64,000 bases of DNA from [Streptosporangium] indianense (GTDB lineage Bacteria; Actinomycetota; Actinomycetes; Streptomycetales; Streptomycetaceae): contig NZ_JAKEIO010000025.1 in NCBI RefSeq assembly GCF_021474405.1, positions 1 through 64,000 on the forward strand, in the 5' to 3' direction. The notes beneath the pieces were generated by a model. That model was given only the letters and a program-made list of their open reading frames with translations, made no database searches and was not told the origin of the DNA. The position numbers and the translations under genes are program-made. Shown here piece by piece: positions 1 to 64,000 of this stretch (its first letter is position 1; each line of letters begins with the position of its first letter).

Positions 1-1333
1 GGCCACAGGAGCTGCCCCTGCCGCCCGCCGCACTCGGCGCGGGCCTGACGGAGATGGGGGGCGGCAGCGAAGGCAGTTCGTCGAGTGTGCGAGCGGTACG
101 GGGTTTCGCGTGCGGCGCCGTCGGCAAGGACGGTTCAGCCGCTGCCGACGAGCCATCGCTCGCTCCGTCGGCTGGAGAGGTGTCCGTGCACTCACGCGGC
201 TCGACGTCGGGCAGCTGCGGTTGCCCGAAGGAAAGCGGCGACTCGCCCGTGACCGGCTCTCCTGTGCCGGAGAAGGGTGTCGGCTCGAGTGCGGTGCGCT
301 GCTCGGGGGAGATTCCCGCACGGTCTTCGGAGCAGGACGACGGCTCAGCGGCCTCCGCCGGTGCGTCCGCGCCCGCAGTGGGCCGAGATCGAAGCCCGGT
401 GGAGAGCGCCGCCGCGGGGGACGTGGAGCCCACGCCATGAGAATCACCCGCCGCACCCGGGCCCATGTCACCGATCTCGTCGGCGAGTTGGTGGACCACG
501 ATGCCGTTGCGAAAGGCGATCTCGCCGATGTCCGCACAGGTACCGCCGTACACCGACAGGCGGTTGCCGCCCTCTCGGACGACTTCGACGGAGCGCTGTG
601 AGGTGCGGGCCTGCTTGGCCAGGAGAACCGCAAGGCGCCTCGCGTGCGGACTGCGTACGGCGACACGGGGGCGCAGGCGGGTGCGTGCGAACTCCGCGGC
701 CTCCTGGTCGGCCACGACCCTGCCCTGTTCCAGGGTGACGACGCGGTCTGCGGTGCGTGCGGCCCCCTTGGGGTCGGACGTGGTGAACAAAACCGTGCCG
801 CCCTGGGTGGCGTGGGCGCGCAACATGCCGTGCAGCCAGGTGCTCTCGCGGGTGGAGAGCCCGCTGTCCGGGTCGTCGAGGACGAGGGTGTGCGGGTCGG
901 CCAGGAGGACGCAGGCCAGACCCAGGCGCCGGTCCATGCCACGGGAGAGGATGCCGAGACGTTCCTCGCGCAGGCTCACGAGCCCGACTGCCTCGAGGAC
1001 TTCGTCGGCACGGCGGACAGGAACGCCCGAAGCTGCGCACAGCATGCGCAGATGACCTCTGACCGTGCGAGCGGGGTGCCCGGGCACATCGCCCAGCAGT
1101 GCGCCGACCTCACGCGAAGGATGAGCGATGCGGTGCAGCGGACGACCCCGGAAGTGAGTGATGCCGCGACCCTGTTGGAGTTCGAGCATCAGTCGGAGAA
1201 CCGTCGTCTTGCCGGCGCCCGGTGCTCCGAGCAGCGCGGTGATGCGGCCCGCCCCTGCCTCGAACGAGACGTCGTCGGCTGCGGGCGGAAGCCCTTTGCG
1301 GGGGTTGCTGGTCAATCCGTAGGCCTGGATCAC
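1..1333 (-). CDS. ABC transporter ATP-binding protein, 3' part outside window
   Basis: Cytoplasmic ATPase subunit of an ABC transporter; substrate unknown. I translated this frame by hand because the gene runs off the left edge. From the GTG at 1333 it reads VIQAYGLTSNPRKG, a Walker A GAPGAGKTT, an unusually plain signature region (LSRGMDRRLGLAC), a Walker B VLDDP, and an H-loop replaced by TTSDP (Ser where the switch His usually lies). About 230 residues of ATPase are followed by a long Pro/Ala/Glu-rich, probably disordered extension that is still open at base 1. The non-canonical H-loop and signature suggest a diverged or regulatory ATPase. TTG codons just upstream in frame are alternative starts. 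Its permease partner should lie beyond the left edge. Confidence 0.8.
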   Translation of the reverse strand, partial: MIQAYGLTSNPRKGLPPAADDVSFEAGAGRITALLGAPGAGKTTVLRLMLELQQGRGITHFRGRPLHRIAHPSREVGALLGDVPGHPARTVRGHLRMLCAASGVPVRRADEVLEAVGLVSLREERLGILSRGMDRRLGLACVLLADPHTLVLDDPDSGLSTRESTWLHGMLRAHATQGGTVLFTTSDPKGAARTADRVVTLEQGRVVADQEAAEFARTRLRPRVAVRSPHARRLAVLLAKQARTSQRSVEVVREGGNRLSVYGGTCADIGEIAFRNGIVVHQLADEIGDMGPGAAGDSHGVGSTSPAAALSTGLRSRPTAGADAPAEAAEPSSCSEDRAGISPEQRTALEPTPFSGTGEPVTGESPLSFGQPQLPDVEPRECTDTSPADGASDGSSAAAEPSLPTAPHAKPRTARTLDELPSLPPPISVRPAPSAAGGRGSSCG

Positions 1334-1479
1334 CCACAGCAAGATAGCGCGCAATGTCCGGTTTGTTGGGCATCCCAGTCCTCGCCGAGGTCCGCCCTCG
1401 GGAAGGGATCAGCGCTCGTGACCGGGCCGCGGGCGGGTCGCGTTCCTCCCCACGGCGCCGACCGCACCCGGACGGCCAC

Positions 1480-2238
1480 TCACACTTCGGGGCGCAGCAT
1501 CGGGGGGTTGAGCAGGGTCGCGCCACCGGCGCGGAAGAGCTGGGCGGGACGTCCTCCCTGGCGAGTGGTCGTCCCACCGGTGGGCACGAGGAAGCCCGGA
1601 GTGCCCGTGACCTTGCGATGGAAGTTCCGCGGGTCGAGCGCCACGCCCCACACCGCCTCGTAGACACGGCGCAGTTCCCCGACGGTGAACTCGGGCGGGC
1701 AGAAGGCGGTGGCCAGGGACGAGTACTCGATCTTGGAGCGGGCGCGCTCCACTCCGTCCGCCAGGATCTGCGCGTGGTCGAAGGCGAGTGGCGCGACCGG
1801 CTCGGCCTCCCGCCCGTAACCACCCTGCTGAAGCAGCTCCTCGACCGGGGCCCAGCGCGCGTTGCTGGCGTCTCCGCCTGCCCGGGGCGCGGGCAGGTCG
1901 GGGGCGAGAGCGAGGTGGGCGACGCTCACCACCCGCATCCTGGGGTCCCGCTTGGGATCCCCGTAGGTGGCGAGCTGCTCCAGGTGTGCGCCGTTGTCCT
2001 GAGCCGGGGCGGACGGATCATGCACGCGCAGCCCTGTCTCCTCGGCCAGCTCGCGCGCCGCGGCCTGCGCCAGGTCTTCGTCGGCCCGTACGAAACCGCC
2101 GGGCAGCGCCCAGCGCCCCTGGAACGGCGGTTCGCCCCGGCGTACCGCCAACGCACACAGGGCATGGCGGCGCACGGTCAGCACGACCAGGTCCACGGTG
2201 ACGGCGAAGGGCGGAAACGCTGACGGGTCGTAGGGCAT
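1480..2238 (-). CDS. NUDIX domain protein with C-terminal winged helix (NrtR-like)
   Basis: 252 residues. The N-terminal half holds a complete NUDIX box (G-x5-E-x7-REUxEExGU; seen as GGFVRADE then RELAEETGL, near residues 45-70), so it could hydrolyse a nucleoside diphosphate derivative such as ADP-ribose. The C-terminal part (FTVGELRRVYEAVWG, then NFHRKV, TPGFLVPTG) matches the winged-helix end of NrtR-type NAD regulators. Members of that family either keep or lose catalysis; here the box is intact, so a dual sensor/enzyme is possible. An imperfect palindrome lies 11 bases upstream of the ATG, consistent with autoregulation. Function as repressor versus hydrolase is inferred from domain order only. 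Confidence 0.8.
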   Translation of the reverse strand: MPYDPSAFPPFAVTVDLVVLTVRRHALCALAVRRGEPPFQGRWALPGGFVRADEDLAQAAARELAEETGLRVHDPSAPAQDNGAHLEQLATYGDPKRDPRMRVVSVAHLALAPDLPAPRAGGDASNARWAPVEELLQQGGYGREAEPVAPLAFDHAQILADGVERARSKIEYSSLATAFCPPEFTVGELRRVYEAVWGVALDPRNFHRKVTGTPGFLVPTGGTTTRQGGRPAQLFRAGGATLLNPPMLRPEV

Positions 2239-2248
2239 GCGGCGATCA

Positions 2249-2269
2249 TAGTCGTCTGCCTGACGATAA
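2249..2269. promoter_or_regulatory. Imperfect palindrome upstream of the NUDIX/NrtR-like gene
   Basis: TAGTCGTC - TGCCT - GACGATAA: the inner arms TCGTC/GACGA are perfect, the outer bases partly match. It sits just upstream of the start at 2238, where a promoter-overlapping operator would be expected. The assignment to the NUDIX protein is inference. Confidence 0.4.
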
Positions 2270-2368
2270 ACACTCCCTTCGCCGGTCCGTCCGCCCAGTG
2301 ATCCATTTCGCTCTGGTTATGGACTGCGCTGCGTGGCAAATGGCCCTGAAAGCGGGCGTCGCCGCACG

Positions 2369-4723
2369 TCACACGCCCAGTTGCAGTCCGTCGGCAGCCT
2401 CCTCGACCATGGCGAGGCCCAGTCGGCCGACCCGTACCGAGAACGGGGCACCCGCCACGCGCAGTCCCATGAGACCGATCTCCCCGAGCGGCGCGCTGCG
2501 CAGGGGGCGCAGGGTGACCGTCCCGGCCGGGACGTCGGGGCGGATGCCGGCGAGGGTGGTCAGCAACAGGACTCCCGCAGCCGCCGCTGTGGCCGCGGGA
2601 CGGCAGGCAGCCGGATGCGGGAGTGGAGCACTCCCCTCCGTGCGCCCCTCCCCCGCGTACATCTCGGGCAGCCGATGGGCGAAGGTCTCGGCCGCCGTGA
2701 GCACCCCACGCAGCAAAGAGCCGGCCTCCTTCTCATAGCCCGCGGCGGCCAGTCCGGCGACGGCGAGGGCCGTCTCCTGAGTCCGTACGGCTCCCGCGCG
2801 GTGGCCGAACGGGTTGAATCCCGTCTCCCTCGCATCCAGTCCTCGCAAGCCCCATCCCGAATCCATGGCCGGGCTGCCGAGCAGTCGGGCCAGATGCTCG
2901 GTCCGGACCTTGTCGAGCAGGCCGGGCGCCGCCTCACCCCCACCCAGCAGGCCCGTGTCGAGGAGGTGCACGGCCGCCGCTCCGAGGTGCGGCACCAGGC
3001 TGCCGTCCGGCGCACGGGCCGCCGCGGGCCGGCCGCCCCCACGGTCCTCGATCCAGAAGTGCTCGCGGAATGCGGTCCGCAAGGTCTGCGCCCACTCCCG
3101 AAGGGCCGCTCCCCCTTCCCGGCCACAGGCTTGGAGCAGGTCGGCGCCCAGCAGCGCGGCACGGTGGGCATGGGCCTGGGTCTCGCAGCGGACGGATCCG
3201 CCCGGGTTCGGGTCGTGCAGGTAGGTCCCGTCGCCCACGGTGGCGCGCAGCCAGGCCAGGCAGCGCTCGGCCGTGGGCAGCAACTCCTCCGTCTCCTGGT
3301 CGGGGAGCCCCCAGCGGCGGGCCTCGGCGAGCAGGACGGGGAAGAGCAGCGTGGCCTCGGTGCCGGTGCACTGTGGCGGAAGGTGTGGCCCGGCGTCTCG
3401 TCTGGGGCCGGGGATCATTCCGGACTGCGGTCCCGGACCGGTGAGTTGGGTCCGGGCGAGGATCCGCAGCGTTCCCGCGGCCAGGCCGGTGCCCAGCGGC
3501 AGCGCCATCCGCGCGGCGACGAGCGCGTCGGCGGGAGCCAGACCGCAGCGCCAGGGCGCGCCGGCCGCGAGGTGGGTGTCGGCGGGGTTCGCGGGGTCAC
3601 GCAGGAGGAGTGCCTGGAGATCCTCGATGCTCGTCCTGAAGAGGGCGGTGATTCTCGGGTCGTCGCCCTCGGCACGCGCGGCAGCCAGCGGGCTGGTCGC
3701 CGTGCGTCCGACGGCTCTCAGCGGGCCCGCCCCATCCGGCCGCACCCGCAGTTCGATGGTTCTGCTGCCACCGGGCGGCAGATCGAGCTCCCATCGCAGC
3801 AGTCCGGCCGAGGCGAGAGCGTCCGAGGGTGGCGGTTCGGTCGTGACGGAGGCGGTGCAGGCGGGGCAGGACCAGCGCAGGCCGGAGCCGTGCACGCTCG
3901 CGGTGAGTGCGGGTCCGACGTTGCCGGAGGCGATCGCCCCGAGGTCGGCCAGGTCAGTGTCCAGGACGATCTCGACCGGCAGCCTCAGGGGGCGGGCAGC
4001 CGCGCTGTGCAGGGTGATCCGTTCCGTGCCGTCGGCGAAGCGGTTGCGCTCCACGATCACATCCGGGTCCGGTCCCGTCTGCGGTGATGAGCGGAGTGTG
4101 CCCACGAACCGGGCGCGGTCGGCCGAGATCATGCGGGCCTGCACCGCGAGGGGTTCTCGTCCGGCGACGCGGACCTCGCACCGGGAGAGCACGCGACGGC
4201 CGGCCCGGTGGAAGCCCTCCAGTCCGCGGCCGATCAGCTGCCCCTCCTCGGATGAGATGGCGAGGCCGGGGAGCGTGACACAGATCATCGCGTTGTGGAC
4301 GGATGGCAGCTCGGTGGACCAGCGCGGTCCGGGGGTCGTCACGCCCCGGGGCAGGGGCGCGGACGAGTGGCCCGTGGATGACGGTGTCCGGCCCTGAGCG
4401 AAAAATGGTGGGCCACACCCCCGATCCGCACCAGGGCGGCGGCCCTGGGCCGCCCCTCGGGAGGACGGCCGACCCGAGTTCGACGACGAGGGCGCGCCTG
4501 AGCCGGTGCGGATGGGCGCGGTGGGAGACGCGGACAGGTAGGGCGAGCTGCCGGGAAACCTCGGCGCGAAGCCGTCGAGACGTGCCCCTGGCTGGGCAGG
4601 CACGACCTGGCCCCCTGGGCGCGGTACCCCGGCCCCGGGCGGGCCGCCCCCTGATCCGAGGGGCACTGGGGGCTCACCTTGTGGGCGGCGGTCGTCGGCG
4701 GCCGGCGGAGTCGGCTGTTGCAT
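2369..4723 (-). CDS. Glycogen debranching N-terminal domain protein (six-hairpin glycosidase-like)
   Basis: 784 residues from the ATG at 4723, which has a good ribosome site (AGAGGAAG, 7-base spacer); the open frame extends far upstream but only as low-complexity sequence. Residues 1-130 are Pro/Gly-rich and probably disordered. Then comes a GDE_N_bis-type beta domain (from HNAMICVTLPG through SGLRWSCPAC), followed by an alpha/alpha-barrel region (ATVGDGTYLHDPNPGG, GFNPFGHRAGAVRTQETALA) like that of amylo-alpha-1,6-glucosidases and trehalase-like hydrolases. No signal peptide, so cytoplasmic. Probable role in alpha-glucan or trehalose-type sugar metabolism; the substrate cannot be read from sequence. 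Downstream of the DUF4192 gene on the same strand. Confidence 0.75.
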   Translation of the reverse strand: MQQPTPPAADDRRPQGEPPVPLGSGGGPPGAGVPRPGGQVVPAQPGARLDGFAPRFPGSSPYLSASPTAPIRTGSGAPSSSNSGRPSSRGAAQGRRPGADRGCGPPFFAQGRTPSSTGHSSAPLPRGVTTPGPRWSTELPSVHNAMICVTLPGLAISSEEGQLIGRGLEGFHRAGRRVLSRCEVRVAGREPLAVQARMISADRARFVGTLRSSPQTGPDPDVIVERNRFADGTERITLHSAAARPLRLPVEIVLDTDLADLGAIASGNVGPALTASVHGSGLRWSCPACTASVTTEPPPSDALASAGLLRWELDLPPGGSRTIELRVRPDGAGPLRAVGRTATSPLAAARAEGDDPRITALFRTSIEDLQALLLRDPANPADTHLAAGAPWRCGLAPADALVAARMALPLGTGLAAGTLRILARTQLTGPGPQSGMIPGPRRDAGPHLPPQCTGTEATLLFPVLLAEARRWGLPDQETEELLPTAERCLAWLRATVGDGTYLHDPNPGGSVRCETQAHAHRAALLGADLLQACGREGGAALREWAQTLRTAFREHFWIEDRGGGRPAAARAPDGSLVPHLGAAAVHLLDTGLLGGGEAAPGLLDKVRTEHLARLLGSPAMDSGWGLRGLDARETGFNPFGHRAGAVRTQETALAVAGLAAAGYEKEAGSLLRGVLTAAETFAHRLPEMYAGEGRTEGSAPLPHPAACRPAATAAAAGVLLLTTLAGIRPDVPAGTVTLRPLRSAPLGEIGLMGLRVAGAPFSVRVGRLGLAMVEEAADGLQLGV

Positions 4724-4913
4724 GGGAGGGCTTCCTCTGCGCTCGGTGCGCCAAGATCGGGTTCTGCCCTGGCCCCGGAGGGCTCCGACGGAGCACGGGC
4801 AGTGCGGCGTCACGGCCCGTCCAGCCGTTCCGCCACTCAGGTGAACGCCGCGAGCGGCCTCCGGGTCACGCCCGCACCCCGGGCAAGTGCGCCTCGGGGC
4901 CGCCCGGCCGCAC

Positions 4914-6557
4914 TCACTCCTCACGGCTCGCGCACTGACCGGGCCGCGTGCCGCCATTGCCCGTGTCCCGGCAGGGCGTGGCCGTCTTCTTCGATGCACG
5001 TGAGCGCGCGCCGGTTGTTCGTCCGCTGCCCGGCCGTGCGGTACCCGCCGATGATGCGCGGTCTGAGCGAGGACCGGTTTCAGGAGCGCCAGCAGGACTT
5101 GTGGGGCCCGCGGGGCGGGTCGTGTCGGCTGGGCGAGCGGTGCGGGCAGGGCGAGTGGTGCCGGCAGGGCCACGCGAGCGACGGCGACGGCGGGGCGACG
5201 GGGGCGCCGCCGGCAGTGAGGGTTTGCCGTGCGACTCGGATGCGGGCGCCGTCTCTGCCGGTGAGGACGCAGCCGCGCGCCCTGCCCGCTCCGTGCGAAG
5301 GCACCTGCGGATCGACTCCGGGTCGAGACCCTCATTGCAGGCCTGGTGCAGGAGGCGGGCGAAGAGATAGTCGGGGTCGGCACCCAGAGCCATGGCGAGG
5401 GCCTCACGGGCCTCCAGTTCGTCGCCGGTGGACCATGCCACCCAGCCGGCGAGGGTGAGCGGCGCCGCGGCATGTTCACCGTAGGGCCCGACGCAGCGGC
5501 GGGCCAAGGTCCGCCAGAGGCGAAGGGCTCGTCCGGCTTCTTCACCCTCCATCCATGCGGCGGCGCGGTCGCGGGTCGCGCGGTCCTGGAGACCGAGGAT
5601 CAACCGGGCGGCCTCGTCACACCCGAGCAGTTCGTCGTCGCGCAGATCCGCCAGGAGGACGCCGGAGACCGGCTGGGCCTCGGCGAAGCGGTCCAGGATC
5701 CTTCCGGCCAGTTCCATCGTCTCGTCTGCCACGGCGGCGCGGCCCGTGTCGTCCAGGATCTTCGGAACCAGCGCCATGCTGGTGGTGTCCAGCGCGGCTT
5801 CCTGTTCGAGGGCGGCGGCGTTCTCCCAGGGAAGCAAGCGGGCCCTGAGCTCGCGTAGCGAGCCGCGCACCTGGATACCGGCGTAGGTGGCCGCCGCCGC
5901 GAGCACGGAGGTCCCGGGCAGGCCCATGGGGGCTCCTTCGGGGGAGCAACAAACCTGGTTGTCGCAGCAGTACGACCAGTAGCGGCCCTCCGAGATGCAC
6001 AGGGCCTCGACGACCACCACGTCCAGGGAACCGCACTCGACGCGCAGCCTCTGAGCCAGAGGCCTCAGCCGCTCCATCACCTGTCGGCCGGTCTCTCCCT
6101 TTTCCGGTTCCTGGCACAGGAACGCGACCATCGATTCCGGCCGGGCCCCTCGGCGTTCACTGCCCCTCACGAGGCCGTGGGACAGTTGCCGGGCTGCTGA
6201 GGGCCAGTCGTCCGCGCTCGCCGGGATGCCGAGCCGGGCCCGGCCGCCGAACCGTCCGCGTCCGTCGCTGTCGTGGAGCGCTACCAGGACGATGCTGTCC
6301 TCGGGGCGGTATCCGAGCAGGTAGGGCAGGGCGTCGGCCAGTTCGGCCGGAGTTCGCAGGGTGACCTGGTGCGTGCCGCCGCGGGTGTCGTACGGCGGGC
6401 CGGGGGTGTGCAGTCCGGATGTATCGCTCCCCTTGTTCTTCTGTTCACCAGGGTTGTGCCCGCTTTGCTGTTCACCAGGGGTGTGCTCGCTCTGCGTCTC
6501 GGGCCCGGTGATGTCACCGTTCTCAGAGGATCCGGTCGTTTCGCTGTGGTTCGTCAT
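4914..6557 (-). CDS. DUF4192 domain-containing protein
   Basis: 547 residues. The central 350 residues match the actinobacterial DUF4192 family ([21 protein letters not shown], then [11 protein letters not shown]), including the Cys/Trp motif [12 protein letters not shown] near residue 195. No catalytic motif or membrane segment is visible; family function is unknown to me. The N-terminal 50 residues contain two copies of a nine-residue Pro-Gly-Glu-Gln repeat encoded by a 27-bp DNA repeat. The C-terminal 130 residues are Arg/Ala/Pro/Thr repeats ([17 protein letters not shown]) and look disordered. Divergent from the RecQ-like gene, with about 130 bases between starts. Confidence 0.75.
6441..6494. 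repeat. 27-bp direct repeat, two copies, in the DUF4192 N-terminus
   Basis: Copies at 6441-6467 and 6468-6494 both begin CTGTTCACCAGGG and differ at a few bases. In frame they encode the PGEQ-containing nine-residue repeat of the minus-strand gene. Copy number may vary between strains. Confidence 0.7.
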
Positions 6558-6689
6558 GCGAAGACGATCTCGCGGAACACAAACCTCCGCTTGAGCCTGT
6601 GGATAAGTCCAATCAGGGACACGTCACCCGCGGCCGTTCCGTCCACAGGTCCCGGCTCGCGGCTCCGGATGTCGGTGCCGTCCTGTTGT

Positions 6690-8864
6690 ATGGAACGCAT
6701 GGAGCACACGAGCAACGCGGAACTCCGGGCGGACGCCGACGCGGTCCTCACCCGACTCGTCGGGGACGTCTCGGGAGAGGCACGGCTGCGCGAGGACCAG
6801 TGGCTGGCGATCGAGGCGCTGGTCGCCGACAAACGCCGGGCCCTTGTCGTCCAGCGCACGGGCTGGGGCAAGTCCGCGGTGTACTTCGTGGCGACCTCGC
6901 TGTTGCGGGCGCGGGGCAGCGGCCCCACCGTGATCGTGTCCCCGCTGCTCGCGCTCATGCGGAACCAGGTCGAGGCGGCGGCTCGGGCCGGCATCCACGC
7001 CCGCACCATCAACTCCTCCAACACCGAGGAGTGGGACGCCGTCCAGGACGAGATCGCCGCGGGCGATGTCGACGTCCTGCTGGTCAGTCCTGAACGGCTC
7101 AACAACCCGGATTTCCGGGATCAGGTGCTCCCCCGGCTCGCGGCCGCCACCGGGCTCCTGGTCGTCGACGAGGCCCACTGCATCTCCGACTGGGGCCACG
7201 ACTTCCGCCCGGACTACCGCAGGCTGCGCACCATGCTCGCCGATCTCCCTCCCGGTGTGCCGGTGCTCGCCACCACCGCCACGGCCAATGCCCGGGTGAC
7301 CGCCGACGTCGCGGAGCAGCTCGGTACCGGCGGCAGCTCGGACGCCCTCGTCCTCAGGGGACCCCTGGACCGGGACAGTCTGAGTCTGAGCGTGCTGCGC
7401 CTGCCCGACGCCGCACACCGGATGGCGTGGCTCGCCGAGCACCTCGACGAACTGCCGGGGTCCGGAATCATCTACACCCTCACCGTGGCCGCCGCCGAAG
7501 AGGTCACCGCCTTCCTGCGGCAGCGCGGCCACACGGTCTCGTCGTACACGGGCAAGACGGAGAACGCCGATCGTCAGCAGGCCGAGGAGGATCTGCTCGG
7601 CAACAAGGTGAAAGCGCTGGTCGCCACCTCGGCGCTCGGCATGGGCTTCGACAAGCCCGACCTGGGCTTCGTGGTGCACCTGGGCTCGCCCTCCTCCCCC
7701 ATCGCCTACTACCAGCAGGTGGGCCGCGCGGGACGCGGTGTGGAGCATGCCGAGGTGCTCCTGCTCCCGGGCAAGGAGGACGAGGCGATCTGGAAGTACT
7801 TCGCGTCGCTCGCCTTTCCCTCGGAAGAGCTGGTGCGCCGCACGCTCGACCTGCTCGCGCACGCGCAGAAGCCGTTGTCGCTGCCCGCCCTGGAACCCCT
7901 GGTGGAGCTGCGCCGGTCCCGCCTCGAGACCATGCTCAAGGTCCTGGACGTGGACGGGGCGGTCAAGCGGGTCAAGGGCGGCTGGCTCGCGACCGGTCAA
8001 CCGTGGGCGTACGACGCCGAGCGGTACGCCTGGGTGGCGCGGCAGCGTGAGGCCGAGCAGCAGGCCATGCGCGCGTACGCGTCGACGACGGACTGCCGCA
8101 TGGAGTTCCTGCAACGCCAGCTGGACGACGAGGCGGCCAAGCCGTGCGGCCGCTGTGACAACTGCGCCGGTCCGCGCTTCACGGCCGACACGTCCGAGGA
8201 CGCCCTCGACGCCGCACGCGTGGACCTCGGCCGGGCAGGCGTCGAAGTGGAGCCCAGGCGCATGTGGCCCACCGGGCTGCCGGCGATCGGAGTGGATCTC
8301 AAGGGACGCATCCCCGTCGGCGAACAGGCCGCGCCGGGCCGCGCGCTGGGACGCCTGTCGGACATCGGGTGGGGCAACCGGCTGCGGCCCATGCTCGCGC
8401 CCCAGGCGCCCGACCTGCCCGTACCCGACGACGTGGCCAGAGCGGTGGTGGACGTTCTGGCCGACTGGGCCAAGGGCCCCGACGGCTGGGCTGCGGGCGC
8501 ACCGGAGGGCCGAACGCGCCCGGCCGGCGTCGTCACCGTCGCCTCACGCACGCGGCCTCAGTTGATCAACTCCCTTGCGGCGCACATCGCGGCGGTCGGC
8601 CGACTCCCGGTGCTGGGCGCCGTCGAGTACACCGGCGATGGCCACCCCGGCTCACGGAGCAACAGCGCACAGCGGCTGAAGGCGCTCGACGGGGCGCTGA
8701 CCGTGCCGCCTGCCCTGGCGTCCGCTCTCGCCGCAGCCCAGGGCCCGGTGCTCCTGGTGGACGACTACACCGAGACCGGCTGGACCCTGGCCGTCGCGGC
8801 CCGCATGCTCCGACGCTCCGGCGCGCAGGGGGTGTTGCCGCTGGTGCTGGCCGTGCAAGGCTGA
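6690..8864 (+). CDS. RecQ-family DNA helicase with C-terminal phosphoribosyltransferase-like domain
   Basis: 724 residues from ATG 6690 (ATG 6699 is equally possible; no strong ribosome site). It is a superfamily 2 3'-5' DNA helicase: motif [15 protein letters not shown] box [20 protein letters not shown], motif III TTATAN, motif [12 protein letters not shown], motif [11 protein letters not shown] RecQ zinc-binding segment follows with CRMEFL and CGRCDNCAG. There is no obvious HRDC domain. The last about 130 residues instead resemble a type I phosphoribosyltransferase, with the PRPP-loop-like [18 protein letters not shown]. This suggests helicase activity tied to a nucleotide-binding sensor or an accessory activity; the coupling is inference. 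Confidence 0.85.
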
Positions 8865-9172
8865 CAGCGGACCCGGGTTCGGGGCGGTTGCCCGCACACC
8901 CCTGGACGTGGCACCTGCCCGAGACGTACGAACGTGTCGTGCTCGAACACCCCGTGGGTGCTCCGCTGTCACACGCCGTGGGGATATTAGCCACGCATCA
9001 TCTGATAACGGTCGGCTGCCTCAATTGCTCGTTGCCGCATCCAAGTTCGACAGGAAGAATTGAGGTCCGCTCCCGCACGGCTCGTCCGCCGCTCCGGTAG
9101 GGCTTTGCCGCGGTGCGCGCTCCCAGAACCCGACCCCGCCCGCAGTGTGGGCGCGTAGCCGAAGGGAGGACC
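8865..9172. other. Intergenic stretch with candidate promoter
   Basis: No credible gene in these 308 bases. A possible sigma-70-type promoter is described separately. No strong hairpin after the RecQ-like stop was found. Confidence 0.4.
9032..9060 (+). promoter_or_regulatory. Candidate sigma-70-type promoter
   Basis: TTGCCG (9032-9037), 17-base spacer, AAGAAT (9055-9060). This would start transcription near 9067 and leave a leader of about 105 bases before the GTG at 9173. Assigned by eye only. Confidence 0.35.
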
Positions 9173-9784
9173 GTGACCTTCGGATTCGCTCCGGCCTCGG
9201 CAGCGGCGTCGACGTCCGTCGCTGCCGCCAACCGCCTGCTCGAACCCGCGGAATGGGCCGCCGCCGGGATCCCACTCCTGCGCAACCCCCGCGAGATCGT
9301 CAGCGGACTGCACGCCCGGCACCATCCGCAGCCGGCGACCGCCGTGGTCGCCGTGCTCGATCCGGACGAGCGGCTGCGGGCGAGCGCGTCGTTCGTGCGC
9401 CGTTCGGCCCCGGCGGACGGCTGGATGTTCCGCAACGCGCTGCTCGCGCAACTGCGTGGGGTGATCCCGCACGACCTGCGCCGCCGCACGCCGGTACGCA
9501 CCGCTGTGCTGCTCTACTGCCGTGAGGGCGACGCGCGTTGGACGGAGGAGGACGGCGCGTGGATGTGGGGACTGCGTGACGCGTGCACCCTGCACGGGCT
9601 GCGCTGCGGGGCGTACATCACGCTGACCCGTGACGGCTGGCAGGTTCTCGGCGAGGGCCGTGGCGGACGCCGCCCCCATTCGGCCTCGGCGCCGGAGCCT
9701 TTCGCCACGTCGGAGGCACCGCCCCCGATACCGCGCACCGGCGGCGCCTCCGAGGTCCTGCGCCGCGCGGCGGCGGCACGCTGA
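9173..9784 (+). CDS. Conserved hypothetical protein
   Basis: 203 residues from GTG 9173, chosen because AAGGGAGGA lies immediately upstream. I do not recognise a named family. The sequence is a single alpha/beta-looking domain of about 150 residues (NRLLEPAEWAAAGIPLLRN, HHPQPATAVVAVLDPDERLR, TAVLLYCREGDARWTEEDGAW, LRCGAYITLTRDGWQ) with no signal peptide or transmembrane segment, then a Pro/Ser/Gly-rich tail. It lies between the RecQ-like gene and the convergent helicase-C-like gene. Confidence 0.65.
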   Translation: MTFGFAPASAAASTSVAAANRLLEPAEWAAAGIPLLRNPREIVSGLHARHHPQPATAVVAVLDPDERLRASASFVRRSAPADGWMFRNALLAQLRGVIPHDLRRRTPVRTAVLLYCREGDARWTEEDGAWMWGLRDACTLHGLRCGAYITLTRDGWQVLGEGRGGRRPHSASAPEPFATSEAPPPIPRTGGASEVLRRAAAAR

Positions 9785-9800
9785 GTCCCGGACGAGCCGC

Positions 9801-9834
9801 TCGGCACGGCCCCGGGACGACCGCACCGTGCCGA
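9801..9834 (+). terminator. Stem-loop after the conserved hypothetical gene
   Basis: TCGGCACGG (9801-9809) pairs with CCGTGCCGA (9826-9834), a 9-bp perfect stem with a 16-base loop, 17 bases past the stop. No T-tract follows, which is common in Streptomyces. The rest of 9835-10084 shows no gene. Confidence 0.55.
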
Positions 9835-10084
9835 ACGGCACCTCACGGTTCTCACGAAGGCCGGCAGAAACGAGCTCCCCGGAGCGGGTCCCCGAGCGCC
9901 GCTCCGCCCGACATGCGAGCACGGCGGTCCGCCACAGCGACCACGGGCACGCCCGGGCCGGGCGAGGCCGTCACTCAGGCGCGGCCTCTCGCCCTGCGGG
10001 CAGGAAGGAACGCCCACCGTGCAGCGCCGCCGCAGCGGCGCTCGGAGTCAGTCCCGGCGCCCTGGCGGGCGCCACGGCACCGGC

Positions 10085-10714
10085 TCAGACGCCCGCGCCC
10101 AGCACCGAGTTGATCCGCTGCGGGTCGCCGCAGACGATCAGCAGGGCACCGGCCCGGGAGTGGGCCAGGGACAGGGCACTCACGGCTGCGGTCTCGGGAC
10201 CACCGTTGACGGCGACCACGACAACCGGACGGGACGAAGCGCGGGCCGCGATGGTGGCGTCCGTGTAGAAGACGTCGTCAGCCGCGTCGTGCTGAGCCCA
10301 GTACGAGGTTTCACCGAAGGACAGCTCGTGGGCGGCCCACGGGTGCTGCTCCCCGGTCGTGATCAGCAGGATGTCGCCGGGAGCGCGACCGGAGTCCAGC
10401 AGCAGGTCCACGGCCTCCTCGGCGGCGTCGAGCGCCCCCTCGGCGGAAGCCGGGATCAGCTGGATCTGCGGCGTGACCGGAGCGGTGGCGCTGGCGGCAG
10501 GGCCCGACGGAGCGGGCTTGGCGGCCACATCGCGCGGCGTACGTTGCACCGGCGGCGCCGGCCGGAGAGGGCCGGGGCGACCGGGACGCGACGGGGCCGC
10601 GGGACGGGGGCCGGGTACGGGACGGGGGGTCGGCGCGGTACGGCCGTTGGCCGGAGTGGCGCGGGGACCCTGGGCACTCTCGTGAATCTGAGGCTCCTCG
10701 GGAATGAGAGGCAT
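10085..10714 (-). CDS. Orphan protein resembling a superfamily I helicase C-terminal domain
   Basis: 209 residues from ATG 10714. Residues 1-95 are Pro/Arg-rich and look disordered. Residues 100-209 (EEAVDLLLDSGRAPGDILLI, TTGEQHPWAAHEL, SYWAQHDAADDVFYTDA, RPVVVVAVNGG, AGALLIVCGD) resemble the ATP-binding C-terminal 2A/UvrD_C_2-type domain of superfamily I helicases. However, no Walker A, no DExx box and no N-terminal helicase half exist here. It sits 68 bases downstream of rnhB on the same strand, so it is probably co-transcribed. No ribosome site is obvious; TATCAACTC precedes the ATG. A regulatory or DNA-repair partner role is inference. Confidence 0.65.
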   Translation of the reverse strand: MPLIPEEPQIHESAQGPRATPANGRTAPTPRPVPGPRPAAPSRPGRPGPLRPAPPVQRTPRDVAAKPAPSGPAASATAPVTPQIQLIPASAEGALDAAEEAVDLLLDSGRAPGDILLITTGEQHPWAAHELSFGETSYWAQHDAADDVFYTDATIAARASSRPVVVVAVNGGPETAAVSALSLAHSRAGALLIVCGDPQRINSVLGAGV

Positions 10715-10782
10715 GAGTTGATATTTATCAAACGCTGGTACGGCCCGCGTCGGCGGGTGGCGCGTGTGCGCGAACGAAACCG

Positions 10783-11484
10783 TCAGAAATCGAAGCCGAG
10801 CTGCCCCTCGATTTCCGGAACACTTCCGTCCGCCCAACTGCGGACCTTCTTGAGGTGCCGCCACTGGGGCAGCGCATCAAGATACGCCCACGACAACCGG
10901 TGGTAGGGGGTGGGGCCCCGCTCCGCCAGTGCGGCCTTGTGCACGGGGGATGGATACCCGGCGTTGTCCGCAAAACCGAAGTCTGCATGGTCGATACCCA
11001 GTTCGGCCATCATTTTGTCGCGCTGGACCTTGGCGATCACCGAGGCCGCGGCGACGGCCACGCAGGACTGGTCACCCTTGATCACCGTACGGACCCGCCA
11101 GGGCGTACCGAGGTAGTCGTGCTTGCCGTCGAGGATGACCGCATCGGGACGCACCGGCAGTGCGTCCAGCGCACGCACCGCCGCGAGCCGCAGTGCGGCC
11201 GTCATGCCCAGGGCGTCTATCTCCTCCGGTGAGGCGTGCCCCAGGGCGTACGACGTCACCCAGGTCCGGAGTTCCTCGGCGAGGGCCGTGCGTCGCTTGA
11301 TCGTGAGCAGCTTGGAGTCCGTGAGCCCCTCGGGCGGACGGCGCAGCCCGGTGATCGCCGCGCAGACGGTGACGGGACCGGCCCACGCGCCGCGCCCCAC
11401 CTCGTCGACACCTGCAACGATCTTCGCTCCGGTCGTGGCTCGAAGGGAGCGCTCGACGGTGTGAGTAGGTGGTTCGTACGGCAT
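10783..11484 (-). CDS. rnhB: Ribonuclease HII
   Basis: 233 residues, normal for the family. It hydrolyses the RNA strand of RNA-DNA hybrids and removes single ribonucleotides from DNA. The N-terminal catalytic block [19 protein letters not shown] carries the DE pair; LTDSKLL and the later [11 protein letters not shown] and SVIAKVQRD supply the other conserved acidic and basic residues. [22 protein letters not shown] matches the family C-terminal signature. ATG start at 11484. Single-ribonucleotide removal fits with the nearby ribonucleotide reductase and SOS genes, although they are not in one operon. Confidence 0.95.
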
Positions 11485-11621
11485 GGCGCACCTAGATTAC
11501 GCCGCCCCGAAGCCTCCGCGACACCCCGGTCCGCCGCGGCGGGCACGCCGCCCTCGCGTGCGCTCATCCAGGGGGTCGCGTTGACCGTTCGGCGGAAGCC
11601 TCGGCCCCCACGTCCGCGGCG

Positions 11622-12242
11622 TCAGGAACCGTGCGTCCGCAGCAGCGGAACCATCAACTGGTCGATCATCTCCTCGACTTCACGGTCCTCCCATTCACAG
11701 CCGCACATCTTGGAGCGGTACATCATCATGGCGGGTATGGCGTCGTAGACATAGCCGTTCGCGGCTTCCGGGCGCACCTCACCTCGCTTGACACCTCGGT
11801 CGACGACCTCCCGCAACATCTTCATCGTGGGTTCCACAACCCCCGCGAAGATCACGGCATGGAAGCGTTCGGCCTGGGCGGTGTCGCACTCGTGAATCAC
11901 CGAGCGAAGCGCGGAACCTGGGCGGGAGAACATCGCGTCGCGGGCTCGGAGGCAGAGCGCCAAGAGGTCGTCGCGCACGCTCCCTTCGTCCGGGGCCGCG
12001 TCGAATTCCGGCAGTCCGGCACGCAAGGCGTCAGCGACGAGATCTTCCTTGGACGGCCAACGCCGGTAGACCGCGGCCTTGCCGGTCTGGGCGCCGGCGG
12101 CGACACCCTCCATCGTCAGACCGCTCCAGCCGACGGTGCTGAGCTGGTCGAGGGCGGCATCGAGGATCGCGCGTTCGAGCACCGCGCCTCGGCGACGGGC
12201 GGCCGTCCGAGCGGGGGCATCCGCCCAGCTGGGGGTAACCAT
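11622..12242 (-). CDS. TetR-family transcriptional repressor
   Basis: 206 residues. The N-terminal helix-turn-helix (ERAILDAALDQLSTVGWSGL, TMEGVAAGAQTGKAAVYRRW, residues 23-66) is typical of TetR; the C-terminal ligand and dimer domain is variable, with MMMYRSKMCGCEWED near residue 175. Divergently transcribed from an MFS exporter, with two palindromic sites in the 187-base gap, so it very likely represses the exporter and itself. The inducing compound is not predictable from sequence. Confidence 0.9.
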   Translation of the reverse strand: MVTPSWADAPARTAARRRGAVLERAILDAALDQLSTVGWSGLTMEGVAAGAQTGKAAVYRRWPSKEDLVADALRAGLPEFDAAPDEGSVRDDLLALCLRARDAMFSRPGSALRSVIHECDTAQAERFHAVIFAGVVEPTMKMLREVVDRGVKRGEVRPEAANGYVYDAIPAMMMYRSKMCGCEWEDREVEEMIDQLMVPLLRTHGS

Positions 12243-12338
12243 CTGACTCTCTCCAACGAGCAGAGGAAGCGGGCATTTCGGGGATGGGGGACGCGCCGGA
12301 CGGCCACACAGGGGGACGTACCGAACGACGACGTCGTA

Positions 12339-12358
12339 AGTGAACGCTTGCGTTCACT
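12339..12358. promoter_or_regulatory. TetR operator 1
   Basis: AGTGAACGCTTGCGTTCACT: 9-bp arms are perfect around a central TT. The same arms recur 48 bp downstream, so this is a specific site rather than a chance dyad. Confidence 0.8.
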
Positions 12359-12386
12359 GTCGGGGACTCACTACCGTTGACGCGGC

Positions 12387-12406
12387 AGTGAACGCCAGCG
12401 TTCACT
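12387..12406. promoter_or_regulatory. TetR operator 2
   Basis: AGTGAACGCCAGCGTTCACT, identical to operator 1 apart from the central two bases. A TTGACG at 12377-12382 overlaps its left edge, so binding should occlude the exporter promoter. Confidence 0.8.
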
Positions 12407-12429
12407 AACGCACTCGTGGGGGACCCATA

Positions 12430-13977
12430 GTGACAACCTCTCCATTGCTCCAAGATCGCAAGCCAGGCGCGGCACGCCGGGAGGGACGCCCCGGCATCGC
12501 GCTCACCGTCATCGCGGCCTGCCAACTCATGGTGGTACTCGACGCGACGATTGTGAACATCGCACTCCCGCACATTCAAGAAGCGCTCGAGTTCAGCACC
12601 ACCGACCTCACCTGGGTCGTCAGCTCCTACACGCTCACCTTCGGCGGCCTGCTGCTGCTCGGCGGCCGTGCCGGGGACATCCTCGGACGGCGCCGGGTCT
12701 TCATGACCGGCATCCTGTTGTTCACCTTCGCCTCGCTGCTCGGCGGGCTGGCCCAGGAGCCCTGGCAGTTGCTGGCCGCCCGGGTCCTGCAGGGTGTGGG
12801 AGGCGCGATCGCCTCGCCCACCTCGCTGGCGCTCATCACCACCACGTTCCCCGAGGGGCCGGAGCGCAACCGGGCCTTCGGGGTGTTCGCCGCGGTCTCC
12901 GCGGGCGGCGGCGCCATCGGTCTGCTCGCGGGCGGCATGCTCACCGAATGGCTCGACTGGCGCTGGGTGCTGTTCGTGAACGTGCCGATCGGCGTGCTGA
13001 TAGCCGTGCTCACCCCGCTGTACATCAGCGAGTCCGAGCGGCACACCGGTCGTTTCGACATCGCGGGTGCGGTGACCTCGACCGCAGGCATGGCCTCGCT
13101 CGTGTACGGCTTCATCCGCGCCGCGGACGAGGGGTGGCGGGACAACCTCACCATCGGGTCCTTCGCTGCCGCCGTGGTCCTGCTGCTGGCTTTCGCGATC
13201 ATCGAGTCGCGGGCCAAGGAGCCGATCACTCCGCTGCGGATGTTCGCCGACCGCAACCGCTCTGGCACGTACGTGATCATGCTGAGCCTGGCCGCCGCGA
13301 TGTTCGGCATGTTCTTCTACATCGTGCTGTTCGTGCAGAACGTGCTCGGGTACAGCCCCATCGAGGCAGGGCTCGCCTTTCTGCCCGTGACGTTCGTGAT
13401 CGCACTCGGCGCGGGTCTGTCGCAGCGGTTCCTGCCGGTGCTGGGCCCCAAGCCGTTCATGCTCGTGGGCTCCGCGCTCGCCATGACCGGACTGGCCTGG
13501 CAGGCGCTCATCAGCTCCGACAGCTCGTACGTCGGCGGGATCCTCGGCCCGATGCTGGTTTTCGGCTTCGGCATGGGACTGAACTTCGTGACGCTGACCC
13601 TGACCGCCGTCTCCGGTGTCGCCCCGCACGAGGCGGGCGCGGCGTCCGGGCTGCTCAACACGACGCAGCAGGTGGGCGGATCGCTCGGTCTCTCCATCCT
13701 GACGACGGTCTTCGGCACGGCGACCAAGAACGAGGCGGAGAAGCAGCTTCCGAAGTTCATGGCCGAGGGATCCGCGCAGCAGAAGGCCGAATTCGCGAGG
13801 ACGCAGCAATTGCCCGCGCCGTGGGGACACGAAGTGCTGGCCCAGGGAATCTCGACGGCGTTCATCCCGGCCGCCTCGATGGCTCTCCTCGCGCTGGCGA
13901 CGGCCTGGCTGGTGATCCGGGTCCGCAAGAGCGATCTGGAGGCGCTGTCCGGCTCGGCCGGACCAGGGCTCGGCTGA
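12430..13977 (+). CDS. MFS drug exporter, DHA2 family (14 TM)
   Basis: 515 residues from GTG 12430. Proton-coupled efflux pump in the cytoplasmic membrane. Seen: motif D1-like LMVVLDATIVNIALPHIQ, motif A GGRAGDILGRRRVF, motif B ARVLQGVGGAIASPTSLALI, motif C-like SAGGGAIGLLAGGMLTEWLDWRWVLF, and enough hydrophobic segments for 14 helices, as in EmrB/QacA relatives. Regulated through the paired operators by the divergent TetR protein. Substrate unknown; export of an antibiotic or toxic metabolite is inference. Confidence 0.9.
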   Translation: MTTSPLLQDRKPGAARREGRPGIALTVIAACQLMVVLDATIVNIALPHIQEALEFSTTDLTWVVSSYTLTFGGLLLLGGRAGDILGRRRVFMTGILLFTFASLLGGLAQEPWQLLAARVLQGVGGAIASPTSLALITTTFPEGPERNRAFGVFAAVSAGGGAIGLLAGGMLTEWLDWRWVLFVNVPIGVLIAVLTPLYISESERHTGRFDIAGAVTSTAGMASLVYGFIRAADEGWRDNLTIGSFAAAVVLLLAFAIIESRAKEPITPLRMFADRNRSGTYVIMLSLAAAMFGMFFYIVLFVQNVLGYSPIEAGLAFLPVTFVIALGAGLSQRFLPVLGPKPFMLVGSALAMTGLAWQALISSDSSYVGGILGPMLVFGFGMGLNFVTLTLTAVSGVAPHEAGAASGLLNTTQQVGGSLGLSILTTVFGTATKNEAEKQLPKFMAEGSAQQKAEFARTQQLPAPWGHEVLAQGISTAFIPAASMALLALATAWLVIRVRKSDLEALSGSAGPGLG

Positions 13978-14010
13978 CTTCGGGGCGCAACGAACCGTCT
14001 TCGACGGCAC

Positions 14011-14039
14011 GTCGGCGGGCACGGCAGCGGCCCGCCGAC
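14011..14039 (+). terminator. Stem-loop after the MFS exporter
   Basis: GTCGGCGGGC (14011-14020) pairs with GCCCGCCGAC (14030-14039), 10 bp with a 9-base loop, 34 bases past the stop; no T-tract. The remaining 14040-14329 contains only the candidate short minus-strand ORF start at 14184 discussed in the findings. Confidence 0.65.
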
Positions 14040-14329
14040 GGCCGTCACGCCGGTCCACGACCGGTTGCGGACGGCCGGGTCGCATGCGGAGAACGAAGGG
14101 TGAGGTGCACAGCGGCCGCGCATGTCCCGCAGGAGACACGACAGCGCCCCACCAACGGACGAGAACCGCGAACAACATCTCCATGCCACCCCCCTCCTTC
14201 CACGCTCACACGGATGTCCGGCGCATGCGCACCTCGACGGTGCGCACAGCGGATATCAGAACAACGGGCAACCGGTTACGGAGAGTTCCCGACGCGTACG
14301 GAGAGTTTCGAGGGGCGGTGGTCCAGGCG

Positions 14330-15235
14330 TCAGGCAGACGTGGGCACCCAGGCGGGAAGGGGCTCCGTCCGCGCGACCCAGTCGGCGGGCGGTGCTCCTG
14401 CCTTCCCCGAGGCGATCACGCCGCCGACGATGGCGCACGTGGTGTCGACGTCCCCGCCCACCTGGGCGGTCGTCCAGAATGCCTGCTCGTAGTCGCCGAG
14501 GCTTCTGGCGGCCGACCAGAGGGCGAAGGGCACGGTGTCGTGTGCGGTCGTACGCCGCCCGCACCCCAGCACCGCCGCGACCGTGCCCGGGTCGCCGTAG
14601 TCGAGCATGTCCCGGGCTCGGCGAAGCCCCGCGCCCACGGCACTCTTCGGCACCAGGTCGATGACCCCGTCGAGGAGTGCTTCGGCACTGGGCGGTCCGT
14701 CGGGAGCTCCGGCGAACGCGGCCGCCGCGGCGACGGCCATGGCCCCGACGACCGCTTCGCGGTGCTGATGGGTGGTGTAGGCCGAGATCTCCGCCTGGTG
14801 CGTCGCCTGCTCCGGATCGCCGGCGTACCAGGCGCCCAGGGGAGCGATCCGCATCGCCGCGCCGTTGCCCCACGACCCCTGCCCCTTGAAGAGCGCGGCG
14901 GCGAGCTCCCGCCAGTCGCCACCCTCCCGGACAAGACGCAAGAGGCGATTGACGGCGGGGCCGTACCCCCGGTCGAAGTCGTGGTGCTCGGCGAAGGAGA
15001 GGGCCAGGGCGTCCTGGTCGATGCGGTGGTGGGCGGCCAGGACGGCGACGACCGAGCCGGCCATCTCCGTGTCGTCCGTCCACTGCCAGAGCCCGGACGG
15101 CACCTCGCGGCGCTTCAGCAACGGATAGTTCACCGGCACGAAGTACTGGGAGCCCAGGGCGTCCCCGACGGACAGTCCGCGCAGACAGGCCAGGGCGCGG
15201 TGCAGGCGCGCGTCGGGGGAGGAATCAGCGGTCAT
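14330..15235 (-). CDS. ADP-ribosylglycohydrolase family protein
   Basis: 301 residues. Members remove ADP-ribose from proteins or small molecules using two metal ions. Seen: GLSVGDALGS (residues 20-29), the metal-binding WTDDTEM (near 52), and QVGGDVDTTCAIVGGVIASG (near 258), which is the second acidic cluster (Asp-x-Asp then Thr). All expected metal ligands appear present, so it is likely active. Starts 12 bases after the stop of the upstream histidine phosphatase gene, suggesting one operon. Confidence 0.88.
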   Translation of the reverse strand: MTADSSPDARLHRALACLRGLSVGDALGSQYFVPVNYPLLKRREVPSGLWQWTDDTEMAGSVVAVLAAHHRIDQDALALSFAEHHDFDRGYGPAVNRLLRLVREGGDWRELAAALFKGQGSWGNGAAMRIAPLGAWYAGDPEQATHQAEISAYTTHQHREAVVGAMAVAAAAAFAGAPDGPPSAEALLDGVIDLVPKSAVGAGLRRARDMLDYGDPGTVAAVLGCGRRTTAHDTVPFALWSAARSLGDYEQAFWTTAQVGGDVDTTCAIVGGVIASGKAGAPPADWVARTEPLPAWVPTSA

Positions 15236-15247
15236 CGCCCTGCCACT

Positions 15248-15907
15248 CTATCCGGTGATCTCGTACGGCTCGGGATCTCGCCAGCGGTCGAAGGGCCGGT
15301 CGAGCGTGTACTTGCCGTCGTCCCCCAGAACGAGCATCCGCACCTCGCCGTTCCCCGGGTTCGACAGCGACTCGAACTCCGCGACCGTCCAGTGGAACCA
15401 CCGCATGCAGAACAGCCGCATGGCCAGGCCGTGGGTGACGATCAGGACGTTCGGCGGGTGGTCCGGGTCCTCGAAGCTGCGGAAGAGGCTCTCCAGGAAA
15501 CCGCCGACCCGGTCGTAGACGTCGGCGCCGGACTCGCCCTGGGCGAAGCGGTAGAAGAAATGGCCGTACGCGTCCCGATAGGCCTTCTGGAGGCGGACCT
15601 CGTCCCGGTCCTGCCAGTTGCCCCAGTCCTGCTCGCGCAGCCTGGGCTCCTCGCGCACCCGTATGCGACCGGCGTCCAGGTGGAACGCGCGCAGGGTCTC
15701 GTGCGTCCGGCGGTACGGAGAGACGTAGACGCTGACGCGCTCGTCGCCGAACAGCTCGCGCAGCTGCTCGCCCGTCGCCTCCGCCTGCCGACGGCCTCGC
15801 GGGGTCAGTGCCAGTGCGTGGTCGGGTTCGCGCTCGTAGACGGAGTCATCAACATTGCCCGTTGACTCGCCGTGCCGGACAAGGACGATGCGCCGTGGTC
15901 GTGCCAT
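15248..15907 (-). CDS. Histidine phosphatase (phosphoglycerate mutase-like) superfamily protein
   Basis: 219 residues. The phosphohistidine motif VLVRHGESTGNVDD is at residues 8-21, YRRTHETLRAF supplies the second Arg, and VLIVTHGLAMRLF the second His, so the catalytic core is complete. LREQDWGNWQD near residue 90 is a feature of one bacterial subgroup. Likely a phosphomonoesterase acting on small molecules rather than glycolytic mutase. First gene of a probable two-gene operon with the ADP-ribosylglycohydrolase. Confidence 0.88.
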   Translation of the reverse strand: MARPRRIVLVRHGESTGNVDDSVYEREPDHALALTPRGRRQAEATGEQLRELFGDERVSVYVSPYRRTHETLRAFHLDAGRIRVREEPRLREQDWGNWQDRDEVRLQKAYRDAYGHFFYRFAQGESGADVYDRVGGFLESLFRSFEDPDHPPNVLIVTHGLAMRLFCMRWFHWTVAEFESLSNPGNGEVRMLVLGDDGKYTLDRPFDRWRDPEPYEITG

Positions 15908-16113
15908 GCCACGACCCTAGATCGGGTGAGGGCCGGGGGAGCACTCCCACCGCCCCCATAGAGCGTAGGTCACACCAATCCTGCACCACAGATCACTCTG
16001 ATCGTACGTTTGTCCGACCACGACAGCTCCGGCCGGTCGAACCGGAGCGACTCCGTCCGGCTTTCGCGGTTCTCCCCGGGCGGAAGTCCTGGCCCGGCAT
16101 CACATCATGCGGA

Positions 16114-16719
16114 TCACACCGTCCAGCTCGACTCCATGTCCACGACGTCGCCGGTGAGCGCCGCCACGTCCGCCTCTGTCTGGGCCCTCAGGGCGAGCCG
16201 CTCCACGCGCTCCGTGCGGTACTTGCCGTGCTCGGCGGCCGAGCGCCACATCGACAGCACGAGGAACTCGTTCCCGGGGGCCTCGCCGAACAGCCCGCGG
16301 ATCATTCCGGGCGAACCGGCCATCGCCGGGTTCCAGACCTTCTCCTGCATCAGCACGAAGTGCTCGGCCCGCTCCTCGTGGATACGGCAGAGCGCGACTC
16401 TGAGCAGGTCGGCGTCCGTGAATCGGGGTTCGAAGCCGGTCTTCACGTCGAAGCGGTAGTCGAACAGCCTGACCTGGGCGTCCTTGAACGTGCCCGACTG
16501 GGCCGATGCGAGCCGGTCATGGGACCGCGCCATGAAGGAGTCGTAGAAGGCGCGGCTCTCCCAGAACGCGAAAATGTGCGCCACGTCCGGTCGCCCCCGG
16601 CTCCAGCCACCCCCCTGCCCGCGACACCCCGGCTCCCCCAGAAGCCCCGCCCACTTCCGCTGCCCCCGCTCGAAACCGCGGCGGTCCACCACGGTGCAGC
16701 GAATCCACTTGACCAGCAC
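16114..16719 (-). CDS. YdbC-type/DUF4937 family protein
   Basis: 201 residues from GTG 16719 (VLVKWIRCTVVDRRGFE); upstream in-frame sequence is low-complexity. The first about 110 residues match the DUF4937 type (WAGLLGEPGC, IFAFWESRAFYDSFMARSHD). The second half is a ferredoxin-like or ABM-type block with FLVLSMWRSAAEHGKYR. No catalytic residues are recognised. These proteins are commonly dimeric alpha+beta barrels, so a small-molecule binding or monooxygenase-like role is possible but unproven. Confidence 0.7.
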   Translation of the reverse strand: MLVKWIRCTVVDRRGFERGQRKWAGLLGEPGCRGQGGGWSRGRPDVAHIFAFWESRAFYDSFMARSHDRLASAQSGTFKDAQVRLFDYRFDVKTGFEPRFTDADLLRVALCRIHEERAEHFVLMQEKVWNPAMAGSPGMIRGLFGEAPGNEFLVLSMWRSAAEHGKYRTERVERLALRAQTEADVAALTGDVVDMESSWTV

Positions 16720-16874
16720 CGCGCCATGGTAAGGCCACCGGGCGTGGCGTCGGTCACTCTCGACCGGACCGCTCCTCCCCGCACGCACCCGTGCCCGTGG
16801 CAGGATGGACAAACAGTCATGCCCGCCCGGCAGTTGGGGCCGGCGGACCGGTCGGTACGGGGAAGGGGACTCTG

Positions 16875-17408
16875 GTGGACGGGCTCAACAAGGGGCTGCG
16901 CAAGATCGAGGTCGCGGTGCGGTGGGATCCGAGCCCAGCGGGGCAGCCGTCCACCGACCTGGACCTGGTCGCCGCGACCTACCTGGCGGACGATCCACAC
17001 GGCGATCCCGCGTACCTGGTGCACTTCGACAGCCGCTCCCCGGACGGCACCATCACCCTCAACAGGGACAGCAAGGACGGCCAGGGCTTCGGCTACGACG
17101 AAGTCATGACACTGGAACTCGACCGGCTCGACGAGCGCTACGCGCGCGTGGTCGTCGGTGTCGTCATCCAGCAGCACCCGGCGGAGCGCACCTTCGTCAG
17201 TGTGCGCAACCCCGGACTGCGTATCCGCGAGGGGTACACCGTCCTGGCGGAGGACGACTTCGGCGGGGTCCTCGGGGCGACGGCGACGACGGTGGCGGAG
17301 TTCGCCCGGGAGGGCTCCGGGCCGTGGGCCTTCCGCGCCGGGCTCCGTGGTTTCGAGGGCGACCCGGTGGACTTCACCAGGACGATGGGGGCGGCAGGCC
17401 GTTCCTGA
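16875..17408 (+). CDS. TerD-family protein
   Basis: 177 residues from GTG 16875, with AAGGGGA just upstream; the frame is open further 5' but without a better start. Matches the calcium-binding TerD fold: LRKIEVAVRWDPSP, STDLDLVAATYLAD, FGYDEVMTLELDRLDERY, VSVRNPGLRIREG. The usual acidic metal-binding residues are present in part. TerD proteins are linked to tellurite, phage and stress resistance in clusters; this is a solitary gene, convergent with nrdJ. Confidence 0.8.
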   Translation: MDGLNKGLRKIEVAVRWDPSPAGQPSTDLDLVAATYLADDPHGDPAYLVHFDSRSPDGTITLNRDSKDGQGFGYDEVMTLELDRLDERYARVVVGVVIQQHPAERTFVSVRNPGLRIREGYTVLAEDDFGGVLGATATTVAEFAREGSGPWAFRAGLRGFEGDPVDFTRTMGAAGRS

Positions 17409-17436
17409 CCTGCCGCGGAACAGGCCAGTACGACGA

Positions 17437-17466
17437 GAGGGGCACCGCCCGCAGGCGGTGCCCCTC
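17437..17466. terminator. Bidirectional terminator between the TerD gene and nrdJ
   Basis: GAGGGGCACCGCC (17437-17449), loop CGCA, GGCGGTGCCCCTC (17454-17466): a perfect 13-bp stem between two convergent stops, so it can serve both genes. Confidence 0.85.
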
Positions 17467-17490
17467 CGTCATCGGCTCAGACGCTCGGCG

Positions 17491-20382
17491 TCAGCTGCAG
17501 CCGCTGGTCGAGCCGCAGCCCTCGCAGATGTAGCAGGAACCGGCGCGCTGCATCTTCGTACCGCACGAGAAGCACAGCGGGGCGTCGGCCTGGATGCCCA
17601 ACTGCATCTCCACCAGTTCGGCGCTGGTGTGAGCCTGCTGCGGGGCGGGCTTGACCGCCTCCTCGACCCTCGGGGCGGACACGGCCTTCAGCTCCTGGGC
17701 GCGTGGCGCGGACTGGGCCAGGCCCTCGACGTCGACCTCGTCGTCGCTCGGCTCGTAGGAACCGGTCTCGAGGTGACGCTGACGCTCCTCGGCGGAGTGG
17801 ATGCCGAGTGCGGAGCGCGTCTCGAAGGGCAGGAAGTCCAGCGCCAGGCGGCGGAAGATGTAGTCGACGATCGACTGCGCCATCCGCACGTCCGGGTCGT
17901 CCGTCATGCCGGCCGGCTCGAAGCGCATGTTGGTGAACTTCGAGACGTACGTCTCCAGCGGCACGCCGTACTGCAGACCGACGGAGACCGCGATGGAGAA
18001 GGCGTCCATCATGCCCGCGAGGGTCGAGCCCTGCTTGGACATCTTCAGGAAGACCTCACCGAGACCGTCGTCCGGGTAGGAGTTGGCCGTCATGTAGCCC
18101 TCGGCGCCGCCGACGGTGAAGGACGTGGTGATGCCGGGGCGTCCCTTCGGCAGGCGCTTGCGGACCGGGCGGTACTCGACGACCTTCTCGACCGCGGTAC
18201 GGATCGTCTCCTCGGCCTTCTCGGTGATCTCCGCCTTCTCCTTCTCCTTGGTCTTGGCGGAGAGGGGCTGGCCGACCTTGCAGTTGTCGCGGTAGATCGC
18301 GAGGGCCTTGACGCCGAGCTTCCAGGCCTCGAAGTAGATCTCCTCGACCTCCTCGACGGTCGCCGTCTCCGGCATGTTGACCGTCTTGGAGATGGCGCCC
18401 GAGATCCACGGCTGGATCGCGGCCATCATGCGGACGTGGCCCATCGGGGAGATGGCCCGCTCGCCCATGGCGCAGTCGAACACCTCGTAGTGCTCGGGCT
18501 TGAGGCCGGGGGCGTCGATCACATTGCCGTGGTCGGCGATGTGGGCGACGATCGCCTCGATCTGCTCTTCCAGGTAGCCCAGGCGGCGCAGGGCCTGCGG
18601 GACGGTGCCGTTGACGATCTGCATCGAGCCGCCGCCGACCAGCTTCTTGAACTTGACCAGCGCGAGGTCGGGCTCGACACCGGTGGTGTCGCAGGACATC
18701 GCCAGACCGATGGTTCCGGTCGGGGCGAGCACGGACGCCTGGGAGTTACGGAAACCGTTCTTCTCACCGAGGCGGAGCACGTCGCCCCAGGCCTCGCTGG
18801 CGGCGGCCCACACCGGGCTGTCCAGGTCGTCCATGCGGACGGCCGTGTCGTTGGCGTCGGAGTGCTGCTTCATGACGCGCTTGTGGGCGTCGGCGTTGCG
18901 GGCGTAGCCGTCGTAGGGGCCGACGACCGCGGCGAGTTCGGCGGAGCGCCGGTACGCCGTGCCGGTCATCAGGGAGGTGATGGCACCGGCGAGGGCGCGG
19001 CCGCCGTCGGAGTCGTAGGCGTGACCGGTGGCCATCAGCAGGGCGCCGAGGTTGGCGTAGCCGATGCCGAGCTGGCGGAACGCGCGCGTGTTCTCGCCGA
19101 TCTTCTGGGTCGGGAAGTCCGCGAAGCAGATCGAGATGTCCATCGCCGTGATGACCAGCTCGACGACCTTCTGGAAGCGCTCGGCCTCGAAGGACTGGTT
19201 GCCCTTGCCGTCGTCCTTCAGGAACTTCATCAGGTTCAGCGAGGCCAGGTTGCAGGACGTGTTGTCCAGGTGCATGTACTCGCTGCACGGGTTCGACGCG
19301 GTGATCCGGCCGGACTCGGGGCAGGTGTGCCAGTTGTTGATGGTGTCGTCGTACTGGATGCCGGGGTCGGCGCAGGCCCAGGCGGCCTCGGCGATCTTGC
19401 GGAAGAGCGCCTTGGCGTCGACCTCCTCGATGACCTCGCCGGTCATCCGGCCGCGCAGCCCGAACTGGCCGCCCTGGTCGACCGCCTTCATGAACTCGTC
19501 GTTCACACGGACCGAGTTGTTGGCGTTCTGGTACTGGACGGACGTGATGTCGTCGCCGCCCAGGTCCATGTCGAAGCCGGCGTCGCGCAGGACGCGGATC
19601 TTCTCTTCTTCCTTGACCTTGGTCTCGATGAAGTCCTCGATGTCCGGGTGGTCCACATCGAGGACGACCATCTTGGCGGCGCGGCGGGTGGCGCCACCGG
19701 ACTTGATCGTTCCTGCGGAGGCGTCGGCGCCGCGCATGAAGGAGACCGGGCCGGAGGCGTTGCCACCGGAGGACAGCAGCTCCTTGGAGGAGCGGATGCG
19801 GGAGAGGTTCAGGCCGGCGCCGGAGCCGCCCTTGAAGATCATGCCCTCTTCCTTGTACCAGTCGAGGATCGACTCCATGGAGTCATCGACGGACAGGATG
19901 AAACAGGCGGAGACCTGCTGGGGCTGCGGCGTGCCCACGTTGAACCACACGGGGCTGTTGAAGCTGAAGATCTGGTGCAGGAGGGCGTAGGCCAGCTCGT
20001 GCTCGAAGATCTCGGCGTCGGCGGGCGAGGCGAAGTACTTGTAGTCCTCACCGGCCTTCCGGTACGTCTTCACGATGCGGTCGATCAGCTGCTTGAGGCT
20101 GGTCTCGCGCTGCGGGGTGCCCACGGCACCGCGGAAGTACTTGCTGGTGACGATGTTGACCGCGTTCACCGACCAGAAGTCGGGGAACTCCACGCCGCGC
20201 TGCTCGAAGTTGACCGAGCCGTCGCGCCAGTTGGTCATGACGACGTCACGGCTCTCCCAGGCCACCTCGTCATAGGGGTGGACCCCAGGGGTGGTGTGGA
20301 TGCGCTCGACACGCAGGCCCTTGCTCGCCTTGGCGCTCTTGGCGCGGGGACTCCGTGCCGGACCGCTCGCCGTCTCTGTCAT
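17491..20382 (-). CDS. nrdJ: Vitamin B12-dependent (class II) ribonucleotide reductase
   Basis: 963 residues from ATG 20382, preceded by GGGAGGCGGC. Reduces ribonucleotides to deoxyribonucleotides with adenosylcobalamin, independent of oxygen. Seen: FNSPVWFNVG, VSACFILSVDDSM, the NPCSEYMHLDNTSCNLASLN active-site stretch (Asn, Cys, Glu radical residues), LAPTGTIGLAMSCDTTGVEP, and the C-terminal CFSCG then CYICEGCGSTSGC, a Cys-rich tail that can bind zinc and re-reduce the active site. Residues 1-30 are basic and low-complexity. Downstream of nrdR in one operon under tandem NrdR boxes. Confidence 0.96.
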   Translation of the reverse strand: MTETASGPARSPRAKSAKASKGLRVERIHTTPGVHPYDEVAWESRDVVMTNWRDGSVNFEQRGVEFPDFWSVNAVNIVTSKYFRGAVGTPQRETSLKQLIDRIVKTYRKAGEDYKYFASPADAEIFEHELAYALLHQIFSFNSPVWFNVGTPQPQQVSACFILSVDDSMESILDWYKEEGMIFKGGSGAGLNLSRIRSSKELLSSGGNASGPVSFMRGADASAGTIKSGGATRRAAKMVVLDVDHPDIEDFIETKVKEEEKIRVLRDAGFDMDLGGDDITSVQYQNANNSVRVNDEFMKAVDQGGQFGLRGRMTGEVIEEVDAKALFRKIAEAAWACADPGIQYDDTINNWHTCPESGRITASNPCSEYMHLDNTSCNLASLNLMKFLKDDGKGNQSFEAERFQKVVELVITAMDISICFADFPTQKIGENTRAFRQLGIGYANLGALLMATGHAYDSDGGRALAGAITSLMTGTAYRRSAELAAVVGPYDGYARNADAHKRVMKQHSDANDTAVRMDDLDSPVWAAASEAWGDVLRLGEKNGFRNSQASVLAPTGTIGLAMSCDTTGVEPDLALVKFKKLVGGGSMQIVNGTVPQALRRLGYLEEQIEAIVAHIADHGNVIDAPGLKPEHYEVFDCAMGERAISPMGHVRMMAAIQPWISGAISKTVNMPETATVEEVEEIYFEAWKLGVKALAIYRDNCKVGQPLSAKTKEKEKAEITEKAEETIRTAVEKVVEYRPVRKRLPKGRPGITTSFTVGGAEGYMTANSYPDDGLGEVFLKMSKQGSTLAGMMDAFSIAVSVGLQYGVPLETYVSKFTNMRFEPAGMTDDPDVRMAQSIVDYIFRRLALDFLPFETRSALGIHSAEERQRHLETGSYEPSDDEVDVEGLAQSAPRAQELKAVSAPRVEEAVKPAPQQAHTSAELVEMQLGIQADAPLCFSCGTKMQRAGSCYICEGCGSTSGCS

Positions 20383-20545
20383 GCCGCCTCCCTGTACGGG
20401 CGAAAACGCCCTGAAGTGCGCCGATGTTCCCGGTGCACGTTGTTCTGTCTGATGTTGCGAGCGCCCACTCACACGCCCGCAACAGGTCTTCTCACGCCGC
20501 CGCCCGGCCGGGTCCCGGAGCTGCCTTCCGGGTCCGGCCCGCCGG

Positions 20546-21106
20546 TCAGTCGGCGGCGCCTGCGGGCTCGGGGACCTGCTCGGTCCCTCCGGGCCCGCGG
20601 TCGTCCTGCCGGCTCCCCGCAGCCGCGCCCTCGCGGTCCGGGTCGTCCGTCTCGGGGGGTCCCGTCTGTGCCCTCAGTTCCGTGATGGCCGCCTGGAAGT
20701 CGTCGAGCGAGTCGAACGCCCGGTAGACCGAGGCGAACCGCAGGTAGGCCACGAGATCGAGTTCCTGCAAGGGGCCGAGTATGGCCAGCCCCACGTCGTG
20801 GGTGGTCAGCTCGGCGCTTCCGGTGGCTCGCACCGCCTCCTCGACCCGCTGGCCGAGCTGGGCGAGCGCATCCTCGGTGACGGGCCGTCCCTGGCACGCC
20901 TTGCGCACACCATTGATGATCTTCGTACGGCTGAAGGGCTCGGTGACTCCGGACCGCTTCACCACCATGAGCGAGCACGTCTCCACCGTCGTGAAACGAC
21001 GGGAGCAGTCAGGGCACTGGCGGCGCCTTCGGATCGACGTGCCGTCGTCGGTCGTACGACTGTCCACGACCCGGCTGTCGGGGTGCCTGCAGAAGGGGCA
21101 GTGCAT
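20546..21106 (-). CDS. nrdR: Transcriptional repressor NrdR
   Basis: 186 residues. N-terminal zinc ribbon ([17 protein letters not shown] and CPDCSRRF, four Cys) followed by an ATP-cone domain ([18 protein letters not shown] through [16 protein letters not shown]), which senses dATP/ATP. Represses ribonucleotide reductase genes. GAGGAGG precedes the ATG. The last about 35 residues are Gly/Asp/Arg-rich and lie beyond the usual about 150-residue family length. Upstream are two matched NrdR boxes, so it controls its own operon. Confidence 0.96.
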
Positions 21107-21215
21107 GAAAAAACAACCCTCCTCACAGCAGACTCAATAGCCTCGCCGGGCATCTTGCGCCCCACGAAGCAGCCCCAAGCATAGGCGATGACCATGGGCC
21201 TCGAGACCGGGGGGA

Positions 21216-21231
21216 CCACAACTTCTGGGCT
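21216..21231 (-). promoter_or_regulatory. NrdR box (proximal)
   Basis: On the minus strand AGCCCAGAAGTTGTGG, matching the NrdR consensus acaCwAtATaTwGtgt at the core C, A, A, T, w and GTG positions. Starts 31 bp from the distal box, about three helical turns, as is usual for NrdR tandem sites. Confidence 0.75.
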
Positions 21232-21246
21232 GCTGCTGCAATCCAA

Positions 21247-21262
21247 CCACTAGATGTGGGGA
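21247..21262 (-). promoter_or_regulatory. NrdR box (distal)
   Basis: On the minus strand TCCCCACATCTAGTGG, matching the NrdR consensus at C, A, AT, TwGTG. Together with the proximal box it forms a phased pair upstream of nrdR-nrdJ. Confidence 0.78.
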
Positions 21263-21652
21263 TTGGCTCATACATCCAGGCCCATCCCGCGTGTCGCACG
21301 CATAGGCGCAGGTGGCACGCAACAACCCCTGCCACACCCGCCCGTTCGCCCCCGTGAGCCGCCTTCCGACGACCTCGCTCAAGGGTGCGTCCACATCCGT
21401 TGATGCACGGGCGTATCGCCGCGGCACATGCGGAGATACCGTAGGCGCCGCGAGGAGGGGAGGTGGGACTCCCGCACAGATGAGGACCGGCCCCGAAGCG
21501 CGGGAATGCCGGATGGCAGACTGGGGCACAGTCCACTAGGTGATCACCCCGGCGGTGAAGAGTACAGCAATGGGCCCTTTTGCCCGCGAGGTGGCACGGC
21601 CGCCAATACACCCGGACACATGATCGCGTCCGTAGATTCGCGTTTTTTCACT

Positions 21653-21666
21653 CGAACGTGTGTTTG
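21653..21666. promoter_or_regulatory. LexA (SOS) box of lexA
   Basis: CGAACGTGTGTTTG, a full match to the actinobacterial consensus CGAACrNNNGTTYG. It overlaps a candidate -35 TTGGCG (21664-21669), which is followed after 18 bases by TACCGT (21688-21693). This indicates autorepression. Confidence 0.88.
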
Positions 21667-21726
21667 GCGCAACCTTTCGAAAGCAACTACCGTTGTCCAG
21701 CAGGGAGACCATCGAGAGGGGCCGAC

Positions 21727-22506
21727 GTGACCACCACCGCAGACAGTGCCGCCATCGCTGCCCAGGACCGCTCCCAGGGCCGACTGGAGCCGGTGCATGC
21801 GATGAACGAAGCCACGAACCCTGAGGGGCACAAGCGCTCCCTGCCGGGCCGACCTCCCGGCATCCGGGCGGACAGTTCCGGACTCACCGACCGCCAGCGC
21901 CGGGTGATCGAGGTCATCCGGGACTCCGTGCAGCGACGAGGCTACCCGCCGTCGATGCGGGAGATCGGTCAGGCCGTCGGCCTTTCCAGCACATCCTCCG
22001 TGGCACACCAGCTGATGGCGCTCGAACGCAAGGGCTTCCTGCGCCGTGACCCGCACCGCCCGCGCGCCTACGAAGTGCGCGGCTCCGACCAGGCCGCCTC
22101 GGTGCAGCCGACGGACACCGCGGGCAAGCCCGCCGCGTCCTATGTGCCGCTGGTGGGCCGGATCGCCGCCGGTGGCCCGATCCTCGCCGAGGAGTCCGTC
22201 GAGGACGTCTTCCCCCTGCCCCGCCAGCTCGTGGGCGACGGTGAGCTGTTCGTCCTGAAGGTCGTGGGTGACTCGATGATCGAGGCCGCGATCTGCGATG
22301 GCGACTGGGTCACGGTGCGCCGTCAGCCGGTCGCCGAGAACGGCGACATCGTGGCCGCGATGCTCGACGGCGAGGCCACCGTCAAGCGCTTCAAGCGCGA
22401 GGACGGCCACGTCTGGCTCCTGCCGCACAACGCGTCCTACGAGCCGATCCCCGGCGACGACGCGACCATCCTCGGCAAGGTGGTGGCCGTACTGCGGCGC
22501 GTCTGA
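21727..22506 (+). CDS. lexA: SOS repressor LexA
   Basis: 259 residues from GTG 21727 (GAGAGGGG just upstream). N-terminal winged helix ([40 protein letters not shown]) binds SOS boxes. The C-terminal S24 autoprotease has the cleavage site Ala-Gly in [12 protein letters not shown], catalytic Ser in [11 protein letters not shown], and Lys in DGEATVKRF. The N-terminus is about 50 residues longer than E. coli LexA, as in other Streptomyces. Regulates recA, dinG-type genes and itself; RecA-stimulated self-cleavage induces. Confidence 0.97.
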
Positions 22507-22552
22507 CAGCGCGCACCGCGTCGGGCAGGGCCGGCAGGCCCGCCCTCTGACC

Positions 22553-22586
22553 GGGCCCCGGGACCCCTGCGCCGGTTCCGGGGCCC
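22553..22586. terminator. Terminator between lexA and dinG
   Basis: GGGCCCCGG (22553-22561) pairs with CCGGGGCCC (22578-22586), 9 bp with a 16-base loop, between convergent stops. Confidence 0.6.
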
Positions 22587-22684
22587 TGCGCTGTCCAGGA
22601 CCGGCTGTGATGACCGAGCCCGGGAGCCGGTGGCTCGTGCCTGTGCGGGTAGGCCGGCGGCTCAGCCGTCGGCCTGGCCGCGGC

Positions 22685-24661
22685 TCATTCTTCTTCGGTC
22701 TGCTGAGCCGCAGCGTCGATCGCCGCGAGCGACTTCCGCACCTGGTTCCGATCCGTCGTGAACCAGAAGTCGGGCAGCGAGGCCTTCAGGTAGCCGCCGT
22801 AGCGGGCCGTCGCCAGACGCTGATCGAGGACGGCGACCACGCCCCGGTCCCCCGACGCCCGTACGAGACGGCCGGCGCCCTGGGCCATGAGCAGAGCGGC
22901 GTGGGTGGCGGCGACCGCCATGAAGCCGTTGCCACCGGCGTCCTCCACGGCCTTCTGCCGGGCGCTCATCAGAGGATCGTCCGGGCGCGGGAACGGGATC
23001 TTGTCCATGACGACCAGCTGGCAGCTGGGACCAGGGACGTCCACGCCCTGCCAGAGCGACAGCGTGCCGAAGAGGCAGGTCTTCGGGTCGGCCGCGAAGT
23101 TCTTGATGAGCTCCCCGAGCGTCTCCTCGCCCTGGAGCAGGATCGGATACTCCGGGATACGGGAGCGCAGTTCCTCGGCGGCCAGCTGGGCACCCCGCAT
23201 CGAGGAGAACAGGCCGAGGGTCCGGCCGCCCGCCGCCTGGATCAGCTCCGTGAGTTCGTCCAGCATGTCGGCGCGGTCACCATCCCGCGCGGGGCGCGCG
23301 AGGTGCTTGGCGACGTACAGGATGCCCTGCTTGCGGTAGTCGAAGGGCGAGCCGACGTCGATGCCCTTCCACTTCGGGAGGTCGTCGCCCTCGGTGCCCT
23401 CGGGGGCGAGGCCCAGGGAGGCGCCCACACCGTTGAAGTCGCCGCCCAGCTTCAGCGTCGCGGACGTCAGCACCACGGAGCGGTCCGCGAAGAGCTTCTC
23501 GCGCAGCAGCCCGGAGACGGACATGGGGGCGACACGCAGGGAGGCGCCGAAACGGTCGTGGCGCTCGTACCAGACCACGTCCCACTCGGAGCCGTTCGTG
23601 ATGCGCTCCGCCACGTCGTGCACGTTCTCCACGGAGGCCAGGGCCTGCTTGCGGACGGCGTCCTCGTCCTGGACGGACTTGTCGCGGGTCGTGCCGATCG
23701 CGGAGATGACCGTGCGGCACGCGTCGCGCAGCGCCATGAGGGCGTACCCGAGATCTTCGGGGATCTCCTCCAGACGGCCTGGCAGCGCCAGCTCCATCAG
23801 CCGCTCGAAACCCTCGGCGGCGGTCTGGAGCTGGTCGGCGGCCTTCTCGTTCACGAGTTTCGCGGCGCGCCGCACCGCCCGGTTGACCTGGCCGGGGGTG
23901 AGCTCACCGGTGGCGACCCCGGTCACGCGGGATACCAGTTCGTGCGCCTCGTCGACGATCAGCACCTCGTGCTGCGGAAGGACCGGAGCTCCCTCGATGG
24001 CGTCGATCGCGAGCAGCGCGTGATTGGTGACGACGACCTCGGCGAGCTTCGCCCGCTCACGGGCCATCTCCGCGAAGCACTCGGCGCCGTACGCGCACTT
24101 CGACGCGCCCAGGCACTCCCGCGACGAGACCGACACCTGGGACCAGGCCCGGTCCGAGATGCCGGGCGTGAGGTCGTCACGATCGCCCGTTTCGGTCTCG
24201 TCGGCCCAGTCGCGCACCCTCAGCAGGTCCTGGCCCAGCTTGCTGGTGGGCGCGGCGGCCTCGAACTGGTCGAAGAGACCCTCCTCCTCGTCCTGCGGGA
24301 CGCCCTCGTGCAGTCGGTGCAGACACAGGTAGTTCGACCGGCCCTTGAGCATCGCGAACTCCGGGCGTCGGCGCAGCAGGGGGTGCAACGACTCGACCGT
24401 TCTCGGCAGGTCGCGCTCCACCAGCTGACGTTGCAGGGCGAGGGTCGCGGTCGCGACGACCACACGCTCCCCGTGGGCGAGCGCGGGCACCAGGTAGCCC
24501 AGCGACTTACCAGTACCGGTGCCGGCCTGGACCAGCAGGTGGGAGCCGTCGTCGATCGCTTCCTCGACGGCTTCGGCCATGGCCACCTGACCGGGGCGCT
24601 CCGTACCGCCGACGGCAGCGACGGCAGCATGCAGGAGTTCGGGGAGTGAGGGCTTCGTCAT
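22685..24661 (-). CDS. dinG: DinG-family ATP-dependent DNA helicase
   Basis: 658 residues. XPD-like 5'-3' helicase: Walker A QAGTGTGKSLGYLVP (residues 45-59), DEAH box LIVDEAHELV, motif VI-like AQGAGRLVRA. Cysteines in SSRECLGASKCAYGAECF lie between motifs Ia and II, where the iron-sulfur cluster of this family is held, so a [4Fe-4S] cluster is expected. No exonuclease domain. Acts on R-loops, D-loops or stalled forks. Convergent with lexA. I saw no good SOS box upstream. Confidence 0.92.
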   Translation of the reverse strand: MTKPSLPELLHAAVAAVGGTERPGQVAMAEAVEEAIDDGSHLLVQAGTGTGKSLGYLVPALAHGERVVVATATLALQRQLVERDLPRTVESLHPLLRRRPEFAMLKGRSNYLCLHRLHEGVPQDEEEGLFDQFEAAAPTSKLGQDLLRVRDWADETETGDRDDLTPGISDRAWSQVSVSSRECLGASKCAYGAECFAEMARERAKLAEVVVTNHALLAIDAIEGAPVLPQHEVLIVDEAHELVSRVTGVATGELTPGQVNRAVRRAAKLVNEKAADQLQTAAEGFERLMELALPGRLEEIPEDLGYALMALRDACRTVISAIGTTRDKSVQDEDAVRKQALASVENVHDVAERITNGSEWDVVWYERHDRFGASLRVAPMSVSGLLREKLFADRSVVLTSATLKLGGDFNGVGASLGLAPEGTEGDDLPKWKGIDVGSPFDYRKQGILYVAKHLARPARDGDRADMLDELTELIQAAGGRTLGLFSSMRGAQLAAEELRSRIPEYPILLQGEETLGELIKNFAADPKTCLFGTLSLWQGVDVPGPSCQLVVMDKIPFPRPDDPLMSARQKAVEDAGGNGFMAVAATHAALLMAQGAGRLVRASGDRGVVAVLDQRLATARYGGYLKASLPDFWFTTDRNQVRKSLAAIDAAAQQTEEE

Positions 24662-24971
24662 AGCGCGACCACCCTACGACCCTGCACTGACAAACGGGCG
24701 CTCAAGGCGGGTGCGGGGGACGAGATCAAGGGTGTGGGCTCCTCGGGGTGTGCGGTGGGTGGGCGGGAGGTGAGCGGTGGGCACCGGCCGGCACCTGGGC
24801 GGGTTGAACGCCTGCGACGGTGGCGTCGCGGCGCGGGTCCTCGCGGAAACCGGCTCTGCCTGGGTTCTGTCGACAACGGCGCGGCGTGGGTTCTCGCGAA
24901 AAGAAGCTCGGCGGGCGGGAACTGTCGCGGCACGAGCCGCGTTCGATGAGTGACGGCGCAATGGCACAGCG
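24662..24971. other. Intergenic region upstream of dinG with three spaced repeats
   Basis: No gene seen in these 310 bases. Three related elements, GGGTCCTCGCGGAAAC (24835), GGGTTCTGTCGACAAC (24862) and GGGTTCTCGCGAAAAG (24888), are spaced 27 and 26 bp apart. They could be a regulator array for dinG; no known site is matched. Confidence 0.4.
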
Positions 24972-25697
24972 TTACAACACATGGCGGAGTGATCGCTCTC
25001 GGACCATGAGAGCGGCTCGCTTGGCGGGCAGGTCGACCTCGGTGGAGAACCGGAAGCCGGCGGTCAGGAAAGCGGCGATGGAGGGGGTGTTGCGGATGTC
25101 GGGTTCCGCGATGACACGTGCGCAGGTGGGCCGCCGTGTCAGTACGAGGTCGGCCACGGCCCGGAGCAGCAGACCTCCCAGGCCGCGCCCTCGTTCGGCA
25201 ACTCCGCCGACCAGGAGATGGATACCCGTGTCGTGAGGGCGGGCGGCGTAGTGCCGGGCCAACGGGTCGAGATCGGCCCGGTAGATCTCCCAGTAGCTCA
25301 TCGGCACCCCGTCCAGTACGCCCATGCACGGCACGCTGCGCCCGTCGCCGGCCAGCTGAGTCCTCAGGTGGTCTTCCGTCACGCCCTGCGGACCTGAGAG
25401 CTCCCAGAACGTCGCGGCGGCGGGGTCGTTCATCCAGCGGCTGATCAGCGGAAGGTCGCGTTCGATGCACGCCGGGACGAGGTGGAACCGACCTGCGGGC
25501 GTGTCTGCCGGACCCCATGCGGCAAGGTCGTCGAGAAGGTCCTCCCCGGCGAAGTGACCGGCGTCGGCCGCGCCAGGGGTACAGGCACCGGCATCGGAAG
25601 CGGAGTCGCCCCCATTGGCGGCGTGGGAGGCGGAGGCGGTGCCGGCGGGGTCGGTGACGGCGACACCCGTCTCGGCGATCGGGTCGGCGGGAGACAC
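24972..25697 (-). CDS. GNAT acyltransferase of the siderophore operon
   Basis: 241 residues. About 60 low-complexity residues precede a GNAT domain related to siderophore acyltransferases of the RhbD/IucB type: FHLVPACIERDLPLISRWMN, WELSGPQGVTEDHLR, SYWEIYRADLDPLARHY, GIHLLVGGVAERGRGLGG (acyl-CoA loop), VIAEPDIRNTPSIAAFLTAGF. Predicted to acylate a (hydroxy)amine building block. Lies 83 bases downstream of the IucA/IucC gene on the same strand. No amine N-hydroxylase is in the window, so the exact substrate is open. Confidence 0.82.
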   Translation of the reverse strand: MSPADPIAETGVAVTDPAGTASASHAANGGDSASDAGACTPGAADAGHFAGEDLLDDLAAWGPADTPAGRFHLVPACIERDLPLISRWMNDPAAATFWELSGPQGVTEDHLRTQLAGDGRSVPCMGVLDGVPMSYWEIYRADLDPLARHYAARPHDTGIHLLVGGVAERGRGLGGLLLRAVADLVLTRRPTCARVIAEPDIRNTPSIAAFLTAGFRFSTEVDLPAKRAALMVRERSLRHVL

Positions 25698-25780
25698 CGG
25701 ACGCTCCTCTCAGGAAGGGGGTGGCGAGTCCTCAGAGATGCAGGAGGTGGGTCAGCGGTGGTCGGGGTCGGTTGCAGCGG

Positions 25781-27778
25781 TCAGGAATGCAGGGGGTTGG
25801 CGATGGTGACGTAGACGGACTGGGTGTCGACCGGGCCGACGAGTTCATCGAGCCCGTGCAGCCGGGTCAGCAGGTTGGCCTTGCACCGCAGGACGGGCGA
25901 GTCGAGCAACAGGGAGGGCAGCGAGGTGCGCAGCCGGGCCGGGCCGGAGGCGAGAGTGTGCAGGAAGCGTCGGAAGGCGGCGAGCAGCAGCCGCTCGTCG
26001 GCGAGCCCCTGGGAGCCGAACGCGCCGATCAGACCGAGCACGTTGTTGATCACCAGGTAGTACACGAACCGCTCGTCAGTCACCCGGTCGCAGACGAAGG
26101 TGTCGCTCCGTTCTCCGATGCCGGGCAGCCGGGCGTCGAGGTCCTGGCGCCGGGACGCGCGGAAGTAGTAGCCCTGGTTGTCCCGGTAGCGGCCGCCGCT
26201 GGGCCAGCCGTCGGCGTCCAGCAGGAGCAGGGTGTTCTGCTGGTGCGCTTCCAGCGCGACGCCCGCCTCAGCGTCCAGCCAGAGGACGGGACGCACCACG
26301 TGCCCGAGGTAGCGCAGGAACCACTCGGCGGCGACGGCTCCGCGAGGCCGGCCGGTGCGCCGGGCCAGACGCGTGACCACTTCGGCCAGTCGGGACCGCA
26401 GACCAGGGCCCTGCTTGTCGGAGTGTTCCGGAGTCCCCTCCAGCGGGGTCGAGGGGCATGGACGCGGCGAGAGGAGCCCGGCGACGCAGGACACATCGTC
26501 GGTGGGGCCGAACGGGTTGTGGCGGATCACCACGTCCAGCCCGGGCACGGGAGTGCCATCGGGGGTGTCCACGGCGAGCCAGGCCGGGTCCCGGACGATG
26601 TCGAATCCCGGGTGCTCGGAGCGCCACTCCTGCCCCAGGCCGCTACGGAGCAGGCGGTGGACCTCGACGCCGCGGTGGAGTTCCTTGCGGAGGTTCTCCC
26701 GGCGGGAGTTGGTGATGCGCAGGCCCAGCGAGAGCTTGAGCATCGCAGGGGCGTGGGCCCGGTAGACGGTTCGGAGGGAGGAGGTGGGGTGCCAGTCGGG
26801 GCCGTGGGCGCCGAGGTCTTGGAGCAGTCCGGTGTCCGACAGAGCGGCGGTCTGCGGCCGGCGCCGGACCTCGTGTGCCTGCCAGGGGTGCAGGGGCAGG
26901 AGGGCGTACCCCTCCGGCAGCTTCGTCACGGTCCCGGCGAGTCGAGCGGTGAGTCTGTTGGCGGGGACGGGTCGGCCGCGTTCGGTCCAGGAGGAGTCGG
27001 TGGCCAGGAGGGAGGGGGCGACAGCCATCCAGTGCAAGGGGAAGGCGCCGCGCAACTCCGGTGAGTAGAGAGGGGATTCGGACTCCGTGAGACCTTCGCG
27101 ACTCTTCGGGGTGGGGTGCAGGGGGTGTCCGAGGAGGAGTGCCTGTTCCGCGGACAGGAAGAGGTCGGGGCCGTCGGCGGGGTGTTCCCGGCGGTCGGTG
27201 ATGAAGGTGGCGACGCGTCGGAGGGAGTCGGCGACCCCGGCGACGAGCGCGGCGCCCTCGATCGAAAGGGAGTTGCTGACAGGGGAAGTCTGGAGGCCAG
27301 AGGCCCCTGTGGATGTCTCCCTGGTGAGCAGGGCGGCGATCGTGACGGCATCGGCCGGTGGGCTGGTGTCGGGAGCATCGGCGAGACGAGGAGGGCCGAA
27401 GCGATGCCAGCCTGTTGGAGACCAGTAGCGCACCGGGGCGAGGACGGCCGTGCCACTGGCGGGGAGGGGGATGCGCAGGACGCCGTCCGCCGGGGCCGGG
27501 TGATCGGTCTCGCGTGCCCAGCAGCGGAGCAGGTTCTCCACGGCGGCGGCCTGGGCGACGGTGTGCGGGTCGGGATGCTCCAGTGGATCAGCGGCATGGT
27601 TCTCGCTCGACCCCTGGGCGGGGTCAGCCGCCGGCCGTTGGTGAGGAACCCTCCGGTCCGGCGATGTCGCCGTCGGCCTGTCTTCGGCGGAGCGTCGTTC
27701 TTGGGCCGAAGCAGACGCCGAAGCCGAGGTCGGGGCGAGGCCCGGGGCTTGGTCGTCGGGGTGCGGGGTGGCATTCAC
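25781..27778 (-). CDS. IucA/IucC family NRPS-independent siderophore synthetase
   Basis: 665 residues from GTG 27778, supported by GAGGT 7 bases upstream; this GTG overlaps the stop of a short upstream ORF (GTGA). ATP-dependent condensation of a carboxylate (citrate or a dicarboxylic acid derivative) with an amine or alcohol. Conserved motifs are intact: GHPLHPTPKSREG, LPLHPWQAHEV, TSSLRTVY, KLSLGLRITNSRRENLRKE, EAHQQNTLLLLDADG, YRDNQGYYFR. The N-terminal about 75 residues are low-complexity. Middle gene of aminotransferase - synthetase - acyltransferase. I saw no TTAGG-type iron box upstream of the operon. Confidence 0.9.
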   Translation of the reverse strand: MNATPHPDDQAPGLAPTSASASASAQERRSAEDRPTATSPDRRVPHQRPAADPAQGSSENHAADPLEHPDPHTVAQAAAVENLLRCWARETDHPAPADGVLRIPLPASGTAVLAPVRYWSPTGWHRFGPPRLADAPDTSPPADAVTIAALLTRETSTGASGLQTSPVSNSLSIEGAALVAGVADSLRRVATFITDRREHPADGPDLFLSAEQALLLGHPLHPTPKSREGLTESESPLYSPELRGAFPLHWMAVAPSLLATDSSWTERGRPVPANRLTARLAGTVTKLPEGYALLPLHPWQAHEVRRRPQTAALSDTGLLQDLGAHGPDWHPTSSLRTVYRAHAPAMLKLSLGLRITNSRRENLRKELHRGVEVHRLLRSGLGQEWRSEHPGFDIVRDPAWLAVDTPDGTPVPGLDVVIRHNPFGPTDDVSCVAGLLSPRPCPSTPLEGTPEHSDKQGPGLRSRLAEVVTRLARRTGRPRGAVAAEWFLRYLGHVVRPVLWLDAEAGVALEAHQQNTLLLLDADGWPSGGRYRDNQGYYFRASRRQDLDARLPGIGERSDTFVCDRVTDERFVYYLVINNVLGLIGAFGSQGLADERLLLAAFRRFLHTLASGPARLRTSLPSLLLDSPVLRCKANLLTRLHGLDELVGPVDTQSVYVTIANPLHS

Positions 27779-27951
27779 GGCAGGTACCTCGTGAGGTGGT
27801 TCCGGATCGTGCGGGCGAAGGAGGCGTGCCGAGCAGCTTCACTCGGCGCGACAAGCGGGACGCGAGGTCCCGCAGCGGGCGGGTCTACAGGCCCCGGGGC
27901 AGGAGGGCTGCGGGCGTGCGGGCTGCGGGGCTTCTGACGCTCGGGGCTCAT
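27775..27951 (-). CDS. Possible short ORF coupled to the siderophore synthetase gene
   Basis: 58 residues from ATG 27951 (MSPERQKPRSPHARSPP...) ending FARTIRNHLTRYLP; its TGA overlaps the synthetase GTG as GTGA, the classic coupling arrangement. The N-terminal half is Pro/Ala/Arg-rich, the last 20 residues could be an amphipathic helix. No family recognised, and no ribosome site before the ATG. It may be a translational lead-in rather than a functional protein. It fills most of the 297-base gap between aminotransferase and synthetase. Confidence 0.3.
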   Translation of the reverse strand: MSPERQKPRSPHARSPPAPGPVDPPAAGPRVPLVAPSEAARHASFARTIRNHLTRYLP

Positions 27952-28075
27952 GGCGGCGGCGTACGGGGCGTGCGGCGCGTTGCGGGGCTCATGCCGGACG
28001 GGGACCGTCGGCAGTGGCACCATGACGCGCAGGCATGACGCGGACCGCGACGCCCGCCGTCTCCGTGCACGGCGT

Positions 28076-29608
28076 TCACGGTGCGGCTGCCGTGCCACCC
28101 CCACGGCACCGGGCTGCCGCCCGGACCGCATCGGCCAAGCGGTCCAGTACGGCGGCCGCTTGTTCGTCGGTGATGGTCAGGGGTGGCAGCAGCTGTACAA
28201 CGCTCGCGGCCCCGCCGGCGAGTCCGACGATGAGGCCGCGTCGCAGGCACTCCCGCTGGACGGCGGCCGCGAGTTCGGGGGCGGCGGGGAGCGGTCCGTG
28301 TCCGTGCGGCCCGCTGCCCGGCATCACGGGCTCCGCCACGGCGCTCTCCGCAGCGCCTGGGGCAGCGGCCTGGGCCCTTTCCCCCTGCGGGTCGGCGCCC
28401 CACGGATCCACCAACTCGACCCCGATCATCAGCCCTCTCCCCCGCACCTCCCCCACGCAGGCGTACTCGGATACGAGGGGCCGGAGTTGATCCAGCATTC
28501 GCGCCCCGAGCGTGGCTGCACGCTCGGCGAGGGCGTTCTCGCGGACATGGGCGAGGGTCGCTGTGCCGGCGGCCATGGCGAGCTGGTTGCCGGGGAAGGT
28601 TTCGGCGGGGGCGCCGGGGTGCCCGGTGTCGAGGTCGTCGCGGTACACCACGACGGCCAGGGGCAGGCTGCCGCCGATGGCGTGGGAGAGGACCATCACG
28701 TCGGGGGTGACGCCGCTGTGCTCGACCGCCCAGAAGGCGCCGGTCCGGCCCACGCCGGTCCGGGTCTCGTCAGCGATCAGCGGGATGGACCGGTCGGCGG
28801 TGAGCTGTCGCAGGCGGCGCAGCCACGCGTCCGGAGCGGGGACGACTCTGCCCTCGCTCTGGACAGGCTCGACGATCACACCGGCGGGCAGGGGCGCCCC
28901 CTCCCCGACGTCGTCGAGGAAGGACTCCGGCCGGCGGGCGGCGAAGGCGGCTCCGTCCTCGCCCCCGGCGTCAAAGGCGAGGTGGTCGTCCGGTGGACAG
29001 GGCAGGCAGGGGATCCGCGCGTCGTGGGCGTGCGCGGGGGTGTCGTCGAGTGCGCCGGCGGTTCCCACACGGTCGGCTCCGGTGAAGGCCAGGAGACCGT
29101 TCCGGCCGGTCGCCGCGCGGACCAGGGCGTAGGCCGTCTCGACGGCGTCGATGCCGGTCGGGCCGCAGAACCGTACGTGGGCCCGTTCGGCGAGGCCCGG
29201 CGGCAGCGTACGGAACAGTTCGGTGAGGAAGGCGTCCTTGACGGGTGTCGCCAGGTCGAGGGTGCTCAACGGTGCCCCGGAGTCGAGGACCTTGCGGAGG
29301 GACTCCAGGACGACCGGATGGTTGTGGCCGAGGGCCAGAGTGCCGGCCCCGGAGAGGCAGTCCAGGTAGCGGCGGCCGTCCGCGCCCTCGATGGTGAGTC
29401 CCCGGGCCCGCACCGGAACGATCGGCAGGGCACGGGCGTAGGTCCGGGCGGCGGGTTCGCGTGCGGCGTGGCGGCGCAGGATTCCCTCGTGCGCAGGGCG
29501 CCGGGTACGGGTGGCGTCTTCCGGAGCTCCGCCGGGGAGGGGTGTCGCCTGTGTACGCCCCACAGCGGCCTCCTCCGACGCACGACCCCCATGGGTGGTT
29601 TCCGCCAC
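28076..29608 (-). CDS. Class III (diaminobutyrate-type) aminotransferase homologue lacking the PLP lysine
   Basis: 510 residues. Overall fold and order match diaminobutyrate-2-oxoglutarate aminotransferases (DCLSGAGTLALGHNHPVV, RFCGPTGIDAVETAYALVRA, ADETRTGVGRTGAFWAVEH, AETFPGNQLAMAAGTATLAH). The Schiff-base position, normally SKAIGGSLPLAVV, reads SHAIGGSLPLAVV: His309 (codon CAC, 28682-28684). The usual Gln after the PLP-Asp is Arg283, Arg of TFRGNQ is Pro339, and the YHG segment that stacks on PLP is replaced by GADRVG. Only two lysines occur in the conserved core that I could see, neither in the right place. First gene of the siderophore operon. Classical transamination seems unlikely. Confidence 0.85.
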   Translation of the reverse strand: MAETTHGGRASEEAAVGRTQATPLPGGAPEDATRTRRPAHEGILRRHAAREPAARTYARALPIVPVRARGLTIEGADGRRYLDCLSGAGTLALGHNHPVVLESLRKVLDSGAPLSTLDLATPVKDAFLTELFRTLPPGLAERAHVRFCGPTGIDAVETAYALVRAATGRNGLLAFTGADRVGTAGALDDTPAHAHDARIPCLPCPPDDHLAFDAGGEDGAAFAARRPESFLDDVGEGAPLPAGVIVEPVQSEGRVVPAPDAWLRRLRQLTADRSIPLIADETRTGVGRTGAFWAVEHSGVTPDVMVLSHAIGGSLPLAVVVYRDDLDTGHPGAPAETFPGNQLAMAAGTATLAHVRENALAERAATLGARMLDQLRPLVSEYACVGEVRGRGLMIGVELVDPWGADPQGERAQAAAPGAAESAVAEPVMPGSGPHGHGPLPAAPELAAAVQRECLRRGLIVGLAGGAASVVQLLPPLTITDEQAAAVLDRLADAVRAAARCRGGGTAAAP

Positions 29609-29897
29609 GACTTTCCTGACCTCCCACCGGGCACGGGCACAGAGGACCGCGCACGGACAGCAGGCCCCCCACCGCTACCAACCCCGGATCTCTCACCGGG
29701 TTACGGGTTGTCTCAAGATCCTTTCCGTGACGGAACTGTTGCGGATCCGTCGGATCGCCCCCACAGCCACCGCATAGTGTGTGATGCCGTTCCCGGACAC
29801 CGCGACGTCACCCCGAACTTCCCGCAGAGCAGCGGGAGTCGGGGCGAAAACAGGCGGTCCGTCCACGTTCGTTCCGTTCCAGGGGGAGAGTCAGATC
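29609..29897. other. Divergent promoter region of the siderophore operon and protease 1
   Basis: 289 bases, no gene. No DmdR/IdeR-type TTAGG...CCTAA iron box on either strand. AGGGGGAGAG ahead of 29898 is the protease ribosome site. Confidence 0.5.
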
Positions 29898-31133
29898 ATG
29901 CGACCCATACGACGACCGTCGTCCCAAGCCGCCGGAGGGGGGAGGCGCCGCAGGAACTCCCCCGTCCTGGCTGCCGTGGCCCTCGTCTCGGCGCTGGCCC
30001 TGACCGCCACCGCCTGCGAGTCGGGCGACGCGACAGCGGACGGGGAGGCCTCCGCGTCCGCCACGGCCTCCGGCTCCGGCACCGATGACGGCAAGTTCAA
30101 GATCCCGGACGACATCAGGGACCGGCTGCGCGAGCACGGGATCGACATCGACAAGTGGAAGAACGGTGCCTGGAAGAACTGGGACCGGGACGACTGGCTG
30201 CGCGAGGCGAACGAGTACATCAACCCGATCATCGAGGGGCTCTGGAACCCGGACCGCATGCGGGAGGCCGAGGAACCCGACCAGGGCGTCGACGAGGGCG
30301 AGATCGCCGAGGACCAAGGCGTGACCGACGCGACGCCCGATCCCGTCCAGGCGCAGGCCGTGCCGCCGTCCTACCACGCCAACGTCCCCACGTCCGGGAA
30401 GGTGTTCTTCGACTCTCCCGAGGGCTCGGCGGTCTGCTCGGCGACGGTGGTGAAGGACCCGGCGCACCCGGGCAAGTCCAATTTGGTGTGGACGGCGGGC
30501 CACTGCGTGCACGCGGGCAAGAAGGGCGGCTGGTACCGCAACATCGCGTTCGTGCCGTCGTACAACGACGACGGCAAGCCGGTGGCGGAGCTGGAGAACG
30601 CCACCCGCGAGGATGTCGCTCCCTATGGAGTCTGGTGGGGCGACTGGGCGCAGACCTCGGACCAGTGGATCGAGCAGGGCGGTTCCACGGGTGGTGACGG
30701 CGCACCGTACGACTTCGCGGTCATCCACGTCACGCCGGAGAAGGGCAGCGGCGGCAAGTCGCTGGAGGAAGTGGTCGGTTCGGCGCTGCCGGTCGAGTTC
30801 AAGGCGCCCGCGGTGCCGCAGGTGAAGAGTGTCACGGCGATCGGCTACCCGGCCGCGAAGCCCTACGACGGGCAGAAGCTGTACCGGTGCGAGGACCGGC
30901 CCGGGCGGCTGTCGGTCATCGCGTCGGATCCGACCATGTACCGCATCGGTTGCACCATGACCGGTGGTTCGTCCGGTGGCGGCTGGGTCGCGACCGGCTC
31001 GGACGGCAAGCCGGCGCTGGTGTCCAACACCTCGATCGGGCCGGTGACGTCGGGGTGGCTGGCCGGACCGCGCCTGGGCGGGGTGGCCAAGGGCGTGTAC
31101 GACTCGGTCAGCAAGAAGTTCGCCGGCCGGTGA
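29898..31133 (+). CDS. Secreted trypsin-like serine protease, lipoprotein (paralogue 1)
   Basis: 411 residues from ATG 29898 (strong AGGGGGAGAG upstream). Basic N-terminus, hydrophobic segment and lipobox LTATAC give a predicted lipoprotein anchored outside the membrane. After a Ser/Thr/Ala linker comes FKIPDDIRDRLREHGIDIDKW, a helical region, then a V8/trypsin-like domain: His in VWTAGHCVHAG, Asp in APYDFAVIHV, Ser in MTGGSSGGGW. The triad is complete. The Trp/Asp-rich pro-region shared with the next gene may act as an intramolecular chaperone. Substrate unknown. Confidence 0.88.
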   Translation: MRPIRRPSSQAAGGGRRRRNSPVLAAVALVSALALTATACESGDATADGEASASATASGSGTDDGKFKIPDDIRDRLREHGIDIDKWKNGAWKNWDRDDWLREANEYINPIIEGLWNPDRMREAEEPDQGVDEGEIAEDQGVTDATPDPVQAQAVPPSYHANVPTSGKVFFDSPEGSAVCSATVVKDPAHPGKSNLVWTAGHCVHAGKKGGWYRNIAFVPSYNDDGKPVAELENATREDVAPYGVWWGDWAQTSDQWIEQGGSTGGDGAPYDFAVIHVTPEKGSGGKSLEEVVGSALPVEFKAPAVPQVKSVTAIGYPAAKPYDGQKLYRCEDRPGRLSVIASDPTMYRIGCTMTGGSSGGGWVATGSDGKPALVSNTSIGPVTSGWLAGPRLGGVAKGVYDSVSKKFAGR

Positions 31134-31148
31134 CGGCCGGCTGAGCCT

Positions 31149-31181
31149 CGCCGCCGGAGGGCGAAGGATTCCCCGGCGGCG
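31149..31181 (+). terminator. Stem-loop after protease 1
   Basis: CGCCGCCGG (31149-31157) pairs with CCGGCGGCG (31173-31181) with a 15-base loop, 16 bases past the stop. The remainder to 31426 has no gene; it should hold the protease 2 promoter. Confidence 0.6.
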
Positions 31182-31426
31182 CACCCGCTCCTCCGGGGCG
31201 CCCCCGGGTGCCCCGGTGCGCCGGAGCCCCCGGACTCATGACAGCCGCCCCGGAAGCTCTCGCGAACCTTCACCGCCCCACCCCGGTACGCCCTCAACTC
31301 CCCGTGCACAGTGGGGTGTCGCGCGGAGCCGACAGCTCCCCGCCTGTGCCCTGCACACGCGGCACCAGCACCGTCGCCACTCTCACCAGCACCACATTCA
31401 TTCGCACCAACGGGGGTCATCGCACC

Positions 31427-32629
31427 ATGCGTTCCACACGTACGCCCGCACCCGGGCGCGGACGGCGCACCGTCCTCACCGCCGCCGGTATCGTCGCCGC
31501 CCTGGCGCTCACCGCGACCGCCTGTGGCGGCTCGGGGGATGCGGCGAGCGACAAGCCCGACGCCACCAGCTCGCAGGCCGCCGCGGACGGTGGCGGCAAG
31601 GTCCGGATCCCGGCCGATCTCGCGGACAGGCTCAAGGAGCACGGGATCGACGTCGACAAGTGGAAGAACGGCGGCTGGAAGGACTGGGACAAGGACAAGT
31701 GGCTCAGTGACGCCAAGGACTTCGTCAACCCCGTGATCGAGGGCCTCTGGAAGCCGGAGCGGATGCAGTCCGCAGACGAGGCGGACAAGAGGGTCACGAC
31801 GAAGGACGCGTCGGCGGGCCAGGGCGTCAGCGACCCGGACCCCGCGCCCGTCCGGGCGCAGGCCGAGAAGACGCCGTATCACCGCAACGCGGCGCCGGTC
31901 GGCAAGGTCTTCTTCGACTCCCCCGACGGCCCGGCCGTCTGCTCCGGCACGGTCGTCAAGGACGTGAACCACCCGGGCAAGTCCAACCTGGTGTGGACGG
32001 CGGGCCACTGTGTGCACGCCGGGGGCGACGGCGGCTGGTACCGCAACATCGTGTTCGTCCCGGCCTACAACGACCTCGGCAAGTCCGAGGCGCAGCTGAC
32101 CAACGCGAACCCGACGGAGATCGCCCCGTACGGCAACTGGTGGGCGAACTGGGCCTCCACCTCCGACCAGTGGATCCAGGGCGGTTCCGAAAGCGGCGGT
32201 GACGGCGCCGCGTACGACTACGCCGTACTGCACGTCAAGCCCGAGCAGGGTGCCAAGTCCCTGGAGGAGACGGTCGGCGCCGCGCTGGACGTGGACTTCT
32301 CCGCTCCGTCCGCGGCCGAGGCCGCCAAGATGGGCGCCTGGGGCTACCCGGCGGCACCGCCGTACAACGGCGAGAAGATGTTCAAGTGCATCGACGTCCC
32401 CGGCCGGTTCTCGCTCAGCCCGTCCCTGCCGACGATGTACCGCATCGGTTGCGACATGACCGGTGGTTCCTCCGGCGGCGGCTGGTTCCGGGTTCTGAAC
32501 GGCAAGTCGGTGCTGGTGTCCAACACCTCGATCGGTCCGGCCGACAACTCCTGGCTGGCAGGACCGCAGTTCGGCCGTGACGCCGAGGCGCTCTACCAGA
32601 ACATGAGCAAGACCTACGGCGGTCAGTGA
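31427..32629 (+). CDS. Secreted trypsin-like serine protease, lipoprotein (paralogue 2)
   Basis: 400 residues from ATG 31427. Clearly duplicated from the preceding gene: same lipobox LTATAC, same IPADLADRLKEHGIDVDKW pro-region, same catalytic blocks VWTAGHCVHAG, AAYDYAVLHV and MTGGSSGGGW, and the same C-terminal VLVSNTSIGPADNSWLAGP. The linkers and the last 30 residues differ most. The separating terminator and a 293-base gap suggest independent transcription. Probably processes or degrades proteins at the cell surface. Confidence 0.88.
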   Translation: MRSTRTPAPGRGRRTVLTAAGIVAALALTATACGGSGDAASDKPDATSSQAAADGGGKVRIPADLADRLKEHGIDVDKWKNGGWKDWDKDKWLSDAKDFVNPVIEGLWKPERMQSADEADKRVTTKDASAGQGVSDPDPAPVRAQAEKTPYHRNAAPVGKVFFDSPDGPAVCSGTVVKDVNHPGKSNLVWTAGHCVHAGGDGGWYRNIVFVPAYNDLGKSEAQLTNANPTEIAPYGNWWANWASTSDQWIQGGSESGGDGAAYDYAVLHVKPEQGAKSLEETVGAALDVDFSAPSAAEAAKMGAWGYPAAPPYNGEKMFKCIDVPGRFSLSPSLPTMYRIGCDMTGGSSGGGWFRVLNGKSVLVSNTSIGPADNSWLAGPQFGRDAEALYQNMSKTYGGQ

Positions 32630-32651
32630 CCCGCACGACCCGCGCATGGAG

Positions 32652-32683
32652 AAGGCCCACCCCCGGCGATGGGGGCGGGCCTT
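32652..32683. terminator. Terminator after protease 2
   Basis: AAGGCCCACCCCC (32652-32664) and GGGGGCGGGCCTT (32671-32683) form a 13-bp stem with one A-C mismatch and a 6-base loop. The stretch to 32785 also holds a short direct repeat, TACTCAAGCG, twice near 32738 and 32755, of unknown meaning; hflX ends at 32786 on the other strand. Confidence 0.75.
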
Positions 32684-32785
32684 CCCGCGTTCGAGCGAAA
32701 CGCGGGCCCGAGCAAGGCGCACGCTCAGACGCCACGCTTACTCAAGCGCGCCGCCTACTCAAGCGAGACGCGCGCTCAGCCGGAT

Positions 32786-34279
32786 TCAGAGCGCCGGCGC
32801 CGGAGCGTACGGCGTGAGCTCCGCCGCCAGCTCCTCGTGCACCCGCACCTTGAGCAGGGTGCCCTCCGCGGTGTGCTCCTCGGAGATCACCTCGCCCTCG
32901 TCATGCGCACGTGCGACCAGCTTGCCGTGCGTGTACGGCACGAGTGCCTCGATCTCGACCGAGGGGCGCGGCAGCTCGTTGTCGATGAGCGCGAGCAGCT
33001 CCTCGATGCCCTGGCCGGTGCGGGCCGAGACCGCGATGGACCGCTTCTCGACGCGCAGTAGCCGCTGTAGCGTCAGCGGGTCGGCCGCGTCCGCCTTGTT
33101 GATCACGACGATCTCGGGTACGTCGGTGGCGCCGACGTCCCGGACCACCTCGCGCACGGCGGCCAGCTGCTCCTCCGGGAACGGGTGCGAACCGTCGACC
33201 ACGTGCAGGATCAGGTCGGACTCGCCGACCTCCTCCATCGTGGAGCGGAACGCCTCGACCAGGTGGTGGGGCAGGTGGCGTACAAAGCCGACCGTGTCGG
33301 CCAGCGTGTACAGCCGTCCGCTCGGCGTCTCGGCCCGGCGCACGGTCGGGTCGAGGGTCGCGAACAGCGCGTTCTCGACCAGCACGCCTGCGCCTGTGAG
33401 GCGGTTGAGCAGCGAGGACTTGCCGGCGTTGGTGTAGCCCGCGATGGCCACGGACGGCACCTTGTGGCGCTTGCGCTCCTGGCGCTTGATCTCGCGGCCG
33501 GTCTTCATCTCCGCGATCTCCCGGCGCATCTTCGCCATCTTCTCGCGGATCCGGCGCCGGTCCGTCTCGATCTTGGTCTCACCCGGACCACGGGTGGCGA
33601 GGCCGCCGCCCTTGCCGCCGCCCATCTGCCGGGACAGCGACTGACCCCAGCCGCGCAGTCGAGGCAGCATGTACTGCATCTGCGCGAGGGCGACCTGCGC
33701 CTTGCCCTCTCGGGACTTGGCGTGCTGGGCGAAGATGTCCAGGATCAGGGCCGTCCGGTCGATGACCTTGACCTTGACGACGTCCTCGAGGTGGATCAGC
33801 TGGCCCGGGCTGAGCTCACCGTCGCAGATGACGGTGTCCGCGCCCGTCTCGATGACGATGTCGCGCAGCTCCTCGGCCTTGCCGGAGCCGATGTACGTGG
33901 CCGCGTCGGGCTTGTCGCGGCGCTGGGTGACTCCGTCGAGCACCAGCGCGCCGGCCGTCTCGGCGAGGGCGGCGAGCTCCGCGAGGGAGTTCTCCGCGTC
34001 CTGCACGGTTCCCGAGGTCCAGACGCCGACGAGGACGACCCGCTCCAGGCGGAGCTGGCGGTACTCGACCTCGGTGACGTCCTCGAGCTCGGTGGAGAGG
34101 CCCGCCACACGGCGCAGGGCCGCGCGGTCGGAGCGGTCGAACTGGTCGCCGTCCCGCTCTCCGTCGATCTCGTGGCTCCAGGCGACGTCCTCTTCCATCA
34201 GGGCATCGGCCCGAAGACCCTCGGGGTGGCTGTGCGCGAAGCGCTTGGAGTCCTGGGAAAAGGAAGAAGAGGAGGTCAT
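32786..34279 (-). CDS. hflX: GTPase HflX
   Basis: 497 residues. Ribosome-associated GTPase that splits or rescues stalled ribosomes. N-terminal HflX domain (ERVVLVGVWTSGTVQDAE, DAATYIGSGKAEELR, GELSPGQLIHLED) and an Arg/Lys-rich helical linker (RGPGETKIETDRRRIREKM). The G domain has P-loop GYTNAGKSSLLNRL, switch II LADTVGFVRHLPHHLVEAFR and G4 INKAD. About 45 residues of the N-terminus are extra relative to E. coli. ATG 34279 with GAAGAGGAGG upstream. Confidence 0.95.
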   Translation of the reverse strand: MTSSSSFSQDSKRFAHSHPEGLRADALMEEDVAWSHEIDGERDGDQFDRSDRAALRRVAGLSTELEDVTEVEYRQLRLERVVLVGVWTSGTVQDAENSLAELAALAETAGALVLDGVTQRRDKPDAATYIGSGKAEELRDIVIETGADTVICDGELSPGQLIHLEDVVKVKVIDRTALILDIFAQHAKSREGKAQVALAQMQYMLPRLRGWGQSLSRQMGGGKGGGLATRGPGETKIETDRRRIREKMAKMRREIAEMKTGREIKRQERKRHKVPSVAIAGYTNAGKSSLLNRLTGAGVLVENALFATLDPTVRRAETPSGRLYTLADTVGFVRHLPHHLVEAFRSTMEEVGESDLILHVVDGSHPFPEEQLAAVREVVRDVGATDVPEIVVINKADAADPLTLQRLLRVEKRSIAVSARTGQGIEELLALIDNELPRPSVEIEALVPYTHGKLVARAHDEGEVISEEHTAEGTLLKVRVHEELAAELTPYAPAPAL

Positions 34280-34405
34280 TGGATCCTTACGTTGGTGGGA
34301 AACCGTTCATTGTCTGCAACGCACGGGCGGTCCGGGAGATTCCCGGCGCTTCGTGCCGCGCCGACCTGAAGATGGTCGCACGGCACGGGGCGTCTCGTCA
34401 CCGTG

Positions 34406-36016
34406 TTATCGGGCCGCCGCCTTCGCCGGCCGGGCCTGCTTCACGGACGCCTGCGGCCTGACCGGAGCCTGCGTCTGCGAGATCTTCGCGGGTGCCTGCG
34501 TCTGCGAGAACGTCGCGGGTGCCTGCGTCTGCGACGTCTGCGCGGGTGCCTGCGGCTTCCAGTCCGGGTGCCCGGGCATCGGCGGGGTCTTCTCGCCGTA
34601 CAGCCAGCCCTGGAAGAAACCGTCCAGGTCGCGTCCGGCGATCTCGCTGGCCAGTCGGACGAAGTCCGCCGTCGTGGCCGTGTCGTCCCGGTACCGCTCG
34701 ACCCAGGCGCGTTCCAGGCGTTCGAAGGCCGGGCGGCCGATCTCCTGGCGCAGGGCGTACAGGACGAGCGCCGCGCCGTCGTAGACGTTGGGCCGGAAGA
34801 TGCTGGTCTTGCGGCCGGCGTCGGGGGCCTTGGGGGCCGCGGGTGGTCCGCCGGCGGCGCGCCAGCGGTCGGAGGCGCCGTAGGCGGCCTTCATCCGGTC
34901 CCGCATCGGCTTGTCCGCTTGTTCCTCGGCGTACAGCGCCTCGTACCAGGTGGCGTGTCCCTCGTTGAGCCACAGGTCCGACCAGGTGCGGGGGCTGACG
35001 CTGTTGCCGAACCACTGGTGGGCCAGCTCATGGACCATGATCGACTCGACGTACCACGGCGGGTAAACCGGCTCGGTGAAGAGCTCGCGCTCGAAGAGCG
35101 AGAGCGTCTGGGTCTCCAGTTCGAAGCCGGTGGTGGCGTCGGCCATGAGCAGGCCGTACGTCTCGAAGGGGTAGCGGCCGACCTTGTTCTCCATCCAGGT
35201 GATCTGTGCGGGGGTCTTCTCCAGCCAGGGTTCGAGCGCCTTGCGGTACTCGGTCGGGACGACGTCCCGTACGGGTAGGCCGTGCGGGCCGGTGCGGTGC
35301 AGCACCGTGGAGCGGCCGATGGAGACCTGGGCGAGTTCGGTGGCCATGGGGTGCTGGGTGCGGTAGGTCCACGTCGTCGTCCCGCCCGACTTCTCCACGC
35401 CGGCGGGCAGGCCGTTGGCGACGACCGTGTCCTCGTCCGGCGCGGTCACCCGGATGGTGAACATCGCCTTGTCGGAGGGGTGGTCGTTGCAGGGGAACAC
35501 CAGGTGCGCGGCATCGGCCTGGTTGGCCATGGCGAGTCCGTCCGTGGTACGCACCCAGCCACCCTCACGCCCCTCGGCGGGCACGGGGTCGCTGGTGTGC
35601 CGCACGGTGATGCGCATCCAGTTGCCGTCCGACACCGAGTCCTCGGGCGTGATCACCAGATCCTCGCCGGCGGTGTGGAACTGAGCGGGGTCGCCGTCGA
35701 CCTCGACCGACTCGACCGTGCCGTGGGCGAAGTCCAGGTTGACGCGGTCCAGGTCGGCGGTGGTCCAGGCGTCGATGGTCGTGACGGCCCGCAGCGGCTC
35801 GCTGTTGCCGCCCGGGTAGATGAAGGAGAGGTCGTACGACGCCACGTCGTAGCCGGGGTTGCCGAGGTGTGGGAAGAGCCGGTCGCCGACGCCGAGGGGT
35901 ACGGCGGGGGTGCTCGCGGCGACGAGGCAGACGGAGACGGCCGACGTGAGCAGCGCGGCGGCGGTCCGGCGCCGCCGGGTGGGGGTGGTGGCCTGGCTGT
36001 GGGGGGTCAGGAGCAT
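34406..36016 (-). CDS. Secreted M1-family zinc metallopeptidase
   Basis: 536 residues. Arg-rich N-terminus then a hydrophobic stretch (TAAALLTSAVSVCLVAAST) gives a signal peptide, so secreted. M1 N-terminal beta domain with DAAHLVFPCNDHPSDKAMF (residues 175-195), catalytic domain with HELAHQWFGNS and WLNEGHATW, i.e. HExxH followed 18 residues later by Glu. Lacks the long C-terminal helical domain of aminopeptidase N, so it is a short M1 form. The C-terminus carries nine-residue SQTQAPA repeats. Confidence 0.9.
   Translation of the reverse strand: MLLTPHSQATTPTRRRRTAAALLTSAVSVCLVAASTPAVPLGVGDRLFPHLGNPGYDVASYDLSFIYPGGNSEPLRAVTTIDAWTTADLDRVNLDFAHGTVESVEVDGDPAQFHTAGEDLVITPEDSVSDGNWMRITVRHTSDPVPAEGREGGWVRTTDGLAMANQADAAHLVFPCNDHPSDKAMFTIRVTAPDEDTVVANGLPAGVEKSGGTTTWTYRTQHPMATELAQVSIGRSTVLHRTGPHGLPVRDVVPTEYRKALEPWLEKTPAQITWMENKVGRYPFETYGLLMADATTGFELETQTLSLFERELFTEPVYPPWYVESIMVHELAHQWFGNSVSPRTWSDLWLNEGHATWYEALYAEEQADKPMRDRMKAAYGASDRWRAAGGPPAAPKAPDAGRKTSIFRPNVYDGAALVLYALRQEIGRPAFERLERAWVERYRDDTATTADFVRLASEIAGRDLDGFFQGWLYGEKTPPMPGHPDWKPQAPAQTSQTQAPATFSQTQAPAKISQTQAPVRPQASVKQARPAKAAAR
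34467..34547. repeat. 27-bp tandem repeat, three copies, in the M1 peptidase C-terminus
   Basis: Copies at 34467, 34494 and 34521, each starting GCCTGCGTCTGCGA. They encode the SQTQAPA-containing nine-residue repeat of the minus-strand protein; probably a flexible tail of variable length. Confidence 0.8.
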
Positions 36017-36236
36017 GCCCCACGGCTATCAGCGCACCGCTGAACGTCGTGGACGGCGCGCTTCCGTCCCACCCGAACCGGGGACCGGGGCCTGCGCCGG
36101 GTGCCGCTTCGGCTCCCGGTGATCCCCCCGGAAGGTGCGTCGGCCGACGCTCCCGCGCCGCGTGCGGTCCCGCGCCCCGGCAGGTCCGGGCCGGCTCAGC
36201 GCACAGGCGGCGAAACCCGGCGACGACCGGGCCGTG

Positions 36237-38465
36237 TCAGTTGCCCTGCGGCTGCGGCTGGGACCTGCTGACGTCGTACACCCCTGCCACGTCGCGCATC
36301 GCGCGCATCAGGCCCGGCAGGTGGCCGGCGTCGGGGAGCTGCACGGTGTAGGTGTGCCGCACCTGCTGCTGAGTCGGCGGCTCGACGGTCGCCGAGACGA
36401 TCTCGGCACCCTCGGAGGCCATGGCCTCGGTGAGGTCCGCCAGCAGATGGGGACGGACGAACGATTCCGCAACCAGCGTGACGCGGCACTCGGCGGCCTC
36501 CCCCCAGTGCACGCCGACCTCCGCACGCCCCCCGTCCTTCATGCGCGCCACAGCGGCGCACTCCACGCGGTGCACGGTGACCGCTCCCCCGCGTACGGCG
36601 AAACCGGTGATCTCGTCGGGCGGTACGGGGGTGCAGCAGCGGGCGAGCCGCACGGACGCGCCGGGAAGGTCGGCGAGGACGGTGCCGGTGGCGGAGCGGT
36701 CGGCGGGCTGTTCCGGCGCCACGTCCGGCTCGGACACGTCGGCGGGCCGGGCCCCCGCTCGGCCGTCGGCGGGCCGGACGCCCGGCAGGCCGTCGGTGGG
36801 CCGGGCGGCTGTCCGGTCCTCCGCGATCCGCGTCTCGTGCTGCTGGGACTCCGCCTGTGCCGGATGGGCGGCCAGCCACCGCTGGATGGCGATCCGGGCG
36901 GCGGGGGTGTGCGCATGCTCCAGCCACTCCCGGGACGGCTCCGACGCCGCGTCCTGGCCCATGAGGAGCTGGACGGTGTCGCCGTCCTTCAGGACGGTGC
37001 TCAGCGTCGCCAGGCGGCCGTTCACCCGGGCGCCGATGCAGGCGTGCGCGTCCTCGCCGTACTGCGCGTAGGCCGCGTCCACGCAGGTAGCGCCCTCAGG
37101 CAGGCCGAGGGTGCCGCCGTCGGGGCGGAAGACGGTGATCTCACGGTCCTGGGCGAGGTCCTCGCGCAAGGTCGACCAGAAGTGGTCGGGGTCGGGTGCC
37201 GCCTCCTGCCAGTCGAGGAGCCGGGAGAGCCAGCCGGGGCGGGTCGGGTCGACGCGCTCACCGTCGGCCGGGTCGTCGGGGGCCGGTGCGTACGGGTTGC
37301 CGAGGGCGACGACGCCGGCCTCGGCGACCTTGTGCATCTGGTGGGTGCGGATGAGGACCTCGACGACCTGGCCGTCCTCACGCGCCACGGCCGTGTGCAG
37401 CGACTGGTACAGGTTGAACTTCGGTACCGCGATGAAGTCCTTGAACTCCGAGACCACCGGCTTCATACAGGTGTGCAGTTCACCCAGGACGGCGTAACAG
37501 TCGGCGTCCTCGTTCACCAGGACCAGGACGCGGCCGAAGTCGGAGCCGCGGAGCCGGCCGCGTTTGCGGGAGACGCGGTGCACCGAGACGAAGTGGCGAG
37601 GGCGGATGAGGACTTCCGCCGGAATGTCCGCCTCGCGCAGCACACCGCGCACCTCGTCGGCGACCTCGGCGAGCGGGTCGTCCGCGCGGGCCGCGTTGCG
37701 GACGATCAACTCCCTGGTGTGCGCGTACTCCTCAGGGTGCAGGATCGCGAAGACGAGGTCTTCCAGTTCGGTCTTGAGCGCTTGCACGCCGAGCCGCTCG
37801 GCGAGCGGGATGAGCACGTCACGTGTCACCTTGGCGATGCGTTCCTGCTTCTCGGGGCGCATGACACCGAGGGTGCGCATGTTGTGCAGCCGGTCGGCGA
37901 GCTTGATCGACATGACGCGGACGTCGTTGCCGGTGGCGACGAGCATCTTCCGGAAGGTCTCGGGCTCGGCGGCGGCGCCGTAGTCGACCTTCTCCAGTTT
38001 CGTGACGCCGTCGACGAGGTAGCGGACCTCCTCGCCGAACTGGTCGCGGACCTGGTCCAGCGTCACATCCGTGTCCTCGACGGTGTCGTGCAGCAGGGAC
38101 GCGGTCAACGTCGTGGTCTCGGCGCCGAGTTCGGCGAGGATCAGGGTCACCGCGAGCGGGTGCGTGATGTACGGCTCGCCGCTCTTGCGCATCTGGCCGC
38201 GGTGCGAGGACTCGGCCAGGACGTAGGCGTGGCGCAGGGGTTCGAGGTCCGCGTCGGGGTGGTGGGCGCGGTGGGCCTCGACGACATGGCTGATGGCGTC
38301 GGGGAGCCGGCCGCGGGCGGCGGGGCCGAGCAGGGCCGCGCGGCCGAGGCGGCGCAGGTCGATCCGGGGGCGGGCCTTTCTGCGGGGGGCTGTCGGTGTC
38401 ACCGCTGCTGACACCGCGCCCGGCATCGGGCCTGGGGTCACGGAATCCGTGGCCTCCGCACTCAT
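36237..38465 (-). CDS. rshA: RelA/SpoT homologue (long RSH), likely hydrolase-only
   Basis: 742 residues from ATG 38465 (CGGAGGTGCCC upstream). Domain order HD hydrolase, synthetase-like, TGS, ACT. The HD part is intact: GEPYITHPLAV, SLLHDTVEDTDVTL, DVRVMSIKLADRLHNMRTL. The synthetase part keeps KDFIAVPKFNLYQSLHT and VEVLIRTHQMH. It has lost the usual GRPKHxYSI substrate segment (here IRPRHFVSVHR) and the acidic (D/E)DLxGxR motif. TGS: REITVFRPDGGTLGLPEGA. C-terminal ACT: VTLVAESFVRPHLLADLTEA. Predicted to degrade (p)ppGpp. I recall the S. coelicolor gene at this locus as rshA. Confidence 0.88.
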   Translation of the reverse strand: MSAEATDSVTPGPMPGAVSAAVTPTAPRRKARPRIDLRRLGRAALLGPAARGRLPDAISHVVEAHRAHHPDADLEPLRHAYVLAESSHRGQMRKSGEPYITHPLAVTLILAELGAETTTLTASLLHDTVEDTDVTLDQVRDQFGEEVRYLVDGVTKLEKVDYGAAAEPETFRKMLVATGNDVRVMSIKLADRLHNMRTLGVMRPEKQERIAKVTRDVLIPLAERLGVQALKTELEDLVFAILHPEEYAHTRELIVRNAARADDPLAEVADEVRGVLREADIPAEVLIRPRHFVSVHRVSRKRGRLRGSDFGRVLVLVNEDADCYAVLGELHTCMKPVVSEFKDFIAVPKFNLYQSLHTAVAREDGQVVEVLIRTHQMHKVAEAGVVALGNPYAPAPDDPADGERVDPTRPGWLSRLLDWQEAAPDPDHFWSTLREDLAQDREITVFRPDGGTLGLPEGATCVDAAYAQYGEDAHACIGARVNGRLATLSTVLKDGDTVQLLMGQDAASEPSREWLEHAHTPAARIAIQRWLAAHPAQAESQQHETRIAEDRTAARPTDGLPGVRPADGRAGARPADVSEPDVAPEQPADRSATGTVLADLPGASVRLARCCTPVPPDEITGFAVRGGAVTVHRVECAAVARMKDGGRAEVGVHWGEAAECRVTLVAESFVRPHLLADLTEAMASEGAEIVSATVEPPTQQQVRHTYTVQLPDAGHLPGLMRAMRDVAGVYDVSRSQPQPQGN

Positions 38466-38761
38466 GGGCACCTCCGGCTGCGTCAACCGGCGGACGGGGT
38501 GCCCCAGAGCGGACACGACTCAGGGGGCGGCTTCGGTCCCCCGTCCGGGCCGGTGCTTGATGCTACCGAGCCCACCACGCCGGACCGACCGCCTCTCGCC
38601 GAGCGTGAAACTGATCACCCATTCGAGGGAAGAATGTGAGGTTTGCACCCCTGTGCAGAGCGAGGCCGGTGATACGGATTCCGCCAACTGGCCGAATTGC
38701 AACGGCTGTTTCGGGTCTCCGGCCGACGGTGCGCGGGTGTTTCAGGACACCCGGCCCCGGC

Positions 38762-39634
38762 TCACGCGGAGGTCGCCGTTTCCAGCCAGTCCGCGTCGAT
38801 CTCACCCTCGGCCACGATCACGGCCGGACCGGTCATCTCGATCTCGCCGTCGGGGCGCTCGGTGATCACCAAAGTGCCGCCGGGGACGTCCACGGTGTAG
38901 GTCGCGGGAGTGCCGGTGGCCGTCGGGTCGGCGCCGTCGCGGCGGGCTGCGGCCACGGCGACCGCGCACGCGCCCGTGCCGCACGAGCGGGTCTCGCCCG
39001 AGCCGCGTTCGTGCACGCGCAGCGCGACGTGCCCGGGGCCGCGGTCGACCACGAACTCGACGTTCACACCGTCCGGGTAGGCGGCCGCCGGGCTGAAGGG
39101 CGGCGGGGAGAGCAGGTCACCGGCGTGCGCCAGGTCGTCCACGAAGGCGACCGCGTGCGGGTTGCCCATGTTCACGTTCCGGGCGGGCCAGCTGCGCTCG
39201 CCGACACTCACCGTGACGTCGCCCTCGGGGAGCACCGCGCGGCCCATGCCGACGGTCACGTCACCGTCCTTGGCGATGTGCACCGTCTTCACGCCCCCGC
39301 GCGTGGCGACCGCGAGGTCTCCCTCGGTCACGTGACCGGCGCGCTGGAGGTAGCGCGCGAACACCCGCACGCCGTTGCCGCACATCTCCGCGATCGAGCC
39401 GTCGCTGTTGCGGTAGTCCATGAACCACTCCGCCTCGGCGGCCATGTCCCTCGCCTCGGGGTGCGCGGCGGACCGCACCACGTGCAGGAGCCCGTCACCG
39501 CCGATGCCGGCGCGCCGGTCGCACAGGGCGGCGACGGCGGCAGGAGGCAGGTCGACGGCGTTCTCCGGGTCCGGGACGATCACGAAGTCGTTCTCGGTGC
39601 CGTGGCCCTTGAGGAAGGCGATCCGCGTGCTCAT
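38762..39634 (-). CDS. dapF: Diaminopimelate epimerase
   Basis: 290 residues from ATG 39634. Converts LL- to meso-diaminopimelate for lysine. (Streptomyces peptidoglycan uses the LL form, so the meso product mainly serves lysine.) The two catalytic cysteines are in SIAEMCGNGVRVFARY and in SGETRSCGTGACAVAVA. Also RIAFLKGHGTENDFVI at the start and VNMGNPHAVAFVDD. Normal length; upstream open frame is low-complexity. Confidence 0.96.
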   Translation of the reverse strand: MSTRIAFLKGHGTENDFVIVPDPENAVDLPPAAVAALCDRRAGIGGDGLLHVVRSAAHPEARDMAAEAEWFMDYRNSDGSIAEMCGNGVRVFARYLQRAGHVTEGDLAVATRGGVKTVHIAKDGDVTVGMGRAVLPEGDVTVSVGERSWPARNVNMGNPHAVAFVDDLAHAGDLLSPPPFSPAAAYPDGVNVEFVVDRGPGHVALRVHERGSGETRSCGTGACAVAVAAARRDGADPTATGTPATYTVDVPGGTLVITERPDGEIEMTGPAVIVAEGEIDADWLETATSA

Positions 39635-39684
39635 GCCTCGATCGTAAGGGGTGCCCCCGACATCGCCCCGCGGCCGTGGGTCGA

Positions 39685-40176
39685 TCAGCGCAGGCGTGCC
39701 ACACGCCACACGGCGAGGACCACCACGACGGCCACGACCAGGGCGTACGCGAGGACGACCCGCCAGTCGGGTCTGCGGCCGGAGCCGCGGGCCGGCAGGC
39801 CCGGCCAGGTGTAGCCCACGCGGCGGGCGGCCATCATGCCCCAGCCGGCCGCGCACGAGCAGATCAGCAGGCCCAGCATGGCGATGACGGCCCCGCTGTC
39901 GCCGAAGTCGAAGGCGAGCGGGAACGCGAACATCAGGGAGATCGGTGCCAGCTGCCAGATGCGGAGCCGGCGCTGCGGGCGCAGCTCGACCTCGACCTCG
40001 TCGGCGAACATCTCGCCCGGCTCGGGGCCGTCGTCCGTCACACCCTGCGTCTCGTCGGGCCCGTCGGAGCTGAGGTGCTCCGCCTCCTGCTCCGACAGCT
40101 CCCCGCGCCCCGGCTCATCCCGCTCGGCGGTGATGTGATCGGTGCTTCGTGCGGTGTCGCGAGGGCCGGCCTCCAT
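39685..40176 (-). CDS. Small membrane protein, function unknown
   Basis: 163 residues from ATG 40176, chosen because GGGAGGG lies 9 bases upstream; an in-frame GTG and TTG are just 5'. The first about 75 residues are acidic and hydrophilic. Then three hydrophobic segments follow: WQLAPISLMFAFPLAF, SGAVIAMLGLLICSCAAGWG, and VVLAYALVVAVVVVLAVW. Basic residues between the last two suggest a cytoplasmic loop. No family recognised. Sits between miaA and dapF on the same strand, so likely co-transcribed. Confidence 0.65.
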   Translation of the reverse strand: MEAGPRDTARSTDHITAERDEPGRGELSEQEAEHLSSDGPDETQGVTDDGPEPGEMFADEVEVELRPQRRLRIWQLAPISLMFAFPLAFDFGDSGAVIAMLGLLICSCAAGWGMMAARRVGYTWPGLPARGSGRRPDWRVVLAYALVVAVVVVLAVWRVARLR

Positions 40177-40284
40177 CGCCACGCGCCCTCCCAACTAGGA
40201 CTCAACTCGGTCGATCGAAGCTCGATGATGGCACGCCGCCGAAGGGCCGGATGGCGGCCTGGGCGTCCCGATGCCATGACGTGA

Positions 40285-41223
40285 TCAGGCTGTAACCGGT
40301 CGTTCGACCAAGGACAGTGCGAGCTGCGGAAGTTCCGTGAGGTCGGCCGCCGCCCCACTCAACCAGTGCACCCGCGGATCGCGCCTGAACCATGAATCCT
40401 GGCGGCGCGCGAAGCGCTTGGTGGCACGCACGGTCTCGGCCCGCGCTTCGTCGAGCGTGCACTCCCCGGAGAGCGCCGCGAGCACCTGCTGGTAGCCGAG
40501 CGCGCGCGAGGCCGTACGCCCTTCGCGCAACCCGTGCGCCTCAAGTGCGCGCACCTCGTCCACGAGACCGGCGTCCCACATCCGGTCGACCCGGCGCGCG
40601 ATGCGCTCGTCGAGCTCGGGGCGGGTCACGTCGACGCCGATCTGGAGCGTGTCGTACACCGCGTCGTGGCCCGGGAGGTTGGCGGTGAAGGGCCTGCCGG
40701 TGATCTCGATCACCTCGAGCGCGCGGACGATCCGGCGGCCGTTGCTGGGCAGGATCGCGCGGGCCGCCTCGGGGTCGTCGGCGGCCAGGCGGGCGTGCAG
40801 GGCGGCGGAGCCGTGCAGCGCGAGTTCCTCCTCCAGGCGGGCGCGGACCTCGGGGTCGGTGCCGGGGAACTCCAGGTTGTCGACGGCCCCGCGCACGTAC
40901 AGGCCGGAGCCGCCGACCAGGATCGGCCAGCGGCCCTCGGCGAGCAGCGCATCGATCCGCTCACGGGCCAGACGCTGGTACTCGGCGACGGACGCCGTGA
41001 CGGTCACGTCCCAGATGTCCAGCAGGTGGTGGGGGACTCCGTCGCGCTCTTCGGGCGTCAGCTTGGCGGTACCGATGTCCATCCCTCGGTAGAGCTGCAT
41101 GGAGTCGGCGTTGACGACCTCGCCGCCGAGCCGCTGGGCCAGGAAAACGCCCAGATCGGACTTTCCGGCCGCAGTCGGCCCGACGACGGCGATGACGCGG
41201 GGGGCGGGGGGTGCACTGCTCAC
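40285..41223 (-). CDS. miaA: tRNA dimethylallyltransferase
   Basis: 312 residues from GTG 41223; the longer open frame upstream is spurious. Adds dimethylallyl to A37 of tRNAs reading UNN codons; MiaB, encoded 2 kb away, then methylthiolates it. Seen: P-loop VVGPTAAGKSDLGVFLAQ, VNADSMQLYRGMDIGTAK, HHLLDIWDV, VGGSGLYVRGAVD, PSNGRRIVRALEV, and ASRALGYQQVLAALSG, followed by RRQDSWFRRDPRVHWL. All expected motifs present. Confidence 0.96.
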   Translation of the reverse strand: MSSAPPAPRVIAVVGPTAAGKSDLGVFLAQRLGGEVVNADSMQLYRGMDIGTAKLTPEERDGVPHHLLDIWDVTVTASVAEYQRLARERIDALLAEGRWPILVGGSGLYVRGAVDNLEFPGTDPEVRARLEEELALHGSAALHARLAADDPEAARAILPSNGRRIVRALEVIEITGRPFTANLPGHDAVYDTLQIGVDVTRPELDERIARRVDRMWDAGLVDEVRALEAHGLREGRTASRALGYQQVLAALSGECTLDEARAETVRATKRFARRQDSWFRRDPRVHWLSGAAADLTELPQLALSLVERPVTA

Positions 41224-41405
41224 CGCCCCAGTCTCGCAAACCTCTCCCCCTGCTCTCGAACGAGTTACGTGACGCGACGGACGCGAGGTCGTTGCCCGTT
41301 GCGAGGTTCCTGCCGCCGGATCACAGAGGCGGTGGTCCGGGCCGCGCAAATTGACGCACCGGGCAACGCGGGATTTCGCCCGCACGAGTAACGTATGGAG
41401 TGGAT

Positions 41406-41705
41406 ATGGGCGTTTTTGCACGACTTCTCCGGCGGTCGAAGGCCACGGCGGAGACGCCTGCAGCCGAGGCCCGGGCCGACACAGCGAAGGCCGGGACGGA
41501 GACGGAGACGGAGACCGCCGAGGCGCAGACGGCCGAGGCGGCCGAAACGGCGGAGGCGAAGGGCACCGACGGAGCCGCGAACGCGGCGGAGCCGGCCGCC
41601 GAGGCCGCCGCCGAGGCCAGCGAGTCCGAGGGCGTCGACATCCCCAGGCAGCAGTCCACCGAGAAGGCGGCCGACAACGAGGTCGGCGAGGGCGCCCGTA
41701 CGTGA
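41406..41705 (+). CDS. Small acidic Ala/Glu/Thr-rich protein
   Basis: 99 residues from ATG 41406 with GGAG five bases upstream. A short basic start (MGVFARLLRRSKAT) is followed by about 75 residues almost only of Ala, Glu, Thr and Gly, probably disordered, and a more conserved-looking end VDIPRQQSTEKAADNEVGEGART. No domain recognised. Codon use is GC-biased like its neighbours. The next gene starts 26 bases later, so the two may be co-transcribed. Confidence 0.55.
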   Translation: MGVFARLLRRSKATAETPAAEARADTAKAGTETETETAEAQTAEAAETAEAKGTDGAANAAEPAAEAAAEASESEGVDIPRQQSTEKAADNEVGEGART

Positions 41706-41731
41706 CCGCCCCGGGTGAGGGAAGGTGAGCC

Positions 41732-42115
41732 ATGGGTCTCATGGACAACGTGAAAGCCAAGCTGGGCCCTGCCAAGGACAAGGTCTCCGACCTCGCACAG
41801 CGGCATGAGGGCAAGATCCACCACGGTCTCGACAAGGCCGCACAGGCCGTCGACAAGACGACCAAGGGCAAGTACAGCGACAGGATCCAGTCGGGCACGG
41901 GCCGGGCCAAGGGCGCCATGGGCCGACTCACGCACCATGGCGACGACGCACCGGAAACGGGCGGCACGACCACGCCCGGCGCGGCAGGCACGACGACGCC
42001 GCCCGGCACCGGTCGTACGGCACCGTCACGGGACGCGGCTCCCCCACCGGAGACGGCCCCTCCGACGGACGCGGGTGGTACTCCGCCTCCCGAGACGCCA
42101 CCGCCCACTTCCTGA
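41732..42115 (+). CDS. Rv0909-type antitoxin-like small protein
   Basis: 127 residues, ATG with GAGGGAAGG upstream. N-terminal 60 residues (MGLMDNVKAKLGPAKDKVSD, HEGKIHHGLDKAAQAVDKTT, KGKYSDRIQSGTGRAKGAM) match the Rv0909/Rv0910-associated antitoxin family. The rest is Thr/Pro/Gly-rich. No toxin partner gene is next to it: the upstream gene is an acidic low-complexity protein and the downstream one is convergent. Whether it acts as an antitoxin here is therefore doubtful. Confidence 0.65.
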   Translation: MGLMDNVKAKLGPAKDKVSDLAQRHEGKIHHGLDKAAQAVDKTTKGKYSDRIQSGTGRAKGAMGRLTHHGDDAPETGGTTTPGAAGTTTPPGTGRTAPSRDAAPPPETAPPTDAGGTPPPETPPPTS

Positions 42116-42180
42116 GGTCGCGTCGGCACCGAGGGTCCCGAGCGAGCGACGGCACATCGAAGGGCACGGAAAGACACACC

Positions 42181-42221
42181 GGCGGACGGCCGCGGAGCAC
42201 GAGAGCTCCCGGCCGTCCGCC
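42181..42221 (+). terminator. Terminator after the antitoxin-like gene
   Basis: GGCGGACGGCCG (42181-42192) pairs with CGGCCGTCCGCC (42210-42221), 12 bp, with an inner GGAGC/GCTCC pair extending it, followed by GTTT. Confidence 0.75.
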
Positions 42222-42316
42222 GTTTCCGGGCCCCGCGGCCCGGCTGGAACCTCGACCTCGTACCGGAGCGGACCGCATGACCTTCCAGGAGACCCCGCTC
42301 GCGCCCGCGCCCCGCG

Positions 42317-43030
42317 CTACGACCAGGCGGCGACGACGTAGCCCACCCCGTACGGCGCGTCCTCGTACAGCAGGGAGCCGCCTAGGTTCGCGCCCTCGGC
42401 CGCACCCGCCAGGACCTGCCAGGGGGCCCTGCCCGACACCTTCAGCTCGTGGGCCAGACCGGTGTCCAGCGCGGTCAGGGCGGCCAGGTCGGCCGCGCCG
42501 AGCGCCCGCGCGACCTCCGCGTCGAAGGGCGCGGCGCGTTCGTCCAGGTAACCCGGGGCCTTGAGCGTCCGGCACGCGCTGGCGTCCCCCATCACCAACA
42601 GGGCCACCCGCTCGTCCCGGGCGGCGATGTCGCCGCCGGTCCGCACACACAGCTCTGGCGGTGAGGACTCCCCCACCCCGAGACCCTCGACCGGGGCGTC
42701 GCACCAGACGGTCCGCTCCAGCAGCCAGGCGGCGACGGCCAGCGAGTACGGCAGCCGCGGTGTCGTGTCCGCGCCCTCGGCCGCTCCCAGCCGTACGTCG
42801 AGGCCGACGCCGAAGCCCCGGAAGGTCCCCGCCGTGCCCTCCGGGTAGGTCTCGATCCCGGCACCGTCCTGCGGGCCGACGACCACGAGCCGCCCCGGCC
42901 GGGCGGCGGCCAGCACACCCAGCGCGTCGGTGCAGGCGGCCCGGGCGGCGTCCAGTTCCGGGGCGGCGCCCGCGGCGACGTCGGGGACCAGGAGGGGCGG
43001 GCAGGGACAGACAGCGGCGGCGACAAGCAT
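42317..43030 (-). CDS. Class III extradiol dioxygenase-like (LigB fold) protein
   Basis: 237 residues from ATG 43030; an upstream in-frame start at 43069 is possible and neither has a clear ribosome site. Resembles the LigB/MEMO superfamily proteins found next to miaB in Streptomyces: VAAAVCPCPPLLVPDVAAG at the start, RLVVVGPQDGAG, LLVMGDASACR, ALDTGLAHELKVSGRAPWQVL. The metal-binding His residues of active LigB enzymes are not all visible (PCPPLL where HxPxL may be expected), so it may be non-catalytic. Downstream of miaB, separated by the tandem repeat. Confidence 0.6.
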   Translation of the reverse strand: MLVAAAVCPCPPLLVPDVAAGAAPELDAARAACTDALGVLAAARPGRLVVVGPQDGAGIETYPEGTAGTFRGFGVGLDVRLGAAEGADTTPRLPYSLAVAAWLLERTVWCDAPVEGLGVGESSPPELCVRTGGDIAARDERVALLVMGDASACRTLKAPGYLDERAAPFDAEVARALGAADLAALTALDTGLAHELKVSGRAPWQVLAGAAEGANLGGSLLYEDAPYGVGYVVAAWS

Positions 43031-43090
43031 GATCGGCAGGGTAACGCTCACCGGCCACCGCCACCGCACGGGACGGCGGCGACCCGACCG

Positions 43091-43370
43091 GTCACAGCCA
43101 TCCCCGCCCCGTCACGGCACAGGGCGGCGGTCAGGCCCAGTCACAGCCGCACCGCCGCGCCACCGCCCGGGGCGACAACCCGCCAGTCACAGCCACACCC
43201 GCCCCCTCACGGCACAGGGCGGCGGTCAGGCCCAGTCACAGCCGCACCGCCGCGCCACCGCCCGGGGCGACGACCCGCCAGTCACAGCCACACCCGCCCC
43301 CTCACGGCACAGGGCGGCGGGCCGGCCCCGTCACGGCCGCCCGCCGCGTCACCGCCCGGGGCGGTGGTCC
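43091..43370. repeat. 95-bp tandem repeat, three units, the last degenerate
   Basis: Units start at 43091, 43186 and 43281, each beginning GTCACAGCCA and containing TCACGGCACAGGGCGGCGG. Spacing is exactly 95 bp. Inside each unit AGTCACAGCC recurs, giving a weaker half-period. The third unit decays after 43320 and abuts the miaB stop at 43374, whose 3' coding end (AGTCGCAGCCGCACCC) resembles the repeat. This array fills the 343-base gap 43031-43373; no gene in it. Confidence 0.9.
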
Positions 43371-43373
43371 GGA

Positions 43374-44897
43374 TCAGTCGCAGCCGCACCCGCTCGCCAC
43401 GGCCGGCAGGGGCTCGGGGGCGCCGATCTTCGGCAGGCCCAGCATCACGCCGACGGGCTTGGCCTTCTCGGCCGCGTTGCGCTTCTCCCAGGCGTCGCCC
43501 GCGCGCGTGCGGCGTACCTCCAGCACGGGCCCCTCGGCGAGGAGGTGGTGCGGGGCGGCGTAGGTGATCTCGACCGTGACGACGTCGCCGGGACGGACCT
43601 CCTGGTCCGGCTTGGTGAAGTGCACGAGGCGGTTGTCGGGGGCGCGGCCGGACAGCCGGTGGGTGGTGTCGTCCTTGCGGCCCTCGCCCTCGGCGACCAT
43701 CAGCTCCAGCGTGCGGCCGACCTGCTTCTTGTTCTCCTCCCAGGAGATCTCCTCCTGGAGGGCGACGAGCCGCTCGTAGCGCTCCTGGACGACCTTCTTG
43801 GGGATCTGGCCGTCCATCTCGGCGGCCGGGGTGCCGGGGCGCTTGGAGTACTGGAACGTGAACGCCTGGGCGAAGCGGGCCTCGCGCACCACGTGCAGCG
43901 TCTGCTCGAAGTCATCCTCGGTCTCGCCGGGGAAGCCCACGATGATGTCCGTGCTGATCGCGGCGTGCGGGATGGCGGCGCGGACCTTCTCGATGATCCC
44001 CAGGAAGCGCTCCTGGCGGTAGGAGCGGCGCATCGCCTTGAGGACCGGGTCGGAGCCGGACTGGAGCGGCATGTGCAGCTGCGGCATCACGTTCGGTGTC
44101 TCGGCCATGGCGGCGATGACGTCGTCGGTGAAGTCACGCGGGTGCGGAGAGGTGAAGCGGACGCGCTCCAGCCCGTCGATCTTCCCGCAGGCGCGCAGCA
44201 GCTTGCTGAAGGCCTCGCGGTCACCGATGTCGGAGCCGTAGGCGTTGACGTTCTGCCCGAGCAGCGTGATCTCGGAGACGCCCTCGGCGACCAGGGCCTC
44301 GATCTCGGCGAGGATGTCGCCGGGGCGGCGGTCCTTCTCCTTGCCGCGCAGGGCCGGGACGATGCAGAAGGTGCAGGTGTTGTTGCACCCGACGGAGATG
44401 GAGACCCAGGCCGCGTAGGCGCTCTCGCGCCGGGTCGGCAGCGTCGACGGGAACGCCTCCAGCGACTCGGCGATCTCGACCTGTGCCTCGTCCTGGACGC
44501 GTGCGCGTTCCAGCAGGACGGGCAGCTTGCCGATGTTGTGCGTGCCGAAGACGACGTCCACCCAGGGCGCCCTCTTCACGATGGTGTCCCGGTCCTTCTG
44601 CGCGAGGCAGCCGCCGACCGCGATCTGCATCCCGGGGCGGCTCGCCTTCTTCGGAGCGAGGTGGCCGAGGTTGCCGTACAGCTTGTTGTCGGCGTTCTCA
44701 CGCACGGCGCAGGTGTTGAAGACGACGACGTCCGCCTCGTCGGCGCCCTGGGGGGCGCGGACGTAGCCCGCGTCCTCCAGCAGTCCGGACAATCGCTCGG
44801 AGTCGTGGACGTTCATCTGGCATCCGTAGGTCCGGATCTCATAGGTCTTAGATGATCGAACGTCCACTGCCGGGCTCCGGTCGCTGCTGCTGGTCAT
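43374..44897 (-). CDS. miaB: tRNA-2-methylthio-N6-dimethylallyladenosine synthase
   Basis: 507 residues. Radical SAM methylthiotransferase acting on A37 of tRNA after MiaA. N-terminal UPF0004 domain with cluster cysteines in [23 protein letters not shown] and VGGCLAQ; radical SAM motif [19 protein letters not shown] (CxxxCxxC); C-terminal TRAM domain from [19 protein letters not shown]. The extreme C-terminus GCGC resembles a small metal-binding tail. ATG 44897. Confidence 0.96.
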
Positions 44898-45036
44898 GGT
44901 TCAAGGGTAGGTGCTTCCCGGACGACGGCGTCCACAAGGTTCCGCGGCCCCGGGACCCGGAGCCGCACGACTGCCGTCGGCGCCGCTGTGCGGCCGGCCG
45001 GACGGGAGCGTGAGCGACTTCCGGAAGGTACCGGCC

Positions 45037-45690
45037 TCAGGGCTCGATGAGTCCTGCCCTGATCGCGTACCGGGTCAGCTCCAGGCGGTCGCGCATGCCG
45101 AGCTTCTGCAGCAGGTTGGCGCGGTGGCGCTCCACGGTCTTGGCGCTGATGAAGAGGAGCTCCCCGATCTCCTTCGAGGTGTGTCCCTCGGCGACCAGCT
45201 TGAGGATCTCCTCCTCGCGCTCGGTGATGGGGCGTTCCGGGAGGCCGTCGCCCCGATGCAGCCGCTCCAGGTAGGAGCGGACGAGGGCGCGTTCGGCTCC
45301 CGGGTAGATGAACGGCTCGTCGCGCACGGCGGCCCGGCAGGCCTCGACCAGGTCGCGGTCGGCGACCGACTTGAGGACGTAGCCGCTGGCTCCGGCCCTG
45401 AGCGCCTCGAAGAAGTACTCCTCGTTGTCGTACATCGTGAGGATCAGGATGTGCAGGCCGGGCAGTCGGCGGGAGAGTTCCCGGGCGGCCTGGAGGCCGG
45501 TCATCCGGGGCATGGCCACGTCCAGGACGGCCAGGTCCACGGGCGTCTCCCGGGCCCTGGCCACGGCCTCGGCACCGTCCCCGGCCTCCGCCACCACGGT
45601 GAGGTCGGGCTCCCCGTCCAGGATGAGGCGCACGCCCCGGCGGACGAGCGTGTGGTCGTAGGCGAGCAGCACACGGATCGGTGTGGACAT
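45037..45690 (-). CDS. NarL/LuxR-type response regulator
   Basis: 217 residues. Receiver domain with acidic start VLLAYDHTLVRRGV, phospho-acceptor Asp in VDLAVLDVAMPRM (residue about 54) and switch Lys in GYVLKSVAD; LuxR-type helix-turn-helix in ITEREEEILKLVAEGHTSKE to KTVERHRANLLQKL. Its ATG overlaps the kinase stop (TGATG), so the pair is translationally coupled. I recall the corresponding S. coelicolor pair as SCO5784/SCO5785, implicated in growth and antibiotic timing. Confidence 0.92.
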   Translation of the reverse strand: MSTPIRVLLAYDHTLVRRGVRLILDGEPDLTVVAEAGDGAEAVARARETPVDLAVLDVAMPRMTGLQAARELSRRLPGLHILILTMYDNEEYFFEALRAGASGYVLKSVADRDLVEACRAAVRDEPFIYPGAERALVRSYLERLHRGDGLPERPITEREEEILKLVAEGHTSKEIGELLFISAKTVERHRANLLQKLGMRDRLELTRYAIRAGLIEP

Positions 45691-46733
45691 CAGCGGAGCC
45701 CTTCGGTCACCGGTACGCGCAGCCGTACGTCGGTGCCCCCGCCCCGCGCCGGCTCCAGGGTCAGGGTGGCACCGATCAGCAGGGCGCGCTCGCGCATGCC
45801 GGTGATGCCGGCGCCCTCGGTGGCGTCGCCGAGGCCCGTGCCGTTGTCGCGTACGAGGAGCTCGACACCGTCAGGGCCCGGCTGGAGGCGGAGTTCGGCC
45901 TGGTCGGCGGTGGCATGCCGGGCGGTGTTGGTCAGGCCCTCCTGGGCGACCCGGTAGACGACGAGTTCGGCCTCGGGGGTCAGGTCGGGAAGCTCGCCGG
46001 TGACGTGAGGGCGCACGGTCAGCCCGTGGGTCGTGAACCCTCCGGCGAGTGAACGCAGGGCGCTGGCCAGCCCGAGTTCCTCCAGCACGCCGGGCCGCAG
46101 GCGACGGGCGATGCGGCGGATCTCGTCCAGGCCGGCCCGGGTCGCCTCCTGCGCCTGGCCCACCTCCTCGCGGAGGTCCTCGGGCGCCCGGTCGGCGACG
46201 CGCTTGAGCTGGAGGAGGACGGCGGTCAGGGTCTGCCCGACCTCGTCGTGGAGCTCCCGGGCGATCCGGTGGCGTTCGCTCTCCTGCGCCGACAGCGCCC
46301 GGGCCGTGCCGGCGGCCCGCTCGGCCTCCAGCCGGTCGAGCATCGTGTTGTACGTCGTGATCAGCCCGGCCGTCTCCGCCGGACCCGACACCACAGGCCG
46401 GGAGCCCGGGCGCAGCAGGTCCGCGGTGGCCATGGCCCGGTCCAGCCGTTGCAGCGGCACCAGACCGAACCGCAGCACGAGGGCGTTGCCGGCGAGCAGC
46501 AGCACCAGGCCGCCGAGCAGGACGAGGGCCTCGCCCACGAGGACGGGGGTGGACACGGTGACCGGGCCGAGCAGCAGCGCCGTGGCCACGACCAGGCCGG
46601 CGGCGTTGAGCGAGAAGATCCGCCAGAACAACGACACGCTCGCCGATCCGCTCCTTCCCGCCTTCACGCAGTGCACCGCCCCGTCCACTCTCTCCGGCGA
46701 CCGGCCGCTGCGTATATCCGTCACGACACCCAT
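45690..46733 (-). CDS. Sensor histidine kinase, HisKA_3 type
   Basis: 347 residues from ATG 46733; an open frame continues upstream to 46868 without a better start. Two membrane segments (IFSLNAAGLVVATALLLG; ALVLLGGLVLLLAGNALVL) with almost no external loop, so it probably senses within the membrane or cytoplasm. HAMP-like linker, then the phosphorylated His in RHRIARELHDEVGQTL, and a GHKL ATPase with EGLTNTARHA and VRDNGTGLGD. Partner of the coupled NarL regulator. Ligand unknown. Confidence 0.9.
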   Translation of the reverse strand: MGVVTDIRSGRSPERVDGAVHCVKAGRSGSASVSLFWRIFSLNAAGLVVATALLLGPVTVSTPVLVGEALVLLGGLVLLLAGNALVLRFGLVPLQRLDRAMATADLLRPGSRPVVSGPAETAGLITTYNTMLDRLEAERAAGTARALSAQESERHRIARELHDEVGQTLTAVLLQLKRVADRAPEDLREEVGQAQEATRAGLDEIRRIARRLRPGVLEELGLASALRSLAGGFTTHGLTVRPHVTGELPDLTPEAELVVYRVAQEGLTNTARHATADQAELRLQPGPDGVELLVRDNGTGLGDATEGAGITGMRERALLIGATLTLEPARGGGTDVRLRVPVTEGLR

Positions 46734-46879
46734 GTCGTCACCGTACGGCCGGATGAAAGCATGCGGAGTCGACCCGTCCGATGATCGACACCGGTCGCCG
46801 GGCCGACACAGCGGATCAAACAAGACCAACAGTACGAAATACGCACGTTCGACGGACGAGACGAACAAGGGGAAGCAAC

Positions 46880-47365
46880 GTGTCAGCTCCGCGCCTGAGG
46901 GCGACGCCGCTGCCGGGCATCGGGGTCCAGTACGACCTGGAGACCCGGGAACACCGCCATCTGTCGGTGGTGGCGCACCGCGACGGCACGCGCACGGTGA
47001 ACATGTACCGGCCCGACGATCCCGACTCCTGCGCCCACTCGTTGAAGCTGACCAGCTCGGAGGCGGGGTCGCTGATCGACGCGTTGAAGCCGTCCCATCA
47101 CAGCCCGAGCCTGCTGTACACCACCGATCTCGGGCTGGTCGCCGAGCGGATCGAGGTGCCGGCGGCCTCGCGCTGGAACGGGCGGGTGCTCGGCGACATG
47201 CGGATGCGGACGGAGACGGGTGCGTCGGTGGTGGCCGTGCTGCGGCGGGCCGAGGCGATCCCGTCGCCCGCTCCGGACTTCCGTCTGTCGGGCGGTGACA
47301 CGCTGATCGTCGTCGGCACCCGCGAGGGCGTCGACGCGGCCGCGACCATCATCGGGCGGGAGTGA
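46880..47365 (+). CDS. TrkA-C domain regulatory subunit of a cation/proton antiporter
   Basis: 161 residues from GTG 46880 (AAGGGGAAG upstream). N-terminal beta-rich part (GIGVQYDLETREHRHLSVV) and a C-terminal RCK_C/TrkA-C domain (LGDMRMRTETGASVVAVLRR, FRLSGGDTLIVVGTREGVDA). This matches KhtT-like proteins that gate KhtU-type antiporters in response to a nucleotide. The next gene, encoding the antiporter, starts 4 bases after its stop. Confidence 0.88.
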   Translation: MSAPRLRATPLPGIGVQYDLETREHRHLSVVAHRDGTRTVNMYRPDDPDSCAHSLKLTSSEAGSLIDALKPSHHSPSLLYTTDLGLVAERIEVPAASRWNGRVLGDMRMRTETGASVVAVLRRAEAIPSPAPDFRLSGGDTLIVVGTREGVDAAATIIGRE

Positions 47366-47369
47366 GCTT

Positions 47370-48587
47370 TTGCACTCCGCTGTTCTGCTCATCGAGTTCG
47401 GTTCCATCATTCTCGGCCTCGGCCTGCTCGGCCGGTTCGCCGCCCGGTTCCGGCTCTCGCCGATACCCCTGTATCTCCTCGCCGGTCTGGCCTTCGGTGA
47501 GGGCGGTCTGCTGCCGCTCGGCGCGAGCGAGGAGTTCATCGCCACGGGCGCGGAGATCGGCGTCATCCTGCTGCTGCTGATGCTGGGCCTGGAGTACACG
47601 GCGAGCGACCTGGTCTCCAACCTCAAGACGCACTACCCGTCCGGTCTGGTCGACTGCGCCCTCAACGCGCTTCCCGGTGCCGCCGTGGCGCTGCTGCTGG
47701 GCTGGGGCCCGGTGGCCGCCGTCGTACTGGCCGGTGTCACCTGGATCTCGTCGTCCGGTGTGATCGCGAAGGTGCTGGGCGATCTGGGCCGGGTCGGCAA
47801 CCGGGAGACGCCGGTGATCCTCAGTGTGCTGGTGCTGGAGGATCTGGCGATGGCGGTGTACCTGCCCATCGTCACGGCGCTGGTGGCGGGCGTCGGGCTG
47901 CTGGCCGGCAGCGTCACCCTGGCGGTCGCGCTGGGCGCCGCCGGACTGGTGCTCTTCCTCGCCCTGCGCTACGGCAGGCTCATCTCGCGCTTCGTCTCCA
48001 GCGACGACCCGGAGAAGCTGCTGCTGGTCGTGCTGGGCCTGACGATCCTGGTCGCGGGTGTCGCCCAGCAGCTCCAGGTGTCGGCGGCGGTCGGGGCCTT
48101 CCTGGTGGGCATCGCGCTGTCGGGAGAGGTCGCGGAGGGCGCGCACACCCTGCTGAGCCCCCTGCGCGACCTGTTCGCCGCGGTGTTCTTCGTCTTCTTC
48201 GGGCTGCACACCGACCCGTCGAGCATCCCGCCCGTCCTGCTGCCCGCGCTCGGCCTCGCGGTCGTCACCGCGCTGACGAAGATCGCCACCGGGTACTGGG
48301 CGGCCCGGCGGGCCGGGATCTCCGTCAAGGGCCGCTGGCGGGCCGGCGGGGCGCTGGTGGCCCGCGGCGAGTTCTCGATCGTCATCGCCGGTCTCGCCGT
48401 CGCGGCCGGTGTGGAACCGTCCCTCGGCCCGCTGGCCACGGCGTACGTCCTGATCCTGGTCGTCCTGGGCCCGCTCACCGCGCGCTACACCGAGCCGGTG
48501 GCGACGTGGTGGTCCCGCCGCCGCGCACCTCACCCCTCGCGGCCGGCACCCCGAGCAGCGGAGACGGAGGCACCGGTCGCCGACTGA
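47370..48587 (+). CDS. CPA2-family cation/proton antiporter (KhtU/KefB-like)
   Basis: 405 residues starting with TTG at 47370, a rare start; GGGAG lies eight bases upstream and no better codon fits, so tight coupling to the upstream TrkA-C gene is likely. About 12 hydrophobic helices; conserved ion-path blocks LAGLAFGEGGLLPLG, LLLMLGLEYTASDL, SSSGVIAKVLGDLG with VLVLEDLAMAVYLP, and GALVARGEFSIVIAGLA. Lacks the cytoplasmic nucleotide domain, which is supplied in trans by the previous gene. Likely exports K+ in exchange for H+. Confidence 0.9.
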   Translation: MHSAVLLIEFGSIILGLGLLGRFAARFRLSPIPLYLLAGLAFGEGGLLPLGASEEFIATGAEIGVILLLLMLGLEYTASDLVSNLKTHYPSGLVDCALNALPGAAVALLLGWGPVAAVVLAGVTWISSSGVIAKVLGDLGRVGNRETPVILSVLVLEDLAMAVYLPIVTALVAGVGLLAGSVTLAVALGAAGLVLFLALRYGRLISRFVSSDDPEKLLLVVLGLTILVAGVAQQLQVSAAVGAFLVGIALSGEVAEGAHTLLSPLRDLFAAVFFVFFGLHTDPSSIPPVLLPALGLAVVTALTKIATGYWAARRAGISVKGRWRAGGALVARGEFSIVIAGLAVAAGVEPSLGPLATAYVLILVVLGPLTARYTEPVATWWSRRRAPHPSRPAPRAAETEAPVAD

Positions 48588-48749
48588 AGGGGGTGTGACG
48601 GGGCGGCCCGGGGTCTTCGTGATCAGGGCCGGGTGCCCCGGACTGACCAGGGGTCGGTCGCGTGCCCTGTGAGTGACGCCCGAGCCGGCAGCCGAGGCGT
48701 CCCCGGGCCCGACCCAGCCACCACGGCCGGGGCCCTTCCCGCGCCCCGG

Positions 48750-49157
48750 TCAGGCGGTCGCGCCCGGCACCCACCCCTGCTTGCGCAGCACCCCCGGCAC
48801 GTCCGGCGCCTCGTAGTGCTCGCCCTTGAGGACCTTGCCGTCCTCCCGGCGGGAGACCGTGCCGTCGGGGCCGAGCTTCGTCATGTTGGAGCGGTGGATC
48901 TCGGCGAGCACCGCGTCGAGGTCGATCCCGTGCACGAGAGCGGTCCCGTACGCGACATACACCACGTCCGCCAACTCGTGCGCGAGCCGGTCGAGCGGAC
49001 CCCGCACCGACACCTCGGCGACCTCCGCCGCCTCCTCCGCGAGAAGTTCGCCGCGATGGGCCGCCAGTTCCGCGGAGACCTCCGTCGGCGTACTGCGGAC
49101 GTCCAGGCCGAAGGCGCGGTGGAATTCACGGACCAGGTCAGCGGGCGAAGAACTCAT
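48750..49157 (-). CDS. MazG-like nucleotide pyrophosphohydrolase
   Basis: 135 residues from ATG 49157. All-alpha NTP pyrophosphatase fold: EFHRAFGLDVRSTPTEV, AAHRGELLAEEAAEVAEVSV (paired metal-binding Glu, EExxE-like), then LAHELADVVYVAYGTALVHG with the ELxD part of the second motif. This resembles the short phage/actinobacterial MazG-like group. Expected to hydrolyse a non-canonical NTP; substrate not known. Convergent with the antiporter gene. Confidence 0.82.
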   Translation of the reverse strand: MSSSPADLVREFHRAFGLDVRSTPTEVSAELAAHRGELLAEEAAEVAEVSVRGPLDRLAHELADVVYVAYGTALVHGIDLDAVLAEIHRSNMTKLGPDGTVSRREDGKVLKGEHYEAPDVPGVLRKQGWVPGATA

Positions 49158-49253
49158 GGGGGCGACTGTAGTACCGCCCGCCGGCACTCCCCCACCGCCG
49201 GCTTGTGACCCCTGCCCTGGTCAGGGTGCCACCCGGCTGGCAGGATCGCCCGC

Positions 49254-50255
49254 ATGTCCAGAACGCTCACCCCCGTCGGCAGGCGCCGGGCCCTGCAGGG
49301 CGGCGCCGCCTCCCTCGTGGTCCTCGGGCTGCTGATGTGGTGGCTGCGCCCCTGGGCCGAGGAACCTCCGAACGGGACGATCACGTTCAGCACGGGCACC
49401 CGCGCGGGCGTCTACCACGAGTACGGCCGGCTCCTGAGCGGCGAGATCGACAAGGACATGCCCGACCTGAAGGTACGGCTGCAGCCCAGTGCCGGGTCAC
49501 AGGAGAACGTCTCGGACGTGGCGACGGGCGACGCGGACTTCGCGATCGCCGCGGCCGACGCGGTCGCCACGTACAAACTCGGCAAAGGCGAGGGCGCCGA
49601 CCGGCTGCGCGGGGTCGCGCGCCTGTACGACGACTACGTCCAGCTCGTCGTGCCGCCGGACTCGGACATCCGCTCCGTCGCGGACCTGCGGGGCAAACGC
49701 GTGGCCATAGGGCTGCCCGACTCCGGTGTGCGACTGATAGCGAACCGCGTACTGAGGGCCGCCGGCATCGACCCGGAGCAGGACATCCAGCCGTCGTCGG
49801 ACGGCATCGACACCGGACCCAAGCGGTTGGGCCGCGGCCTGGACGCGTTCTTCTGGTCGGGCGGCCTGCCCACGGACGGCCTCAGCGGGCCGGCCAAGAA
49901 GTCGGCGTCGGCCTTCCGGTTCGTGCCGATCGACGCCACGCTCGTGGCCAAGCTGCACGACCAGGGCGGTGCCACGCGCTACTACCGCGCCACGAAGATG
50001 CCGGAGTCGGCCTACCCCACGATCCAGCGCGGCAAGGCGGTGCCGACGCTGGCGGTGTCCAATCTGCTGATCACGCGCAGCGACATGGATCCACGGCTCA
50101 CCGAGTGGCTGACCCGTACGGTGCTCGACAGCCGGGACCTGATCGGCGCCACCGTCCACTCCGCGCAGCTGGTCGACGTCCGTACGGCGATCTACACCGA
50201 CCCGCTGACGCTGCACGTCGGCGCCCAGCGCTACTACCAGTCGGTCAAGCCGTAG
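49254..50255 (+). CDS. TAXI-family TRAP transporter solute-binding protein
   Basis: 333 residues. A single N-terminal hydrophobic segment (GGAASLVVLGLLMWWLRPW) anchors or exports it. TAXI features: ITFSTGTRAGVYHEYGRLL, LQPSAGSQENVSDVATGDAD, FAIAAADAVATYKLG, IGLPDSGVRLIANRVLRAAG. No TRAP membrane permease gene is adjacent. In two-component contexts such orphan binding proteins often present a ligand to a sensor kinase; here gluK is immediately downstream and convergent, so a glutamate-sensing auxiliary role is possible but only inferred. Confidence 0.85.
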   Translation: MSRTLTPVGRRRALQGGAASLVVLGLLMWWLRPWAEEPPNGTITFSTGTRAGVYHEYGRLLSGEIDKDMPDLKVRLQPSAGSQENVSDVATGDADFAIAAADAVATYKLGKGEGADRLRGVARLYDDYVQLVVPPDSDIRSVADLRGKRVAIGLPDSGVRLIANRVLRAAGIDPEQDIQPSSDGIDTGPKRLGRGLDAFFWSGGLPTDGLSGPAKKSASAFRFVPIDATLVAKLHDQGGATRYYRATKMPESAYPTIQRGKAVPTLAVSNLLITRSDMDPRLTEWLTRTVLDSRDLIGATVHSAQLVDVRTAIYTDPLTLHVGAQRYYQSVKP

Positions 50256-50292
50256 CACCCGAGCCGCACGCGGCCCGACGGGTCGCCGTCCG

Positions 50293-51699
50293 TCAGGCCG
50301 TGGGCGCCGATCTTGGCACCGACACCGTCACCTTCAGGCCGTGCGGCTCGTGACGGTCGTAGGCGATCGCGCCGCCGCCCGCCGCGAGCAGGGCCCGGGA
50401 GATGGACAGCCCGAGGCCCGAGCCCTTGATGTTCTGGTGCCGGCCGCTGCGCCAGAAGCGGTCACCGACGCGGGCCAGCTCCTCTTCGGTCAGACCCGGA
50501 CCCTGATCGGCCACGACGACCGTGGAGGTGTCGCCGTTGGAGGCGACGGTCACCTCCACGGCCTGCCCCTCGGGCGTGAACTTCACCGCGTTGTCGATGA
50601 CCGCGTCCAGCGCGCTGGACAGCGCGACCGGGTCGGCCCACGCGGTCGTGGGCGGGCAGTTCCCCACCAGGCGCACGCCCTTGGCCTCGGCGGTCGGCGC
50701 CCAGGCCGCGAGACGTTCGGCGGCCAGCTCCCCGATGTCGGTGACCTTCAGATCGGCCTCGGTGTGCTCGGCCAGCGCCAGGTCGAGCAGGTCGTCCAGG
50801 ACCTGCGCGAGGCGCTTGCCCTCGGCCTGGACCGAGGCGATCTCCTTGTTGCCCTCGGGCAGCTCGAACGAGAGCAGCTCGATGCGCAGCAGCAGCGCGG
50901 CGAGGGGGTTGCGCAGCTGGTGCGAGGCGTCGGCGACGAAGGCGCGCTGCTGCTCCAGCACGTCCTCGACGTTGTCCGCCATCTCGTTGAACGACCGGGC
51001 GAGGCGCTGGAGTTCCGGCGGTCCGCCGGCGGCCGCGACCCGGGACTTCAGCCGTCCGGTGGCGATGTCGTGGGTGGTGGCGTCGAGGACTCGCACGGGC
51101 TTGAGCACCCAGCCGGTCAGCCGCAGGGCGGCACCGACGGCCAGCAGCATCGCGGCGAACTCGCCCGCGCCGATGACCAGCCAGCCGTTCAGCGTGCGGG
51201 AGCGCAGCTGCCCGGTGGGCGAGTCGGTGACGACGACCGCGACGACGTCGCCGTCCCGGATGACCGGCGAGGCGACCACGAGGTTGCGGCGCTGCCAGGG
51301 CCACACCTGCTTCGGGTCGTGGCTGCGGCGGCTGAGCTTCGCCTCGTCGAAGGCGTCACGCACCTCGCCCTGGTCGGGCAGCGACCACTCGTCAGGGGCG
51401 TGGGCCATGGCACGGCCGGTGCGGTAGAAGACCCCGGACCGGATGCCGTAGACCTCGTAGTAGCTGCGGAGCTCGCTGCGGAGCGTGGCCAGGCGCTCGT
51501 TCTCGAAGGCGCCGGTGGTGCCCTCGGGCGAGTCGGTGACGAACTGGGCGAGGGCGGCGAAGCGGGCCGTGTCGTCGATCCGGTCGACGACGACCTTCTG
51601 CTGCTGCGCGCCGGCGAGGCTCACGGCCAGCGGCACGCCGAGCGCGAGCAGCACGGCCGCCATCAGGACGATGAGCAGGGGGAGCAGACGAGTGCGCAC
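50293..51699 (-). CDS. gluK: Sensor histidine kinase GluK
   Basis: 468 residues. Signal-anchor helix (LLPLLIVLMAAVLLALGVPL), an extracytoplasmic domain of about 140 residues (ERLATLRSELRSYYEVYGIR, VIRDGDVVAVVVTDSPTG), a second helix (LVIGAGEFAAMLLAVGAAL), HAMP, phospho-His in DASHQLRNPLAALLLRIELL, and an ATPase with VIDNAVKFTPEG and DQGPGLTEEE, plus GSGLGLSISRALLAAGGG. Ends an operon with gluR 9 bases upstream. I recall this pair in S. coelicolor as the GluR-GluK glutamate-sensing system next to gluABCD. Confidence 0.88.
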   Translation of the reverse strand: MRTRLLPLLIVLMAAVLLALGVPLAVSLAGAQQQKVVVDRIDDTARFAALAQFVTDSPEGTTGAFENERLATLRSELRSYYEVYGIRSGVFYRTGRAMAHAPDEWSLPDQGEVRDAFDEAKLSRRSHDPKQVWPWQRRNLVVASPVIRDGDVVAVVVTDSPTGQLRSRTLNGWLVIGAGEFAAMLLAVGAALRLTGWVLKPVRVLDATTHDIATGRLKSRVAAAGGPPELQRLARSFNEMADNVEDVLEQQRAFVADASHQLRNPLAALLLRIELLSFELPEGNKEIASVQAEGKRLAQVLDDLLDLALAEHTEADLKVTDIGELAAERLAAWAPTAEAKGVRLVGNCPPTTAWADPVALSSALDAVIDNAVKFTPEGQAVEVTVASNGDTSTVVVADQGPGLTEEELARVGDRFWRSGRHQNIKGSGLGLSISRALLAAGGGAIAYDRHEPHGLKVTVSVPRSAPTA

Positions 51700-51708
51700 C
51701 CGGCCCCG

Positions 51709-52395
51709 CTACCCGGCAGGCGCGACGAGCCGGTATCCGACTCCGCGGACGGTCTCGATGAGGGCCGGCATCCGCAGCTTGGCACGCAGGGACGCGACGT
51801 GCACCTCAAGGGTGCGCCCGGTGCCCTCCCAGCTGGTCTGCCACACCTCGCTGATGATCTGCTCGCGGCGGAAGACCACTCCGGGCCGCTGCGCGAGCAG
51901 GGCCAGCAGGTCGAACTCCTTGCGGGTCAGGCTGATCACCGACCCGTCCACACTGACCCTGCGCGTGGGCAGCTCGATGTGCACCGGGCCGAGTCGCAGC
52001 TCGGTCTCGATGCCGCTGGAGGTGTCCTCGTGGGAGGTGCGCCGGCTGACCGCGTGGATCCGGGCGAGCAGTTCTCCCGTGTCGTAGGGCTTCACCACGT
52101 AGTCGTCGGCGCCGAGGTTGAGGCCGTGGATGCGGGAACGCACGTCGGAGCGGGCGGTGACCATGATCACCGGGGTGCTGGTGCGCTTGCGGATCTTGCC
52201 GCAGACCTCGTATCCGTCCTGGTCGGGCAGGCCGAGGTCGAGGAGGACGACGCCGAAGCAGTCAACCTCGGGGACGAGTGCCTGAAGGGCCTCCTCACCG
52301 CTGCGCGCGTGCGTGACGTCGAACCCGTGCCGTGCCAGAACCGCCGACAGGGCGGCGGCGACATGGTTGTCGTCCTCGACGAGCAGCAGTCTCAC
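51709..52395 (-). CDS. gluR: OmpR-family response regulator GluR
   Basis: 228 residues from GTG 52395 (VRLLLVEDDNHVAAALSAVL); the longer frame upstream begins in non-coding-looking sequence. Receiver with phospho-Asp in GVVLLDLGLPDQDG and Lys in DDYVVKPYDTGELL; C-terminal winged helix with SLTRKEFDLLALLAQRPGVV and EVHVASLRAKLRMPALIETV then RGVGYRLV. Divergent from gluABCD; candidate binding repeats lie between them. Activates glutamate uptake genes according to what I recall of the S. coelicolor system. Confidence 0.9.
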   Translation of the reverse strand: MRLLLVEDDNHVAAALSAVLARHGFDVTHARSGEEALQALVPEVDCFGVVLLDLGLPDQDGYEVCGKIRKRTSTPVIMVTARSDVRSRIHGLNLGADDYVVKPYDTGELLARIHAVSRRTSHEDTSSGIETELRLGPVHIELPTRRVSVDGSVISLTRKEFDLLALLAQRPGVVFRREQIISEVWQTSWEGTGRTLEVHVASLRAKLRMPALIETVRGVGYRLVAPAG

Positions 52396-52575
52396 CCGGT
52401 CCCCCTTCAGTTCACTGGCCGTACGCTCTAAATGTGTACAAGACGCGTGCACACGCGCGGGTGCACCTTGTGCAGTCACGCTGATGGATGAGGACGGCGT
52501 CAAGAGAGTTCCGGTTGCGGAGCCCTTCCGTTACCCGGCCGATATCAGCGCTGCTCACAAGTGCTACGACACGTG

Positions 52576-52617
52576 TCCGATTGCTATCGGATCGTGATGC
52601 TCAGATTCCCCTCAGAT
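52576..52617. promoter_or_regulatory. Candidate GluR sites between gluR and gluA
   Basis: TCCGAT-TGCT-ATCGGA, a perfect 6-bp dyad (52576-52591), and the direct repeat CTCAGAT at 52600 and 52611, phased at 11 bp as OmpR-type regulators prefer. They lie 70-110 bases before gluA. The remaining gluR-gluA spacer also has GTCCTCC/GGAGGAC (52649-52670) just upstream of the gluA start. Confidence 0.5.
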
Positions 52618-52684
52618 GTAATGACGCAGGTCGTAGAGGGTAACTACTGTCCTCCGAAACCGAGGAGGACGGAGCCTGAGAGCG

Positions 52685-53461
52685 ATGACCGAAGTATCGG
52701 TGGCCAAGGAAGATGTGGCCGCGACCGGAGAACTGGTCGTCCTGAAGAGCGTCAACAAGCACTTCGGCGCGTTGCACGTACTCCAGGACATCGACCTGAC
52801 GATCGCCCGCGGTGAAGTCGTCGTGGTCATCGGACCCTCCGGGTCCGGCAAGTCCACCCTGTGCCGCACCATCAACCGCCTGGAGACGATCGACTCCGGC
52901 TCGATCACGATCGACGGCAAGCCGCTGCCCGCCGAGGGCAAGGAACTCGCCCGGCTGCGGGCCGACGTCGGGATGGTCTTCCAGTCCTTCAACCTCTTCG
53001 CGCACAAGACCGTGCTCGAGAACGTGATGCTCGGCCAGATCAAGGTCCGCAAGAAGGACAAGAAGGCGGCCGAGGACCGGGCCCGGGCTCTGCTCGACCG
53101 GGTCGGTGTGGGCGCGCAGGCCGAGAAGTACCCGGCGCAGCTCTCCGGCGGCCAGCAGCAGCGCGTCGCCATCGCACGGGCCCTGGCCATGGAGCCGAAG
53201 GTGATGCTCTTCGACGAGCCCACCTCTGCACTCGACCCCGAGATGATCAACGAGGTGCTGGAGGTCATGCAGCAGCTCGCCCGCGACGGCATGACCATGA
53301 TCGTCGTCACCCACGAGATGGGTTTCGCACGATCAGCCGCAAACCGCGTGGTGTTCATGGCAGACGGCCGCATAGTCGAGGAGGCTGCGCCCGACCAGTT
53401 CTTCAGCAATCCGCGCAGCGACCGTGCCAAGGACTTCCTGTCGAAGATCCTGCACCACTGA
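52685..53461 (+). CDS. gluA: Glutamate ABC transporter ATP-binding protein GluA
   Basis: 258 residues, polar amino-acid ABC ATPase. Walker [20 protein letters not shown]-loop [16 protein letters not shown], signature [17 protein letters not shown], Walker [17 protein letters not shown]-loop [10 protein letters not shown]. All motifs intact. First gene of gluABCD, 74 bases before gluB. Energises import through GluB, GluC and GluD. Confidence 0.96.
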
Positions 53462-53535
53462 CGGCGCGCGTCGCGCCCGCGACGGTCCGCGCCACCCGCA
53501 ACGACGGTTTCTCTTCACGGCAAAGGATGTTCCCA

Positions 53536-54381
53536 ATGAAGCTCCGCAAGGTCTCCGCCGCGGCCGCCACCGCTCTCGTCCTCGCTCTGACCGCCACCGC
53601 TTGTGGTGGCGACAATGGCGGTGACTCCAGCGGTTCCGGCTCCGACGGCGGCAAGACGATCAAGATCGGCATCAAGTACGACCAGCCCGGTCTGGGCCTG
53701 AAAGAGCCCGACGGTTCCTTCTCCGGCTTCGACGTGGACGTGGCGACGTACGTGGCCAAGGAGCTCGGCTACAAGCCCGACCAGATCGAGTGGGTCGAGA
53801 CGAAGAGCGCCGACCGTGAGAACGCGCTGTCCCGTGGCGACGTGAAGATGATCGCGGCCACGTATTCGATCACCGACGAGCGCAAGCAGAAGGTCGACTT
53901 CGCCGGCCCGTACCTGCTGGCCCACCAGGACCTGCTGGTGAAGGCGGACTCGGACATCAAGGAAGGCACCGACCTCAACGGCAAGAAGCTGTGCTCGGTG
54001 ACCGGCTCCACCTCGGCCCAGAACGTCAAGAAGGAGATCGCGCCGAAGGCTCAGCTGCAGGAGCTCGGCGGCTACTCGGAGTGCATCGCGGGCCTGCAGA
54101 GCGGTGCTCTTGACGCCGTGACCACGGACGACGCGATCCTCGCCGGCTTCGCAGCGCAGGACCAGTACAAGGGTCAGTTCAAGCTCACTGGACTGAAGCT
54201 GAGCAACGAGAACTACGGCATCGGTGTGAAGAAGGGCGACACCGAGACCCTGAACAAGATCAACGACGCTCTGGAGAAGATGGTCAGCGACGGCGCCTGG
54301 GAGAAGGCCGTCAAGGACAACTTCGGGCCGGCGAACTACAAGAACGAGCCGGCTCCGAAGATCGGTCAGATCGTCCAGTAA
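53536..54381 (+). CDS. gluB: Glutamate-binding lipoprotein GluB
   Basis: 281 residues from ATG 53536 (AAAGGA upstream; an in-frame ATG at 53527 is less well spaced). Signal peptide with lipobox LTATAC, then a type 2 periplasmic-binding fold: IKIGIKYDQPGLGLKEPDGS, FSGFDVDVATYVAKELGY, ENALSRGDVKMIAATYSITD, KVDFAGPYLLAHQDLLVK, and SGALDAVTTDDAILAGFA. Matches the SBP_bac_3 acidic amino acid group. Followed by a strong stem-loop before gluC. Confidence 0.95.
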   Translation: MKLRKVSAAAATALVLALTATACGGDNGGDSSGSGSDGGKTIKIGIKYDQPGLGLKEPDGSFSGFDVDVATYVAKELGYKPDQIEWVETKSADRENALSRGDVKMIAATYSITDERKQKVDFAGPYLLAHQDLLVKADSDIKEGTDLNGKKLCSVTGSTSAQNVKKEIAPKAQLQELGGYSECIAGLQSGALDAVTTDDAILAGFAAQDQYKGQFKLTGLKLSNENYGIGVKKGDTETLNKINDALEKMVSDGAWEKAVKDNFGPANYKNEPAPKIGQIVQ

Positions 54382-54431
54382 CGCGGGACTCCGCCGACGC
54401 AGGATCCCCACGATCGCCGTGGGGGTCCACA

Positions 54432-54471
54432 GCCGCGCCGCCGCCCATCGCTTCTCCGGCGGCGGCGCGGC
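54432..54471 (+). terminator. Intra-operon stem-loop between gluB and gluC
   Basis: GCCGCGCCGCCGCC (54432-54445) pairs with GGCGGCGGCGCGGC (54458-54471), a perfect 14-bp stem with a 12-base loop. Lies 50 bases after gluB, probably lowering permease relative to binding-protein expression or protecting the gluAB mRNA end. Confidence 0.75.
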
Positions 54472-54513
54472 ACGTCCGCCACCTAAGCCACACACCCGGA
54501 AGCGCGGGAGATC

Positions 54514-55188
54514 GTGTTCGACTTTCTTTCTGACTATGACGACCCGACCCTGCTGGGTGCCTTCTGGGTCACGGTTCAACTAACCGTTCTCTCGGCCGTC
54601 GGCTCCCTGATCTGGGGCACCCTGCTGGCCGCCATGCGGGTCAGCCCGGTTCCGCTGATGCGCGGATTCGGCACCGCCTATGTGAACGTCGTCCGGAACA
54701 TTCCTCTGACCGTCATCATCGTCTTCACTTCGCTCGGCCTCGCCAACATCTTCGGCGTGACGATGGGCACCGAGGATCTGAAGGACAGAGCCTTCCGGCT
54801 AGCGGTCCTCGGCCTCGTCGCCTACACCGCCGCCTTTGTCTGCGAGGCGATCCGCTCCGGCATCAACACCGTGCCGGTCGGTCAGGCTGAGGCGGCAAGG
54901 GCCATCGGGCTCAGCTTCAGCCAGGTACTGAGGCTGGTCGTACTGCCACAGGCCTTCCGCTCTGTCATCGGACCGCTGGCCAACGTGCTCATCGCGCTGA
55001 CCAAGAACACGACTGTGGCGGCCACGATCGGCGTAGCGGAGGCCGCCCTCCTGATGAAGGAAATGATCGAGAACGAGGCACAGACGCTGCTCATCGGCGC
55101 GATCTTCGCTCTCGGGTTCGTGGTACTGACCCTGCCCACCGGCCTGTTCCTCGGCTGGCTGAGCAAGCGACTGGCGGTGAAGCGATGA
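54514..55188 (+). CDS. gluC: Glutamate ABC transporter permease GluC
   Basis: 224 residues from GTG 54514. Polar amino-acid permease (HisMQ type) with about five helices; NIPLTVIIVFTSLGLAN and the EAA loop EAARAIGLSFSQVLRLVVLP contacting the ATPase. Pairs with GluD in the membrane. Its stop overlaps the GluD start (ATGA). Confidence 0.94.
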   Translation: MFDFLSDYDDPTLLGAFWVTVQLTVLSAVGSLIWGTLLAAMRVSPVPLMRGFGTAYVNVVRNIPLTVIIVFTSLGLANIFGVTMGTEDLKDRAFRLAVLGLVAYTAAFVCEAIRSGINTVPVGQAEAARAIGLSFSQVLRLVVLPQAFRSVIGPLANVLIALTKNTTVAATIGVAEAALLMKEMIENEAQTLLIGAIFALGFVVLTLPTGLFLGWLSKRLAVKR

Positions 55189-56093
55189 CGTCCGTTCTCT
55201 ACGACGCCCCCGGCCCGAGGGCCAAGCGGCGCAACGTGCTGTTCTCAGTGGTCTTCTTTGTCCTGGTGGCCCTGCTGTTGTGGTGGGTCTGGCAGACGAT
55301 GGACGAGAAGGGCCAGCTGGAGTGGGCTCTGTGGAAGCCCTTCACCACCTCGGAGGCCTGGACGACATATCTGTTGCCTGGCCTGGCCGACACCCTGAAG
55401 GCCGCGGCGCTTTCCATGGTCATCGCCCTACCGCTGGGCGCCATCCTCGGCATCGCACGCATGTCCGACCACCGCTGGGTGCGCATCCCGGCCGGCGCGG
55501 TGGTCGAGTTCTTCCGGGCCATCCCAGTGCTGTTGCTGATGCTGTTCGCCAACGAGTTCTACGTCCGCTCCACGGGCATCCCCAGCGACGAGCGGCCACT
55601 GTACGCGGTCGTCACGGGCCTGGTGCTCTACAACGCCTCGGTCCTCGCCGAGGTCGTCCGCGCGGGCATCCTCTCCCTGCCGAAGGGGCAGTCGGAGGCG
55701 GCCATGGCGATCGGGCTGCGCAAGAGCCAGACGATGTCCGGCATCCTGCTTCCGCAGGCCGTCACCGCCATGCTGCCGGCCATCGTCAGCCAGCTGGTCG
55801 TCATCGTGAAGGACACGGCACTGGGCGGCGTGATGATCGGGTTCACCGAACTGCTCAACACGCGGAGCACCCTCGCAGCCAACTACGCGAACGTCATTCC
55901 CAGCTTCATCGTGGTAGCGGTCATCTTCGTCGTGCTGAACTTCATCCTCACGTCGTTCGCCTCCTGGCTGGAGCGCAGGCTGCGGCGCAGCAAGCGGAGC
56001 ACGGGAGCTGTTCTCGGCGCTGAGAAGGTCGACGATCTCAACGCGGCCGAGGTGGGCGGCACCTACGGCACCGGCGCCGGTGGTTCTATCTGA
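55185..56093 (+). CDS. gluD: Glutamate ABC transporter permease GluD
   Basis: 302 residues, ATG overlapping the gluC stop by 4 bases. Second HisMQ-type permease: EFFRAIPVLLLMLFANEF, EAAMAIGLRKSQTMSGILLP (EAA loop). It has a longer N-terminus than GluC and a C-terminal cytoplasmic tail of about 50 residues rich in Arg/Lys then Gly. Ends the operon; a perfect 34-bp palindrome follows. Confidence 0.94.
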   Translation: MTSVLYDAPGPRAKRRNVLFSVVFFVLVALLLWWVWQTMDEKGQLEWALWKPFTTSEAWTTYLLPGLADTLKAAALSMVIALPLGAILGIARMSDHRWVRIPAGAVVEFFRAIPVLLLMLFANEFYVRSTGIPSDERPLYAVVTGLVLYNASVLAEVVRAGILSLPKGQSEAAMAIGLRKSQTMSGILLPQAVTAMLPAIVSQLVVIVKDTALGGVMIGFTELLNTRSTLAANYANVIPSFIVVAVIFVVLNFILTSFASWLERRLRRSKRSTGAVLGAEKVDDLNAAEVGGTYGTGAGGSI

Positions 56094-56112
56094 CGGCCCG
56101 ACAACGTCTCTC

Positions 56113-56146
56113 ACTGTGGCCCGCCGGGATCCCGGCGGGCCACAGT
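56113..56146 (+). terminator. Terminator of the gluABCD operon
   Basis: Perfect 34-base inverted repeat beginning ACTGTGGCCCGCCGGGA and ending TCCCGGCGGGCCACAGT, 20 bases past the gluD stop. Bases 56147-56372 hold no clear gene. Confidence 0.88.
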
Positions 56147-56372
56147 CGTACCGGGTAGGAAGCCATCCGTCCTCGACCAAGCTGACACCCCGTCGAGTGA
56201 CGAGCGAGTCGCCCGCTACCCTTGATGCGGTGCCATGATCGCCACCAACCCCTGGTCACTTGACGCAAGCACCCGCAATAGGTTGCATACGTTCTGTGAT
56301 CGTGCACCCTGCTCCACCCTCCTGTTCACCTACGTCTCTCAAGACACCACCGCGGGCAGGGGGCGTCGCGCC

Positions 56373-57980
56373 GTGGATCCGGTGATCATCGTCGGAGCGG
56401 GGCCCGTCGGGCTCACGCTCGCCCTGGCGCTGGCGCGTCAGGAGGTGCCGTGCGTCGTCCTCGACGAGGGCCCGGGCAAGGACGAACCCCGCGCGGCGCG
56501 CACCGTCGTCCTGCGCGAGGACACCGCCGCCCTGATGGAACGGCTGACCGGTGTGCCCCTCGCCGGAGCCGGTGCGCACTGGGCCGGATGGCGGTCGATG
56601 CGGCGCAAGCAGGTGATGCGCGAGGTCGTTTTCGACGGCACCGAACCCGCCCCCCTGCATATCGCCCAGCACGTGCTGACCGGGGCCCTGCGCGCGGCCC
56701 TCGCGGACGAACGGCTCGTCAAGGTCGCCGTGGACAGCCGCCTCGACGGCCTCGAACAGGAGCCCTCGGGCGTGACGGCCCACACCCGCGGCCCCAAGGG
56801 CACGTGGTGGCGCGGCAGTTACCTGGTCGGCTGCGACGGCCCCCGCTCGACCGTCCGCAAGATCCAGGACATCCGCTTCCCGGGCCGTACGGCGGTGGAA
56901 CGTCACGCCGTCGCCGCGCTCCGTACGGAACTGCCCTGGCACGACGAGGCGTTGCTGCACCGCCTGCCGCCCTGGCGCACGTCCGGCCCCTCGGCCGGCG
57001 AAGTCACCGCGCGCCCGCTGCCGGACGGCGTCTGGCGCCTGGACTGGCTCCTGCCGCCCGGCAAGGACCTGGTCACTCCCGAGCTGCTGCTCACCCGCAT
57101 CCGGGAGACCCTGGCCGGCTGGGCGGGTGGCACGACCCCGCCGTACGAGCTGCTGGACACCGGTGTCCACACCGTCCACCACCGGCTGGCCCGGCGCTGG
57201 CGCGCCGACCGGGTGTTCCTCGCCGGGGACGCGGCCCACCTGCTCGGCGCGCTGGGCACGCACGGGCTGGACGAAGGCCTGCGGGACGCCGACAACCTCG
57301 CTTGGAAACTGGCCCTGGCCTGGCACCACGGGCCGCACGAAGCGCTCCTCGACAGCTACCAGACGGAACGCCGGGCGGTCGTCGCCGCCCGGCTCCGCGC
57401 CGCCGACCAGGCGCTGCCGGTGTTGCGCGGCGGTGGAGGGCTGCGCGCCGTCGTGCCCGGCTCCTCCCGGGGGCACGACGCGCTCCTCACCGAGGGCCAC
57501 TTGGGTCACGGCCAGCTCGGCGCGCCGGGGGCGTACGCCGACTCGCCGCTCGCGCCCCAGCAACTCGAAGGGGAGGTCCCCGTCGACACACCGCTCGGAG
57601 CACCGGTCACCGACGTCCGGGTCACCGCGGAGGACGGCACCTTCGTACGGCTGCGGGACCGGCTCGGCCGCGGTGCGCTGCTCGTGGTGCTGATCGCACC
57701 GGGCACGGGCGTGTGGGAGCGCAGGCACTGGGTCAGCGCGGGCATCATGCCGCAGCTGGCGGCGGCGGTCGCTGCGCTGCCGCACCCCGCCGAGCTGCTC
57801 GTCGCGGAGAGCTACCCGGGCGCGGCCGCGCACACGGTGCTGCTGGTGCGACCCGACGGGCACCTCGTCACCGCGCTGGGCGGAGTACGCCCGGCCGATC
57901 TGTACGCGGCGGCGGAGGCGGCCGTCGGCGGTCCGGTGAGGGCACAGGCGGAGGCAGGTGCTGCGGCGGGATCACGCTGA
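56373..57980 (+). CDS. FAD-dependent aromatic-type monooxygenase
   Basis: 535 residues from GTG 56373 (AGGGGGCG upstream); an ATG-started frame from 56235 adds 46 residues lacking similarity. Flavin-dependent hydroxylase of the phenol/rifampicin type: dinucleotide fold VIIVGAGPVGLTLALALARQ, DG motif GCDGPRSTVRKI, GD motif VFLAGDAAHLLGALGTHGLD with EGLRDADNLAWKLA, and a C-terminal thioredoxin-like region (residues 400-520). Substrate unknown; the usual PPxGG after GDAAH is replaced by LLGALGTHG. Downstream dyad at 58003. Confidence 0.85.
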   Translation: MDPVIIVGAGPVGLTLALALARQEVPCVVLDEGPGKDEPRAARTVVLREDTAALMERLTGVPLAGAGAHWAGWRSMRRKQVMREVVFDGTEPAPLHIAQHVLTGALRAALADERLVKVAVDSRLDGLEQEPSGVTAHTRGPKGTWWRGSYLVGCDGPRSTVRKIQDIRFPGRTAVERHAVAALRTELPWHDEALLHRLPPWRTSGPSAGEVTARPLPDGVWRLDWLLPPGKDLVTPELLLTRIRETLAGWAGGTTPPYELLDTGVHTVHHRLARRWRADRVFLAGDAAHLLGALGTHGLDEGLRDADNLAWKLALAWHHGPHEALLDSYQTERRAVVAARLRAADQALPVLRGGGGLRAVVPGSSRGHDALLTEGHLGHGQLGAPGAYADSPLAPQQLEGEVPVDTPLGAPVTDVRVTAEDGTFVRLRDRLGRGALLVVLIAPGTGVWERRHWVSAGIMPQLAAAVAALPHPAELLVAESYPGAAAHTVLLVRPDGHLVTALGGVRPADLYAAAEAAVGGPVRAQAEAGAAAGSR

Positions 57981-58002
57981 CGCCCGCCAGGGGTGACTGG
58001 GC

Positions 58003-58036
58003 TCACTGTCACGCTGCGTCCGCATGGTGACAGTGA
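58003..58036. promoter_or_regulatory. 10-bp dyad just upstream of the cysteine operon promoter
   Basis: TCACTGTCAC (58003-58012) and GTGACAGTGA (58027-58036) are perfect arms separated by 14 bases. The arms are not GC-rich like local terminators, and the dyad ends one base before a -35 hexamer, so it is more likely an operator than the monooxygenase terminator. Confidence 0.6.
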
Positions 58037-58037
58037 G

Positions 58038-58066
58038 TTGACCCGTCCGGGCGGCCGTGGTGTACT
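58038..58066 (+). promoter_or_regulatory. Promoter of the cysteine dioxygenase operon
   Basis: TTGACC (58038-58043), 17-base spacer, TGTACT (58061-58066). Transcription from about 58073 would include the short leader ORF at 58113. Confidence 0.6.
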
Positions 58067-58112
58067 CCGGTGCGTGACCGACACCTGTGTGCGCCTGTGG
58101 CGGAGGGTCCAT

Positions 58113-58160
58113 ATGGACCTCCTCCGCTATGCGGGCTGCGTGTGTCGCCCGTCCTGCTGA
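58113..58160 (+). CDS. Cys-rich leader peptide (attenuator)
   Basis: 15 residues, MDLLRYAGCVCRPSC, too short for usual ORF finding. It has a strong ribosome site (GGAGGG, 58102-58107) and three cysteine codons at positions 9, 11 and 15, the last immediately before the stop. It resembles the actinobacterial putative leader peptides that sense cysteine through ribosome stalling. Located 96 bases upstream of a cysteine dioxygenase gene, an apt target. The RNA between leader stop and 58257 is GC-rich and can fold, but I could not assign the alternative structures by eye. Confidence 0.75.
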   Translation: MDLLRYAGCVCRPSC

Positions 58161-58256
58161 TTTCGCATTCCGCTTTCCTGTGCGCGCGCCGCGCTCTGTC
58201 CGCCGGCCACCGCGCCTCGCTCGCGAACCCTCATCAGGACCTCCAGGACGGCATCC

Positions 58257-58793
58257 GTGTCTGTATCCCCCTCCGCGATCCCCTCTGCCTCCACCGGCCC
58301 GGCTCCCACGCAGGCCGAACTCTACGACTTCGTGCGGCGCACGGCCGCCGACACCGAGCTGATCGACTCCCTGCCGCTCGACCCGGAAGGCCGCACCTGG
58401 GTGCGGCTGGAGGGGCCCGGCGGCAGTGAGGCCTGGCTGATCGGCTGGCCGCCCGGCTCGGGCACCGGCTGGCACGACCACGCCGACTCGGTCGGCGCCT
58501 TTCTGACGGCCTCGGGCGAGCTCAAGGAGAACTCGCTCGCCGCCCGGCTGCCCACGGACGGCTGGAAGACCCTGGAGCTCGCCGAGGACGTGGACCGGGA
58601 GCGCCGGCTGCGGGCCGGCCAGGGCCGCGCTTTCGGCCGGCACCACGTCCACGAGGTACTCAACGAGTCTCCCGACCGGCACGCGATCTCCGTCCACGCC
58701 TATTACCCGCCGCTCCCGCAGATCCGCCGCTACAGCCGCAGCGGCCCGGTCCTGCGACTCGAGCAGGTCGAGCGGCCGGAGGACTGGCAGTGA
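58257..58793 (+). CDS. Cysteine dioxygenase-type cupin
   Basis: 178 residues from GTG 58257 (AGGACGG upstream). Oxidises cysteine thiol to sulfinate with Fe(II) and O2. Cupin motifs: GWHDHADSVGAF supplies two His ligands (near residue 70), GRHHVHEVLNES the third; SVHAYYPPL matches the family Tyr region. Slightly shorter than mammalian CDO, as typical of bacterial forms. Overlaps the rhodanese gene by GTGA, and is preceded by the Cys-rich leader, both supporting a sulfur-metabolism role. Confidence 0.9.
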   Translation: MSVSPSAIPSASTGPAPTQAELYDFVRRTAADTELIDSLPLDPEGRTWVRLEGPGGSEAWLIGWPPGSGTGWHDHADSVGAFLTASGELKENSLAARLPTDGWKTLELAEDVDRERRLRAGQGRAFGRHHVHEVLNESPDRHAISVHAYYPPLPQIRRYSRSGPVLRLEQVERPEDWQ

Positions 58794-59209
58794 GCGCCGC
58801 ACCCGGGCCGACGGGCCACGGCACCCCACCACCGCTCGGCATCGACGAGTTGCTGGTACGCGTCCGGGCGTCCTTCGAGCGGATAGAACCGCAGGAGGCG
58901 TACGAGGCCGCCCGGGCCGGCGACGCGCTCCTGGTCGACATCCGCTACGCCGCCCTGCGCGAGCGGGACGGCCTCATCCCCGGCGCCGTGGTCGTCGAGC
59001 GCAACGAACTGGAATGGCGCCTCGACCCCCAGGGCAGCCACCGCCTCCCCGAGGCCACCGGCCACGCCCTGCGCATCGTCGTCATCTGCAACGAGGGCTA
59101 CGCGTCCACCCTGGCGGCCCAGTCCCTGCACCACCTGGGCCTGCACCGCGCCACGGACCTGGTCGGAGGGTTCCAGGCGTGGCGGAGGGCCGGGTTGCCG
59201 GTGGTGTGA
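58790..59209 (+). CDS. Rhodanese-like sulfurtransferase
   Basis: 139 residues from GTG 58790, coupled to the dioxygenase stop. Single rhodanese domain with active-site Cys in VVICNEGYASTLAAQSL, acidic DIRYAALRERDGLIPGA and the final GFQAWRRAGLPV. The loop CNEGYAS carries Glu/Tyr instead of the basic residues of classical thiosulfate sulfurtransferases. Probably handles sulfane sulfur produced alongside cysteine oxidation. Confidence 0.9.
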   Translation: MSAAPGPTGHGTPPPLGIDELLVRVRASFERIEPQEAYEAARAGDALLVDIRYAALRERDGLIPGAVVVERNELEWRLDPQGSHRLPEATGHALRIVVICNEGYASTLAAQSLHHLGLHRATDLVGGFQAWRRAGLPVV

Positions 59210-59221
59210 GAGCGAGGGCTG

Positions 59222-59677
59222 CTACGGGAGGTAGCGGCGGAAGCCCTCTGCGAGAGCTTGGAAACCGCACGCCTTGTAGAAGGTGTGGACGTACTCGTCG
59301 TCCGCTGCCAGGAGCTGGACCTTGTAGCAGCCCGCCGACTCACCCAGCCGCACGGCAGCCTCCATCAACTGACGGCCGACGCCGCGCCGCTGGAAGGACC
59401 CTGCCACCACGACGTTCTCCACGAACAGGATCGCCCTGCCTCCGCGCGTGAGGTTCGGCAGGACGATGCAGTCCGCCGTTCCGGCCAGGGTTCCGGCGGC
59501 TTCAGCCACCAGGATCGTGCGTCCCCGCTGGCTTGATATGGCTGACCAGATGGCGTCTGCGGACGTCTGGGGCAAGGGTGCGTCGTCCGGGTTCAGCTCG
59601 CTGTACAGAGCGAGCAACGACGGCAGGTCCGCTGCATCTGCCGGCCGCACATTGAACAGCCCTTGGCTCAGTCGCAC
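59222..59677 (-). CDS. GNAT acetyltransferase coupled to recX
   Basis: 151 residues from GTG 59677, three bases after the recX stop, with GAGGGG inside the recX end as ribosome site. GNAT fold: FNVRPADAADLPSLLALYSE, RAILFVENVVVAGSFQRRGV then GRQLMEAAVRL (acetyl-CoA loop QRRGVG), and YKVQLLAADDEYVHTFYKAC. Substrate unknown. Third gene of recA-recX-GNAT, so DNA damage should induce it; convergent with the rhodanese gene. Confidence 0.88.
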   Translation of the reverse strand: MRLSQGLFNVRPADAADLPSLLALYSELNPDDAPLPQTSADAIWSAISSQRGRTILVAEAAGTLAGTADCIVLPNLTRGGRAILFVENVVVAGSFQRRGVGRQLMEAAVRLGESAGCYKVQLLAADDEYVHTFYKACGFQALAEGFRRYLP

Positions 59678-59680
59678 TGC

Positions 59681-60514
59681 TCAGAACCCCTCGTCCCCGA
59701 GGAACTCCGTGTCCTCGCCCTCGTCCTCCAAGGCCTGCCGGACCACGCGCAGGGCCATGCCCTCGGAGTAGCCCTTGCGGGCGAGCATGCCTGCGAGGCG
59801 GCGGAGGCGTTTGTCGCGGTCGAGGCCGCGAGTGGAGCGGAGCTTGCGGGCGACGAGCTCGCGCGCGGTCTCCTCTTCCTGCTCGGAGTCGAGCTGGGAG
59901 ACGGCCTCGTCGATCAGCGCGGAGTCGACGCCCTTGGTACGCAGCTCCCGGGCGAGCGCGCGCCGGGCGAGGCCCCTGCCGTGGTGGCGGGACTCCACCC
60001 AGGCGTCCGCGAAGGCGCTGTCGTTGATGAGGCCGACCTCTTCGAACCGTGAGAGCACCTCCTCGGCGGCGTCGTCGGGGATCTCCCGCTTGCGCAGGGC
60101 GTCGGCGAGCTGCTTTCGGGTGCGTGGGGTCCCGGTGAGCAGGCGCAGGCAGATCGCCCGAGCCCGCTCGACCGGGTCCCCCGGAGGTGCCTCCTGCTCG
60201 GCCCTCGACGAGGAGAGGGCACCTCCGTCCTCGGCGCCGGCCGCCGCCTCACCGAAGCCGCGCCGACGACGACCGCGTCTGCCGCCCGGCCCGCCGTCAC
60301 GCGAGCCTCCGTCACGCGAGCCGCCCCCGGGGTGGCCGCCCCCGCGCGGCCCGGTGTCATTCCCGTCCCCGTACGGCCGGTCGCCCTCGTGCGGTGTGTG
60401 CCCCGGGCCGTCCGCGTCGTCCACGGCTGAGCCCGTGTCGCCTCCGGTGCCCCTCCCCCGTGGGGTACCGGAGGCGGCGTACTCGTACTCCGCCCAGTCG
60501 GTTCGCCGTGTCAC
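59681..60514 (-). CDS. recX: RecA regulatory protein RecX
   Basis: 277 residues from GTG 60514, three bases after the recA stop. Inhibits RecA filament activity. The first about 115 residues are Gly/Asp/Arg repeats, unusually long and probably disordered. Then come helical RecX repeats: RARAICLRLLTGTPRTRKQL, IPDDAAEEVLSRFEEVGLIN, DSAFADAWVESRHHGRGLAR, LRTKGVDSALIDEAVSQLD. Ends with an acidic EDEGEDTEFLGDEGF. Co-regulated with recA by LexA. Confidence 0.94.
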   Translation of the reverse strand: MTRRTDWAEYEYAASGTPRGRGTGGDTGSAVDDADGPGHTPHEGDRPYGDGNDTGPRGGGHPGGGSRDGGSRDGGPGGRRGRRRRGFGEAAAGAEDGGALSSSRAEQEAPPGDPVERARAICLRLLTGTPRTRKQLADALRKREIPDDAAEEVLSRFEEVGLINDSAFADAWVESRHHGRGLARRALARELRTKGVDSALIDEAVSQLDSEQEEETARELVARKLRSTRGLDRDKRLRRLAGMLARKGYSEGMALRVVRQALEDEGEDTEFLGDEGF

Positions 60515-60517
60515 AGG

Positions 60518-61636
60518 TCAGCTCTTGGCTGCGGCGGCCTTGGACTTGGCGGTCTTGGCCGGTGCCGGGACGGCGGGCGTCGCGTCGGCCGGGGCGGAGG
60601 CCGCGGCGTCCGTACCGGGCTCGGAGGCCGGCTCCTCGGGGCGCACGCCGACGCCCAGCTTCTCCTTGATCTTCTTCTCGATCTCGTTGGCCAGGTCGGG
60701 GTTGTCCTTGAGGAAGTTGCGCGCGTTCTCCTTGCCCTGGCCGAGCTGGTCGCCCTCGTACGTGTACCAGGCGCCGGCCTTGCGGACGAAGCCGTGCTCC
60801 ACGCCCATGTCGATCAGGCCGCCCTCGCGGCTGATGCCCTGGCCGTAGAGGATGTCGAACTCGGCCTGCTTGAAGGGCGGCGCGACCTTGTTCTTGACGA
60901 CCTTGCAGCGGGTGCGGTTACCGACCGCCTCCGTCCCGTCCTTCAGGGTCTCGATGCGGCGGATGTCGATGCGCACCGAGGCGTAGAACTTCAGCGCCCG
61001 GCCACCGGTCGTGGTCTCCGGCGAGCCGAACATCACGCCGATCTTCTCGCGGAGCTGGTTGATGAAGATCGCGGTGGTCTTGGACTGGTTGAGCGCGCTG
61101 GTGATCTTCCGCAGGGCCTGGCTCATCAGGCGGGCCTGCAGACCGACGTGGCTGTCGCCCATCTCGCCCTCGATCTCCGCGCGCGGGACGAGCGCGGCGA
61201 CGGAGTCGATGACGATGAGGTCGAGGGCGCCGGAGCGGACCAGCATGTCCACGATCTCCAGGGCCTGCTCGCCGTTGTCCGGCTGGGAGAGGATGAGGTT
61301 GTCGATGTCGACGCCGAGCTTCTTCGCGTACTCGGGGTCGAGCGCGTGCTCCGCGTCGACGAAGGCGACCTGGCCTCCGGCCTTCTGGGCGTTCGCCACC
61401 GCGTGCAGGGTCAGGGTGGTCTTACCGGAGGACTCCGGTCCGTAGATCTCGACGACACGGCCGCGGGGCAGGCCGCCCACGCCCAGGGCCACGTCCAGGG
61501 CGGTGGATCCGGTCGAGATGACCTCGATGGGCTCCTTGGTCCGGTCGCCCATGCGCATGACCGCGCCCTTGCCGAATTGCCGTTCAATCTGTGCGAGCGC
61601 GGCATCCAGGGCCTTCTCGCGGTCGGTTCCTGCCAT
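60518..61636 (-). CDS. recA: Recombinase RecA
   Basis: 372 residues from ATG 61636 (GGTGGAA upstream). Strand exchange and LexA co-protease. Walker [21 protein letters not shown], Walker [23 protein letters not shown] and [11 protein letters not shown] all conserved. The C-terminus after residue 330 is Ala/Pro/Lys-rich and variable. An SOS box lies 165 bases upstream. Start of recA-recX-GNAT. Confidence 0.98.
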
Positions 61637-61800
61637 GGGTTCCACCCGATTTGCTTGAGTCGATCGCTTCACGTCAAAGACGCTAACGCCTGCCACTGAC
61701 AACGCGCCCCGACGCACGTCCGGCCTGTGGATAACTCGGGCATTTCTCTACCCAAAGTACGTCGAAATGCCCTTCGTTGAGCCTCGCCGGTGCCCCCATG

Positions 61801-61814
61801 AGAATGGATGTTCG
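61801..61814. promoter_or_regulatory. SOS box of recA
   Basis: On the minus strand CGAACATCCATTCT, two mismatches to CGAACrNNNGTTYG; I recall the same element upstream of other Streptomyces recA genes. It is the only site in 61637-61888 that I can assign. Confidence 0.8.
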
Positions 61815-61888
61815 ATTTTGGTGTCAAGCGCACCACACGGCGCATCCGGAACCGGGGCGGGCTGCCGCGCAGGTCATCGGCGACACGA

Positions 61889-63175
61889 TCAGGAGGAGTT
61901 CTGCCCGGGGTCCCGGTCCTCATGCCGCTCTGCCTCGCGGCGCCGCCGCTCCCACAGTCCCTTCGCCCGCGCGAGCAGGCCCGGTCCCTCGCCCCGTCGC
62001 CGGTGACCGTGCACGCGGGGGTCGTCCGTGACGTCGTAGCGCTTCACGTACGCCCCGAGGAAGGCCTGGAGCGTGGCGATGGCAGGGATGGCGATCAGCG
62101 CGCCGACGGCGCCGAGGAGGGCGGTGCCGGCGATGACCGAACCGAAGGCGACGGCGGGGTGGATGTCGACGGTCTTGGAGGTCAGCTTGGGCTGCAGCAC
62201 GTAGTTCTCGAACTGCTGGTAGATCACGACGAAGATCAGCACCCACAGCGCGTACCAGGGATCCACCGTGAACGCGATCAACATCGGCAGGGCGCCCGCC
62301 AGGTACGTGCCGATGGTGGGGATGAACTGCGACACCAGCCCCACCCACACGGCGAGCACGGGCGCGTAGGGCACGTCCAGGGCCTGGAGCAGGACGAAGT
62401 GCGCCACGCCGGAGATCAACGCCATCAGGCCGCGGGAGTAGATGTAGCCGCCGGTCTTGTTCACGGCGATCTCCCAGGCGCGCAGCGCCTCCGCCTGGCG
62501 GGCGGGCGGCAGGACCGAGCAGATCGCACGGCGCAGGCGCGGGCCGTCCGCGGCGAAGTAGAACGAGAACAGGGCGATCGTGAGCAGCTGGAAGAGGCCG
62601 CCGATGACCTGGGCGGACACGTCCAGGACACCTGTGGCGCTGTTCTGGACGTAGTTGCGCAGCCAGTCGGAGCGGAGCAGGCCCTCCTGGATGTCGACGC
62701 GCTTCAGGTCGGTCTTGAAGTGCGTGTTGATCCAGTTGATGACGGAGTCGAGGTACTCGGGGAAGCCTTCGATCAGCTTGATGATCTGGTCCGCGAGGAC
62801 GGAGCCGAGCAGGGTGACGAAACCCGCCGACACGATCATCACGCCGATGAAGACGATGAACGTGGCCAGGCCCCTGCGCATGCCGCGCGAGGCCATCCAG
62901 CTCACCGCGGGCTCTATGGCGAGCGCCAGGAAGAACGCGATGAGGATGTTGACCAGCAGACCGGTGAGCTGGTGGAAGGCCCAGCTGCCCAGTTGGAACG
63001 CCGCGACGAGGGCGAGCGCGAGCACCATGGCGCGGGGCAGCCAGCGCGGCATACGGCCGTTCGCCCCGGCTCCGCCCAGCGGGGGCCGGACGGGCGGCGT
63101 CGTGCCGGAAGCGGAGGACTGCTGGGCTGACTGCCCGGTCTCGTCAGTGGGTGCCACGGTCCAAGTCTCGCCCAC
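61889..63175 (-). CDS. AI-2E transporter family (PerM-like) membrane protein
   Basis: 428 residues from GTG 63175; GTG 63157 is an alternative and neither is decided by a ribosome site. About eight helices (MVLALALVAAFQLGSWAF, LVNILIAFFLALAIEPAV, FIVFIGVMIVSAGFVTLLGS, IGGLFQLLTIALFSFYF, then GALPMLIAFTVDPWYALWVL and GSVIAGTALLGAVGALIAIP), with the family motif LVSQFIPTIGTYLAG. Cytoplasmic tails at both ends are hydrophilic. Transported substrate is not known for most members. Confidence 0.88.
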   Translation of the reverse strand: MGETWTVAPTDETGQSAQQSSASGTTPPVRPPLGGAGANGRMPRWLPRAMVLALALVAAFQLGSWAFHQLTGLLVNILIAFFLALAIEPAVSWMASRGMRRGLATFIVFIGVMIVSAGFVTLLGSVLADQIIKLIEGFPEYLDSVINWINTHFKTDLKRVDIQEGLLRSDWLRNYVQNSATGVLDVSAQVIGGLFQLLTIALFSFYFAADGPRLRRAICSVLPPARQAEALRAWEIAVNKTGGYIYSRGLMALISGVAHFVLLQALDVPYAPVLAVWVGLVSQFIPTIGTYLAGALPMLIAFTVDPWYALWVLIFVVIYQQFENYVLQPKLTSKTVDIHPAVAFGSVIAGTALLGAVGALIAIPAIATLQAFLGAYVKRYDVTDDPRVHGHRRRGEGPGLLARAKGLWERRRREAERHEDRDPGQNSS

Positions 63176-63347
63176 ACCACCGACAGCCGTCTGCCCGGCT
63201 GCGATCTTCGTGACCGGTCAGCGACGTCCACGGCGGACGGCCCGGTCCGGCCGCCGCTCGGCAAGGCCAAAAGGCCCCACGCCCGCCCGACGCCCACCCC
63301 CTACGCCTCCGACGCCTCCGGCATCGGTCAGCGCCCACCGGCGACCG

Positions 63348-63542
63348 TCAGCGCCTCTCCCGAGGCACGTCCATCACCGAGCAGACCACCTGCCAGACCT
63401 CCTTGGCGTCCCAGCCGGCGGCGAGCGCCTCGTGCACCGTGCGTCCTCCGAGTTCGGACATCACGTGGTCGCGCGCGAAGGTTTCGGCGTAGCCAGGACC
63501 GAAGTGCTCCGCCATCCGCTGCCAGAAGACCGTCAACCGCAT
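63348..63542 (-). CDS. DUF3046 protein
   Basis: 64 residues from ATG 63542 (CTGGAG upstream); the longer open frame 5' is antisense to the next gene. Full-length match to the small actinobacterial DUF3046 family: MRLTVFWQRMAEHFGPGYAE, VMSELGGRTVHEALAAGWDA, KEVWQVVCSVMDVPRERR. Family genes are usually found beside recA; role unknown to me. Confidence 0.88.
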   Translation of the reverse strand: MRLTVFWQRMAEHFGPGYAETFARDHVMSELGGRTVHEALAAGWDAKEVWQVVCSVMDVPRERR

Positions 63543-63623
63543 GACTCCAGTATCCCGCCCCTGGGGGTGGGCCTGAGCCGGGACCGCCTGCCGGTGCCGC
63601 TTCGCACCCCTACGGTCTGACCC

Positions 63624-64000
63624 ATGGTCGAAACCGGAGCTACCGAACTCCCCCCGACACCCCCGGCACACAGCCCCCTCACGCGCGCGGAGCGTTTCGT
63701 CTGGCTCACCGCGCGCGTGCTCGAGCAGCGCCTCTTCGCCCACCGCTTCCGGGGCGCCGCCGCCGACCCCGTGGAGACCGCCCTGGACGCCTACCGCAAC
63801 GAGGACGGCGGATACGGGCACGCGCTGGAGCCCGATCTGCGCGGGCCGCTCAGCCAGCCGCTGCACACCGCGCACGCGCTGGCCGTCCTGGACGCCGTCG
63901 GACGCTGCGCCGGACAGCGGGTGGAGCGGATGTGCCGCTACCTGACGTCCGTCTCCACCGCGGACGGTGCCCTCCCGGCGATCCACCCCAGCCAGCGCGA
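63624..64000 (+). CDS. Conserved protein, prenyltransferase/squalene-cyclase-like repeat (3' end outside window)
   Basis: First 125 residues only, open at the right edge; I translated it by hand from ATG 63624. After a Pro/Ala-rich start it reads LTRAERFVWLTARVLEQRLF, DAYRNEDGGYGHALEPDLRG and PLHTAHALAVLDAVGRC. The NEDGGYG motif and helix pattern resemble alpha/alpha-toroid repeats of the prenyltransferase and squalene-oxidase type. Catalytic residues cannot be assessed. Divergent from DUF3046. Confidence 0.65.
   Translation, partial: MVETGATELPPTPPAHSPLTRAERFVWLTARVLEQRLFAHRFRGAAADPVETALDAYRNEDGGYGHALEPDLRGPLSQPLHTAHALAVLDAVGRCAGQRVERMCRYLTSVSTADGALPAIHPSQR

Follow-up and report, generated by a model that had tools for sequence, protein, structure and literature searches.

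The genes and regulatory elements studied here lie in a 64,000-nt stretch of DNA (the window) with a G+C content of 71%, whose closest named relatives are Streptomyces. A gene for a thiol dioxygenase is followed by one for a rhodanese-domain protein, an arrangement on the same strand that is kept in 72 of 80 loci, and upstream of both lie an inverted repeat, a predicted promoter and a short open reading frame with several cysteine codons (Table 1). Taken in isolation, these features are weak and unremarkable. Short ORFs with at least three Cys codons and an SD-like site number 3 of 566 on the + strand and 0 of 549 on the - strand of the window, which also holds 30 overlapping matches to 10-bp dyads whose loop does not exceed 20 nt. 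It is conservation among relatives that gives the features their weight.

Table 1. Features of the leader and dioxygenase-rhodanese locus, with positions counted in the window
Feature	Position	Strand	Basis
Inverted repeat, probable operator; arms CTCACTGTCAC (58002-58012) and GTGACAGTGAG (58027-58037)	58002-58037	.	
Predicted promoter, TTGACC-N17-TGTACT	58038-58066	+	Sequence; pattern in 103/116 relatives; strict sigma-70 scan negative
Probably leaderless 28-codon leader ORF, VTDTCVRLWRRVHMDLLRYAGCVCRPSC then stop; start GTG 58074	58074-58160	+	NF042934, 36.2 bits; conserved codon 1
Intra-leader hairpin, CGGAG-GGTCC-ATAT-GGACC-TC-CTCCG	58101-58126	+	Sequence; folds; RNAalifold consensus of 111 sequences
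15-codon ORF, MDLLRYAGCVCRPSC then stop; 3' portion of the leader, unlikely to be the true start	58113-58160	+	ORF scan, profile, conservation
Cys22 codon, TGC	58137-58139	+	TGC in 112/114 relatives
Cys24 codon, TGT; NF042934 profile position 19	58143-58145	+	TGT in 168/168 dioxygenase leaders
Anti-SD strand CCGTCCTG, codons 26-28	58149-58156	+	Codon constraint, complementarity
TTCGC, 5' strand of predicted second helix with GCGAA (58223-58227)	58162-58166	+	Sequence
CAGGACCTC, partial copy of SD region; pairs with anti-SD in window folds	58235-58243	+	17/117 loci; fold
Dioxygenase SD region CAGGACGG	58244-58251	+	AGGACGG in 79/80 loci
Thiol dioxygenase, CDO_I family	58257-58793	+	Pfam PF05995, 1.7e-50; structure search
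Rhodanese-domain protein; overlaps dioxygenase stop	58790-59209	+	Pfam, 1.3e-13

An earlier note on this DNA had pointed to a 15-codon cysteine ORF with a strong ribosome site. That ORF exists (58113-58160), while its start and its ribosome site very probably do not hold. The reading frame stays open 5' of the ATG at 58113, and the frame from 58053 to 58157 matches the profile NF042934.1 with an E-value of 3e-9 and 36.2 bits against a cut-off of 27 (35.3 bits when the whole genome is searched), with residues 5' of Met 58113 among those aligned. By this match 58074-58160 is a member of a known family, annotated ‘putative leader peptide’, and it has the Cys of profile position 19 as Cys24. A start at 58113 with its own ribosome-binding site was rejected, as both conservation and the NF042934 match reach farther 5', and the GGAGGG at 58102-58107 falls within codons 10-12 of the conserved 28-codon frame, where it is coding sequence.

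The leader is found 5' of the orthologous dioxygenase gene in 80 of 81 loci (the window's own and those of the top 80 among 506 relatives, L004-L083), L039 being the sole locus without a match. With a looser motif, a Cys leader was recovered in 88 of 108 further loci (L095-L202); the 20 leader-negative loci comprise five distant class genomes, one partial match, seven members of genus g3 and seven others. In total there are 168 dioxygenase leaders, 114 of the class to which the window's leader belongs (RPS class) and 54 of other classes. No Cys leader was found at the second, distant dioxygenase homologue of the same genome (L002). Beyond the dioxygenase, NF042934 matches 11 places in this genome, nine of them above the cut-off, and is present in 79 of 118 class genomes. 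Pfam comparison of the strongest ORF within 900 nt after seven leaders gave a PLP enzyme, an NMT1-like binding protein, a luciferase-type monooxygenase, an SDF-family transporter, a nitrite/sulfite reductase, an FMN reductase and a rhodanese, from which we infer that the leader-associated genes of this genome probably serve sulfur assimilation.

The start of the leader is conserved as well. At codon 1, 89 of the RPS-class leaders have GTG and 22 have ATG (111/114 in total), and the remaining three have one or two additional codons following a GTG or ATG. The -35/-10 pair that had been noticed next to the dyad is indeed there, with TTGACC at 58038-58043, a 17-nt spacer and TGTACT at 58061-58066, placing GTG 58074 about 7 nt past the -10 box. 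Among relatives, the predicted pattern stands 6-7 nt 5' of codon 1 in 103 of 116 loci (the RPS class together with L041 and L058), a distance that is partly built in, since the search pattern allowed only 6-8 nt. A strict sigma-70 scan of 57900-59300 gave no promoter at all, and the -10 box deviates from the S. lividans consensus TAnnnT (accessible text of PMC8079986). Because the conserved GTG or ATG lies just past the predicted -10 box and leaderless transcripts are common in Streptomyces, making up 17% in S. lividans (PMC8079986, same portion), the leader is probably translated without a 5' UTR, with the 5' end of the mRNA at GTG 58074. Additional internal initiation at codon 14 (58113) is conceivable; this codon is ATG, GTG or TTG in 106 of 114 leaders and CTG in 8, and the GGAGG stretch before it is almost invariant. 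The hairpin within the leader (58101-58126) keeps rare codons, with AGG for 102 of 106 Arg11 and CAT in 99 of 114 leaders at His13, and contains the palindrome GGTCCATATGGACC.

A further constraint concerns the choice of cysteine codon. The Cys at profile position 19 is encoded by TGT in every one of the 168 dioxygenase leaders, and by TGT in 79 of 80 NF042934 leaders examined across 55 genomes (39 + 40), in counts where related leaders are not independent; the exception, L091, has Arg there. These 80 leaders come from this genome and its class and are the best-scoring among the matches listed, dioxygenase rows having been skipped in the extra batch; two of the 79 (L093 and L094) do not reach the cut-off, and the window's leader is counted in both sets. 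The other Cys codons of the 79 leaders are TGC in 92 cases and TGT in 19, and in background ORFs, selected with an approximate gene filter, TGT makes up 28 of 135 and 19 of 104 Cys codons (18-21%). The profile cannot have selected the codon, since it reads amino acids only. A literature search that covered few subscription journals found nothing on an invariant TGT.

Downstream of this codon, the last codons of the leader contain CCGTCCTG, the reverse complement of the dioxygenase SD region CAGGACGG. Across 117 loci (the RPS class with L041, L058 and L122 added) and counting G-T pairs, all eight positions pair in 85, seven in 23 and six in 9, and the predicted duplex is -23.6 kcal/mol vs -15.7 kcal/mol for shuffled tails in 114 loci. 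Codon usage in the RPS class is in keeping with a constraint on the RNA, as TCC occupies codon 27 in 111 of 114 leaders and CCG encodes 97 of the 104 Pro at codon 26; the third base of codon 25 varies (CGC 68, CGT 29, CGG 7, CGA 3). Both sides of the helix have changed from T-A to C-G in L135, L149 and L161, perhaps in a single event, and both are altered in L118 given an insertion fitted by hand; the SD side is nearly invariant, and most changes on the leader side are uncompensated. When codons 25-28 were recoded synonymously in 40 loci, 41% of the recodings were as tight as the native sequence, with a native mean of 10.5 vs 8.3. The RNAalifold consensus of 111 sequences consisted of two intra-leader hairpins and one isolated two-pair helix and lacked the SD helix. 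In the window the SD region is immediately preceded by a partial duplicate of itself, CAGGACCTC; a copy of this kind occurs in 17 of 117 loci and may compete for the anti-SD strand.

How the position of a ribosome would bear on this pairing was modelled by blocking the RNA as far as 12 nt 3' of the A-site codon's first base; the accessible part of PMC4833913 quotes a similar footprint. In 57 of the 114 relatives, the mean modelled cost of opening the SD was 13.7 kcal/mol with codon 20 in the A site, 10.9 at Cys22, 6.8 at Cys24 and 6.7 at the stop codon, and the drop from Cys22 to Cys24 exceeded 1 kcal/mol in 45 of the 57. For the window's own sequence the corresponding values are 7.3, 5.6, 6.0 and 6.3 kcal/mol, a nearly flat course that we attribute to competition by the partial SD copy: in the window folds the anti-SD strand pairs with CAGGACCTC and the true SD with the start-codon region. 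In the model, opening that depends on ribosome position is clear in most relatives and hardly seen for the window itself.

Together these observations point to a probably leaderless 28-codon NF042934 cysteine leader that, on balance, probably controls translation of the dioxygenase and rhodanese genes by masking the SD. With no ribosome at the end of the leader, the strand at 58149-58156 would pair with 58244-58251, a second helix and a hairpin rich in G+C would form in the interval, and translation would be low. A ribosome paused with the Cys24 UGU in its A site would cover the anti-SD strand and free the SD, whereas one paused at the Cys22 UGC would leave it closed. Because the modelled ribosome opens the SD at Cys24 or later and not at Cys22, scarcity of Cys-tRNA should raise expression of the operon. 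We hold this model with moderate confidence for the clade and with less for the window's own sequence. The dyad would probably add a separate, protein-mediated control.

The earlier note had expected the opposite sign for a catabolic enzyme. In such a scheme, ample cysteine would let a terminating ribosome open the SD, scarcity would stall the ribosome at Cys5 or Cys22, 5' of the anti-SD strand, with the SD closed, and the dioxygenase would be produced under abundant cysteine. This inverted logic would fit a cysteine-removing enzyme; Cys5 is found in 74 of 114 RPS-class leaders, and in the model the SD is indeed still masked while the A site holds Cys22 or a codon before it, and accessible at the stop. 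The same model, however, also predicts an accessible SD with the ribosome at Cys24. That residue has the rarer codon TGT, Cys22 being TGC in 112 of 114 leaders, and the Pfam-checked genes behind this genome's other leaders resemble those of sulfur assimilation. Unmasking of the SD on stalling is moreover the form of translation attenuation given for cysteine genes of M. smegmatis in the accessible part of PMC13236596 (citing Canestrari), and a ribosome paused at Cys24 that exposes the SD would give the same sign here. We regard the inverted logic, which the model does not support, as unlikely.

Equally improbable, in our estimate, is that the leader acts chiefly on transcription, through Rho-dependent termination in the spacer or through polarity, with the pairing of tail and SD being secondary. 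Rho has been proposed for actinobacterial cys leaders without a terminator (PMC1262725, portion available), and SD masking fails to extend to other leader classes: the tail-SD pairing was not found in the TAAR, PGSR, TAG and CAC classes, and in 16 other family leaders, for some of which the gene start was guessed, the modelled cost falls by at least 1 kcal/mol at TGT in only 2. A single SD-masking mechanism for all NF042934 leaders is thus unsupported. What speaks against an action on transcription is that spacer blocks near the SD and near the stop are conserved in the RPS class, and that a scan of 57900-59300 for intrinsic terminators with a T run found none. Rfam models gave no match at gathering score in 57500-59500, the one hit below that score being Xoo5 inside the dioxygenase gene (18.8 bits vs 50). 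Leaders ending in TAAR (L121, L133-L138) have GCGCGC around the stop and then a matching GCGCGC, forming a strong hairpin over the stop. In that clade, in whose sequences the tail-SD pairing is not seen, a distinct output mechanism may have evolved.

Upstream, the dyad is perfect, as the earlier note had stated, with arms of 11 bp in place of the 10 bp given there, a 14-nt loop (58002-58012 and 58027-58037) and the -35 TTGACC directly 3' of it. The exact-arm pattern is unique to this site in the genome. Arms complementary at no fewer than 9 of 11 positions occur in 36 of 103 relatives vs 0.15% with shuffled arms, and both arms have changed in several lineages. A shorter block, GTCC-N5..7-[GT]TGA, is present in 76 of 114 loci vs 11 of 2280 shuffles. 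Covariation of the arms had also suggested a terminator of the upstream FAD-monooxygenase gene; this was set aside, because the dyad tracks the -35 and the distance to that gene varies, with 77-437 nt between its stop and the leader start in the 30 dyad loci measured. The dyad is likely an operator. Of the proposed combination of initiation control and attenuation, the conserved Cys leader is supported, and the dyad at the promoter may supply the other part. Control residing essentially at the promoter, with the leader as a passive relic or mere feeder of ribosomes, is very improbable: the arms do stay symmetric through two-sided changes in several lineages and keep beside the -35 in those 30 loci whatever the distance to the upstream gene, but the leader is kept far more widely (80/81 loci) than the dyad (36/103) and is under strong codon constraint.

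Leaderless polycysteine short ORFs in mycobacteria were reportedly described by Canestrari et al. in 2020 (10.1111/mmi.14498). Polycysteine leaders, L204 and L207 among them, also score against NF042934 (class cis_reg_atten); these two look like those mycobacterial leaders and lie about 640 nt 5' of a protein that, on inspection by eye, is similar to the rhodanese following L092. The window's leader shares with the family the motif R-x-H-M-D-L followed by Cys and the placement of a small ORF before a sulfur-related gene, and differs in its target, a thiol dioxygenase. As in mycobacteria (Shell et al. 2015, accessible part of PMC4633059), a Cys ORF heads a sulfur operon and is leaderless, in our case by prediction; unlike the mycobacterial leaders, it has no Cys tract, only C-V-C and the last Cys, and it precedes a dioxygenase where they precede assimilation or sulfurtransferase genes. 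Against NF042933, the model of the Ms5788A leader, it scores 16.7 bits, under the cut-off of 45. The actinobacterial cys leaders of Seliverstov et al. 2005 likewise have Cys codons near the stop and no terminator was seen for them; they precede cys operons of Mycobacterium and P. acnes and cbs of B. longum, and the cases in the available portion of that paper (PMC1262725) name neither Streptomyces nor a dioxygenase. The attenuator leaders of S. lividans TK24 are short ORFs, several of them leaderless, before amino-acid genes, and in the accessible text of PMC8079986 none of eight is assigned to cysteine or precedes a dioxygenase. One of them, the metL leader before metNIQ, is called methionine-dependent there and ends in CMCRRMCAF (Table 4); judged by this ending it might be a cysteine leader. 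No published experiment on a Streptomyces NF042934 member was found in a literature search that was thin on subscription journals.

Both genes of the supposed cysteine dioxygenase-rhodanese operon are of the families expected, with the CDO_I fold and family confirmed for 58257-58793 by PF05995 and by the predicted fold; it is the name of the first that is in doubt. A structure model built from 16 sequences (pLDDT 90.6) has as its nearest structure the ergothioneine dioxygenase of Thermocatellispora tengchongensis (8qfp; E 1.4e-11, 29% identity), followed by mammalian cysteine dioxygenase (E 5.0e-9, 23% identity), and sequence search gives the same ranking (4.1e-11 and 1.1e-5). A cysteine substrate argued from Arg at the R60 position was dropped, as by-eye alignment shows that L112 and L128 have Gln there and L126 has Lys. 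With 29% identity keeping the substrate at candidate level, it is possible that a gene which would be annotated as cysteine dioxygenase has a role in sulfur salvage.

Such a role would bear on the sign of the response, for if the enzyme frees sulfur from a storage thiol, its induction by cysteine shortage makes sense. A supposedly catabolic dioxygenase under a leader of the sulfur-assimilation type argues for scavenging, and the substrate of the enzyme becomes a direct question. On the reading proposed here, UGU is decoded by tRNA-Cys through wobble, a slow step, perhaps with a sulfur-dependent modification beside the anticodon. NF042934 leaders might then sense, through a single obligatory UGU and not through cysteine codons at large, the charging or thiolation of tRNA-Cys, the ribosome pausing exactly where it would open the downstream SD. 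In Streptomyces this would turn on the dioxygenase and rhodanese, which under cysteine shortage would obtain sulfur from ergothioneine or a different thiol, a proposal that we put forward as speculative. The fixed TGT, which a change to TGC would alter while leaving the amino acid unchanged, is a clue to how the widespread NF042934 leaders gauge cysteine.
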